Shown: positions 1 to 40,849 of the stretch, in pieces | Layout: each line of letters begins with the position of its first letter | Numbering within the stretch: the first letter of the stretch is position 1 | Source: an uncultured Lachnospiraceae bacterium | GTDB taxonomy: Bacteria > Bacillota > Clostridia > Lachnospirales > Lachnospiraceae | Direction: 5' to 3' | Assembly: GCA_949740535.1 (NCBI GenBank) | Contig: CATJHO010000114.1 | Span: 1-40,849 of the forward strand | DNA: 40,849 nucleotides | Position numbers and translations under genes: made by a program | The notes under the pieces: model-generated | Seen by the model: the letters and a program-made list of their open reading frames with translations, nothing else | Databases searched by the model: none | Told to the model about the DNA's origin: nothing

Positions 1-348
1 CAAAGCCAATACCACCGGTTTTCCAAGTTCTATCAGCTGCAGTGTCAGGTACAGATTCCGCTCCAGAGAAGAAGCATCTGCCACATCAATTACCACATCT
101 ACTTCATTCCCCAGAATATAGGCTCTGGAAACCTTCTCTTCCATGGTATAAGAGGTCAGGCTGTAAATCCCCGGCAGATCCACCAGCCGCATCGCCTCCC
201 CTTTAAAACGGTAAGCTCCCTCTTTCTTCTCCACTGTCACGCCCGGCCAGTTGGCCACTTTTAGTTTTGCCCCTGTATAGTCATTGAACAGCGTGGTCTT
301 TCCGCAATTTGGATTGCCCACGAAGGCAACATGTATTTCACTGTTCAT
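1..348 (-). CDS. feoB: Ferrous iron transport protein B, N-terminal GTPase part (truncated by window edge)
   Basis: This is the first 116 codons of FeoB, the inner-membrane iron(II) transporter. The visible part is the cytosolic G domain. It has a P-loop of the GNPNCGKT type at about residues 9-16, where a Cys replaces the more usual Ser, then a GVTVEKKEG stretch fitting the switch I/G2 region, and the G3 motif DLPGIYSL at about residue 50. The membrane domain lies beyond position 1. The ATG at 348-346 overlaps the end of feoA by 11 bases, so the two are translationally coupled as in other feoAB operons. The family assignment is certain; only the truncation limits the description. Confidence 0.96.
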   Translation of the reverse strand, partial: MNSEIHVAFVGNPNCGKTTLFNDYTGAKLKVANWPGVTVEKKEGAYRFKGEAMRLVDLPGIYSLTSYTMEEKVSRAYILGNEVDVVIDVADASSLERNLYLTLQLIELGKPVVLAL

Positions 349-571
349 AAGAACCCTCCTCTACCAGAATGCCCTCGGCAATCCGTCTTCCTGCAGCAAA
401 TCTGGTCCCCCGCACCTTCATAATGACAGAACCACTCTTTTTATTATTCAGCACCCAGACCGCGGTACCCTTTGTCAGCCCCAGCATCTGCAGACGCCGC
501 TTTACCTTGTCTTCCAGCCGGATCTCTATTATTTCATATCTGCTTCCTATTGTTCCTTCCCTTAATGTCAT
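338..571 (-). CDS. feoA: Ferrous iron transport protein A (SH3-like domain)
   Basis: A 77-residue FeoA-type protein, a small cytosolic SH3-fold partner of FeoB. It has the usual FeoA layout: an N-terminal MTLREG start, the MLGLTKGT segment and a C-terminal GTRFAAGRRIAEGI strand region. An in-frame ATG two codons upstream (577) would sit only about 3 bases from the AAGGA ribosome binding site. The ATG at 571 has about 9 bases and is preferred. It overlaps feoB by 11 bases. The AT-rich upstream region (572-654) has a TATAAA-like -10 but no convincing -35, and I did not find a clear Fur box. Confidence 0.93.
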   Translation of the reverse strand: MTLREGTIGSRYEIIEIRLEDKVKRRLQMLGLTKGTAVWVLNNKKSGSVIMKVRGTRFAAGRRIAEGILVEEGSYEQ

Positions 572-654
572 CTTCATCCGTCCTTATCTATTATTTTCAA
601 AAGTTTTTATACCCTTTCCCTCTCGTTACTCTGTATAAAACGATAGCACTACAG

Positions 655-696
655 AAAAAAAACGTCAATATTTATCTTTTTGGATAAATATTGACG
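655..696 (-). terminator. Rho-independent terminator after degV
   Basis: A perfect 14-bp inverted repeat (663-676 and 683-696, six-base loop) is followed on the minus strand by eight T residues. It lies 17 bases beyond the degV stop codon and separates degV from feoAB. The stem is AT-rich but long. Confidence 0.9.
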
Positions 697-712
697 CTGT
701 ATAGATCGGATC

Positions 713-1582
713 TTAAATATGAAGAATCCTGGTGGCCGCTATAGCCAGAGAACCATCTCCGATATGACAGGATACACTTAAAGAAAGAGGATCCACAAAT
801 CCCACAAAATACCCTGGGAATGCCGCTTCCACTTCTTCCTTGAACTTCAGCGCTTCCTCCTCATTGTTGGTATGAGCAATGTCAAGGCGCACATCTTTTG
901 CTTCCAGCCCCCCGAATCTCGTCTCTATATCGCTGCGGATGGCATCGATCATTGTCTTCTTGGCCTGCTGCATGGTTCTGGCCTTGGAAAATGTATCCAG
1001 CCGCTCTCCCTGGATCTGCAGCACCGGCTTTACCCGAAGCAGGGTTCCAATCGCCGCTACTGCCGGTGTCAGACGGCCTCCCTTTTTCAGATACTTTAAG
1101 GTGGCTACCGTAATATAAATACTGGATTCCAGCTTTACCTTTTCCAGAATCTCCCGAATCTCCGCTGCCGTTTTGCCCGCCTCCGCCAGACGGACCGCAT
1201 CCACCACCGATTGACGCTGGGTAATGGAAATCCTCTGATTATTCACCACCTGCACCTGATCCCCGTACTCATCTGACAGTGCGATCGCTGTCTGGCAGGA
1301 TCCGGACAAGCCGCTGGACATAGGAATGTGTACAACCTCGTCATGCTCCTTAAGCAGATCTCCCCAAAGCTTCAGAACCGACTCCGGAGAGGGCTGTGAA
1401 GTGGCAATATCTGCATCCTGAGACAGCTTCTCATAAAACTCCTTCTGGGTCAGGCTGATTCCTTCAAAATATTCTTTTCCGTCAATGGTAAACGGCATCG
1501 GCAGCACAAAGATTCCCATTTCTTTTGCGGTATCCTGTGTAATGCCGCTGTTACTGTCCGTTACAATCGCTACTCTGCTCAA
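713..1582 (-). CDS. DegV family fatty-acid-binding protein (TTG start)
   Basis: A 289-residue DegV-fold protein. DegV/FakB proteins bind a fatty acid and, in organisms with FakA, present it for phosphorylation. Visible family signatures are VAIVTDSNSGI at the N terminus, TSQPSP near residue 80 and SSGLSGS near residue 105. The open frame reaches back to an ATG at 1624, but that codon has no ribosome binding site and lies only about 6 bases after the predicted transcription start. The TTG at 1582 has a GAGGAGG site 8 bases upstream and begins exactly where the family homology begins, so it is chosen. It is likely monocistronic, with its own promoter and terminator. No FakA kinase is nearby, so partner and substrate are unknown. 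Confidence 0.92.
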   Translation of the reverse strand: MSRVAIVTDSNSGITQDTAKEMGIFVLPMPFTIDGKEYFEGISLTQKEFYEKLSQDADIATSQPSPESVLKLWGDLLKEHDEVVHIPMSSGLSGSCQTAIALSDEYGDQVQVVNNQRISITQRQSVVDAVRLAEAGKTAAEIREILEKVKLESSIYITVATLKYLKKGGRLTPAVAAIGTLLRVKPVLQIQGERLDTFSKARTMQQAKKTMIDAIRSDIETRFGGLEAKDVRLDIAHTNNEEEALKFKEEVEAAFPGYFVGFVDPLSLSVSCHIGDGSLAIAATRILHI

Positions 1583-1636
1583 TGCCTGCTCCTCCTCAAC
1601 TGTTTCTTTTGCTTTCATTATCATGCAAACAGTATC

Positions 1637-1665
1637 AGTATAACAGCTTGAGTTTAAAAAGACAA
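1637..1665 (-). promoter_or_regulatory. Sigma-A type promoter for degV
   Basis: Minus strand: -35 TTGTCT (1665-1660), 17-base spacer, -10 TATACT (1642-1637). Predicted start is about 1630, giving a leader of about 48 bases before the TTG start codon. It lies just downstream of the spoVAE stop, so degV is expressed independently of the sporulation operon. Confidence 0.7.
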
Positions 1666-1672
1666 GATTATT

Positions 1673-2029
1673 TTATTTTTTCATCTTGGGCTGAAAAATC
1701 AGACTGGCCAGATAGGCAAAAACCAGAGCAGCACAGATGCCTGTTGCGCTGGCCTGAAAACCGCCTTTAAAAATCCCCAGAAATCCTTCCGTTTCTACCG
1801 CTTCTTTTACGCCCTTCCACAGAGTGTTCCCAAAGCCCAGAAGGGGTACAGAAGCTCCTGCTCCCGCATATTCCTGAAACGGACCGTAAAGTCCTGCTGC
1901 TCCCAGCACCGCTCCGGTGCAGACCAGAAGCACCATAATTCTGCCCGGCATCATTTTCGTCTTTTCCATCAGAATCTGCACCAGTGCGCAGATCAGTCCC
2001 CCCACCCAAAATGCATTGATATAGTCCAT
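1673..2029 (-). CDS. spoVAE: Stage V sporulation protein AE (SpoVAE/SpoVAEB)
   Basis: A 118-residue hydrophobic protein with about three to four membrane segments, matching the SpoVAE (SpoVAEB) family. Family signatures include the FWVGGLICALVQILME start and the central GAGASVPLLGFGNTL loop. SpoVA proteins form the inner-membrane channel that moves Ca-dipicolinate into the forespore and out during germination. Start ATG at 2029 with an AGGAGA site. It is the last gene of the operon; no spoVAF follows, unlike in Bacillus subtilis, and I see no hairpin terminator after it. Confidence 0.95.
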   Translation of the reverse strand: MDYINAFWVGGLICALVQILMEKTKMMPGRIMVLLVCTGAVLGAAGLYGPFQEYAGAGASVPLLGFGNTLWKGVKEAVETEGFLGIFKGGFQASATGICAALVFAYLASLIFQPKMKK

Positions 2030-2089
2030 GGTTATCTCCTATTCCGGTTTAGACCGCTGTTTAAAAGTTTCGTTCCTGCATCCTAATAT

Positions 2090-3100
2090 TTATCCATGCT
2101 CGATGACTACCGCATGAGCGATTCCCGGCACGCTCTGGCCTTCGTTGTAGCTGACCGTGGAGAGCAGCGCTCCTGTGGGCACAAAGAGCACACGTTTCCA
2201 CTCGTTTTTCTCAATTTTGGGCAGTATATGCGCTGCCAGGGTCACAGCCGAACACGCACAGCCGCTTCCTCCCGCATGGGTGTCCTGTGTCTCACTGTCA
2301 TAAATCAACATTCCGCAGTCCAGATGGCGCCCTGCAAGCTGATAACCCCGTTTTTCTGCCAGATCCAGCAGTATCTTCTGACCTACACTTCCCAGATCCC
2401 CGGTGATAATATAATCATAATCCGAAGGCTGGCGTCCAAAATCCTCCAGGTGCTGACAGATCGTATCACAGGCCGCCGGCGCCATACAGGCTCCCATATT
2501 CAGGGAATCCTTCAGTCCGAAATCCACAACCTTTCCAGGCGTAGCGCCTGATATGCGGGCTTTTCCTCCTTTGGGGGCAAGTACAAAGGCTCCGCTTCCG
2601 GTAACCGTCCAGGTAGCTGCAAGGGGTCTCTGTCCGCCATATTCCAGGGGAAAGCGAAACTGCTTCTCCGCACTTCCAAAATGACTGGAGGTCAAGGCCA
2701 TCACAGTATCCGAATAGCCGCCCTGAACCGTCATAGCTGCCAGCATCAGTGCTTCTCCAATGGTAGAGCAGGCCCCATATAAGCCAAACAACGGAAGTTT
2801 CAAGTCCATCACTCCAAAGGAAGTGGCAATCAGCTGTCCCAGAAGATCACCGGAAAAGAGACAACGGACCGGCGAAAGACCAGGCGGCATCTTTTCCATA
2901 GCCAGAACTGCCGCTCTCTTCTGCAGTGTGCTCTCAGCTTCCTCCCAGGTATTCTGCCCTGCCATTGGGTCTGCTTCAACCACGTCAAACTGCGCTCCCA
3001 GAGGCCCCTCTGCCTCCTTTTTTCCCACAACAGATGCCGCGCTCACAATATATGGAGCTTTCTGAAACTGAATACTCTGCTTTCCTACAATTGTATCCAT
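2090..3100 (-). CDS. spoVAD: Stage V sporulation protein AD (SpoVAD)
   Basis: A 336-residue SpoVAD, the soluble thiolase-fold member of the SpoVA complex that binds dipicolinic acid on the outer face of the spore inner membrane. The length fits the family (about 335-340). Signatures include the LFGLYGACSTIGEAL segment around residue 125 and HAGGSGCACSAV near residue 275. Start ATG at 3100 follows a GGGAG-type site. It lies between spoVAC (20-base gap) and spoVAE (60-base gap). Confidence 0.96.
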   Translation of the reverse strand: MDTIVGKQSIQFQKAPYIVSAASVVGKKEAEGPLGAQFDVVEADPMAGQNTWEEAESTLQKRAAVLAMEKMPPGLSPVRCLFSGDLLGQLIATSFGVMDLKLPLFGLYGACSTIGEALMLAAMTVQGGYSDTVMALTSSHFGSAEKQFRFPLEYGGQRPLAATWTVTGSGAFVLAPKGGKARISGATPGKVVDFGLKDSLNMGACMAPAACDTICQHLEDFGRQPSDYDYIITGDLGSVGQKILLDLAEKRGYQLAGRHLDCGMLIYDSETQDTHAGGSGCACSAVTLAAHILPKIEKNEWKRVLFVPTGALLSTVSYNEGQSVPGIAHAVVIEHG

Positions 3101-3120
3101 CTGTCTTCTCCCATCCTTCC

Positions 3121-3612
3121 TTAAATCACGCCTGCCATCATCAGAATCCAGTAAATCAGTCCCAGCAGCCAGCTTGTGAATATACCGTAAAGAATCACCG
3201 GACCGGCTATGGTGAAAATTTTACAGCCAATACCGAATACCTGACCTTCTTTCTGATACTCAATAGCCGGAGCCGCCACGCTGTTGGCGAATCCGGTAAT
3301 CGGAACCAGCGCTCCTGCTCCGCCCCATTTGGCTATCCCCGGAAAAATATTAAATCCCGTAAGAACCACACTCAAAAGCACCAGCAGCATGGAACACCAG
3401 GCCCCTGCAACATCCTTCTCCAGTCCCAGACTGCCGGCATAGTTCAGCACAGCCTGTCCCAGACAACAGATAATACCGCCTGTCACAAAGGCTTTTACCA
3501 TCTGTAAGGGCAGGCTGTGTGTAGGGGTAACCTGCTTTACATATGCATTGTACTGCTGTTTTTGTTCTTCCTGTTTCTTATCTTCCTGCTCTGTTTCCAT
3601 ATATTCTTTCAT
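3121..3612 (-). CDS. spoVAC: Stage V sporulation protein AC (SpoVAC)
   Basis: A 163-residue membrane protein of the SpoVAC family. SpoVAC is the mechanosensitive-channel component of the Ca-dipicolinate channel. A charged cytosolic N terminus of about 35 residues precedes about four to five hydrophobic segments. The conserved WGGAGALVPITGFANSV loop parallels the loop of SpoVAE, showing the shared ancestry of the two subunits. Start ATG at 3612 with a GGAAGG site. Confidence 0.96.
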   Translation of the reverse strand: MKEYMETEQEDKKQEEQKQQYNAYVKQVTPTHSLPLQMVKAFVTGGIICCLGQAVLNYAGSLGLEKDVAGAWCSMLLVLLSVVLTGFNIFPGIAKWGGAGALVPITGFANSVAAPAIEYQKEGQVFGIGCKIFTIAGPVILYGIFTSWLLGLIYWILMMAGVI

Positions 3613-3690
3613 GCTCCCTTCCTTTTTTCTCCAGCGGTGCCGGCATGTTCTGCCTCTGCCATTATCCGAATCTGCCCGGCAGTTCCCTGA

Positions 3691-4107
3691 CTACCAGCGG
3701 TAATAATAGAAAATCAGGGAACCCGCCATGCGCCCCAGAGCCATGACGGCAATCACAAGGGCAAGTCCCCGGCGCATGTCAATCCGACGGGTAAAAATGG
3801 GAACAATATTTACAATTTCCGTCAGTGCCATGGCCCAGGCTCCCACAAAAATGCCGCTGAAAATACCGAAAATTCCCGCACCCAGCGTTCCCACCGGAAC
3901 CATCAGCTGATATACACTTACCACATTGCCCAAAATTCCCCCTGCCGCCACCGCATCCTCATACCAGAAAATATATTTGGCTGTGTGGGTTTGATCGGCA
4001 AATTCTGCTACCAGTCCAAGCGCAATAATCAGGGCAAACAGTCCGCCGGCCACTGCCAGACCGCAGCTAAACCCCACGGACGCCAGAAAAAGCTGTTTTA
4101 TCCACAT
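3691..4107 (-). CDS. spoVAB: Stage V sporulation protein AB (SpoVAB)
   Basis: A 138-residue polytopic membrane protein of the SpoVAB family, with a GxxAGG-rich first helix, a PVGTLGAGIFGIFSGIFVGAW segment and a C-terminal RRGLALVIAVMALGR helix. A GTG three codons upstream (4116) is possible, but the ATG at 4107 has an AAGGAAG site 8 bases before it and is chosen. It starts 13 bases after the spoVAA stop. SpoVAB is required with the other SpoVA proteins for dipicolinate uptake into the forespore. Confidence 0.93.
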   Translation of the reverse strand: MWIKQLFLASVGFSCGLAVAGGLFALIIALGLVAEFADQTHTAKYIFWYEDAVAAGGILGNVVSVYQLMVPVGTLGAGIFGIFSGIFVGAWAMALTEIVNIVPIFTRRIDMRRGLALVIAVMALGRMAGSLIFYYYRW

Positions 4108-4120
4108 TCTACCCACTTCC

Positions 4121-4765
4121 TTACAATTCCTTTTTATGGATTCCGTTCCGGCTGGCTGTATTGATCAAGGTCGTGTTCACATCGTCCTCATAAAGACGCA
4201 TCTCCACTTCAATGGGTGTAGGTTCTTTGCTCAGCCGTCTTCCGCCAATATGGTTAAAAAAGGCGATAATCCCTGCCGAAAGGCCCAGGGAATAGGTCAG
4301 CTCCAAAATGGTGAAGCCATCCGATTCCTGCCCCGTCATAAGGGTATAAAACTGCCCAAACATGTCCACTGTAGACACATCATTATTAAAAGCCATAATA
4401 GAAAAAGCAGATCCAAAAAAGCAGATTACACATACAAGAGCCACTTTCAGGAATGTAACAGCCGGGTTCTCCTTTGGCTTTGTGGAATATTCCACAATAA
4501 AATTCTGTTCTCCCAGATTCTGGATCTCCAGATTAGGATAAATCCCATGGATCTTTTCCACCACTTCCATAATGGAAAATACTCTGCGGGCCGCACAGGA
4601 ATGCCTGCCCTTTTTTACCTGTTGAAAGGTATAGAGCTTCTCTGTCTTCAAACGGTTGAGAATCCCGGAGTCGGCACACTGCATCTCGCCTGTTTCGCCT
4701 AATGTAATGGTCTGATTGTAGGTACGTGTGTTTTTTTCAAACTTTACATACAGTATTTCACTCAT
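4121..4765 (-). CDS. spoVAA: Stage V sporulation protein AA (SpoVAA)
   Basis: A 214-residue SpoVAA. The soluble N-terminal half precedes two hydrophobic segments, around residues 105-130 and 150-175, and a short charged tail. The open frame can be extended back to 4903, but the extension is Cys-rich nonsense that shadows an upstream small gene. The ATG at 4765 has a GGAGGAGG site 10 bases upstream and begins at the conserved MSEILYVKF. Start and upstream stop share ATGA, so it is translationally coupled to the 54-residue ORF. It is part of the dipicolinate channel operon. Confidence 0.93.
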   Translation of the reverse strand: MSEILYVKFEKNTRTYNQTITLGETGEMQCADSGILNRLKTEKLYTFQQVKKGRHSCAARRVFSIMEVVEKIHGIYPNLEIQNLGEQNFIVEYSTKPKENPAVTFLKVALVCVICFFGSAFSIMAFNNDVSTVDMFGQFYTLMTGQESDGFTILELTYSLGLSAGIIAFFNHIGGRRLSKEPTPIEVEMRLYEDDVNTTLINTASRNGIHKKEL

Positions 4766-4926
4766 GCAGGGATTTCCTCCTCCCATCCGGGGACCGTCTG
4801 GTAAACCAGCGTGCCGTCCGTAATGGTTTTCTCCTGTTTCCCTGCATATGCATAATAAAAAATCCCAAAGACTACTGCCGCAAGAACAATTGAAATCAGC
4901 CATGCTCTGTACCGTGTACGATTCAT
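4762..4926 (-). CDS. Small single-pass membrane protein, first cistron of the spoVA operon (54 aa)
   Basis: A 54-residue frame, MNRTRY to EEIPA, with a perfect AGGAGG site 7 bases before its ATG. Residues about 9-28 form one hydrophobic helix (WLISIVLAAVVFGIFYYAYA). The N terminus is basic and the tail of about 25 residues is acidic, predicting an N-in, C-out single-pass protein. Its TGA overlaps the spoVAA ATG (ATGA), and the spoVAA ribosome binding site lies inside it. It is the first gene after a consensus sigma-G promoter, so forespore expression is inferred. I do not recognise a family; its length falls below common gene-calling limits. Confidence 0.78.
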   Translation of the reverse strand: MNRTRYRAWLISIVLAAVVFGIFYYAYAGKQEKTITDGTLVYQTVPGWEEEIPA

Positions 4927-4982
4927 AAGCATACCTCCTGATTCTGGACTGCTGTCAAAAAGCAGGTTCCAGTTATTGTTGC

Positions 4983-5012
4983 TAGTATGTCCCCAGGATT
5001 TCTTCTCTATAC
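4983..5012 (-). promoter_or_regulatory. Sigma-G (forespore) promoter for the spoVA operon
   Basis: Minus strand: GTATA (5012-5008), an 18-base spacer, then CATACTA (4989-4983). This matches the Bacillus sigma-G consensus GHATR-N17/18-CATWMTA at every position. It lies 2 bases beyond the sigF stop codon and about 50 bases before the 54-residue ORF. Sigma-G control of spoVA is established in Bacillus subtilis; its use here is inferred from sequence. Confidence 0.82.
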
Positions 5013-5013
5013 C

Positions 5014-5727
5014 TCACATCTGTTTTTTCAATGACAATAAAATTTTCTTTTCTAATCGGGATACCTGTACCTGGGACATGCCCAGCTCCTGGGCTACCTG
5101 CGTCTGGGTCCGATCGTGGAAAAAACGCAGCACAATCAGGCGGCGCTCTTTGGGCCCCAGTGTGCCAAGCAGCTGCTCCAGCAGCAGCTGGCGGAGCAGT
5201 ACCTCCTCCTCGTCCTTGTCCTGCTCCACCTTGTCCATCAGGCTTAGGCCCTCTCCGTCTCCCTGATAAACGATTTTTTGAAGGGACTCTACCTCCGCGC
5301 TCCCATCCATGGCCTGTACCAGCTCCTCCGGCTCAACGCAGAGACAAGCTGCCAGCTCCTCTATTCCCGGTTCCACGCCCCGTTCCATGAGAATCTGTTC
5401 GCGCAGACGGGCTGCCCGGATGGCCAGTTCTTTCAGGGAACGGCTTAGCTTAATCATACTGTCATCCCGGAGAAACCGTTTGATCTCTCCCGCTATCATG
5501 GGAACTGCATAGGTAGAAAAACGGACGCCGAATTCCAGGTCAAAACGGTCAACCGCTTTCACCAGTCCGATGGCTCCTATCTGAAATAAATCCTCCGGAT
5601 CCACGCCTCTTCCCAGAAAGCGCTTTACCACATGATGAATCAATCCCATGTTTTCTTCTATCAGTACTTCCCTTGCCTCTTTATCTCCTTCCTGTGACCG
5701 CCGAATCAATTCCTCCGTGCGATCCAT
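5014..5727 (-). CDS. sigF: RNA polymerase sporulation sigma factor SigF
   Basis: A 237-residue sigma-70 family member of the SigF/SigG type. Region 2 contains the PEDLFQIGAIGLVKAVDRFD segment (about residues 44-63) and FSTYAVPMIAGEIKRFLRDD (about 70-89). Region 4 contains the helix-turn-helix TQTQVAQELGMSQVQVSRLEKK near the C terminus. Position directly behind spoIIAB identifies it as SigF, the first forespore-specific sigma factor. It starts 3 bases after the spoIIAB stop. It is held inactive by SpoIIAB until SpoIIAA is dephosphorylated. Confidence 0.97.
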   Translation of the reverse strand: MDRTEELIRRSQEGDKEAREVLIEENMGLIHHVVKRFLGRGVDPEDLFQIGAIGLVKAVDRFDLEFGVRFSTYAVPMIAGEIKRFLRDDSMIKLSRSLKELAIRAARLREQILMERGVEPGIEELAACLCVEPEELVQAMDGSAEVESLQKIVYQGDGEGLSLMDKVEQDKDEEEVLLRQLLLEQLLGTLGPKERRLIVLRFFHDRTQTQVAQELGMSQVQVSRLEKKILLSLKKQM

Positions 5728-5730
5728 AGC

Positions 5731-6159
5731 TTACGCTCCATGCTGTCCAATCATTTTTTTCATCACAACCACAGTTCCTTCTCCCGGCTTAGAAGAAACC
5801 TGAATCTCATCCATAAAAGCTTCCATAAACAGAAATCCCATACCCGATCGCTCCAGCTCCGGGCGTGAAGTGTACAGCGGCTCCATGGCCTTTTTTATAT
5901 CCTGGATGCCCACACCCTGATCTGCAATCTCCAGCTGCAGCTGCTGTTCCTCAATCCGTCCCGAAATCGTAATCTTATGTATTTCTCCCTGGTATCCATG
6001 GATAATGGCGTTGGTCACAGCCTCCGAAACTGCTGTCTTTACATCCGCCACCTCCTCCATGCTGGGATTCATCTGGGCCATAAAGGCAGCTACTGTTACT
6101 CTTGCAAAGGCTTCATTGGCAGAAATACTGTCAAATTCCAATTTCATCTCATTTTTCAT
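5731..6159 (-). CDS. spoIIAB: Anti-sigma F factor SpoIIAB (serine kinase)
   Basis: A 142-residue GHKL-fold anti-sigma factor and protein kinase. Bergerat motifs are clear: the N box at residues 46-50 (EAVTN), G1 at 80-84 (DQGVG) and G2 at 106-108 (GMG). SpoIIAB binds SigF, and phosphorylates SpoIIAA with ATP. Its ATG overlaps the spoIIAA TGA by 4 bases, with an AGGAGG site upstream. Confidence 0.97.
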   Translation of the reverse strand: MKNEMKLEFDSISANEAFARVTVAAFMAQMNPSMEEVADVKTAVSEAVTNAIIHGYQGEIHKITISGRIEEQQLQLEIADQGVGIQDIKKAMEPLYTSRPELERSGMGFLFMEAFMDEIQVSSKPGEGTVVVMKKMIGQHGA

Positions 6160-6503
6160 TCTGTTTTTCCTCCTGCTTTCTGTTCCACCTGAATAATTTT
6201 CCGAATGCCGGACAGCATCAGAATTTTTCCTACCCGTTCACCCACCTGCACCGCACGGACCGTTCCACCCAAGGCCTTCATCATTTTATAACGTCCCATC
6301 AGCATTCCGATTCCGGAGCTGTCGCAGAAAACCGTATCGGAAAAGTCAAATGTAATCTCCCCTATGTCTCTTTCACGCACCAGCCTGTCCGCCTCCCGGC
6401 AGATCTGATCTGCGCTGTGATGGTCCAGCTCCTGCGGCACCTTTATCCACAGTGTGTTCCCGATTATCTTTTGTTCTGTCTGCATTTCCAGATTTTTACT
6501 CAT
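6156..6503 (-). CDS. spoIIAA: Anti-sigma F factor antagonist SpoIIAA
   Basis: A 115-residue STAS-domain protein. The phosphorylation motif CDSSGIGML is present, with the regulated serine being Ser62 by comparison with B. subtilis Ser58. Dephosphorylation by SpoIIE would let it strip SpoIIAB from SigF. Start ATG at 6503 with an AGGAGG site. It is the first gene of the spoIIA operon. The 62-base gap to the upstream terminator must hold its promoter, but I see only a weak sigma-H resemblance there. No dacF precedes it. Confidence 0.97.
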   Translation of the reverse strand: MSKNLEMQTEQKIIGNTLWIKVPQELDHHSADQICREADRLVRERDIGEITFDFSDTVFCDSSGIGMLMGRYKMMKALGGTVRAVQVGERVGKILMLSGIRKIIQVEQKAGGKTE

Positions 6504-6565
6504 TCTATCATCCTCCTGTTACCCTTCACCTTTTTGCTGTGTAGAAGCTTATGCATCCCTGTACA

Positions 6566-6597
6566 TCAAAAAGGGACATACCATCTGGTATGTCCCT
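6566..6597 (-). terminator. Terminator of the valS-folC-TPR operon
   Basis: An 11-bp perfect inverted repeat (6572-6582 and 6587-6597) with a 4-base loop is followed on the minus strand by TTTTTG. It lies between the TPR gene and spoIIAA and insulates the sporulation operon from the T-box operon. Confidence 0.88.
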
Positions 6598-6625
6598 CTC
6601 TTCAGGGTTTCTCCTTTGTACATTC

Positions 6626-8101
6626 CTATTGCTGGGGCGGTTCTGACTGCGTCGGATCCGCAGGTGTCTCCGGCTGCTGAGGCTGTTGGGGCTGCTGTCC
6701 CTGCCGGCCTCCCGGCTGAATCCGGTTAATCGCCTGATTGGAATATCTTGCCCGTTCTGTTCCCGGATGCAGTTCCACAAACCGCTTAAACAGCGGCAGG
6801 GCCTTTTCCGCCTCCTGCTTGGCTTCGTAAGCCCGCGCCAGATAATACATGGCGTAGCCGTCCTCATAATCCTCTTCCACAGCTGTCACTCTCTCCAGCT
6901 TTTCTATTGCCTCATCATGATTCCCTGCTGTATAAGCCGCAGAACCTTCGTCAAACCATCCCTTCACCTCTTCCATATGAAGAGGTCCGTAGATCTGATT
7001 GTAGATCGCCTGCGCCTGCTCGGAAAGCTGCTCTGGATCTACCTCATTAAGCGCTGCAAGGGCCGTTTCTCCATCCTCTGCCTGGGAAGCCGTATAAGCC
7101 TCGATCAGCTTCTCATAATTTACAGCTGTATCCGGCTTTTCCTCTTCTTCTGCCCGCTCTGTCTGCAGAGCTGTGAGCTCCTTCTGAAGGCTGTTGATCT
7201 CCGCCTGTTTTGCCGAGATTTGATCGCTGTACTCCACGATCTCCTGATTGGTCTCACTGCGGACCGAGCGGATCTTAGCCGGAATCACCAGAAACCACAT
7301 AAGAGCCACACCCACCACAAGTCCAATCACCAGGTTCAGCACCACATTCATTCCCGTATTGTCCTTATAGGTGGAAGGCATAATAATTGTCTCATTGCCA
7401 CTGGTGTAAGAGATCACATCCGGGTTCTTTCCCCGCTCTTTCTCCTTTTCATCCCTGCTTGTCTTCTTCCCTGTATTGGCCGGCCGGCCCATCCGCAGCT
7501 CCAGCTCTTCCAGATAATGGAGCGTGAGGTTATCGGTACGATCTATCGCCAAAGCACGGCGCAGTTCGCGCCCGGCCCGCTCATACTCCTCTGTCTGAAT
7601 ATAGAGGAGAGCCAAAAGCTGATGGGCTTTCACCAGTTTGGGATTCAGCGACAGAACCTTCTTAAGCTGAATCACTGCCAGGTCATCGCTACCCTGCTGG
7701 CAGTACAGGAGTGACTGATTATACTTTTTGATCGTCTGATTGATGGTCTCCAGCCGGGCCGGATTATTCTGAACCTCTCGGATATACTCATCTGCGATAT
7801 TTTTATTGGGTTCCAGGTTCTTACTGATGATCCACTCCGTAAGAGCAGACACTACCTCCCCGGTTTCAAAATAAATCAGTCCCAGCAGATTTCTCGCAGA
7901 AATGTGCTCTTTATTTAATTTTAAGCTGTACCGCAGATCCCGGACCGCTCCGGAAAGATTTCTCACTCTGGCCTTCTCCAGCCCCATATTGTAATAGGTG
8001 TTGGACAGCCGGATCAGCTTCTTATATATCTTAATATCTGTTCCACAGGCACTGCAGTATTCCGGATCCTGTAATTCGGCTCCACATTTTATACAAAGCA
8101 T
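6626..8101 (-). CDS. Membrane-anchored TPR protein with N-terminal zinc ribbon
   Basis: A 491-residue protein of unknown function. A zinc ribbon uses Cys3, Cys6, Cys16 and Cys19. TPR-like helices follow at about residues 30-205, then a basic linker and one membrane helix at about 251-273. A short coiled coil spans about 280-320 and further TPR-like repeats about 325-460. The tail is rich in Gln and Pro. The likely topology is cytosolic zinc ribbon and TPRs with an extracellular coiled coil and TPRs. It is the last gene of the valS operon, 16 bases after a 49-residue ORF. TPRs suggest a scaffold, but no partner can be read from the sequence. Confidence 0.85.
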   Translation of the reverse strand: MLCIKCGAELQDPEYCSACGTDIKIYKKLIRLSNTYYNMGLEKARVRNLSGAVRDLRYSLKLNKEHISARNLLGLIYFETGEVVSALTEWIISKNLEPNKNIADEYIREVQNNPARLETINQTIKKYNQSLLYCQQGSDDLAVIQLKKVLSLNPKLVKAHQLLALLYIQTEEYERAGRELRRALAIDRTDNLTLHYLEELELRMGRPANTGKKTSRDEKEKERGKNPDVISYTSGNETIIMPSTYKDNTGMNVVLNLVIGLVVGVALMWFLVIPAKIRSVRSETNQEIVEYSDQISAKQAEINSLQKELTALQTERAEEEEKPDTAVNYEKLIEAYTASQAEDGETALAALNEVDPEQLSEQAQAIYNQIYGPLHMEEVKGWFDEGSAAYTAGNHDEAIEKLERVTAVEEDYEDGYAMYYLARAYEAKQEAEKALPLFKRFVELHPGTERARYSNQAINRIQPGGRQGQQPQQPQQPETPADPTQSEPPQQ

Positions 8102-8117
8102 TCTCTGGCCCTACTTT

Positions 8118-8267
8118 CTATTGTCGGTTGGCGCTTTTCATTTCTTTAAGCATCTCCTGAAGGAGATCGGACATATCCTTGGGCTTGTTATTATAAACAT
8201 TTTCCTCTACCTGCTCTACTTCCAGGCTGGGATGGAATTTCTTCAATTCTTCCTCAAAATCAATCAT
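8118..8267 (-). CDS. Small conserved-context hypothetical protein (49 aa)
   Basis: A 49-residue frame, MIDFEEEL to KSANRQ, with a strong AGGAGG site 7 bases before its ATG. It overlaps the end of folC by 8 bases and ends 16 bases before the TPR gene, so it is well embedded in the operon. It is an acidic N-terminal helix, a polar middle and a C-terminal amphipathic helix around MSDLLQEMLKEMK. No membrane segment or known motif is visible. The ribosome binding site and coupling make it a credible gene; the function is unknown. Confidence 0.72.
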   Translation of the reverse strand: MIDFEEELKKFHPSLEVEQVEENVYNNKPKDMSDLLQEMLKEMKSANRQ

Positions 8268-9567
8268 GTGCCATCCTCCTTAATATGCTCTTAATGCTTC
8301 CCACCAGATACAGCGAGCCTGCACAGAACAAAATTCCCTCTCCCTTTGTCTCAAGGGCTTTCAAAAAGGCATCTTCCACATCCGGACAGGCAGTCACCCG
8401 GACGTTTCCAAACTCTTTAAAAAGCGCTGCCGTCTTCTCTGCCTCCACAGACCGATACCCTCCCACCTCTGTGACAATCACCTGTTCCAGAGACAGTTCC
8501 CGACAGATAGTCTCTATCATACGGCAGTAATCCTTATCCTCAACTGCGGCAAACAGCAGGGTCACCGGATAATCCGCTTCCAGGCGCTTTGCAGTCTTCA
8601 GAAATTCCTTCACACCCGCTTCATTGTGCGCCCCGTCAATAATCACCTGCGGCAGAACGGTCTCCATCCTGCCCTGCCATCTCATAGCTGTGATTCCCTG
8701 CTTTATCATCTCATCTGTAAAACGTCCTTCTCTATCCATGACCTTCAGAGCCGTTACCGCCAAAGCAGCATTCTTTACCTGGTACTCTGCAACGCTGGAT
8801 ATAGAAAGCTCAATATAATCATAATACCCAGAATTTATCAAAAAATCAATAGCTTTATTCGTCATGGCGGAAATTTTAACCATTTCCCCGCGGACCGGAA
8901 ATGCCGGCGCCTCAAGCTCCCCTGCCCGCCTGGCGATCACATCTGCCGCTTCCGGACAGTCCGCGTCATAAACCACCGGTACTCCTTCCTTGATAATTCC
9001 TGCCTTTTCCCCGGCAATCGAAGCCACTGTGGTTCCCAGATACTCTGTATGGTCCAGGCTGATGGAAGTAATCACCGTCACAAGCGGATGGGCAATGGAA
9101 TTGGTTGCGTCCAGGCGCCCTCCCAGCCCTGTCTCCAGTACCAGATATTCCACCCGGGCCTTTTCAAAGAGCACCATTCCTATGAGAAACAGAATCTCAA
9201 AATAGGTCGGATGAGCATATCCTTCCTTCCGTATCTGTTCCACGCAGTCCATTACAATCCTAAAAGCCTCCAGAAATGCCTCATCGTCCACCTGCTGCCC
9301 GTCAATCACAAACCGCTCATTCATATCTACCAGATGAGGGGAAATAAACAGTCCCGTGTGTTTCCCTGCGGCCCGCAGCATGGAAGCCAGGAAAGAGCAC
9401 ACAGAGCCCTTTCCGTTAGTTCCCGCCACATGAAGAATTTTCATCCGATCCTGCGGATTGCCCAGATGATGCAGAATGGCCTTTGTATTCTCCAGGGTAT
9501 TCTTTTTGGTAAATTTCGGTGTCTCTTCAATATACGCTGCCGCCTCTTTGTATGTCATCTTCTTCAT
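8260..9567 (-). CDS. folC: Bifunctional folylpolyglutamate synthase / dihydrofolate synthase
   Basis: A 435-residue FolC/Mur-ligase family enzyme that adds glutamate to folates (and often to dihydropteroate) with ATP. The P-loop HVAGTNGKGS is at residues 46-55, followed by the family motif FISPHLVDMNERF near residue 74 and the SLDHTEYLG motif in the central domain. The C-terminal ligase domain carries IDGAHNEAG. The length is normal. It starts 15 bases after valS, in the operon order valS-folC seen in many Firmicutes. Confidence 0.96.
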   Translation of the reverse strand: MKKMTYKEAAAYIEETPKFTKKNTLENTKAILHHLGNPQDRMKILHVAGTNGKGSVCSFLASMLRAAGKHTGLFISPHLVDMNERFVIDGQQVDDEAFLEAFRIVMDCVEQIRKEGYAHPTYFEILFLIGMVLFEKARVEYLVLETGLGGRLDATNSIAHPLVTVITSISLDHTEYLGTTVASIAGEKAGIIKEGVPVVYDADCPEAADVIARRAGELEAPAFPVRGEMVKISAMTNKAIDFLINSGYYDYIELSISSVAEYQVKNAALAVTALKVMDREGRFTDEMIKQGITAMRWQGRMETVLPQVIIDGAHNEAGVKEFLKTAKRLEADYPVTLLFAAVEDKDYCRMIETICRELSLEQVIVTEVGGYRSVEAEKTAALFKEFGNVRVTACPDVEDAFLKALETKGEGILFCAGSLYLVGSIKSILRRMAHD

Positions 9568-9582
9568 TGTCTGCCCTGCCTG

Positions 9583-12222
9583 TTACTTGGAAAGGGAGGC
9601 CAGGCGTTCCTTTACCTGTGCCATCATCTGGCTGTATTTTTCCAGCTTTTCCTTCTCTTCCTGAATCTTACTCTCCGGCGCCCGGCTCAAAAACTTCTCA
9701 TTGCCAAGCATTCCATTCACACGGGCCAGCTCTTTTGTCAGACGCTCCTCTTCCTTCTTCAGGCGTTCCAGCTCCTTCTCCAGATCCACCAGGTCAGCAA
9801 AGGGCATATACACTGCTCCGTCTGTGATCAGGGCCGAAACAGCATCCTCACTGATTCCCGTTCTGTCTTCCTGAATCCGGACCTCTCCAGCACAGGCCAG
9901 AGCAGCGAAGAACACACGGCCCTTCTCAAATATATCCCGGACCTCTTTTTTCTCAGAAACTACAATGACCATTGCCTTTCTGCCGGGCGGAACATTCATC
10001 TCGGAACGGACATTCCGAATCCCCCGCACTGCCTCTTTCATCCGCTCTACTGCCAGCTCATCCTCTCCAAATTCCCATGCTTCTTTATATTCCGGCCATG
10101 AAGAAATCATAATAGATTCCTCTCCGGTCAGATTGCAGAAAATTTCCTCCGTAATAAAGGGCATGTAAGGGTGAAGCAGTTTCAGCGCATTGGCCAGAAC
10201 CGTCTTTAAAGTCCACAGAGCCGCGGATTTAGTCTGATCATCCTCCTGGTAAAGTCTTGGCTTCACCATCTCAATATACCAGTCACAGAATTCCTCCCAG
10301 ATAAAATCATAAAGCTTCTGCACGGCGATTCCCAGTTCAAACTTATCCATATTGGCTGTTACATCCTTAGCCAGGGTGTTCACCTTGGAGAGAATCCATT
10401 TATCGGCGCTGGTCAGCTGCTCCGGATCCAGTTCGGCAGGAATCTGCGCTTTCTCCATATTCATCATAATAAACCGGGATGCATTCCACACCTTATTGGC
10501 AAAATTCCGGCTGGACTCCACCCGCTCCATATAGAAACGCATGTCGTTTCCCGGCGCATTTCCTGTCACCAGCGTAAAACGCAGGGCATCCGCGCCATAC
10601 TGGTCAATAATCTCCAGCGGATCAATGCCGTTTCCCAGAGATTTGCTCATCTTCCGGCCCAGAGAATCCCGCACCAGTCCGTGAATCAGCACATGATGGA
10701 AGGGCGCTCTGCCTGTCTGCTCATAGCCGGAGAATACCATCCGGATAACCCAGAAGAAAATAATATCATAACCGGTTACCAGCACGTCTGTGGGGTAGAA
10801 ATAGTCCAGCTCCTCCGTCTTCTTTGGCCAGCCCAGGGTTGAAAAAGGCCAGAGCGCAGACGAGAACCAGGTGTCCAGTGTATCCGGATCCTGTGTAAAA
10901 TGAGTTCCGCCGCACTTGGGGCATACTGCCGGGCACTGCCGGGCCACTGTCAATTCTCCACAGTCATCACAGTAGTACGCCGGAATCCTATGTCCCCACC
11001 AGAGCTGCCGGGAAATACACCAGTCCCGGATATTCTCCAGCCAGTGAAGATAGGTTTTGTCAAAGCGTTCCGGGACAAAGGTGAGATCTCCGTTTTTCAC
11101 AGCCTCAATGGCAGGCTTGGCAAGCTCCTCCATCTTCACAAACCACTGCTGCTTGATCATGGGCTCTACGGTAGTGCCGCAGCGATCGTGAGTTCCCACA
11201 TTATGGGAGTGATCTGCCACTTTCACCAGAAGTCCCTGCTCCCTGAGCTCTTCCACCATCTGTCTCCTGGCTTCGTGCCGATCCATGCCTGCGTACCTTC
11301 CGCCGTTCTCGTTGATCGTTGCATCATCATTCAAAATAGTAATCTCCGGCAGGTTGTGGCGTCTTCCCACTTCAAAGTCGTTGGGATCATGGGCCGGTGT
11401 AATCTTCACCACGCCGGTTCCGAATTCCGGATCCACATAAGCATCCGCAACCACAGGAATTTCCCGTCCCACCAGGGGCAGAATCACAGTCTTGCCGATG
11501 ATATCTTTGTAACGCTCATCCTCCGGGTTTACTGCAAGGGCCGTGTCTCCCAGCATCGTCTCCGGACGGGTAGTGGCAATCTCTACAAACCCATCGCTGT
11601 CCTTGATGGGATAGTTAATATGCCAGAAATGGCCTCCCTGCTCCTCGTGCTCCACCTCTGCATCGGAAATGGAGGTCTTGCAGACGGGACACCAGTTAAT
11701 AATCCGGGATCCTTTGTAGATATAACCTTTCTCATACAGGCGGATAAATACCTCCAGCACAGCCTCAGAGCATCCCTCATCCATGGTAAAACGCTCTCTG
11801 TCCCAGTCACAGGAGGAGCCCAGCTTCTTTAACTGATTAATAATGGCTCCGCCATACTCCTCCTTCCACTGCCAGGCTCTCTTTAAGAAGCCTTCCCTGC
11901 CCAGCTCTTTTTTGTCAATCCCCTCTTCCTTCAGCTGGTTCGTCACTTTCACTTCTGTGGAAATAGATGCATGATCCGTTCCCGGAATCCAGAGAGCATT
12001 ATATCCCTGCATCCGCTTATAGCGGATCAGGATGTCCTGCAGCGTCTCATCCAGTGCATGTCCCATGTGAAGGCGTCCTGTTACGTTGGGGGGCGGAATC
12101 ACGATGGTAAAGGGCTTTCGGGTTTTGTCCACTTCAGCGTGAAAATATTTCTTTTCCAGCCATTTCTCGTAAATGCGATCTTCCATTCCTTTGGGATCGT
12201 AGGTTTTTGTCAATTCTTTCAT
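9583..12222 (-). CDS. valS: Valine-tRNA ligase
   Basis: An 879-residue class I aminoacyl-tRNA synthetase. The HIGH-type motif is HMGH at 52-55 and the KMSKS motif is at 524-528. The editing domain carries [12 protein letters not shown] near residue 217. The C-terminal arm (about residues 805-875) is a coiled coil rich in Leu, Glu and Lys, which is diagnostic for ValRS. The start ATG has a GGAGG site. It is preceded by a T-box leader, so expression should respond to uncharged tRNA-Val. Confidence 0.98.
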
Positions 12223-12270
12223 TTGTGTGATATTCCTCCTTGTGTCACTTTGGGGTTACAGTCTGGTCCA

Positions 12271-12320
12271 CCGGGAAGCTCAATTTTCGCTTCGCTCCAT
12301 TTCCCTTTTAGGCTTCCCGG
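12271..12320. repeat. Intergenic inverted repeat between T-box terminator and valS
   Basis: Nine-base arms (12271-12279 and 12312-12320) flank a 32-base loop containing TTCGCTTCGCTCC. Loop and arrangement resemble the element at 40431-40475. It sits in the valS 5' untranslated region after the T-box terminator. Function unknown. Confidence 0.5.
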
Positions 12321-12335
12321 CTCACTGCCTGTGTG

Positions 12336-12370
12336 AAAAAGAACGCCCTTTCAAAATCTGAAAGGGCGTT
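12336..12370 (-). terminator. T-box regulated terminator
   Basis: 12-bp stem with a 5-base loop followed by CTTTTTC on the minus strand. The 5' arm lies just after the T-box sequence, as required for the terminator/antiterminator switch. Confidence 0.9.
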
Positions 12371-12588
12371 TGAACGCGGTACCACCTGTCTTATATGCAG
12401 AGTATGCATATATCTCTATAACCCATTAACGCTGGTTATGCGTGAGCAGTTACTTCTGGTTCACCGCTCCGGCTCCAAAGCTACCTCCACAGCCGCTTTC
12501 TGAAGGGAGCTCTCAGCCTGTGGCTCCCTCTCTCTGACAGTTGCATCTTCTGTGTACCCTCTTTTTCTACGCCTTTTCCTTTTTGCTA
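12336..12588 (-). promoter_or_regulatory. T-box leader upstream of valS (tRNA-Val sensing)
   Basis: The minus strand carries the T-box core AGGTGGTACCGCG (12387-12375). It is followed directly by the terminator hairpin with which the antiterminator competes: 12-bp arms 12342-12353 and 12359-12370, then a T run. Upstream, a stem I region contains GGGAGC...GCTCCC around a GGCTGAGAG loop typical of T-boxes. A GUA valine triplet at 12484-12482 is a candidate specifier, not proven. Uncharged tRNA-Val should stabilise the antiterminator and allow transcription of valS, folC, the 49-residue ORF and the TPR gene. Confidence 0.92.
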
Positions 12589-12594
12589 GTTTTT

Positions 12595-12623
12595 AACATA
12601 GCAGGCTTTCTGCCGTTTGTCAA
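12595..12623 (-). promoter_or_regulatory. Promoter of the valS T-box operon
   Basis: Minus strand: -35 TTGACA (12623-12618), 17-base spacer, -10 TATGTT (12600-12595). Predicted start about 12588. It overlaps the last codons and stop region of the upstream phosphoesterase gene. Confidence 0.75.
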
Positions 12624-12627
12624 GCTG

Positions 12628-14154
12628 TTACAGATCCTTGTAGATGGTATATTCATCGTATACTGTCCAGGTTTCCACCAGATAAGCCATGATGTGTATC
12701 TCATTTTCCGTCACATCGATCTTCAGAGCCATGGGCGCATGAGGCTGTCCCTGAACGGCAGCATATTCATTAGGCGCAAGTTCCTGATAAAGGCAGCCGC
12801 TGGCTGTGCTGCAGGTCACATACATGGTTCCTTTTGGATTTACTGCCGTTGCCCCGGAAGCATAATCGTATTCCTCATAGGGAACGGAATGCCGATCTGT
12901 AAACATTGAACGGGTGTAAGCATGGTCATGTCCCGTCAGCACCAAATCAATAAAGTTGTCATCTGCGATCCGCGCCAGACACTCTTTGTCATTTTCCAGA
13001 CGGGCCTGGTATTTCTCCACACTGCTGTAGGCAGGATAATGCTCAATAAGAATCCGCCATTTGGCATCCTGGTACTGTCCGACTACCTCTGCCACATAAT
13101 CTTCAAAGGTTTCTACCGGCTGATTCGTTCCGCTGTTCAGCACAATAAACAGAGCATCTCCCCGCAGAAAATAATAGCACCCGTCCTTGTCGTACTGGCT
13201 GAGGCCGCAGGTTTCGGAGCGGTTTGGCACATTAAAATGCTCATAGAAATATGGCAGAGGCGGATCTCCCATTGTCTCCAGTGTACTCTCATTGGGAACA
13301 TCATGATTACCTGTCACCGGCGCCAGAGGAATCCGGTAAAGCGGCAGATGATCCATAAATCCATGATACTGCTTGGCGCTTCCATAATTGGCCACCTGAT
13401 CCCCTGTATGAAGCAGAAACTGCGCTTCCGGCACATAATTAGTCAGCCGGGTCAGCACCTTATTCCAGCGGTCCACAGTTCTTGCCATCTTCTCATTCTG
13501 AGACTGGCCGATCTGGGCATCGCTTACTACCAGAAAAGTAAAATCATCCCCTGTATCTTCCGGCGTCTTATATTCATATTCGGGAGACCAGCCGCCCTCG
13601 TCGCTGCCTACCCGGTAAGTATAGGTGCTTCCGGGCTCTATGCCGGTCACTTCTGCTTTATTCACATAATATCCACTCTCGCAGGATGCCGTCTCGCATT
13701 GAGCAGTAAAAAGAGCTGTCTCCCCTGTCCCGGTATTCTTCCACTCTACCGCTCCAGGCTGGCTTCCAGGAGACATCCAGTTGAACCGGACCTCCTCTGC
13801 CGTCCCTCCTATTTCCATACTCAGATATCGAATGGGGGTAGTTTCCAAAAGGGGCGCGCTGATATAATCCGTAACAAACGCCCGCTCTTCCTTGGCTGTC
13901 CGTTTGGCCTCATCCTCTTCCGCAGCCGGATGCAGACCTTCCTGATCCGGTGCTGCAATCTCTTCCTCTTTTTGTATCTCCTGCTCAATCTCTGCCCCGG
14001 TTTCATCCTTCCCTGGCGCTTCCTGCACCCAGATTTCCGGCTCTTTGGGCTCAGTCCTGCATCCAGCCGCCAGCAAAGCCAGCAGCAACAAGGCTGCAAT
14101 CCGTATTCTCCTGATATAACCAGAGCTCTTTTGCCCCGTACTTCTCCTTTTCAT
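12628..14154 (-). CDS. Lipoprotein purple-acid-phosphatase-like metallophosphoesterase
   Basis: A 508-residue exported phosphoesterase. A basic N terminus and hydrophobic stretch end in LLALLAAGC, a plausible lipobox with Cys32. A Glu-rich linker of about 70 residues follows, then a fibronectin-like domain of the purple acid phosphatase type. The calcineurin-like core has VVSDAQIG (about 210), HTGDQ (about 250), GNHD (about 282) and GHDHAY near residue 420. A GTG eight codons upstream is less likely, because the ATG at 14154 has an AAGGAG site. The enzyme probably cleaves phosphate esters outside the membrane; the substrate is unknown. Confidence 0.9.
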   Translation of the reverse strand: MKRRSTGQKSSGYIRRIRIAALLLLALLAAGCRTEPKEPEIWVQEAPGKDETGAEIEQEIQKEEEIAAPDQEGLHPAAEEDEAKRTAKEERAFVTDYISAPLLETTPIRYLSMEIGGTAEEVRFNWMSPGSQPGAVEWKNTGTGETALFTAQCETASCESGYYVNKAEVTGIEPGSTYTYRVGSDEGGWSPEYEYKTPEDTGDDFTFLVVSDAQIGQSQNEKMARTVDRWNKVLTRLTNYVPEAQFLLHTGDQVANYGSAKQYHGFMDHLPLYRIPLAPVTGNHDVPNESTLETMGDPPLPYFYEHFNVPNRSETCGLSQYDKDGCYYFLRGDALFIVLNSGTNQPVETFEDYVAEVVGQYQDAKWRILIEHYPAYSSVEKYQARLENDKECLARIADDNFIDLVLTGHDHAYTRSMFTDRHSVPYEEYDYASGATAVNPKGTMYVTCSTASGCLYQELAPNEYAAVQGQPHAPMALKIDVTENEIHIMAYLVETWTVYDEYTIYKDL

Positions 14155-14213
14155 GGTATTTCTCCTTCTTTTCAGCACTTATCCCCTGCCTGGACAAGTT
14201 TTTCTAAAGATTT

Positions 14214-14242
14214 ATTTTACCATTATCACAAAGGAAAGTCAA
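14214..14242 (-). promoter_or_regulatory. Promoter for the metallophosphoesterase gene
   Basis: Minus strand: -35 TTGACT (14242-14237), 17-base spacer, -10 TAAAAT (14219-14214). It lies just behind the TetR gene, so the phosphoesterase need not depend on the efflux operon. Confidence 0.7.
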
Positions 14243-14253
14243 AGCTCCTCTTT

Positions 14254-14856
14254 TTATTTCAATTGGTTCAGAAGACCGCTGCAGAGAAATTCCCGCATCC
14301 AGGCCGCATCCAGATCGGGCATCTCTGCGCTTTTCTCCAGGTACATCACAAAGGCCGCCATGCTGGATAATGTCGCTATAAATGCCGCCGAGATAGGAAT
14401 GTCCTCCCGGATTTCCCCTGTCTCCTTTCCTTCCTGACACATCTCCCACAGCACTTTCAGCGGACCGCAGCCAGCCTGTTTCCGCTTCTGAAGCTCTTCA
14501 AATATGGTTCTGCTGAGCCCGCTTCCTTCAGAAGTCAGCCGCAGAATACGCACAAACACCTTCTGTTCACGGAACCGCCGCTCCATCCAGTCAAAAGCAT
14601 AAACAACTTTGTCAAAAAAGCCTTCGTGACAGGCCAGTTCCTCTTTTTTTTCTGTTATTTTCCGATCCACATCGTAAAGAAGGGCTCCGGCGATAATCTC
14701 TTCCCGGCTTTTAAAATACTCATAGGCTGTGCCTTTTCCAATTCCCGCCTTGTTGGTAATATCAGACACTTTAATTTCATTGACATTTGCTCCCTCATCC
14801 AGCAGTTCCAGAACTCCCCGGTACAGAGCCAGAACCTTGGGTCTTGTCTCTTCCAT
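14254..14856 (-). CDS. TetR/AcrR family transcriptional regulator
   Basis: A 200-residue TetR-type repressor. The N-terminal helix-turn-helix includes VSDITNKAGIGKGTAYEYFKSREEI (about residues 25-49), the classic TetR recognition region. The C-terminal ligand domain is diverged. It starts directly after the RND stop codon, with its GGAGGTGG site inside the RND gene end, so both are co-transcribed. It probably binds the inverted repeat at 18879-18894 and represses its own operon. Confidence 0.93.
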   Translation of the reverse strand: MEETRPKVLALYRGVLELLDEGANVNEIKVSDITNKAGIGKGTAYEYFKSREEIIAGALLYDVDRKITEKKEELACHEGFFDKVVYAFDWMERRFREQKVFVRILRLTSEGSGLSRTIFEELQKRKQAGCGPLKVLWEMCQEGKETGEIREDIPISAAFIATLSSMAAFVMYLEKSAEMPDLDAAWMREFLCSGLLNQLK

Positions 14857-17800
14857 CTATTCCACCTCCGCCTGTGCTTTTCTGCGAATCAGCAGAGAGT
14901 AGATGCAGGGTATTACAAACAGTGTCAGCACCGTACCATACAGCAGGCCGCCGATGGTTACAACAGCCATGGGCTGAACCATATCTGCTCCCATACCTAC
15001 GCCTGCGCCCATTGTGGAAAGTCCAAGTATAGTCGTGAGCGCTGTCATCAATATCGGACGCATACGGGTCTTTCCTGCCTCCACCAGAGCCTCTGTCTTG
15101 CTCATCCCGCCGTCACAGAGCTGGTTTGTATAGTCAATCAATACAATTCCGTTATTTACAATGATACCTGACAGCATTACAAATCCTATCATTGCGATAA
15201 CGCTGAACTCACTTCCTGCTGCAAACAGTCCGAACAGGCCGCCCGTAAACGCCAGCGGGACTGTGAACATAATGATAAAGGGTGACAGGAGTGACTGGAA
15301 CTGGGCAGCCATAATCAGATACATGAAGAGAAGCGCCAGCAGAAGCATTTTCACCAGCTCTATCATAGACTCCATAATCGTCTCATTTTCTCCCTGCATC
15401 TCAATGGTATACCCTTCCGGTGCCTGATATTTCTGCAGATTCCGCTCCACTTGCGAGGATACAAGTCCAATATTGTGATCGTCATCAATGGCCGCTGTCA
15501 CGTTGATAAAACGGGACTGTGCATCTCTCTGAATGGTTTCCAGACCTTCCGCCTCCGAAAATTCAGCAATATCTGCCAGAGGCACATGCTCCTTCGTATT
15601 ATCCTTTTTTGTCACGGTCAGCACCAGATCCTGAATGGTCTCTCTGGTCAGCTCTACGTCATCCCCATTAACCACCATTACCTCAAAGTCCTCTGCGGCT
15701 GTAGATAAAGTCGTTGCACTCGTTGGATCGGAAAGCTTCTTCATAATCTCGGAAAATACGCCCGCTGTAGTCAGCCCATGCTGAGCCGCCTTCTCTTTGT
15801 TTACCTGAATCCGAAGCTCTCCGGTAATCTCCTCCATTCCGTCGGATACATCTATGGTTCCCTCTGTGTTCTCCACAATCTCTGCCACATCTTCTGCAAT
15901 CTCCTGCAGACGGTCCAGATCACGGCCCTTGATAATAATACTGATACCGCTTCCTCCCAGCGCACTCATATCCATGCTGGACGTGGCTACTTCAATCTCT
16001 GCTTCCATATCCTCTGTAAGCTTCAGAATTTCCTCCTTCAGCTCCTGATTGGTCAGCTTCTTATCCTCACGCAGCAATCCGTAGAGGCTCACTTCATTGG
16101 TGACCGAATCCCCGCTCACCAGTCCCATACTGCTTCCGGAGGCCGCCATGCCGCCCACCTCAGTCACATCCTCCAGGGTCATCAGGCGCCTCTCCAGCTC
16201 ATCTGCCTGTTCTGCCGTCTCTTTTAAAGGTGTTCCCTCCGGCATCGTCAGCGTGATGCTGATCTGTGTGCTGTCCATCTCCGGCATAAATGCAGTTCCT
16301 CTGGCAAATTCCAGCGCTGCGCTCAACACCAGGAGCGCTACAGCCAGGATCAGTACAACCGCCCTGTGACCCAGCGCCAGGCGGATCAGCTTTTCATAGA
16401 AATCCATCAGCCGCTCAAAGAATCTGGAAGGTTTCTTCTCCTTGGTATTTTTCAGCAGTCCCGCGCCCATTGCCGGAACCAGAGTCAGGGCCACGGCAAG
16501 GCTGGCTCCCAGTGAGTAGGCAATAGTCAGTCCCATGTCTACAAAGAGCTGTCTGGTAATCCCTTCTGTAAATACAATGGGAAGGAACACACAGACCGTA
16601 GTCAGCGTAGAGGCCGCAATCGCTCCCGCCACTTCGCCGGCTCCTTCAATTGCTGCCTTCGCCGAGCTGAAACCTTCATTTCTAAGCCTGTAAATATTCT
16701 CAATTACCACAATAGAGTTATCCACCAGCATACCGATTCCCAATGCCAGACCTGACAGAGAAATAATATTTAAGGTAACGCCGCTGAAGTACATGCAGAC
16801 CACAGCTGTTACTACACTGATAGGAATGGAACAGGCGATCACAAGAGTGGGTTTTAAGTCTTTCAGAAAAACAATCAGGATCAAAATCGCCAGAACCGCT
16901 CCCGAAATCATATTGTTAAAAACGGAATCTGTCACCAGATCAATGTATACGCCCTGATCCATCAAGGGACGCAGCAGCAGATCCGGATCCTCTTCCTGAA
17001 GCTGTGCAATTCTTTTATTGATCCGATCTGATACATCTCCTGTAGAGTATCCGGTCTGCTTTTGAATGGTCAGCATAACGCCCGGCCGTCCATTGATGCT
17101 GGCATAAACCTCGTCGGAATTGTCCGTCATAAATACATCGGCCACATCTTTCAGATAAATGGTATCCACCCCATCCATCTCCATATCAATGAGCACCATA
17201 TTCTGAAGACTTTCCAAATCATCTACTTTATTGCCCACCCGGACCAGATAGTCAATTCCTTCTTCTGTCACATAACCCGCTGGCATAGAGAAGTTCTGGG
17301 CTGCCAAGAGATTCTCCACCATCTCTACGGTGAGAATGTCGGTCATATCCGCATTATCGAGCGCGTCAGCTTTCGCCTCTGCCAAATCCTCCTCTCCTTC
17401 TTTGATGGAATCCCATCCTTCACTCAGCTGATCTCTGGCTTCGTTTAACTGCTTCTGCGCGTCATCAATCTGATCCCACGCGTCCTTCAGCTGATCTTCC
17501 GCAGACTCCAGCTGGTCTCTGGCGGACTTCAGCTGGGATTTGGTGATATTCAAGGTAGCGGAAGCGCTGCCCATCTCAATAGCGGCCAGCATTTCGCCCA
17601 TATTGGCTTCGGTGAGCTGCTGGCTCAGCTGAGTGTTGGCGGCTTCCAGTTGGGATTTTCCGGCGAGAAGCTGTGCCGTTATCGGATCGTTCTTTGCCGC
17701 AGTTATATCGTTCTGCACATCTGTAATTTTTGCGCTTAATTCCTCCACTGTCTTTATTCCAGACAAAGCGTTTTTAAGATCTGTATTTTTAATACTGTCT

Positions 17801-18849
17801 AATACTTTGCCGATTCCTGCGGAAACAGCTGCTTCTTCTAATGGATCTCCTGCAAGTTCTTTTACAGACTCGTATAGCCCTTGCACTATCTTGATATCGC
17901 TCTGCAGCTCCCCATACTTCGTTTCCTTCAACTGCTCATCTACAACAGACATCTTCTGCGCAATCGCCGCTTTCCCGTCCGTTATAGCTGTCTGAGCAGC
18001 TGCCAGCTTGGCCGCAGTCTCCGTCTTCTGCTTATCCAGATCATGAATTCCAATATCCACCTTATCCAGTCCGGAATCCAATTCAGCCTTATTATCCTGC
18101 AGATCTGCCTCATTTTCCCGCAGTTCCGCAATACTGTCATTCAGCTCTCTCTGGCCGTCGTCCAATTCCCTGCGTCCGTCCTCCAGCTCTTTCCTTCCGT
18201 CCGCAATTTCTTTCTCCGCATCCTCAAATTCACTCTCTATGTAACCAAACACCTGCTGATTAACTGTATCAATCTTTTCCTGGCGGATCACCACCTGCAC
18301 ATTCTCTTCAATCAAACCGGATGCATTGACGGAAGCCACTCCTTCCAGGCTCTCCAGTTCCGGAATAATGGAATCTTCTGTAAGTTTTGTCACTTCTGTA
18401 TGAGACAGGCCTTCTTTTCCCACAGCAGCCACCATAACCGGCATCATATCCGGGTTCAGTTTCATAATGATGGGGCTTCCAATGGAATCATCGTCCCACA
18501 TGGCTTTCAGCTGATCCAGATTTTCCCGCATCTCAATGGTCACAGAATCCATATTCGCTGTTTGGGCAAACTCCAAAACCACCAGGGAATAATTTTCTGC
18601 GGAAATAGAGCTTACATTCTCAATATTGCTCACCGTAGCCATGGATTGTTCTACCGGCCTGGTAACGATGCTCTCCACCGTCTCCGGGCTGGCTCCTGCA
18701 TAACTTGTCATTACAATAGCGTAAGGCAGGTTCATACTCGGCAGCAAATCCGTTGTCATTTTTGTAAAGGACACCACACCCAATACAATCACAAGCACGA
18801 CAGCCACAAACACCGTATAAGGCCTCTTTACACTGTATCTGGATATCAT
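14857..18849 (-). CDS. RND (AcrB/HAE1-like) efflux transporter with large coiled-coil insertion
   Basis: A 1330-residue RND permease, against about 1040 for AcrB. TM1 is at about residues 12-30. The first porter subdomains are followed by a heptad-repeat arm (about 205-310), a bridging segment, and a second heptad arm (about 395-500) before the porter resumes. TM4 has GIGMLVDNSIVVIENIYR near 704-721, with the proton-relay Asp at 710 and Asn where AcrB has its second Asp. The C-terminal half repeats the RND fold. There is no adaptor or outer-membrane channel gene nearby, as expected in a single-membrane cell. The substrate is probably a lipid or amphiphile, but this is inference. Confidence 0.93.
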   Translation of the reverse strand: MISRYSVKRPYTVFVAVVLVIVLGVVSFTKMTTDLLPSMNLPYAIVMTSYAGASPETVESIVTRPVEQSMATVSNIENVSSISAENYSLVVLEFAQTANMDSVTIEMRENLDQLKAMWDDDSIGSPIIMKLNPDMMPVMVAAVGKEGLSHTEVTKLTEDSIIPELESLEGVASVNASGLIEENVQVVIRQEKIDTVNQQVFGYIESEFEDAEKEIADGRKELEDGRRELDDGQRELNDSIAELRENEADLQDNKAELDSGLDKVDIGIHDLDKQKTETAAKLAAAQTAITDGKAAIAQKMSVVDEQLKETKYGELQSDIKIVQGLYESVKELAGDPLEEAAVSAGIGKVLDSIKNTDLKNALSGIKTVEELSAKITDVQNDITAAKNDPITAQLLAGKSQLEAANTQLSQQLTEANMGEMLAAIEMGSASATLNITKSQLKSARDQLESAEDQLKDAWDQIDDAQKQLNEARDQLSEGWDSIKEGEEDLAEAKADALDNADMTDILTVEMVENLLAAQNFSMPAGYVTEEGIDYLVRVGNKVDDLESLQNMVLIDMEMDGVDTIYLKDVADVFMTDNSDEVYASINGRPGVMLTIQKQTGYSTGDVSDRINKRIAQLQEEDPDLLLRPLMDQGVYIDLVTDSVFNNMISGAVLAILILIVFLKDLKPTLVIACSIPISVVTAVVCMYFSGVTLNIISLSGLALGIGMLVDNSIVVIENIYRLRNEGFSSAKAAIEGAGEVAGAIAASTLTTVCVFLPIVFTEGITRQLFVDMGLTIAYSLGASLAVALTLVPAMGAGLLKNTKEKKPSRFFERLMDFYEKLIRLALGHRAVVLILAVALLVLSAALEFARGTAFMPEMDSTQISITLTMPEGTPLKETAEQADELERRLMTLEDVTEVGGMAASGSSMGLVSGDSVTNEVSLYGLLREDKKLTNQELKEEILKLTEDMEAEIEVATSSMDMSALGGSGISIIIKGRDLDRLQEIAEDVAEIVENTEGTIDVSDGMEEITGELRIQVNKEKAAQHGLTTAGVFSEIMKKLSDPTSATTLSTAAEDFEVMVVNGDDVELTRETIQDLVLTVTKKDNTKEHVPLADIAEFSEAEGLETIQRDAQSRFINVTAAIDDDHNIGLVSSQVERNLQKYQAPEGYTIEMQGENETIMESMIELVKMLLLALLFMYLIMAAQFQSLLSPFIIMFTVPLAFTGGLFGLFAAGSEFSVIAMIGFVMLSGIIVNNGIVLIDYTNQLCDGGMSKTEALVEAGKTRMRPILMTALTTILGLSTMGAGVGMGADMVQPMAVVTIGGLLYGTVLTLFVIPCIYSLLIRRKAQAEVE

Positions 18850-18878
18850 TTTTTCACGTCTCCTGTCTCCTCATTTTT

Positions 18879-18894
18879 CCGACCAGCCAGTCGG
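18879..18894. promoter_or_regulatory. Probable TetR operator of the RND-TetR operon
   Basis: CCGAC and GTCGG arms separated by 6 bases (CCGACTGGCTGGTCGG on the minus strand). It sits between the -10 element and the RND start codon, where bound repressor would block transcription. It has the form typical of TetR-family operators in Firmicutes. Confidence 0.72.
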
Positions 18895-18903
18895 TTTCGA
18901 TTT

Positions 18904-18933
18904 ATTATAAATTCCAAAGCTTGACCATGTCAA
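18904..18933 (-). promoter_or_regulatory. Strong sigma-A promoter of the RND-TetR operon
   Basis: Perfect consensus hexamers on the minus strand: -35 TTGACA (18933-18928) and -10 TATAAT (18909-18904), with an 18-base spacer. A second palindrome, CTTGAC-CAT-GTCAAG (18920-18934), covers the -35 and could be another regulator site. Consensus promoter plus operator predicts tight repression and strong induction. Confidence 0.82.
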
Positions 18934-18934
18934 G

Positions 18935-19104
18935 TGAAAAAAATAAAACAAATCGAAGATATCTTACCTCTTTTAGCGTGGATTTGTCAAAAAATCAGCA
19001 TTTTTGATTAAATTACTGCCGGCAGTCTGCTCCTATGGGCAGTCAAAAACCGGCTGCAAAGCACCCGTCAGGAAGAACCGGAATAAACCATAATACTTTT
19101 GCAG
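18935..19104. other. Gene-free stretch upstream of the RND operon
   Basis: No credible frame or start site. It contains a perfect 12-bp palindrome ACTGCCGGCAGT (19015-19026) followed 11 bases later by a third GGCAGT copy. There is also a weak AATCA/TGATT repeat near 18995. No promoter pointing right was found. Nothing further can be supported. Confidence 0.5.
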
Positions 19105-19137
19105 CAAAAAGGGGCTGGTCTTATCTGTACCAGCCCC
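19105..19137 (-). terminator. Terminator after metK
   Basis: Nine-bp GC-rich stem (19111-19119 and 19129-19137), 9-base loop, followed by TTTTTGC on the minus strand, 94 bases beyond the metK stop. Confidence 0.9.
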
Positions 19138-19231
19138 TGACAAAAATCATACAGCCCTATTCGTTTATTTACCAGTATCTTTTTATATCCCTGAATCTCC
19201 GCGTTTTCCCTGATATCCTTAATTGGACTTT

Positions 19232-20419
19232 TTATAAGTATTTCTTTAAGTCCTCTGCGCGATCGGTCTTCTCCCAGGGAAGATCCAGATCCAGACGTCC
19301 AAAATGTCCGTAAGCAGCCGTCTGCTTATAGATAGGCCTGCGCAGATCCAGCATCTTGATAATGCCTGCCGGACGCAGATCAAAGTTCTCGCGGATCACC
19401 TCTACCAGCTTTTGATCCGTCACTTTCCCGGTTCCAAAAGTGTCTGCCATCACAGAGGTGGGCTGTGCCACACCGATAGCATAGGACAATTGAATCTCAC
19501 ACTTGTCAGCCAATCCGGCGGCTACAATGTTCTTTGCCACGTACCGGGCTGCATAAGCAGCAGAACGGTCCACCTTAGTGCAGTCCTTACCGGAGAAAGC
19601 TCCGCCGCCGTGACGGGCCATGCCGCCGTATGTATCCACAATAATCTTCCGTCCGGTAACTCCGCTGTCCCCGTTGGGTCCTCCGATAACAAAACGGCCT
19701 GTGGGGTTAATAAAGAACTTTGTATCCCTGTCAACCAGCTCCGCGGGAAGAATCTCATCAAACACGTATTTCTTAATATCCCTGTGAATCTGCTCCTGAG
19801 TCACATCCTCGCTGTGCTGGGTGGAAAGCACAACAGCATCCAGACGGACGGGCTTACCGGCCTCATCGTACTCAACCGTTACCTGTGTCTTTCCATCGGG
19901 ACGCAGATAGGACAGTGTGCCGTCTTTGCGTACCTTGGTCAGCTGCAGAGCCAGCTTGTGGGCCAGTGCAATGGGATAGGGCATCATTTCCGGTGTCTCA
20001 TTGCTGGCATAGCCGAACATCATTCCCTGATCGCCTGCGCCAATTGCTTCCAGCTCGCTGTCAGTCATCTGATTCTCTTTGGCTTCCAGGGCCTTATTGA
20101 CTCCCATGGCAATATCTGTGGACTGCTCGTCAATGGCTGTGAGCACTGCGCAGTTGTCTGCGTCAAAACCGTATTTTCCACGGGTGTAGCCAATCTCCCG
20201 CACAGTCTCTCTCACAATCTTCTGGATGTCCACATAGCCCTTTGTGGTAATTTCGCCCATAACCAGAACGAGACCTGTAGTGGTAGCAGTCTCACAGGCT
20301 ACACGGCTCATGGGATCCTGCTCAAGAAGCGCGTCCAGAATGGCATCAGAAATCTGATCGCAGATTTTGTCCGGATGTCCTTCGGTAACGGATTCCGATG
20401 TGAATAATAATTTTTCCAT
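19232..20419 (-). CDS. metK: S-adenosylmethionine synthase (methionine adenosyltransferase)
   Basis: A 395-residue MetK that makes S-adenosylmethionine from methionine and ATP in the cytosol. Signatures are [12 protein letters not shown] at the N terminus, [12 protein letters not shown] near residue 117 and GGGAFSGKD near residue 270. The open frame can be read back to 20539, but that runs through the riboswitch terminator. The ATG at 20419 has an AAGGAG site and fits the family start [18 protein letters not shown]. Transcription is controlled by the SAM-I riboswitch, so the product represses its own synthesis. Confidence 0.98.
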
Positions 20420-20490
20420 GTTCTTTCTCCTTTTTGTATTGTTTTCGTTTTTCCGCTTTCTAAGCCGCCATGCACCTCGATTGGCTGCGC

Positions 20491-20519
20491 GAAAAATAAA
20501 GGCCCGCCAAAGGCGGACC
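20491..20519 (-). terminator. SAM riboswitch terminator before metK
   Basis: Stem of 8 bp (20501-20508 and 20512-20519, one G-U pair), followed by TTTATTTTTC on the minus strand. It is the expression platform of the SAM-I leader. Confidence 0.9.
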
Positions 20520-20529
20520 TGATATGTTC

Positions 20530-20640
20530 TGATAATCAAATCCCCTTATTGTTCGATTACTCGCTCAGGCTGGCACCTTCCATCGCTGGGGTTGCCGTGA
20601 CTTCATAGATCCTTTGTATCTCCATCACTCTGAATAAGAG
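20530..20640 (-). promoter_or_regulatory. SAM-I (S-box) riboswitch aptamer
   Basis: On the minus strand the S-box hallmarks appear in order. CTCTTATTCAGAG and the GATGGAG segment (20640-20615) come first, then ATGAAGTCACGGCAACC, then GGAAGGTGCCAGCCTGAGCGAG, and AATAAGG closing helix P1 near 20535. The terminator lies immediately downstream, so SAM binding should stop transcription of metK. Confidence 0.96.
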
Positions 20641-20676
20641 AAATTTACAATATTCAATTTGTTTATCATCTACTAT

Positions 20677-20705
20677 AAAATACACCTCTTGCCTGGGTTT
20701 GTCAA
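20677..20705 (-). promoter_or_regulatory. Promoter of metK leader
   Basis: Minus strand: -35 TTGACA (20705-20700), 17-base spacer, -10 TATTTT (20682-20677). The -35 overlaps the murA stop codon. Predicted start about 20670, some 30 bases before the aptamer. Confidence 0.65.
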
Positions 20706-21994
20706 CCCACTTTCAGCCGGAATTTCTGAATCTCTTTCTCTTCCTGCACTTTCTCAATCATGGCTCCCAGGCTTTTCAGCTTCTCCTCAAAGCACTCATA
20801 TCCACGTTCGATAAAGTGTACGTCATCTACGATGGTAATTCCGTCTGCCGCCAGTCCTGCCAGAACCAGTGCCGCACCGGCCCGCAGATCCGGGCTGGAA
20901 ATCTGGGCTCCTGTATACTTGCCCACTCCGTCAATAATGGCTGTATTGCCCTCTACCTTGACATTGGCACCCATCCGCGCCAGCTCATCCACATATTTAA
21001 AACGATTTTCAAAAATACTCTCTGTCACAATGCTGGTTCCTTTCGCAAGGCCCAGAGCCACGGTAATCTGTGGCTGCATGTCCGTAGGAAATCCCGGATA
21101 AGGCAGAGTCTTCACATTGGTGGGCTTCAGCCCTTTGGCACAGACTACCCGCACCGCATCGTCCAGCTCTTCGATCTCACAGCCAATCTCCAGCAGCTTG
21201 GAAGTAGTTGCCTCCAAATGCTTGGGGATCACATTCTTCACTGTCACGTCACCCTTGGTCACTGCTGCGGCAAACATAAAGGTTCCGGCTTCGATTTGAT
21301 CCGGAATAATGGAATACTCCGTGGCATGAAGACGTTCCACGCCCTTGATTCGGATCACATCCGTACCTGCGCCCTTGATATTGGCCCCCATACTGTTCAA
21401 AAAATTCGCCACATCTACTACATGAGGCTCTTTGGCAGCATTTTCAATCACCGTATTCCCCTCTGCCATGGAAGCCGCCATCATAATATTAATCGTCGCT
21501 CCCACAGAAACTACGTCCAGATAAATATGACTGCCACGCAGATGCTCCGCCTCCGCCACAATAAAGCCGTACTCAATCTTTACTTCAGCGCCCAGGGCCT
21601 TGAAGCCCTTCAAATGCTGATCTATGGGCCTGCTACCAATATTGCAGCCGCCGGGCAGAGGTACTTCCGCCCTTTTATACTTTCCAAGCATGGCTCCCAG
21701 CAGATAATAGGAAGCGCGAATCCGCTTGATGTACTCATAATCCACACTGTAGCTTCCGATACCGGAGCTGTTTATCTTCACTGTATGGCGATCTATGCGC
21801 TCAACCTGCGCCCCAATCTCTTCCATGGCCTGCAGAAGCACCTTTGTGTCCCGCACATCCGGAAGATTCTCAACAGTTACAGTTTCATCCGTCATTATTG
21901 CTGCTGCAAGAATTGCCAGCGCCGCATTCTTGGCCCCGCCGATCTCAACTTCGCCTACCAGCGGGTTTCCGCCTTTTATTATATACTGATCCAT
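20702..21994 (-). CDS. murA: UDP-N-acetylglucosamine 1-carboxyvinyltransferase (MurA)
   Basis: A 430-residue EPSP-synthase-fold enzyme that transfers enolpyruvate to UDP-GlcNAc, the first committed step of peptidoglycan synthesis. The N terminus has GEVEIGGAKNAALAIL. The catalytic Cys, the fosfomycin target, is Cys117 in PLPGGCNIGSRP. The DMQPQ motif and the C-terminal DLRAGAALVLAGL are present. A GTG one codon upstream is possible, but the ATG at 21994 has a GGGAG site 9 bases away. Many Firmicutes have two copies; this could be MurA1 or MurA2. Confidence 0.96.
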   Translation of the reverse strand: MDQYIIKGGNPLVGEVEIGGAKNAALAILAAAIMTDETVTVENLPDVRDTKVLLQAMEEIGAQVERIDRHTVKINSSGIGSYSVDYEYIKRIRASYYLLGAMLGKYKRAEVPLPGGCNIGSRPIDQHLKGFKALGAEVKIEYGFIVAEAEHLRGSHIYLDVVSVGATINIMMAASMAEGNTVIENAAKEPHVVDVANFLNSMGANIKGAGTDVIRIKGVERLHATEYSIIPDQIEAGTFMFAAAVTKGDVTVKNVIPKHLEATTSKLLEIGCEIEELDDAVRVVCAKGLKPTNVKTLPYPGFPTDMQPQITVALGLAKGTSIVTESIFENRFKYVDELARMGANVKVEGNTAIIDGVGKYTGAQISSPDLRAGAALVLAGLAADGITIVDDVHFIERGYECFEEKLKSLGAMIEKVQEEKEIQKFRLKVG

Positions 21995-22107
21995 CACTGA
22001 CTGCTCCCAATCTCTCTATTTAACCGAGTAACGTCTCTCTATTATATAAAATACGCTTAATGGTCTTTTTTATTTATTCCCTGAAAAACAGAAAATATCC
22101 TTGATTT

Positions 22108-22135
22108 AGTATAACACAATTTACACATTTGTAAA
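22108..22135 (-). promoter_or_regulatory. Promoter of murA with overlapping palindrome
   Basis: Minus strand: -35 TTTACA (22135-22130), 16-base spacer, -10 TATACT (22113-22108). A perfect 7-bp inverted repeat ATTTACA-N4-TGTAAAT (22119-22136) covers the -35 and part of the spacer, so a regulator may bind here. The leader is about 110 bases with no other clear structure. Confidence 0.65.
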
Positions 22136-22154
22136 TACCCAACCGCTTTTACGG

Positions 22155-22187
22155 GAAAAACCTGCGGAACCTCACGGATTCCACAGG
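22155..22187 (-). terminator. Terminator after the M23 peptidase gene
   Basis: Nine-bp stem with one G-U pair (22161-22169 and 22179-22187), followed by TTTTTCC on the minus strand. A second small hairpin GGGAAA/TTTCCC lies just before it at about 22203-22218. Confidence 0.78.
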
Positions 22188-22228
22188 CTTTTCTCTATAC
22201 ACGGGAAACATTTTTCCCTGTTTGATTT

Positions 22229-23854
22229 TTAAATATAATTCAGCGGGTTCACCTGACTGCCGTTGATGATAATCTCAAAGTGTACATGTGGTCCCGTACT
22301 GCGGCCTGTATTTCCGCTGAGACCGATTTTCTGGCCCTGGCTGACACTCTGGCCCGATTTCACCAGGATTTTGCTCAGATGCGCATAGCGGGTCTGCCGT
22401 CCGTCCGGATGCCGGATGGTAATACAGTTCCCATAACTGCTGAACCAGCCTGCCTGTACAACCGTTCCGCCGCTGGAAGCCATTATCGCGGTTCCTACCG
22501 GACATGCCCAGTCAATACCCTTATGCATCCTGCCCCATCTCCATTTGAATCCGGAAGTGAAACGCCCTCCTGACAGAGGTTTGATATAAGTGGGCGGTAT
22601 CTTCGTTCCCCGCTCAATGATCTGAGGCGTAGGTTCTGTCATGACCGTCTCTGCTATCATTTCCCGGCCCTCTTCCTTGCCGTTCTTTTTGGTAATCAGC
22701 ATGGTCACTTCATGATGCCCCGGAGCTGCCGCCTGGCGCTCTACCGTCTCGGTGGTAAACCATTCGTCATTGTCAATATACTGTGTCTCTGCAAAGTAAT
22801 CTTCTTCATATGTGGATTCCTCCACAGACGTTACAGAAAGCTCCGGCTCCGGAACCGTGATGATAATTTCATCACCGATATTCAGGATTGTTGTCTCCTC
22901 CAGCCCCTCATTCAATGCCAGCACTTCCTTCACCAGAAGACCGTGGCCGTTGGCTATCACTGAGAGTGAATCTCCCGGCTGAACCTCATAGACCTGATTT
23001 TTCTCCGTGTCCTTGGTCACCATATCAATGGCTTCTTCTGTAGGCGTAATCATGTCTCTTGACACATAGGCCTCCACAATCTCCACCCGCTCAGAAAATT
23101 CCAGATCCTTTAAGCCGTCTCCTGTAACCTGCCGGAGATCCTCTTCCTGGCCGCCGCCATTCCTTATCTCCTCTTCCGTCACTGTCTTGGTAATTACTTC
23201 CTCCACAGCCTGTGTGACATCGTAGTCCCCAATTCCGGCTGTGGCTCTGCCAATCTTGGCAAGGCTGTCACTCTGGCCCGGAAGCTCTTCCAGATCTTCC
23301 GGCGCTTCCTGCTTGGAAATCTGCACGGTGTATACATTCAGTTCCCGATCCGCATCGGAGACAATATTGATCTGGAATTCATTCTGCTCATCAAAGCGGT
23401 TTTTCGTAGCATAAAGCACGTCCATCACGTCCTCATAGCTGCCCAGAGTTACCGTGAACTCGTTAATTTTCATTAAGTAGGCCTTTTGCTTGGCCGTAGC
23501 CACCACTTCCTGAAGTTCCTGGTAAATGGCCTCTGTCAGGGCCTCTGTATCCATAGTGGTTCCAAATATCTTCGGAACCTTTTCCATGCTGTACTCTACA
23601 TCGGCGAGAACCAGGCCTTCCGTCTCCCTGGAAATTCTTGCCCTTGCATCCAGAAATGCATCGTCCACCACATCCGGGTTCTTCACGGAGCCTACCAGAT
23701 TTCCCTCCAATGTTACCTCGTAATAGCTGTTGCCATTGCCGAATCCCGACCCAAGCAGCGGAATCCCCACCAGCATACAGCCGCAGGTCGTCACCACTGC
23801 CTGAATAAATACAAGCTTAAATTTTTTGCTGAAAATAAGTTTTTTTCTGTTCAT
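22229..23854 (-). CDS. LysM-G5-M23 cell-wall endopeptidase, membrane-anchored
   Basis: A 541-residue exported protein. One N-terminal membrane or signal helix (about residues 12-36) is followed by an extended region of about 250 residues. A LysM domain is at about 287-334 (YEVQPGDSLSVIA), a G5-like domain at about 338-417, and an M23 metallopeptidase at about 430-537. Zinc-site residues are visible as His444 and Asp448 (HKGID), His492 and the HVH pair at 523-525. M23 enzymes cut peptide crosslinks of peptidoglycan; LysM and G5 would hold the enzyme on glycan. It is monocistronic between its own promoter and terminator. Confidence 0.93.
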   Translation of the reverse strand: MNRKKLIFSKKFKLVFIQAVVTTCGCMLVGIPLLGSGFGNGNSYYEVTLEGNLVGSVKNPDVVDDAFLDARARISRETEGLVLADVEYSMEKVPKIFGTTMDTEALTEAIYQELQEVVATAKQKAYLMKINEFTVTLGSYEDVMDVLYATKNRFDEQNEFQINIVSDADRELNVYTVQISKQEAPEDLEELPGQSDSLAKIGRATAGIGDYDVTQAVEEVITKTVTEEEIRNGGGQEEDLRQVTGDGLKDLEFSERVEIVEAYVSRDMITPTEEAIDMVTKDTEKNQVYEVQPGDSLSVIANGHGLLVKEVLALNEGLEETTILNIGDEIIITVPEPELSVTSVEESTYEEDYFAETQYIDNDEWFTTETVERQAAAPGHHEVTMLITKKNGKEEGREMIAETVMTEPTPQIIERGTKIPPTYIKPLSGGRFTSGFKWRWGRMHKGIDWACPVGTAIMASSGGTVVQAGWFSSYGNCITIRHPDGRQTRYAHLSKILVKSGQSVSQGQKIGLSGNTGRSTGPHVHFEIIINGSQVNPLNYI

Positions 23855-23920
23855 TTGTTTTCCAATAATACGGGAACTGCCCGAACGTTTTCTATTTGTA
23901 ATAATTTCGTAACAATTCTC

Positions 23921-23949
23921 ATTCTACCAACAAATTCACCGCTTGTAAA
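23921..23949 (-). promoter_or_regulatory. Promoter of the M23 peptidase gene
   Basis: Minus strand: -35 TTTACA (23949-23944), 17-base spacer, -10 TAGAAT (23926-23921). It lies just beyond the flavin reductase stop. Confidence 0.72.
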
Positions 23950-23957
23950 GTTTTTAT

Positions 23958-24533
23958 TTACTTTTTCCCTTTCTTCCTTACACTATACCCAAAGCTTCCG
24001 CATTTCCCGCCCAATGCAAAATACTCTCCATGGGAATAAGCCAGAAGTCCCGTCTCATTCAAATGAAACTTTCCCTTTTCATCCAGATAAGCCTCCTCCA
24101 CATCCACAGCAAGGACCTCAGCCAGGAACATATGATGGCTTCCCAGCTCTTTTACTTCCGTCACCCGGCACTCAAGGTTTACCGGACTTTCCTCAATCAG
24201 CGGGGCGGCTGTGAGCATCCCTGCTTTCCCGGCAGTCAGATGCAGTTCTTTGAATTTATCCACATCGCGGCCGGACTTTACGCCGCAGTAATCTGTAGCA
24301 TACGCCAAATCTTTTGTTGTGAGATTGATTACAAACTCTCCCGTCTCCCGGATGATATCATAAGAGTACCGCTCCGGACGGACTGATATGGATACCATCG
24401 CCGGATCCGAGCAGATGGTCCCCACCCATGCAAGAGTTATAATATTTGGCGTTTCTCCCTCCCTGGCACAGCTTACCATGACCGCCGGAAGCGGATAAAG
24501 CATATTTCCCGGTTTCCACTGTTGTTTTTTCAT
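23958..24533 (-). CDS. Flavin reductase family protein (flavoredoxin-like, FMN-binding)
   Basis: A 191-residue protein of the flavin-reductase-like FMN-binding split-barrel family. It has the start KPGNMLYPLPAVMVSC and the central TLAWVGTICSDPAMVSISVRPERYS segment that forms the flavin pocket. It lies 85 bases behind the pyrophosphatase and is probably co-transcribed with it. The open frame extends upstream to 24587, but the ATG at 24533 has AAGGAAAGGA before it. The electron partner cannot be deduced. Confidence 0.9.
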   Translation of the reverse strand: MKKQQWKPGNMLYPLPAVMVSCAREGETPNIITLAWVGTICSDPAMVSISVRPERYSYDIIRETGEFVINLTTKDLAYATDYCGVKSGRDVDKFKELHLTAGKAGMLTAAPLIEESPVNLECRVTEVKELGSHHMFLAEVLAVDVEEAYLDEKGKFHLNETGLLAYSHGEYFALGGKCGSFGYSVRKKGKK

Positions 24534-24618
24534 GTTTATTCCTTTCCTTGATCTGCACATCGCTTTCGCACCCAAAGGCACATCCAACGGGTATTTCCGG
24601 GCAGATTCCCAGCCCGCT

Positions 24619-26271
24619 TTACGACTGCTGCATTACGCTTACCAGTGCGGGAATCAGCTGTTTTTTCCGGGACACAAGGCCCTTCAGCTCATAGCTGTCA
24701 GAATCCTCCGGCAGCTGAAATGCCTCCCGGACCAGACTGTCAGAGTTAGGCCCATAGCAGAGAAGCTCTGTGGTCTCCTTCACAATATTGGTGAGCATAA
24801 AGAAAATCATATTTAAGCCGATTTCTTTATAAGCCTCTTCCAGGTAAGGAAACAGTTTCTCCCGAATCTCTCCAAGCTCAATGGCATTCATGGAATTAAT
24901 CTGGCCCACTGCAAATTCCACGCCGTTCACGCTGAACCGCTTGAAGTCCTGATAGAAGATCTCCTGAGCCGTCCGGGATCCCAGATTGCTGCCTGCGGAG
25001 AACATGTCAATGGCCAGCTCCTCAATCTCGATTTCCGCAATCTCTGCCAGAGCTTCCGCCGCCGCCTTATCCACCGCCGTACAGGTGGGGGACCGGAACA
25101 TCAGCGTATCTGAGATAATTGCCGCACAGAGAAGCCCGGCAATCTTCCTTGGAATCTTTACCCCTCGTTCCCGGTACATCTGGTACATAATGGTTGCCGT
25201 ACAGCCCAGCGGCTGATTTCGGAAAAATACCGGGGACATGGTCTCCAGGGAACCAAGTCTGTGATGATCGATAATTTCCAGAATTTCTGCAAATTCAATT
25301 CCATCCACAGCCTGGGATTCCTCATTGTGATCCACCAGAATCAGCCGTTTCCGCTTCAGATTCAGCAGATTACGCCGGGAAATCATTCCCACATAATTCT
25401 CCTCCTTATCTACGATCGGAAAATCCCGGTACCGCTTCTGTCCCATGATCTCTTTGATATCCTCTGTCTTCTCGCTGACATTGAAGATCGTAAGATTATC
25501 CGACTTCATAAAGTACTGAATCGGCATACTCTGATTGATCAGCCTTGCTGCCGTAAAGGTATCATGGGGCGTACTGATTACCACGCAGCTGTGCTCCTCT
25601 GCCAGCTTTCGAATGGTAATAGAAACCTTGGCTCCCTCGCAGACAATGATACAGCCCGCACGCATCTCTATGGCACAGAGCTGGGATTCGTAGCGGTTTC
25701 CAAGAATAACCAGATCCCCCTCCTCAATGTAATCCTCCATCAAATCCGGGTTTGCCGCAGCAATCAGTACTTTTCCCCGGTTATAATACTCCTCCTCAGA
25801 ACCCACCAGCATACAGCCTTCCAGTGTCTCCACGATATTGCGGTACTGGGTATTGGCTGTAGAAAGAATCTTGCTGTCATAGACATCCATATAGGAAGTA
25901 GCGATATCTCCAATGGTAATAAGGCCTTCGATCTTTCGATCCTTTGTGATCGGCAGCGTCACCACACCCAGATTACGCATGAGGTTCCAAGCCTGCTTCA
26001 GCGAAAGATTTCCTCTGACACCTTCTGTTTTTCGAATCTCAATATCCTTAACCTGTGTCATTACATCCGCAACATAAACCGGAGCTTCTGCCTGGAAGAA
26101 ATTCAATACATACTGGGTCTCCTGGTTAAGCTGGCCCGCTCTTGCCGCAATATAACCGCCGCCCTCCAGCTGATTTTTCAGATACGCATAAGCCAGTGCG
26201 GAACAGATTGAATCTGTATCCGGATTTTTATGGCCGATAATATAGACCGGCCTCGTCACATCTTTTTCCAT
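24619..26271 (-). CDS. Manganese-dependent inorganic pyrophosphatase with CBS and DRTGG domains
   Basis: A 550-residue family II pyrophosphatase, hydrolysing PPi to phosphate in the cytosol. The DHH core has GHKNPDTDS near the N terminus, VDHNE near residue 315 and the IIDHHR motif near 335. The DHHA2-type tail has the SRKKQLIPAL motif. Between N-terminal and catalytic halves lie a CBS pair, split by a DRTGG domain, with ITIGDIATS and GMISRRNLL ends. Such inserted domains bind adenine nucleotides and regulate the enzyme. A TTG five codons upstream is possible, but the ATG at 26271 has a GAGAGGA site. Confidence 0.95.
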   Translation of the reverse strand: MEKDVTRPVYIIGHKNPDTDSICSALAYAYLKNQLEGGGYIAARAGQLNQETQYVLNFFQAEAPVYVADVMTQVKDIEIRKTEGVRGNLSLKQAWNLMRNLGVVTLPITKDRKIEGLITIGDIATSYMDVYDSKILSTANTQYRNIVETLEGCMLVGSEEEYYNRGKVLIAAANPDLMEDYIEEGDLVILGNRYESQLCAIEMRAGCIIVCEGAKVSITIRKLAEEHSCVVISTPHDTFTAARLINQSMPIQYFMKSDNLTIFNVSEKTEDIKEIMGQKRYRDFPIVDKEENYVGMISRRNLLNLKRKRLILVDHNEESQAVDGIEFAEILEIIDHHRLGSLETMSPVFFRNQPLGCTATIMYQMYRERGVKIPRKIAGLLCAAIISDTLMFRSPTCTAVDKAAAEALAEIAEIEIEELAIDMFSAGSNLGSRTAQEIFYQDFKRFSVNGVEFAVGQINSMNAIELGEIREKLFPYLEEAYKEIGLNMIFFMLTNIVKETTELLCYGPNSDSLVREAFQLPEDSDSYELKGLVSRKKQLIPALVSVMQQS

Positions 26272-26333
26272 TCCTGTTCCTCTCAAATTCCTGTTCTCAT
26301 TTTTATTGAAATATTTTCACCTATAACTTCTTC

Positions 26334-26362
26334 ATTTTATCATTTCTCAATCGTCATTACAA
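26334..26362 (-). promoter_or_regulatory. Promoter of the pyrophosphatase gene
   Basis: Minus strand: -35 TTGTAA (26362-26357), 17-base spacer, -10 TAAAAT (26339-26334). Confidence 0.65.
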
Positions 26363-26445
26363 CCATTTTCCCTGTGGGCGCTTTTCTGTTTATTTATGTA
26401 AATTGCCCTATTATCCTCTCATCTCATTTATATATTTTGTACAAT

Positions 26446-26499
26446 TTCACAATAAGTTCACAATGTATTCATACTTTATTCACATTTTGCTGATATACT
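26446..26499 (+). promoter_or_regulatory. Pho-box-like direct-repeat promoter pointing right
   Basis: Four hexamers TTCACA, TTCACA, TTCATA and TTCACA start at 26446, 26457, 26468 and 26479, an exact 11-bp period. They are followed by a TATACT -10 at 26494-26499. Tandem TTHACA-type hexamers with 11-bp spacing in front of a -10, replacing the -35, are the PhoP binding arrangement known in Bacillus. No protein gene lies downstream on this strand until 28452, beyond strong terminators. Confidence 0.72.
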
Positions 26500-26505
26500 G
26501 AATTT

Positions 26506-26700
26506 ACGTTAAAGGAAGGAATACCTTCTTAGAAAAACCGCTTTCATTACACATATAGATAAATTTTTTCATAATAGCCTCGGCGTACTCAGTACGTCGG
26601 GGCACTCCTCATTGTGCGCGTCTGCAATGAGCAAGGCGCCTTAGAAAAAAACAAAACCTGAACAGGGAGCTGGCTCACTGGGCAGGTTTTATTTTTTCTC
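26506..26700 (+). ncRNA. Candidate structured non-coding RNA behind the Pho-box promoter
   Basis: Predicted transcript of about 195 bases with no start codon placed after the AAAGGAAGG stretch. It contains a nearly perfect 12-bp stem (26578-26589 with 26591-26602) and a 7-bp stem (26608-26614 with 26625-26631). It ends in an intrinsic terminator: arms 26653-26660 and 26683-26690, then ATTTTTT. Existence as an RNA is inferred from promoter plus terminator; sequence homology to known RNAs was not recognised. Confidence 0.45.
26645..26698. terminator. Bidirectional terminator between lepB and the pyrophosphatase gene
   Basis: Arms AAAACCTG and CAGGTTTT (26653-26660, 26683-26690) have a T-run on either strand: ATTTTTTC to the right and GTTTTTTTC to the left. 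It can end lepB transcription from the right and the candidate RNA from the left. Confidence 0.85.
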
Positions 26701-26701
26701 A

Positions 26702-26748
26702 GGCATGCGGCGAATGCCGCGAGCTTGAAAAGCCAACGGCTTTTCAAG
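26702..26748. repeat. Palindromic repeat cluster downstream of lepB
   Basis: Two adjacent perfect hairpins: GCGGC-GAAT-GCCGC (26707-26720), and an 11-bp stem with a 3-base loop (26724-26734, 26738-26748). The 17 bases at 26703-26719 occur again inverted at 40402-40418, so this is part of a dispersed intergenic element. Confidence 0.7.
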
Positions 26749-26786
26749 CCTGTCCCTGCGGACTCCTATCCTCTATTTCTGTCTTC

Positions 26787-27320
26787 TCACCTAGTCAGCC
26801 CCAAATGCAGAAACACCCGCCCTGCAATCTCTTCCTCTCCCACTCCGCCATACTTCCTGGAATCCTCAGAACCGGCCCGGTTATCCCCCATTACAAAAAA
26901 GCTCCTGGCAGGCACATCATAAGGGAACACAATTCCTTCTTCTGCTGGTTCCGTCCCCAGACAGGTCTCCCCGTCTATTACAAGCAGCCCCTCTTCATTT
27001 AAATCTATCCCCGCTCCGCCGCAGGCCGCAATCCGCTTCACTTCCGGAGGCAGACTCCCCCGTCTGACAAGCACAATATCTCCCTTTCCATAGTTTTGCT
27101 CCAGACGGTAGAATACCACCAGTTCTCCCTGTCCCAATACCGGCTCCATGGAGTTTCCTTCCACAAACGCAATACCAATCACATAGTGGAATATGATATA
27201 GAAGGTCAATGCCATAAGCAGGCATCCCAGTACAAACTGCTTCCATTCCCGCCTGCGTTGAAGCCCGTCTATTTTCTCTGCCAGAATCTCCTCCGGATTC
27301 TGTTTTGTGTTCTTTCCCAT
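26787..27320 (-). CDS. lepB: Signal peptidase I
   Basis: A 177-residue type I signal peptidase that cleaves signal peptides of secreted proteins at the outer membrane face. The cytosolic N terminus is followed by one membrane helix (about 29-51). The catalytic Ser57 is in GNSMEP and the general base Lys95 in VKRIAA. Box E is GDNRAGSEDSR near residue 145. The length is normal for the short Gram-positive form. It starts 14 bases after the coiled-coil gene, hence an operon. Confidence 0.95.
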   Translation of the reverse strand: MGKNTKQNPEEILAEKIDGLQRRREWKQFVLGCLLMALTFYIIFHYVIGIAFVEGNSMEPVLGQGELVVFYRLEQNYGKGDIVLVRRGSLPPEVKRIAACGGAGIDLNEEGLLVIDGETCLGTEPAEEGIVFPYDVPARSFFVMGDNRAGSEDSRKYGGVGEEEIAGRVFLHLGLTR

Positions 27321-27334
27321 ACAGCTTTCCCGCT

Positions 27335-28237
27335 TTAGTTCTCTATAGCAGAATTAACTTTATCTTTCAATGCCATAATTCGTCCGACAAGCCGATCAAG
27401 CTCTCCACGGAGCCCGCTTATTTTCTGTCTCTGCCGGTCCCGCTCCTCTTTTATTTTCCAGCGGAGAGCTTCCTGCTCTCTCTCACAGCCGGCCCTAATC
27501 TGCTCTGCCTGCTTCAGGTATCCGTTTTTTGCTTCCTCAATCTGCCGGGTACACTCTGCTTTCGCTTCTTCCATCTGGCGGGCACACTCGTCCCTGACCG
27601 CCTGCAGCTGGCGGATATACCCGCTTTTTACTTCCTCCAGCTGACTGGTCTCCTTGTTCTTGGCTTCTTCCAGTTCCTTTACGTGTTCCTGCCTCATTTC
27701 TTCCACCTGGCGGACATGCTCGCTTTTGATCTCCTCCAGCTGACTGGCATACTCCCGTTTCATCTCTTCTATCTGGCGGATATTCTCTGTCCTTGTCTCC
27801 TCCAGCTTCTGATCACATGTGTTCCTTACCGCTTCCAGGTCTCTGGTGTACCCAGCCTTCAGCTCTTCCTGCTCCTTTTTCTGCTCTGCTTTAAGCGCCT
27901 CCAGCTCCCTTACACACTGCTCCCTGAATTCATCCTGTGTCTTCTGCAGATGATTGCGGATCTCAATGACATCTTCCTGCTGCTGCTTTTTCATCTGCTT
28001 TAACTGGCCTCTGGCCTGATCCCTCATCTGCTGGGCCCGGTTCTGATACAGGCTGTTCAGCTGCTGCATCTTCGCCAGTACATCTTCCTTCTGATAGCCG
28101 AAAAGACCTGTCTTTATCTTCATTTTCTGAAGAAACTCATTGATTTCGGGGTAGTCAACGGGCGCCATTCCGGGCACTACCTCCGGCATCTCCAACGGCT
28201 GAAATTCCTCTGTTTTCGTTTCGGTATTATTTTCCAT
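27335..28237 (-). CDS. Hendecad-repeat coiled-coil protein of unknown function
   Basis: A 300-residue soluble protein. The N-terminal 45 residues are Pro/Glu-rich. A short segment, GLFGYQKEDVLAKMQQL (about 44-60), recalls DivIVA/GpsB N-terminal motifs. From residue 89 to 264 there are sixteen consecutive 11-residue units of the type Q-L-E-E-x-K-x-x-Y-x-R, giving one long coiled coil with hendecad periodicity. A basic tail follows. There is no signal peptide or membrane helix. Co-transcription with signal peptidase I is likely (14-base gap). A scaffolding or division/secretion role is possible, but not shown. Confidence 0.82.
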   Translation of the reverse strand: MENNTETKTEEFQPLEMPEVVPGMAPVDYPEINEFLQKMKIKTGLFGYQKEDVLAKMQQLNSLYQNRAQQMRDQARGQLKQMKKQQQEDVIEIRNHLQKTQDEFREQCVRELEALKAEQKKEQEELKAGYTRDLEAVRNTCDQKLEETRTENIRQIEEMKREYASQLEEIKSEHVRQVEEMRQEHVKELEEAKNKETSQLEEVKSGYIRQLQAVRDECARQMEEAKAECTRQIEEAKNGYLKQAEQIRAGCEREQEALRWKIKEERDRQRQKISGLRGELDRLVGRIMALKDKVNSAIEN

Positions 28238-28319
28238 ATCCCATGTATCCCCCTGTCCTTTTTCTCCTGGGTATTTTCCTGCCCCGCAGCACCCCCGGCC
28301 TTTTTGCCGCTTTCATTCT

Positions 28320-28347
28320 GTAACAGTTCTGGCAGTTAAACTGTTAC
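28320..28347. promoter_or_regulatory. Inverted repeat at the start of the coiled-coil operon
   Basis: Perfect 9-bp arms GTAACAGTT and AACTGTTAC with a 10-base spacer. It covers the predicted transcription start of the minus-strand operon and lies in the divergent region, so it may be an operator. As RNA it would be a 5' hairpin. Confidence 0.5.
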
Positions 28348-28350
28348 TTC

Positions 28351-28379
28351 ATCATACCCTCTCCTGCCCGCTTTGGCAA
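28351..28379 (-). promoter_or_regulatory. Promoter of the coiled-coil/lepB operon
   Basis: Minus strand: -35 TTGCCA (28379-28374), 17-base spacer, -10 TATGAT (28356-28351). Its -35 lies only 7 bases from the -35 of the divergent promoter. Confidence 0.68.
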
Positions 28380-28386
28380 GCCGTCC

Positions 28387-28415
28387 TTTACTTTCCTTCA
28401 AAAATCCGCTATACT
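28387..28415 (+). promoter_or_regulatory. Promoter of the plus-strand 89-residue gene
   Basis: -35 TTTACT (28387-28392), 17-base spacer, -10 TATACT (28410-28415), about 36 bases before the start codon. Confidence 0.7.
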
Positions 28416-28451
28416 AAATTCCATCATCCACATGTTGAAGGGAGACCGTCT

Positions 28452-28721
28452 ATGTTCCGTTTATGGGCTAAAATATTCAAAGATAACCGCCTTCTCTGCG
28501 ACACCGTAATCTGTGACAGCCGGGAAGACACCCGCACACATAAAGTCTTTCATGCTCTGGATGAAGTCTGCTCACAGTTCGATCTAGGCCGCCCTCTGTG
28601 GCTGGACGCCAATATCCGGGAATTTCAAAAACATTCCAGGGCCAGATTTTATCATGACAGTTTTATTGAGCAGATTGATTTTGATTATCTGGAGATTCAG
28701 ATGCTGGAGGAAGATGACTAA
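28452..28721 (+). CDS. Hypothetical protein (89 aa), the only plus-strand gene
   Basis: An 89-residue protein with its own promoter and a GAAGGGAG site before the ATG. It is acidic at the C terminus (LEIQMLEEDD) and has no membrane helix. Visible landmarks are TVICDSREDTRTHKVFHALDEVC and LGRPLWLDANIREFQ, which look like a compact alpha/beta domain. I do not recognise a family. It converges on the aminopeptidase gene and their stop codons overlap by 4 bases. It is divergent from the coiled-coil/lepB operon. Confidence 0.82.
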   Translation: MFRLWAKIFKDNRLLCDTVICDSREDTRTHKVFHALDEVCSQFDLGRPLWLDANIREFQKHSRARFYHDSFIEQIDFDYLEIQMLEEDD

Positions 28722-29833
28722 ACCAGATTCTCCGGGTTCAGGCACGCAAGCTCCGGCACAACAAACCGGCCGTTCTTTCGTATCAGACGATCGTCGAAAT
28801 AGATTTCTCCTCCACCAAATTCTTCACGCTGAATCATTACCAGATCCCAGTGGATGGCGCTGGAATTTCCGTTCGGCGCGTCATCATAGCAGTTTCCAGG
28901 TGTAAAATGAATGGATCCCATGATCTTCTCATCAAACAGCGTATCCTTCATGGGCTCAAGAATATATGGGTTGACGCCAATGGCAAACTCACCCACACAG
29001 CGGGCTCCCTCGTCTGTATCCAGTATCTGATTCAGCCGCTCCGTATGGTTGGACACTGCATTTATAATTTTCCCGTCTTTAAATTCCAGACAGATATCCT
29101 CAAAAGTTACTCCCTGATACAGAGAGGGTGTATTGTAGGTAATTTTTCCATTGACGGAATTTCTCACCGGCGCTGTGTACACCTCTCCGTCAGGAATATT
29201 CAGCTCTCCCGCACAGGCTATAGCCGGAATTCCCTTAATTGAAAAGGTTAAATCTGTTCCCCTGCCCGTAAGGCGTACCCGATCGGTCTGGTTCATCAAA
29301 TCCACCAGCGCCTTCATAGCCTTTGCCATTTTGGAGTAGTCCAGATTACAAACCCGGAAATAAAAGTCCTCAAACGCCTCGGTACTGGTTCCCGAAAGCT
29401 GCGCCATGGACATATTGGGATAACGCAGAACTACCCAGCGCGTCTTGGGCACCCGGATATTATGGTGTACCGGTGTGGAATACAGTGTATCGTATAAATG
29501 CATTTTCCCGGCAGGCACATCGGAAAGCTCTGACACATTGTCACTTCCCCGCACGCCAATGTAGCAGTCCATCTGAGACATCTCCTCTGATGCCAGATCT
29601 GCCATCAGCTTTAACTGCTCCTCTGTACAATTCATCAGTATCTCCCGCTGAACTCTGGGATTGATATAGTGTACAAAAGGGAGCCCCTCTGCTTTATATA
29701 CCTCTTTTACCAGGGCCCGCGCCAGCTCCTCTGTGGAGGGACCGGTATAATTGATATAAACTTTATCTCCTTTTCCCACTTTGCAGGAATAGTTAACCAG
29801 ATTCTCTGCCAGCTGTTTAATTCTCTCATCCAT
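28718..29833 (-). CDS. Aminopeptidase, M29 family (PepS/AmpS-like)
   Basis: A 371-residue M29-type metallo-aminopeptidase that removes N-terminal residues from peptides in the cytosol. Family features are GDKVYINYTGPSTEELARAL at the N terminus and GELNIPDGEVYTAPV in the middle. HTERLNQ, VGEFAIGVN and the C-terminal GSIHFTPGN and SAIHWDLVM segments carry the metal ligands. It starts 24 bases after the 855-residue gene, so it is in the same transcript. Confidence 0.94.
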   Translation of the reverse strand: MDERIKQLAENLVNYSCKVGKGDKVYINYTGPSTEELARALVKEVYKAEGLPFVHYINPRVQREILMNCTEEQLKLMADLASEEMSQMDCYIGVRGSDNVSELSDVPAGKMHLYDTLYSTPVHHNIRVPKTRWVVLRYPNMSMAQLSGTSTEAFEDFYFRVCNLDYSKMAKAMKALVDLMNQTDRVRLTGRGTDLTFSIKGIPAIACAGELNIPDGEVYTAPVRNSVNGKITYNTPSLYQGVTFEDICLEFKDGKIINAVSNHTERLNQILDTDEGARCVGEFAIGVNPYILEPMKDTLFDEKIMGSIHFTPGNCYDDAPNGNSSAIHWDLVMIQREEFGGGEIYFDDRLIRKNGRFVVPELACLNPENLV

Positions 29834-29857
29834 GATTCCATGCTCCTTTTCTCTTCC

Positions 29858-32425
29858 TTATTTAACAGCCTGCTTTCTGCTTTCAATCTCTTTTTCTTCA
29901 GCAGGCAGGCAGACCACAAACGGATTGCCCAGTTCTTCAAACAGCTCCGTGCTGTCATTCATTCCTTTGCGGTAAGATTCTCCTGTGAGCGGATCTGTCA
30001 GGATAATATTCTGCGGATCGTATCCCGTAATCAGCTCTGCTGTGGAAGCGCTCTCCAACGCCAGAACCGGGTATCCCTGACTTACATAGTAAAGCACCAT
30101 ACTTACAGAACAGCCGGACAGGTTGAGAACTCTGCCGTCCAGATGTTCTGACAGAATCTCATAAGGCGTGTTTCCCTGTTCCAGGGCCTGAGTCGTATCC
30201 ACATAGTTGTTTTCGCGGATTAAAAGCATCTCAATGGCCGCCTGCATACTGGACATTTCCGGTTTCTCCTGGAGATTTTCCAGATCCGTGATTTCCATCC
30301 GGGTCTTGCGCCCTCCCCGTTTCCAGATATAGTTCTGCCTGCCGTCCACCACCACACCCATCCGCTCATTGGCCTGGCTTACTGCCTCACTGGCCAATGT
30401 ATAGGCTCCGGCGAATCCGCCGTTATAGGCATACACAAAATACCGTGGATCCACTTCCGTCTCTTCCAGTCTCAGATTCCGGTTTCCTTCAAAAAGAACC
30501 TGTCTGGGCATCAGTCTCTGCATCTGGGCCTGGCTGTGATTATCGGTAAATTTGATGCAGAATTCCCGCTTTTTTACGCCTCCGCTCTTGGTATCCAGTG
30601 TTATCTTTCCCACAGTCTCTGCCGTATTATTCGTGATCGGCTCCGGTGCAGACTCAATATAACTTCCATCTTCACTCTTTTCCACACAGTCCAGAGATAT
30701 CCGGTTATCCTCAATGGCAATGGATGTTACATATTTTCCCTGCTCCTCGTAGGCAAATTTACGGATTTCTTTTCCGTTTTCCTGCTGGATTGTCACATAC
30801 CCCATGGGAAACAGATATCCTCCTGTAATATCCCGGACAATATCCTCTTTTCGCGCCTCGCCATAGATAAAATCATTTCCCATGAATCCAAGGGCGCGGA
30901 TACAGAAGCCCTCTTCCGCCCGGACAACACGTCTCCGGCCAGTATCAAGATTCAAAATTTCAATAGTCTCCGAATGATTGAGAGACCGCTCTCCCTGCCA
31001 GGCCGCCAGATGTCCGTCCTCAGAAATGAGACAGCTCTCCTCCTTGATATCCGGCACAATTTCCTCATAGCTTCTGGTATTTAAATCAATCCGGCAGATG
31101 CTTCCCTGCAGATACAGATAGAGCACCTCCTGTTTGTTCACATAGGCAAGCTTTCCCACCTCAGACTGTATAATCGGGAAGGGCTTGCTGCTCTCTATGA
31201 ATACGCGCTCCTCCACAGAATTTGTCATGGCATTATACGTATACACCGCAACTCCGGTTCTTCCCTCATGCCTGCCCCGGTTCATATATCCATACACCAG
31301 AAAATTCATGCTTCCCGACTCGTCTACGTCAATAATCTTGATGGTATGTTCCTGATAACTGCTCCTTACATCATCGCCATCCCGGAATCCAAAAACATAG
31401 GAAAGCTTATTCTGGGCAGAATCGTAGCTCCAGAGATCTCCGTTTTGTACAAAGGCGACAATATTTTCCTCTTCATTTTTCTGGTATTCCACCTCGGTAT
31501 GCAGGATCCCAAGCTCAATGGAATTGGGCGAAAACACCTGCAGATCCGGGTTAAATATCCGGTTTACGGTCCGATCATAATCGAGAAGGTACATCCGCTG
31601 TTCCGTGTAACGCACACGGTAGGACTCCTGAACCTCATACCGCTCTGTCTCCTGCCGCTCATTCACATACGTTACTTCATATTCCAGCCGGACAGAGGCC
31701 AGTGAATTCTCCAGTTCTGTAAGATACGTCCGCATCAGTCCGCTTTTCTGTACTTCCATCTCATCCCAGATCATCTGGCGATAACGGGAATGGATATTTA
31801 CATAGGCAAGAGTGCCGTTATCCGCACTGGAATCCGGCTCCAGGTATTGGGTTATCGGTACTGTATTTTCTTTGTCAAAAAGAGCCTCATGGATAAGCAT
31901 AATGAAATCCATACACTCATTCAGATGATGTTCCGGCAGATTTAAAAGACGTGTATAGTAAAAAGCCTCCTGCCCCCGCTCCAGCTGCAGATGGATCACC
32001 AAAAGATACTCCTCTCCCGGATCCAGAAGATCCTTCAGCTGAATCTCTGCCGCAATCTGATCATCCTCCCTGGAAAAATCCGTAATCTGTGCATCCTCAA
32101 TCAGCCGTTCTGTATCCAGACTGCGGACCTCATAGAAAAGCTGATCCACTTCTGCATTGGGACATTGGATGGACAATGACACCTTCCGCTCCGCCGGAAG
32201 CGGCAGTACTGCCTCCCGAATCAGATTCCCTTCCATCGGCTGCGTATATCCATGTAGCAGATTCAGCTGCCGGCCATCCTGATTAAGATAAATAACCGGC
32301 AGCACGGCATCTGCCATAGAATCCGTCAAATCCCGGTTTCCCGCTGACAGAACATAGCTCATGCAGAAAATTCCCAGAAGAAATGCAGCCAAAAGGGACA
32401 ATATTTTCAATATCAGCTTTTTCAT
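29858..32425 (-). CDS. Large membrane-anchored protein with propeller-like repeats and degenerate C39-like domain
   Basis: An 855-residue protein with one N-terminal membrane helix (about 5-27), so the bulk is extracellular. The middle (about 330-650) has repeated short units such as GDLWSYDSAQNKL and ETIEILNLDTGRRRV that resemble beta-propeller blades. The C-terminal 721-845 region has the order of a C39-like papain-fold domain (MLLIREN, SQGYPVLAL, LITGYD, LTDPLTGESY). The usual catalytic Cys and His positions are replaced, so it is probably inactive. Its ATG overlaps the methyltransferase stop, and a GGAGG site is present. The function is unknown. Confidence 0.82.
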   Translation of the reverse strand: MKKLILKILSLLAAFLLGIFCMSYVLSAGNRDLTDSMADAVLPVIYLNQDGRQLNLLHGYTQPMEGNLIREAVLPLPAERKVSLSIQCPNAEVDQLFYEVRSLDTERLIEDAQITDFSREDDQIAAEIQLKDLLDPGEEYLLVIHLQLERGQEAFYYTRLLNLPEHHLNECMDFIMLIHEALFDKENTVPITQYLEPDSSADNGTLAYVNIHSRYRQMIWDEMEVQKSGLMRTYLTELENSLASVRLEYEVTYVNERQETERYEVQESYRVRYTEQRMYLLDYDRTVNRIFNPDLQVFSPNSIELGILHTEVEYQKNEEENIVAFVQNGDLWSYDSAQNKLSYVFGFRDGDDVRSSYQEHTIKIIDVDESGSMNFLVYGYMNRGRHEGRTGVAVYTYNAMTNSVEERVFIESSKPFPIIQSEVGKLAYVNKQEVLYLYLQGSICRIDLNTRSYEEIVPDIKEESCLISEDGHLAAWQGERSLNHSETIEILNLDTGRRRVVRAEEGFCIRALGFMGNDFIYGEARKEDIVRDITGGYLFPMGYVTIQQENGKEIRKFAYEEQGKYVTSIAIEDNRISLDCVEKSEDGSYIESAPEPITNNTAETVGKITLDTKSGGVKKREFCIKFTDNHSQAQMQRLMPRQVLFEGNRNLRLEETEVDPRYFVYAYNGGFAGAYTLASEAVSQANERMGVVVDGRQNYIWKRGGRKTRMEITDLENLQEKPEMSSMQAAIEMLLIRENNYVDTTQALEQGNTPYEILSEHLDGRVLNLSGCSVSMVLYYVSQGYPVLALESASTAELITGYDPQNIILTDPLTGESYRKGMNDSTELFEELGNPFVVCLPAEEKEIESRKQAVK

Positions 32426-33618
32426 CCGGCTGTCCTCCCTTTCCGCTTCTTATATGCATCCCCCGGCCCATACGAAGATACCAGCAGGTTCTCCAAAGCA
32501 GGCTGTACATGCAGGGCTTTGGCACAGCGCTGGTAAGCCTCACAGCTTCCCTTTTGAGCCCCGTCACGCTTCACTGCCCGAATCAATATATTCTTTGGCG
32601 TATGTTCCATATCAATAAATTCCAGAATCTGTGTGTCATAGCCCTGCTGTTCCAGAAGCTCTGCCCGCAGACCGTCTGTCACCAGGGCTGCTATGCGCTC
32701 CTTTAAAAGACCATATTTTAAAACCGGCCTAAGAGTTTCATTTTGGATCTGTCTGTTCAGCTCATGCTGACAGCAGGGAACGGAAAGAATCACCTTTGCA
32801 TTCCAGCGCACGGCTTTATAAAGGGCATAATCTGTAGCAGTATCACAGGCATGAAGGGTCACCACCATATCTATCAGCTCTCTGCCCTCATATTCCGCAA
32901 TATTGCCTTTTTGAAATTCCAGCTTTTCATAGCCGTATTTCTGAGCCAGCTCATTACAGTGCCGGATTACATCTTCTTTCAAATCCAGTCCCGTAATGCG
33001 CACATCTACATCCTGGCACACTTTCAGATAATAATACATGGCAAAGGTTAGATAGGATTTGCCACAGCCAAAATCGAGAATGACAACCTCCCGGTCTTTT
33101 GGCAGCACACCCCGCACATCCTCTATAAATTCCAAAAAACGGTTGATCTGGCGGAACTTATCGTACCGGGCATTTACCACCTTTCCCTCTGCCGTCATAA
33201 CACCCAAATCCACCAGAAAATCTATCGGCGTACCCTCGTTAAGCAGATACTGCTTCTTTTTATTATGTGTAAGGTCCGGCCCTTTTACACCGGAATTCTG
33301 CCTCTTTTCCTTAATTGTAACCTTTCCTTTTCTGCTCACCAGCGCTACAGCCGTGCCTGTACGCGCTGTCAGCTGCAGCTGGCGAAAGGAGCCGTCCATC
33401 CATTCCAAAATCTTCTTTATAGCTTCTTTCCGATCCAGATTCTTGTGAAAAACCTTTGTTTCCCGAAACAACTCTGCCTGAAAGCAGATGTCCTCCTTTA
33501 ACAGCACCGGACGGATGCTGATCTTTTTGATATCTGTATCTCCTCTGGAGCCGCTTAGGATGATTCTATGCAGTTCCTTGTCCAGGTATTTGTGTAATAA
33601 ATCTCTTAATTCTTTCAT
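32422..33618 (-). CDS. Class I SAM-dependent methyltransferase
   Basis: A 398-residue protein. The N-terminal 150 residues are basic and may bind nucleic acid. The catalytic part has motif I VVILDFGCGKSYLTFA at about residue 180, an acidic motif II GLDLKEDV near 215, and VTLHACDTATDYAL near 255. CCQHELN near 285 resembles the Methyltransf_32 type fold (METTL25/GSTCD-like). The substrate is probably RNA or protein, but undetermined. It overlaps the 855-residue gene by 4 bases. A TATAGT -10 lies upstream at 33708-33703 with a poor -35. Confidence 0.87.
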   Translation of the reverse strand: MKELRDLLHKYLDKELHRIILSGSRGDTDIKKISIRPVLLKEDICFQAELFRETKVFHKNLDRKEAIKKILEWMDGSFRQLQLTARTGTAVALVSRKGKVTIKEKRQNSGVKGPDLTHNKKKQYLLNEGTPIDFLVDLGVMTAEGKVVNARYDKFRQINRFLEFIEDVRGVLPKDREVVILDFGCGKSYLTFAMYYYLKVCQDVDVRITGLDLKEDVIRHCNELAQKYGYEKLEFQKGNIAEYEGRELIDMVVTLHACDTATDYALYKAVRWNAKVILSVPCCQHELNRQIQNETLRPVLKYGLLKERIAALVTDGLRAELLEQQGYDTQILEFIDMEHTPKNILIRAVKRDGAQKGSCEAYQRCAKALHVQPALENLLVSSYGPGDAYKKRKGRTAG

Positions 33619-33760
33619 CTATCATCCTTATTTCCCGTCTGCCGGTATCTGTATTTCATTCCAGTTATACTTATTTACCTCGTAACCGGTAACTTCCCGT
33701 CTACTATAGCACAAACATTTCCAAATTACCAGTAGTCCCTTTGCCCGCTTGAGAGGATGA

Positions 33761-33808
33761 GAAAGCAAAGACCGGAAATGTACGCTGCTTCTGCACATTT
33801 CCGGTCTT
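33761..33808 (-). terminator. Terminator after the 141-residue gene
   Basis: Stem of about 14 bp (arms ending near 33781 and starting at 33795), 13-base loop. On the minus strand it is followed by TTTGCTTTC, only 8 bases past the stop codon. Confidence 0.82.
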
Positions 33809-33815
33809 CTGATTT

Positions 33816-34241
33816 TCAATACATCCAATTGCACCGCCGATCTCTGCGGCGGCAGCGGCGCTGGTACATTTCATTGAGAAGCATAACCGTCACAAAGTCC
33901 TCCAGCCAGTTCCGCCCGCTGTTTTCCTGCATCATCAGATCATCCTGATATTCTTTCTTATTCAGCTGATCGTACACCCGCCGGCTGATCCGGCGGATCT
34001 GAAGCTGATCCGGATATTCATCAAACATAAAGCTTCCGTCATATTCCATCCGGTCGCATTCTTCCTCTACCAGCGGTTGAATTTGTCTTGCCAGGCTTGG
34101 ATAGAGTTCCCTAAATTTTCTTTGATCTCGCGCTTTTTCATCTTCCCATGGGCAGAAAGGGCAAAAAGGGAATTGCGGATACGGCTCGTAAAAGGAGGCG
34201 GGTTTTTGTCCCTGCATGTATTGTTCATAATAGGGGTTCAT
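33816..34241 (-). CDS. Conserved-looking hypothetical protein (141 aa), Arg-rich tail
   Basis: A 141-residue soluble protein with an AAAGGA site before the ATG. The N terminus is rich in Tyr, Phe and Pro with FCPFCPW, the middle is acidic and helical, and the tail is strongly basic (YQRRCRRRDRRCNW). No membrane helix. The aromatic/Pro start and basic Cys-containing end recall small spore-coat-type proteins, but I cannot assign it. It lies 51 bases after the antiterminator gene and has its own terminator. Confidence 0.78.
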   Translation of the reverse strand: MNPYYEQYMQGQKPASFYEPYPQFPFCPFCPWEDEKARDQRKFRELYPSLARQIQPLVEEECDRMEYDGSFMFDEYPDQLQIRRISRRVYDQLNKKEYQDDLMMQENSGRNWLEDFVTVMLLNEMYQRRCRRRDRRCNWMY

Positions 34242-34292
34242 AAAAAAATCCTTTTTGAATAGTATATGCAGAAGCCTTTCTCCTGTGCCCTC

Positions 34293-35123
34293 TTACTCCT
34301 CCTGTGCTGCCACACGCTCAATGTGCATCGCCAGATAGCCAATCTCCACTTCATCCAGAGGCTGGCGCAGATACGTCTCCAGGTGCTTACACACCTGTGC
34401 TGCCAGCTCGTAAGCTTCCGGAAACTTGGAGGACATATAATCATTCATGTTCAGCTTCAGCTTTTCCCCTTTTACTGCGCGGGCAGCCATATAGCGCACG
34501 TGATTCATGAGCCGGTTATACGAAAGAGACATGACGTCTATAGTCTGCCCGGTGGCCTCCTCTACCAGCTGAATGCATTCCCGGACTGTCTGGGCAATCT
34601 GCATAGACAGGGCTACGTTCTCATCCTCAATGGCCGAGTGGATATGCAAAGCAATATAACCCACCTCATGCTGGTCAATCTCCACATTCAGGCGTTCTTT
34701 AAGGATCGGACGGATACATTCTGCCGTCTTGTATTCCATGTGAAATAATGCCTTGATATCGCTGGTCAGCGGATTGCTGATCTGCTCATTATTTTGTATC
34801 CGGCGGACCGCAAAGGCGATATGGTCCGCCATAGGGAAAAGGATGCTCCAGTCAATGCGCCCGAAGATCCGCTCGCTCTCCTTCAATACCTGTTCGGCAA
34901 TCTCCAGAAAAACCGGATCCATATCCTTTACCAGATCCATGGCTGTCCCCCGCTCTGTATGTTCCCGCAGAGAATATATGGTACACCCTTCAGGAGCCTC
35001 AAGCCGCTCGCTGACCTTTCTTCCAAAGCCAAGCCCCTTTCCAATAAGCAGGTATTCCCGATTATCCGCCATGCTGATGGCAATGATTGTGTTATGATTC
35101 AGCGCCTTTTTTACTCTGAACAT
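34293..35123 (-). CDS. BglG/LicT/GlcT-family transcription antiterminator
   Basis: A 276-residue PTS-controlled RNA-binding protein. The CAT RNA-binding domain covers about residues 1-58 (KKALNHNTIIAI). PRD1 holds His101 and His160/His162, and PRD2 holds His208 and His267, the phosphorylation sites expected from PTS enzymes. It lies 25 bases after the PTS permease gene, and most probably binds the RAT hairpin at 37481-37510 in that gene's leader. The placement downstream of the permease differs from B. subtilis glcT, which lies upstream. Confidence 0.94.
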   Translation of the reverse strand: MFRVKKALNHNTIIAISMADNREYLLIGKGLGFGRKVSERLEAPEGCTIYSLREHTERGTAMDLVKDMDPVFLEIAEQVLKESERIFGRIDWSILFPMADHIAFAVRRIQNNEQISNPLTSDIKALFHMEYKTAECIRPILKERLNVEIDQHEVGYIALHIHSAIEDENVALSMQIAQTVRECIQLVEEATGQTIDVMSLSYNRLMNHVRYMAARAVKGEKLKLNMNDYMSSKFPEAYELAAQVCKHLETYLRQPLDEVEIGYLAMHIERVAAQEE

Positions 35124-35148
35124 CCTTTTATATCCCCCCAGGCTTTAT

Positions 35149-37302
35149 CTATTTCTCATAGGTATCTACGGCATACAGAGCATCGCCGGCCTTTACGGCT
35201 CCTGCTGCCAGAAGGCGGATTCTCTGGTTCTCCCCAAGCTCTGTACACAGCACCGGAGAAGCCAGCGACGGCGCATGGCTCTTTAAATATTCCAAGTCCA
35301 GTTTCATCAGCACATCGCCTTTTTTCACCTGATCTCCATCCTTCACCAGAACTTCAAATCCCTCTCCATTCAGATTCACGGTATCAATTCCCATATGCAG
35401 CAGCATGGCGGTTCCCGACGCAGTCTGGAAACCAATGGCATGCTTCGTCTCGAAAACAAAGCAGACCTCCCCGTCCTCCGGCGCGCAGACCACAGGCTCC
35501 TCCGGAATTACCATAGCTCCGTCTCCCATCATCCCGCCGGCAAATGCTTCATCCGGTGTCTCTGAAAGCTCTGCCGCCGTACCGGTAACCGGACTGTAGA
35601 TAATAATGCTCTCCACTACATTTCCTTCTGTCTTCTCAGTCTCTTTCTCTGGTGCCTCTTCCATTTTCTCTGCCCCGGCCGGAGTATATTCCTCATCCGG
35701 CGCATACTCCAGATAATCCTCCAGATTCGACTTAATCACCGTTACCCGCGGGCCGTAAATCACCTGTACGCCATTGCCCTTGTGTACCACGCCGGAAGCC
35801 CCTGTGGATTTCAGCAGAGCATCATCCACCAGCTCCGACTTGTGAACGGTACAGCGCAGCCTTGTGGCGCAGCAGTCCACATCTGATATATTCTTCTTTC
35901 CCCCCAGGCCGCGGCAGATCGCAGCTGATAAGGCGTCTTCTTCTGAAGCTCCGCCATCTCCTGCTCCCTGTCCGCCTTTTTTCCTTGCATCCACATCGCT
36001 TCTGCGGTACAGTTTCACTTCCTCGTTATCATCCCGCCCCGGAGTCTTCAGATCCATCTTCTGAATCAGGAACGAGAACAGGAAGTAATACACAATAAAA
36101 TAAACCACTCCCACCACAACAATCCAAATCCAGTTTGTTTTTCCATTTCCCTGAAGGATACCGAAGAGGAACATGTCAATCAAACCGCCGGAGAAGGTCA
36201 TACCCACTCCCACGCTGAAGATATGCATCAGCATATAAGCCAGGCCCGCAAACACACAGTGAACCACATAGAGCACCGGCGCCACAAAGAGGAAGGTAAA
36301 TTCCAGAGGCTCTGTAATACCTGTCAGCATGGAAGTCAATGCCGCAGACAGAAGCAGTCCTGCAACCGCTTCTTTTTTCTCAGGCTTTGCCACTTTGTAC
36401 ATGGCAAGCGCCGCTCCCGGAAGACCGAAGATCATAAGCGGGAACTTACCGGCCATAAAACGGGTTGCTGATACGGAGAACTGTTCCACCGCAGGATCCG
36501 CCAGCTGGGCAAAGAAAATGTTCTGAGCGCCTTCTACCATACGTCCGGCTACCTCCATGGTTCCTCCAAGGGCTGTCTGCCAGAAGGGAAGGTAAAATAC
36601 ATGGTGAAGACCAAAAGGAATCAGCGCCCGCTCCATCAGACCATACACCCAGGTTCCTGCGTAGCCGGATTCCAGCACCACGCTGCCTACCGCGTAGATT
36701 CCCTGCTGAATGACCGGCCAGATATAGAACATCAGAATTCCCACTACTGTATAGGTCAGTCCGCTGATAATCGGCACAAACCGGGTGCCGCCAAAGAAGG
36801 AGAGCACCTGCGGAAGTTCAATCTTATAAAAACGATTGTGAAGAGCCGCTACACCAAGTCCTACAATGATACCGCCGAACACACCCATCTGCAGAGAAGT
36901 AATTCCTACTACAGATGTGGCCGCGCCCTCCAGCAAAGCTTCCGCACCGCCGTTATTCTGAATCATCGCTCCAATGGAAGCATGCATAATAAAAAACGCA
37001 ATGGCAGAGGCAAGCGCCGCCACTTCCTTCTCCTTCTTGGCCATACCGATAGCCACACCCATAGCAAAAATAATGGGAAGGTTGGCAAACACAATATCAC
37101 CGGCCGCACTCATTACCCGAAGCACTGCATTCAGTATTGTTCCTGGTCCCATGATTCCCATTAGACCATAAGCCTCCAGCATCGTTTCATTGGTGAAAGA
37201 TCCGCCTACACCTAATAACAGACCTGCCACAGGCAGGATTGCAATGGGAAGCATAAAGGAACGTCCTACCCGTTGCAGTACACCAAAAACTTTGTCTTTC
37301 AT
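35149..37302 (-). CDS. ptsG: PTS transporter EIICBA, glucose family
   Basis: A 717-residue fused permease that imports and phosphorylates a hexose. EIIC with about eight to ten membrane helices covers residues 1-425, with GITEPLEF as the sugar-site motif. EIIB at about 450-530 carries the phosphorylated Cys in DVDCCATRLRC. EIIA at about 565-717 has the active His at about 636 in LLHMGIDTV. The domain order CBA and sequence fit the glucose/maltose superfamily, but GlcNAc or glucosamine specificity cannot be excluded. The gene has a RAT/terminator leader and its antiterminator follows it. Confidence 0.94.
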   Translation of the reverse strand: MKDKVFGVLQRVGRSFMLPIAILPVAGLLLGVGGSFTNETMLEAYGLMGIMGPGTILNAVLRVMSAAGDIVFANLPIIFAMGVAIGMAKKEKEVAALASAIAFFIMHASIGAMIQNNGGAEALLEGAATSVVGITSLQMGVFGGIIVGLGVAALHNRFYKIELPQVLSFFGGTRFVPIISGLTYTVVGILMFYIWPVIQQGIYAVGSVVLESGYAGTWVYGLMERALIPFGLHHVFYLPFWQTALGGTMEVAGRMVEGAQNIFFAQLADPAVEQFSVSATRFMAGKFPLMIFGLPGAALAMYKVAKPEKKEAVAGLLLSAALTSMLTGITEPLEFTFLFVAPVLYVVHCVFAGLAYMLMHIFSVGVGMTFSGGLIDMFLFGILQGNGKTNWIWIVVVGVVYFIVYYFLFSFLIQKMDLKTPGRDDNEEVKLYRRSDVDARKKGGQGAGDGGASEEDALSAAICRGLGGKKNISDVDCCATRLRCTVHKSELVDDALLKSTGASGVVHKGNGVQVIYGPRVTVIKSNLEDYLEYAPDEEYTPAGAEKMEEAPEKETEKTEGNVVESIIIYSPVTGTAAELSETPDEAFAGGMMGDGAMVIPEEPVVCAPEDGEVCFVFETKHAIGFQTASGTAMLLHMGIDTVNLNGEGFEVLVKDGDQVKKGDVLMKLDLEYLKSHAPSLASPVLCTELGENQRIRLLAAGAVKAGDALYAVDTYEK

Positions 37303-37436
37303 GACAATCCCTCCTATTTTCGTTTTGCAATGCTTCTAACCGTATTCTTTATTCAGAAGTATTGCTGTGTTTTGATCTCCGGACGTTTTATCCACATCTT
37401 GCTTCCTTATATTCCCCTGATTTCCTGTTTTTTACA

Positions 37437-37490
37437 CAAAAAAAGCATTAACGTGCATAAACATCCAAAATATTCATGCATAGTTAATGC
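37437..37490 (-). terminator. Regulated terminator in the ptsG leader
   Basis: Outer arms GCATTAAC/GTTAATGC (37483-37490 and 37445-37452), with an inner TGCAT/ATGCA extension, followed by seven T residues on the minus strand. Its 5' arm overlaps the RAT hairpin, so the two structures exclude each other. Confidence 0.9.
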
Positions 37491-37510
37491 CTGCCGAACA
37501 GTTACATACT
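37481..37510 (-). promoter_or_regulatory. RAT (ribonucleic antiterminator) for the GlcT/LicT-type regulator
   Basis: The minus strand reads GTAACTG, then TTC, then GGCAGGCATTAAC. This fits the LicT/SacY/GlcT RAT consensus (GTTACTG..GGCAGGCA..ACC) closely. It overlaps the terminator's 5' arm. When sugar is present the dephosphorylated antiterminator protein should bind and allow ptsG expression. Confidence 0.88.
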
Positions 37511-37524
37511 ATATCACTAAAAAT

Positions 37525-37553
37525 AAAGTAACACTTGTGGAAGGATTTGTCAA
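37525..37553 (-). promoter_or_regulatory. Promoter of the ptsG operon
   Basis: Minus strand: -35 TTGACA (37553-37548), 17-base spacer, weak -10 TACTTT (37530-37525). It starts 16 bases past the TM2 gene's stop codon. Confidence 0.65.
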
Positions 37554-37568
37554 CAAAAAATCACTTTC

Positions 37569-37985
37569 TCACCTGACTCTTACATTGTATTTCTCTTCAA
37601 AAGCCTCTTCCGTTGTTACCAGATAAATGATCCCCTCAATAAAACCTGCAAACCCAGGTATCCCGGTCCAGCAGAAACAAAGGTACAGCATCCCCATACC
37701 TGGCTGTCCCATATAAAACTTATGTATTCCAAAGGAACCCAGCAGAATTGCGAAAATACCGGCGGCCACTTTACTTTTTACCGGCCGTGAAGCATCTGCT
37801 ACATAAATCTGTGCCGGCATATTGGGCTGCACCACAACATTGGGCTGCTGGGGTTGAACCGGGGCCTGCCGGGCATACAGCTCCTGCGCTGCCTGCTGCA
37901 CGGTCAGTACTTCCCCGCAATATTTACATTCTGCTGCTGTTGGATCAATCGGCGCCCCGCATTGCGGACACGTTCTTTCTGCCAT
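37569..37985 (-). CDS. TM2-domain protein with N-terminal zinc ribbon
   Basis: A 138-residue membrane protein. The zinc ribbon CPQCG...CKYCG is at about residues 6-23, then a Gln/Pro-rich linker, then a TM2 domain of two helices (AAGIFAILLGSFGIHKFYMG and the GMLYLCFCWTGIPGFAGFIEGI segment). TM2 proteins are widespread, with no settled bacterial function. It lies 30 bases behind the four-helix membrane protein, with an AGGAGGA site. Confidence 0.92.
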   Translation of the reverse strand: MAERTCPQCGAPIDPTAAECKYCGEVLTVQQAAQELYARQAPVQPQQPNVVVQPNMPAQIYVADASRPVKSKVAAGIFAILLGSFGIHKFYMGQPGMGMLYLCFCWTGIPGFAGFIEGIIYLVTTEEAFEEKYNVRVR

Positions 37986-38015
37986 AGTCTTTTCCTCCTA
38001 AACATAATCCCTCAT

Positions 38016-38387
38016 TTATCTCCTGCCCATCACAAATATAGGCATGGATATCAAACAGTAAATAAACAGTAAAATAAGATGCATCAAAACAAATCCCGGC
38101 TGTGCCATATTGGCAGTATATGCAATATTTACCGCATCAAGCACAATTGTATAGATAACAGCCATCATAACCAGCGGGACAAAATAACCCATTTTAATCC
38201 GCTTTGACAATATATTGCTTATCACGAGATAAACAAGCGGAACAAAGCTTATAATTTCAAATACTGCCGCGCTCGCAAAATTCACAGAACCTTCCCTGTA
38301 AAGGAACGCAAAAAGAAGATACATGACAATACCCATATAAAGTGCCAAAACGCATCCTGCCATTGCGGCTGTCGTTCCTCTTCTCAC
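38016..38387 (-). CDS. Four-helix membrane protein of unknown function (GTG start)
   Basis: A 123-residue hydrophobic protein with four predicted membrane helices (about residues 9-28, 38-58, 68-90, 98-118) and basic loops at the cytosolic side. The GTG at 38387 overlaps the SPFH stop codon (GTGA), with a GAAGG site 8 bases upstream, so it is translationally coupled to the SPFH gene. No family recognised. Confidence 0.8.
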   Translation of the reverse strand: MRRGTTAAMAGCVLALYMGIVMYLLFAFLYREGSVNFASAAVFEIISFVPLVYLVISNILSKRIKMGYFVPLVMMAVIYTIVLDAVNIAYTANMAQPGFVLMHLILLFIYCLISMPIFVMGRR

Positions 38388-39433
38388 CTCTCAACCTTCT
38401 TTCCACACTCCGGGCAGAACTTCGTTCCCGGCGCCAGTTTATTTCCACATTCACAGGTCATCTCGCTGTTGTTGAATCCACATTCCGGACAGAACTTTGC
38501 GCGGATCGGAATACGCGCTCTGCAGGAAACACATTCTTTCGTCTCTTCCCTGTGAACCGGATTCCCAACCGTCTGATTCATGGATGCTCCCACACCCATT
38601 GCTGCTCCTAAGCCCATTCCTCCTGCCACGAATGCACCGGCCACACCATTTTGATTTGTGGCAGCGCCTTCATATACATCAAAGGAACGCTTTGTGGTAT
38701 ACCGGCCGTCCCCCATAATTTCAAAGGCGGCCTTATCTTCCAGGATATCATTGATTGCCTCAAAATCCTCATCCGGGAAATTAATTGACTCTATAAAGAA
38801 ATTAACAACCTTGAATCCATATCTCTCAAATTCCGGCCTGATTTTCTCTCTTACCCTGTCTGACAGGCTTTCGAGCATAGCCGAAATTTCCAATGCTGAT
38901 ATTTTATTGGTGATAATCGCTTCTGCTATGACGGATTTGGCTTTAATTACAAGAATGCCTTTGTAGTAATCCTTGATCTTATCAAATTTTACAATCTCAT
39001 CTCTCTGCATTCCGCCGATAAGCTCTTTAAACAGCGTGCCTGCATCCAGCACCCGCAATCCCATCTGCCCAAAGGCCCGGACTCTTAATTTCACATAGTA
39101 CTTCGGATCAATCAATTGTATGGGATCAGTTGTTCCCCAGTTAATATCCAGCTTTATAACGGTGTTTATATAATAAATTTCCGCACTGAAGGGCGTCTGC
39201 CCTCCAAAAGGCAGATTCACAATAGCGTTTAATATGGGCAGATTCCCTGTTGACAAAGTATATGTACCCGGATAAAAGACATCCGCCATCTCTCCGCCCT
39301 TTACAAAAACAGCCGCCTGCCCTTCCTGAACAATCAGCTGTGTGCCCAAAACCAATTCTTCACATGGGTGCTTATATGTCAGCCAGTCACGGCTTTTTAA
39401 TCCGTTAAACTTAACAACATCTATAATGGCCAA
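38384..39433 (-). CDS. SPFH-domain protein with two C-terminal zinc ribbons (YdjI-like, TTG start)
   Basis: A 349-residue protein. The N-terminal part is a beta-rich SPFH/virion-core-like domain (GTQLIVQEGQAAVFVKGGEMADVFYPGTYTL). A helical stretch (about 165-235) and a Gly/Ala-rich linker follow, then two zinc ribbons (CVSCRAR...FCPECG and CECGNK...FCPECG). It starts with TTG at 39433, 9 bases after an AAAGGAGG site. Bacillus YdjI is in this group. A membrane-microdomain or stress role is inferred from the family only. It is the first gene of a three-gene operon. Confidence 0.9.
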   Translation of the reverse strand: MAIIDVVKFNGLKSRDWLTYKHPCEELVLGTQLIVQEGQAAVFVKGGEMADVFYPGTYTLSTGNLPILNAIVNLPFGGQTPFSAEIYYINTVIKLDINWGTTDPIQLIDPKYYVKLRVRAFGQMGLRVLDAGTLFKELIGGMQRDEIVKFDKIKDYYKGILVIKAKSVIAEAIITNKISALEISAMLESLSDRVREKIRPEFERYGFKVVNFFIESINFPDEDFEAINDILEDKAAFEIMGDGRYTTKRSFDVYEGAATNQNGVAGAFVAGGMGLGAAMGVGASMNQTVGNPVHREETKECVSCRARIPIRAKFCPECGFNNSEMTCECGNKLAPGTKFCPECGKKVER

Positions 39434-39520
39434 TGTATCTTCCTCCTTTTCTCATACAGCTGATTTATTATTTCATATCAATTCTTAAGGATATATTTCT
39501 ACAAATCTTATTCTATTTTC

Positions 39521-39549
39521 AGTTTACAACAAAAATATCTGTTTTGCAA
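39521..39549 (-). promoter_or_regulatory. Probable promoter of the SPFH operon
   Basis: Minus strand: -35 TTGCAA (39549-39544), 17-base spacer, -10 TAAACT (39526-39521). Both hexamers match the consensus at 4 of 6 positions. Confidence 0.5.
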
Positions 39550-39601
39550 TCATTTCTAATAGTTGACAAAAATCATGTATTGGGCCAGATCCAATACAGC
39601 T

Positions 39602-39645
39602 GTAAAAACAAACAGGGCAAAGCTTTTCCTCCAGCTTTGCCCTGT
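39602..39645 (-). terminator. Terminator of the V-ATPase operon
   Basis: A perfect 13-bp stem (39612-39624 and 39633-39645), 8-base loop, followed by TTGTTTTTAC on the minus strand, 11 bases past the subunit D stop codon. Confidence 0.93.
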
Positions 39646-39655
39646 ATAAAATCAT

Positions 39656-40333
39656 TTATGCCTGTGCCCGTTGCTGCTGCTTCTCCTTGTAATGGTGCTT
39701 CTCCTCCAACATCATATCTTTTACTTTCATCAGACGAATCTGCGTACTTCTCTCATTCTCATCCAATTTCATCGTAATATACTTGATGTTGCTCTGCGCC
39801 TGCGGAATAATCACGTGCTCCAGCGCGTTTACACGGCGGCGGGTCTTCTCGATCTCACTCGCCATCAGCTGGCATGCTTTTTCACGCTCCGCCAGCAGCA
39901 GCATATCCGGCAGAATATCCGCCAGAGACTTTACTGCGTCATCCAGATCACTGGAGGTAAAAGCAAAGCCGTAAGAATAGATGTCATTGCTGTCTGCTGT
40001 TCTGGTCTTGTACTCAAACACCGGAATATCCACACTCATTACATTCTTGGTAGAGGTTTCCAGATATACCTCCTGCTTGGGCGCCATCAGCGCTACGCGC
40101 AGAATCTCTTCCGACATGCCTGCTTTGGCAATAACAAAATTCTTGTTGGCAGATTTGATGCCGGCCTCCACTTTCTCTCGAAGAGCCATGTTTTCACGGA
40201 CCATCTCAAGGAACTGGCGCATCAGCTCATCTCGCTTATCCTTCAGAAGCTTATGCCCCCTGGTTGCCGTAACCAGCTTTTTCTTCTGCTTGGTCAGCTC
40301 CATTCGGGTTGGAGTCACCTGGGTAGATGCCAA
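39656..40333 (-). CDS. atpD: V-type ATP synthase/ATPase subunit D (TTG start)
   Basis: A 225-residue central-stalk subunit D of a V/A-type ATPase (NtpD). Signatures are the N-terminal VTPTRMELTKQKKKLVTATRGHKLLKDKRDEL coiled arm and the C-terminal TRRRVNALEHVIIPQAQSNIKYI arm. It connects the A3B3 headpiece rotation to the membrane ring. The TTG at 40333 has a GGGAGGT site 7-8 bases upstream. An internal ATG eleven codons in would lose the conserved start. It is the last gene of its operon. Confidence 0.95.
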   Translation of the reverse strand: MASTQVTPTRMELTKQKKKLVTATRGHKLLKDKRDELMRQFLEMVRENMALREKVEAGIKSANKNFVIAKAGMSEEILRVALMAPKQEVYLETSTKNVMSVDIPVFEYKTRTADSNDIYSYGFAFTSSDLDDAVKSLADILPDMLLLAEREKACQLMASEIEKTRRRVNALEHVIIPQAQSNIKYITMKLDENERSTQIRLMKVKDMMLEEKHHYKEKQQQRAQA

Positions 40334-40401
40334 TCAAATCACCTCCCTTTCTACTTATTTCGCCAGACCAGCTCGAAATCACTCTGTGATTCCCCGCTGG
40401 A

Positions 40402-40475
40402 CGGCATTCGCCGCATGCAACAGCCAAACCGGAAACTGTCTTGTGAGCAAGCTCCCAATTCAGTTTCCGCTTCGC
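40402..40475. repeat. Palindromic intergenic element inside the V-ATPase operon
   Basis: It contains 17 bases (40402-40418) found inverted at 26703-26719, and a 9-bp inverted repeat CGGAAACTG...CAGTTTCCG (about 40430-40474) with an inner CTTG-TGAG-CAAG hairpin. It fills most of the 156-base gap between subunits B and D, where most V-ATPase operons are tightly packed. Confidence 0.6.
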
Positions 40476-40489
40476 CTATTGCGCCTGGC

Positions 40490-40849
40490 TCAAAACTTAC
40501 CATAGTATTCATCCAGATACTTGTCGTCGATACGTTTCAGCTCAGACCTTGGCAGAATGGAAAGAAGCTTCCATCCAATGTTCAGAGTTTCCTCAATATC
40601 ACGGTTTGCCAGATAGCCCTGGGATACATATTCTTTCTCAAATGCATCCGCAAACTTCGCATAAATCAAGTCAATATCAGAAAGAGCAGCCTCACCCAGG
40701 ATTACCATCAGCTCTTTTGCCTCTTTACCACGGGAGTAAGCGGCAAACAACTGGTTCATGGTATTGGAGTGGTCGGCACGTGTCTTTCCGTCGCCGATAC
40801 CCTTATCCTTCAGACGGGATAGTCAGAGAAGGAAGGCGCTAGCGGCCGC
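40490..40849 (-). CDS. atpB: V-type ATP synthase/ATPase subunit B, C-terminal part (truncated, frameshifted near the window end)
   Basis: The C-terminal about 110 codons of the non-catalytic subunit [37 protein letters not shown] matches the family strongly, and the end is YLDEYYGKF. At 40820-40823 four extra bases (TAGT on the plus strand) break the frame. Without them the reading would continue as the conserved LPSLSRL. Beyond about 40836 homology ends in a GCGCTAGCGGCCGC stretch. The frameshift and restriction-site tail suggest a technical junction, not a real pseudogene. Confidence 0.9.

Follow-up and report, generated by a model that had tools for sequence, protein, structure and literature searches.

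PhoP-activated promoters of Bacillus carry direct repeats with an 11-bp period that end ~9 nt before the −10 element, and the PhoP box has the consensus TT[A/T/C]A[C/T]A. The csRNAs of Streptococcus belong to the CiaRH regulon; in the available part of their description (PMC3091779), their promoters carry the 11-bp repeat TTTAAG-N5-TTTAAG with a −10 element some ten bases on, the RNAs end in terminators, and they hold unpaired sequence that could base-pair with both Shine-Dalgarno sequence and start codon. LhrC of Listeria, in the part of its description that is available (PMC4132741), is present in five copies with UCCC motifs in loops and in a linker, and no LisR binding consensus is known according to that text.

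Here we describe a locus on a contig of an uncultured Lachnospiraceae bacterium (CATJHO010000114.1); the whole stretch of 40,849 nucleotides that was analysed is called the window below. As shown by conservation across homologous loci, a predicted short, non-coding RNA of the plus strand is transcribed from a promoter that combines an extended −10 with as many as four TTCAyA-type half sites at 11-bp spacing. We describe this promoter and RNA, weigh the regulators that might activate it, and consider what the RNA may do.

Promoter and predicted transcript

The locus comprises the following features; homologous loci are counted over a set of 104 (23 automatic loci, 60 fetched, and 21 from the DNA search).

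24619..26286, minus strand: manganese-dependent inorganic pyrophosphatase (DHH, DRTGG, CBS, DHHA2), divergent neighbor, by profile search
26446..26484, plus strand: operator of OmpR/PhoB-type direct repeats, read from the sequence (TTCACA 26446-26451, TTCACA 26457-26462, TTCATA 26468-26473, TTCACA 26479-26484)
26491..26499, plus strand: extended −10 TGaTATACT (TATACT at 26494-26499 with TG ahead), 9 nt beyond the last hexamer
26506..26697, plus strand: small RNA of ~190 nt, supported by a fold test, its start inferred from the −10 and its end from the terminator
26513..26530, plus strand: 5′ hairpin AGGAAGG / CCUUCUU, by fold prediction, its sequence varying between species
26556..26616, plus strand: conserved core, 85.8 bits with covariance model R1, the window sequence being one of the 21 from which the model was built
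26564..26574, plus strand: anti-start segment UUUUUUCAUAA, the complement of UUAUGAAAAAA; T(5-9)CATAA in 104/104 loci, all selected by a model containing the segment or by DNA match
26577..26603, plus strand: central hairpin GCCUCGGCGUAC-UCA-GUACGUCGGGGC, by covariation in 11/12 pairs
26602..26612, plus strand: anti-Shine-Dalgarno segment GCACUCCUCAU; CUCCU[CU] in 104/104 loci, selected in the same way
26646..26697, plus strand: intrinsic terminator hairpin and T run, by fold prediction, probably common to the convergent signal peptidase gene
26787..27320, minus strand: signal peptidase I, convergent neighbor, by profile search

The four TTCACA/TTCATA hexamers that a first-pass annotation had reported ahead of a TATACT −10 are borne out by direct reading and by a shuffle test. 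Their starts (26446, 26457, 26468, and 26479) keep an exact 11-bp period, and the four-box score of the window, 24/24, is reached by 0/100 dinucleotide-preserving shuffles (mean 16.2). A three-box pattern searched over the 84%-complete assembly of the window matches exactly in two overlapping registers of this operator and nowhere else. Across the aligned homologous loci the four-box score is matched by five or fewer of 100 shuffles in 103/104, and the three-box score in 99/104. The gap between the last box and the −10 is 9 nt in 103/104 loci and TGn precedes the −10 in 80/104, as placed by a joint fit of boxes and −10 that allowed gaps of 8-10, gave a small bonus for 9 and for TG, and was run without a shuffle control. 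The two inner boxes read TTCAyA without mismatch in 80/104 loci and agree at 5/6 or better in 99/104; the latter holds for 58/60 additional loci, which are model-confirmed finds of an RNA-pattern scan (73, minus 12 identical to earlier loci and one without upstream sequence). Among the 208 inner half sites of the 104 loci, 153 read TTCATA and 28 TTCACA, while the outer ones read TTCACA, TTTACA, TTCATA, or TTAAC-like. A simple promoter/terminator scanner missed both the −10 and the terminator of the RNA and gave instead a TTCACA/CATACT pair within the repeats; its rules omit activator-type promoters and hairpins with internal loops.

The whole RNA of the window folds better than 200/200 shuffles (z = −4.9). 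After the promoter come the 5′ hairpin, a U-rich stretch, the central hairpin, which is strong, and one more hairpin ahead of the terminator; where two stem-loops had been described ahead of the terminator, the minimum-energy fold has three. The Shine-Dalgarno-like AAAGGAAGG noted at 26511-26519 is present, but lies mostly within the 5′ hairpin (26513-26530). The terminator placed at 26653-26698 was recovered as a hairpin with a T run after it (26646-26697), and the interval between it and the promoter reads as non-coding, in agreement with the earlier statement that it holds no plus-strand gene; indeed no plausible plus-strand gene occurs before 28452, the plus-strand ORFs there being antisense to minus-strand genes. 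The RNA has its own promoter, non-coding sequence, and a terminator, the features by which a trans-acting sRNA is recognized, with a terminator-like hairpin within 170 nt past the core in 40/104 loci, against 3.4 expected from shuffles; some of the hairpins so counted may belong to the convergent gene. What stands of the proposed phosphate-starvation sRNA of ~195 bases is therefore a terminated non-coding RNA of ~190 bases behind 11-bp repeats, with PhoP as its activator unsettled.

Distribution and covariation

By DNA search, a 281-base stretch of the locus matches 15/15 other genomes of the same genus, all of which carry both promoter and RNA. Matches were found in 21 of the 61 genomes searched: the window's own, these 15, and five of other genera, in three of which the match is to the core alone. 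Outside the family, the 24 genomes searched from the same order gave no DNA match. An orphan promoter left after loss of a pst operon, the other explanation that the first-pass annotation had offered, is ruled out: besides the 15 same-genus genomes, the homologous loci read keep the box followed by the same RNA, and not by pstS as that explanation had envisaged.

The covariance-model search proposed for the Lachnospiraceae recovered the RNA in 119/397 genomes and 103/334 genera with model R1 (built from 21 sequences). Both figures are probably lower bounds, because the family was drawn evenly and the filters were strict. The conserved core (26556-26616) had not been singled out earlier. Apart from one genome with two copies, every carrier found with the model has a single copy, and named genera with the RNA include Blautia, Roseburia, Butyrivibrio, Eisenbergiella, and Lactonifactor. 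A scan of 84,980 species genomes with an RNA pattern gave at least 118 stretches, and 73 of the 80 loci retrieved match the covariance model; the other seven, which include both records labeled as outside Bacillota, are apparently chance finds, and viral contigs gave no match to the pattern. Some divergent copies score poorly with the model, namely L454, L450, and L455 (E = 0.0004, 0.01, and 0.05) and, more tentatively, L452 and L464 (E = 0.75 and 2.4). These copies, clearly in the first three and tentatively in the other two, keep UUUUCAUAA and the hairpin together with an anti-Shine-Dalgarno sequence of CUCCC type in place of CUCCUC. Among the 120 model matches, 30 lie outside the 104-locus set, 28 with E values of 5.8e-7 or weaker and two near contig ends; seven automatic duplicates were also left out, as was L030, which is a second and short match within G010. 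Alignment A3 covers 98 of the 104 loci and A4 the remaining six.

The central hairpin is maintained by compensatory change. Among 97 distinct sequences, aligned by fitting to the covariance model, 95.2% of the 1128 hairpin pair cells hold standard pairs, and 11/12 pairs have changes on both sides. There are 195 double-change cells versus 44.6 in shuffles, and slid registers drop to 33-45%. A smaller MAFFT alignment (A2), not fitted to the model, has 245/245 cells paired (100%) and double changes in 7/12 pairs; on four of the five measures it is equaled by 0/500 shuffles, and on the fifth by 66/500.

No family of Rfam (release 15) exceeds its gathering threshold over the window RNA or in 20 homologous loci, and a relaxed scan gave matches solely far below the thresholds. 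Elsewhere in the window, on the minus strand, a T-box leader (12359-12578) and a SAM riboswitch (20543-20640) score above Rfam thresholds. The listings of a literature search that covered mostly non-subscription papers showed none describing an RNA of this type in Lachnospiraceae. On the evidence of these comparisons this is a previously uncatalogued RNA kept across the Lachnospiraceae, and its gene and promoter have as much support as can be had from sequence.

The genes around the RNA were compared in fetched flanks of 1.5-2.5 kb around the 104 loci. The neighbor in the window is a pyrophosphatase, as had been noted, but its synteny with the RNA is merely local, the pyrophosphatase cluster occurring in the fetched upstream flank of 22/104 loci. 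It is preceded in frequency on that side by a protein without a Pfam match (44/104 loci). The commonest downstream cluster, found in 50/104 loci with 45 members convergent and five not, is a RelA/SpoT-domain protein, as called from one member tested (PF04607). The RNA thus retains its own promoter across loci whose neighbors differ. In the window, GC-rich inverted repeats, CGGCGAATGCCG and CTTGAAAAGCC...GGCTTTTCAAG, separate the terminator from the signal peptidase gene (26700-26760), and L012 and L015 have similar sequence after the RNA.

Candidate activators

The activator is likely a two-component regulator of the OmpR/PhoB class. Among the matches listed in a search of 46 genomes for the inner pair and −10 are the RNA itself, response-regulator operons of several genera, and an HtrA-type protease. 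One regulator/kinase operon of the genus to which the window belongs has a TTCACA-N5-nACATA box and an extended −10, a pattern present in at least 14/16 genomes of the genus. The identity of these genes was read in L386 (1061-1869, contig C45 of the window's own assembly) and L389 alone; the L386 regulator has PhoB as its best NCBIfam model and the L389 kinase has PnpS, both below cut-off. This operon is possibly self-regulated, and its regulator is a candidate activator of the RNA. A further site in the window's own assembly, at 1029-1339 of L385 (contig C115), consists of TTCATG-N5-TTCATA and a TATACT −10 before the gene for an 81-residue protein, and sites like it occur in six other genomes of the genus among the matches listed.

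Whether the RNA belongs specifically to the PhoP regulon, and is induced by phosphate starvation, is unsettled, and we regard it as on balance doubtful. The RNA operator fits the PhoP consensus, repeating TT[A/T/C]A[C/T]A directly every 11 bp ahead of the −10, with four boxes, of which the outer ones are TT[CTA]AC-like. Nevertheless, its half site differs from that of the pst promoters of the same clade. A TTTACA/TTAACA-type (TTWACA) pair is present at 11 or 12/12 in 16/16 pstS upstream regions of related genomes, where a TTCAyA pair scores above 10/12 in 0/16. (These regions come from 12 + 4 loci, three of the four being identical, which leaves 14 distinct, and all are from assemblies other than the window's own.) At the RNA loci, on the other hand, the TTCAyA pair is present at 11 or 12/12 in 102/104, and the inner boxes have C at position 3 in 104/104 (box −2) and 100/104 (box −1), unlike the pstS boxes; a TTWACA pair at 11 or 12/12 is also found in 24/104 loci, which speaks for PhoP. 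The gene content of the carriers argues the other way: 13/30 RNA-carrying genomes have no PstS match at E ≤ 1e-30, and one of them (G395, 99% complete) has no PstS candidate at all. No PstS match was found in the window's own assembly (84% complete). PHO boxes do vary from promoter to promoter within one species, according to the available part of one study (PMC4415409). In favor of PhoP, the regulator operon of the genus, with PhoB and PnpS as below-cut-off best models, has a TTCACA-type box. PhoP is thus one candidate, neither shown nor excluded.

It is possible, though we think rather unlikely, that the RNA serves an envelope- or secretion-stress regulator with a role like that of CiaR, LisR, or CssR, and that HtrA belongs to the same regulon. 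The csRNAs and LhrC are under such systems in the available parts of their descriptions (PMC3091779; PMC4132741). In five genera among the matches listed, genes for HtrA-type membrane-anchored proteases (L398, L399, L400, L401, and L404) have a TTCAyA-type pair and a TAAAAT −10 resembling the RNA promoter; HtrA was identified by profile in L399, by protein match in L398 and L404, and by eye in L400 and L401. As a general rule HtrA co-regulation is rejected, since 0/29 HtrA upstream regions from further genomes reach 11/12 and 3/29 reach 10 (gene starts were script-chosen, and L432, in which the gene start is missing, was omitted). Predicted pairing is likewise not concentrated on secreted proteins, and these are not supported as targets: among 1054 predicted genes of one genome, the top 50 predicted duplexes hold five signal-peptide genes versus 5.8 with shuffled seeds. 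Signal-peptide genes do pair a little better on average than the others (P = 0.04), with a gap as large in 3/60 shuffled seed pairs. This preference lies in the anti-start segment alone (P = 4e-6; anti-Shine-Dalgarno segment, P = 0.89) and stems from MKK starts, hence it gives no support to secretory targets. In L446, L448, and L463, from three genera, TTCATA repeats lie ~100 bases upstream of a gene that by eye is phosphofructokinase-like.

Pairing segments and possible action

Two near-invariant segments flank the central hairpin: UUUUUCAUAA, a start-site complement, and GCACUCCUC, a Shine-Dalgarno complement, the latter found in this exact form in 99/104 loci, of which all were chosen by a model containing the segments or by DNA match. 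The mean unpaired probability over the 104 loci is 0.68 for the anti-start and 0.62 for the anti-Shine-Dalgarno segment, compared with 0.47 for the whole RNA, and it exceeds 0.5 in 84% and 62% of loci, respectively. In the minimum-energy fold of the window, part of the anti-Shine-Dalgarno segment pairs downstream. Read as antisense, the segments face UUAUGAAAAA and GAGGAGUGC, which, once the hairpin is looped out, are ordered and spaced as in a ribosome-binding site. In L071 and L092, the anti-Shine-Dalgarno segment is followed, just beyond the core, by sequence nearly complementary to the anti-start segment, so in that genus the 5′ segment could be masked by the RNA folding back on itself.

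We consider it reasonably probable, and the best reading of these sequences, that this is a regulator-activated trans-acting RNA pairing with ribosome-binding sites, a mode of action already proposed for the csRNAs of streptococci. The four-site promoter with its extended −10 would transcribe the short plus-strand non-coding RNA, which a response regulator of the OmpR/PhoB family, binding the repeats, may turn on under some stress. As near-invariant and mostly unpaired sequence suggests, the RNA could then pair with ribosome-binding sites through both segments: the anti-start segment UUUUUCAUAA, 5′ of the hairpin, would face UUAUGAAAAA, and the anti-Shine-Dalgarno segment CACUCCUC, 3′ of it, would face GAGGAGUG, with the hairpin bulging out opposite the spacer and translation initiation blocked. 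Start sites of other messages are probably what the RNA blocks. A seed-pairing test over the start regions of 1054 predicted genes, taken from 1.2 of the 3.19 Mb of one genome, gives weak support, with a mean of −15.8 for the real seeds versus −13.8 (SD = 1.0) for shuffled seeds and 2/60 shuffles as good.

A more far-reaching proposal, which we make tentatively, is that the RNA acts across the family as a split antisense clamp, whose 3′ segment would grip the Shine-Dalgarno sequence and whose 5′ segment would grip the start codon and the lysine codons that follow it. If true, the clamp would act as a general brake on translation in Lachnospiraceae, by which one stress regulator lowers the output of many messages, and would not be dedicated to a single gene. 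The family ranks among the commonest in the gut, and a single-copy RNA found in 103 sampled genera, with an operator and two predicted pairing segments, would offer a direct handle on the regulator and the stress that control translation in these bacteria.

A conserved target was sought with several patterns, and none emerged from them. The strict two-part pattern ATGAGGAGTN{3,12}ATGAAAAA occurred in 14/250 genomes and gave no conserved target. A geometry pattern, GAGGAGTGN{0,8}TTATGA, occurred in at least 121/299 genomes, and the 30 loci read are scattered genes among which tryptophan synthase genes (two trpA-like and one trpB-like, by eye) are the sole repeats. The perfect ribosome-binding-site target GAGGN{5,16}ATGAAAAAATTTAT, sought in 21 genomes, was found at the RNA's own locus in 13 and at two other places. 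Citrate synthase, histidinol-phosphate aminotransferase, and arginyl-tRNA synthetase recur by eye, as at most putative candidates, among 20 of ~106 pattern places and 30 automatic loci.

The strict conservation of the segments could also reflect protein binding, and the RNA would then be a scaffold for a protein such as a chaperone or translation factor, without pairing to mRNA. Single-stranded flanks that hardly vary, on either side of a hairpin that covaries freely, are in keeping with this, as is the outcome of the target search. We nonetheless regard a scaffold as unlikely, given that the divergent copies alter the 3′ segment yet retain an anti-Shine-Dalgarno sequence.

Strand and coding potential

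A trans-acting RNA transcribed from the plus strand, the reading preferred here, agrees with the wobble pairs of the hairpin: there are 162 G-U cells versus six A-C cells on the plus strand (A-C there being G-U on the minus strand), and the RNA therefore lies on the plus strand. A coding small ORF is rejected on either strand, judging from the 104 loci: the minus-strand ORF MKKFIYMCN... ranges in length from three to 38 codons with variable tails, and on the plus strand a Shine-Dalgarno sequence with an ORF is found in 11/104 loci, the ten offsets listed being all different. It is scarcely credible that the conserved block instead belongs to the minus strand, as a leader or a small ORF (MKKFIYMCN...) oriented toward the gene for the pyrophosphatase: although ATGAAAAAATTTATC is preceded by GAGG on that strand and 68/104 loci begin MKKFI, the ORF varies in length and tail and has no Pfam match, the wobbles suit the plus strand only, the plus-strand promoter is conserved, and the pyrophosphatase cluster is missing from the fetched flank of 82/104 loci.

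Comparison with known systems

The promoter resembles the PhoP-activated promoters of Bacillus in its TT[A/T/C]A[C/T]A repeats, its 11-bp period, and the ~9 nt to the −10. It differs from them in that its product is an RNA, and related pstS promoters in the Lachnospiraceae carry TTTACA-type pairs.

A looser likeness is to LhrC, as far as the available part of its description goes (PMC4132741): both would be two-component-dependent RNAs with C/U-rich segments, and the block of translation initiation described for LhrC is predicted here. Unlike LhrC, with its five copies and its UCCC motifs in loops and linker, the Lachnospiraceae RNA is mostly single-copy.

The csRNAs, in the part of their description available (PMC3091779), differ in several respects. 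The RNA described here has as many as four half sites, of TTCAyA type, and the csRNA operator TTTAAG-N5-TTTAAG is absent, so that by the operator test it is not a csRNA. It is present in one copy per genome, whereas there are several csRNAs, and it belongs to a different bacterial family. Its anti-start and anti-Shine-Dalgarno segments also stand on opposite sides of a hairpin, unlike those of the csRNAs in that source. The likeness, which we draw from the description of the csRNAs, would be one of design: in both cases a small RNA stands behind a response-regulator-type promoter with an 11-bp repeat, carries unpaired anti-Shine-Dalgarno and anti-start sequence, and ends in a terminator.
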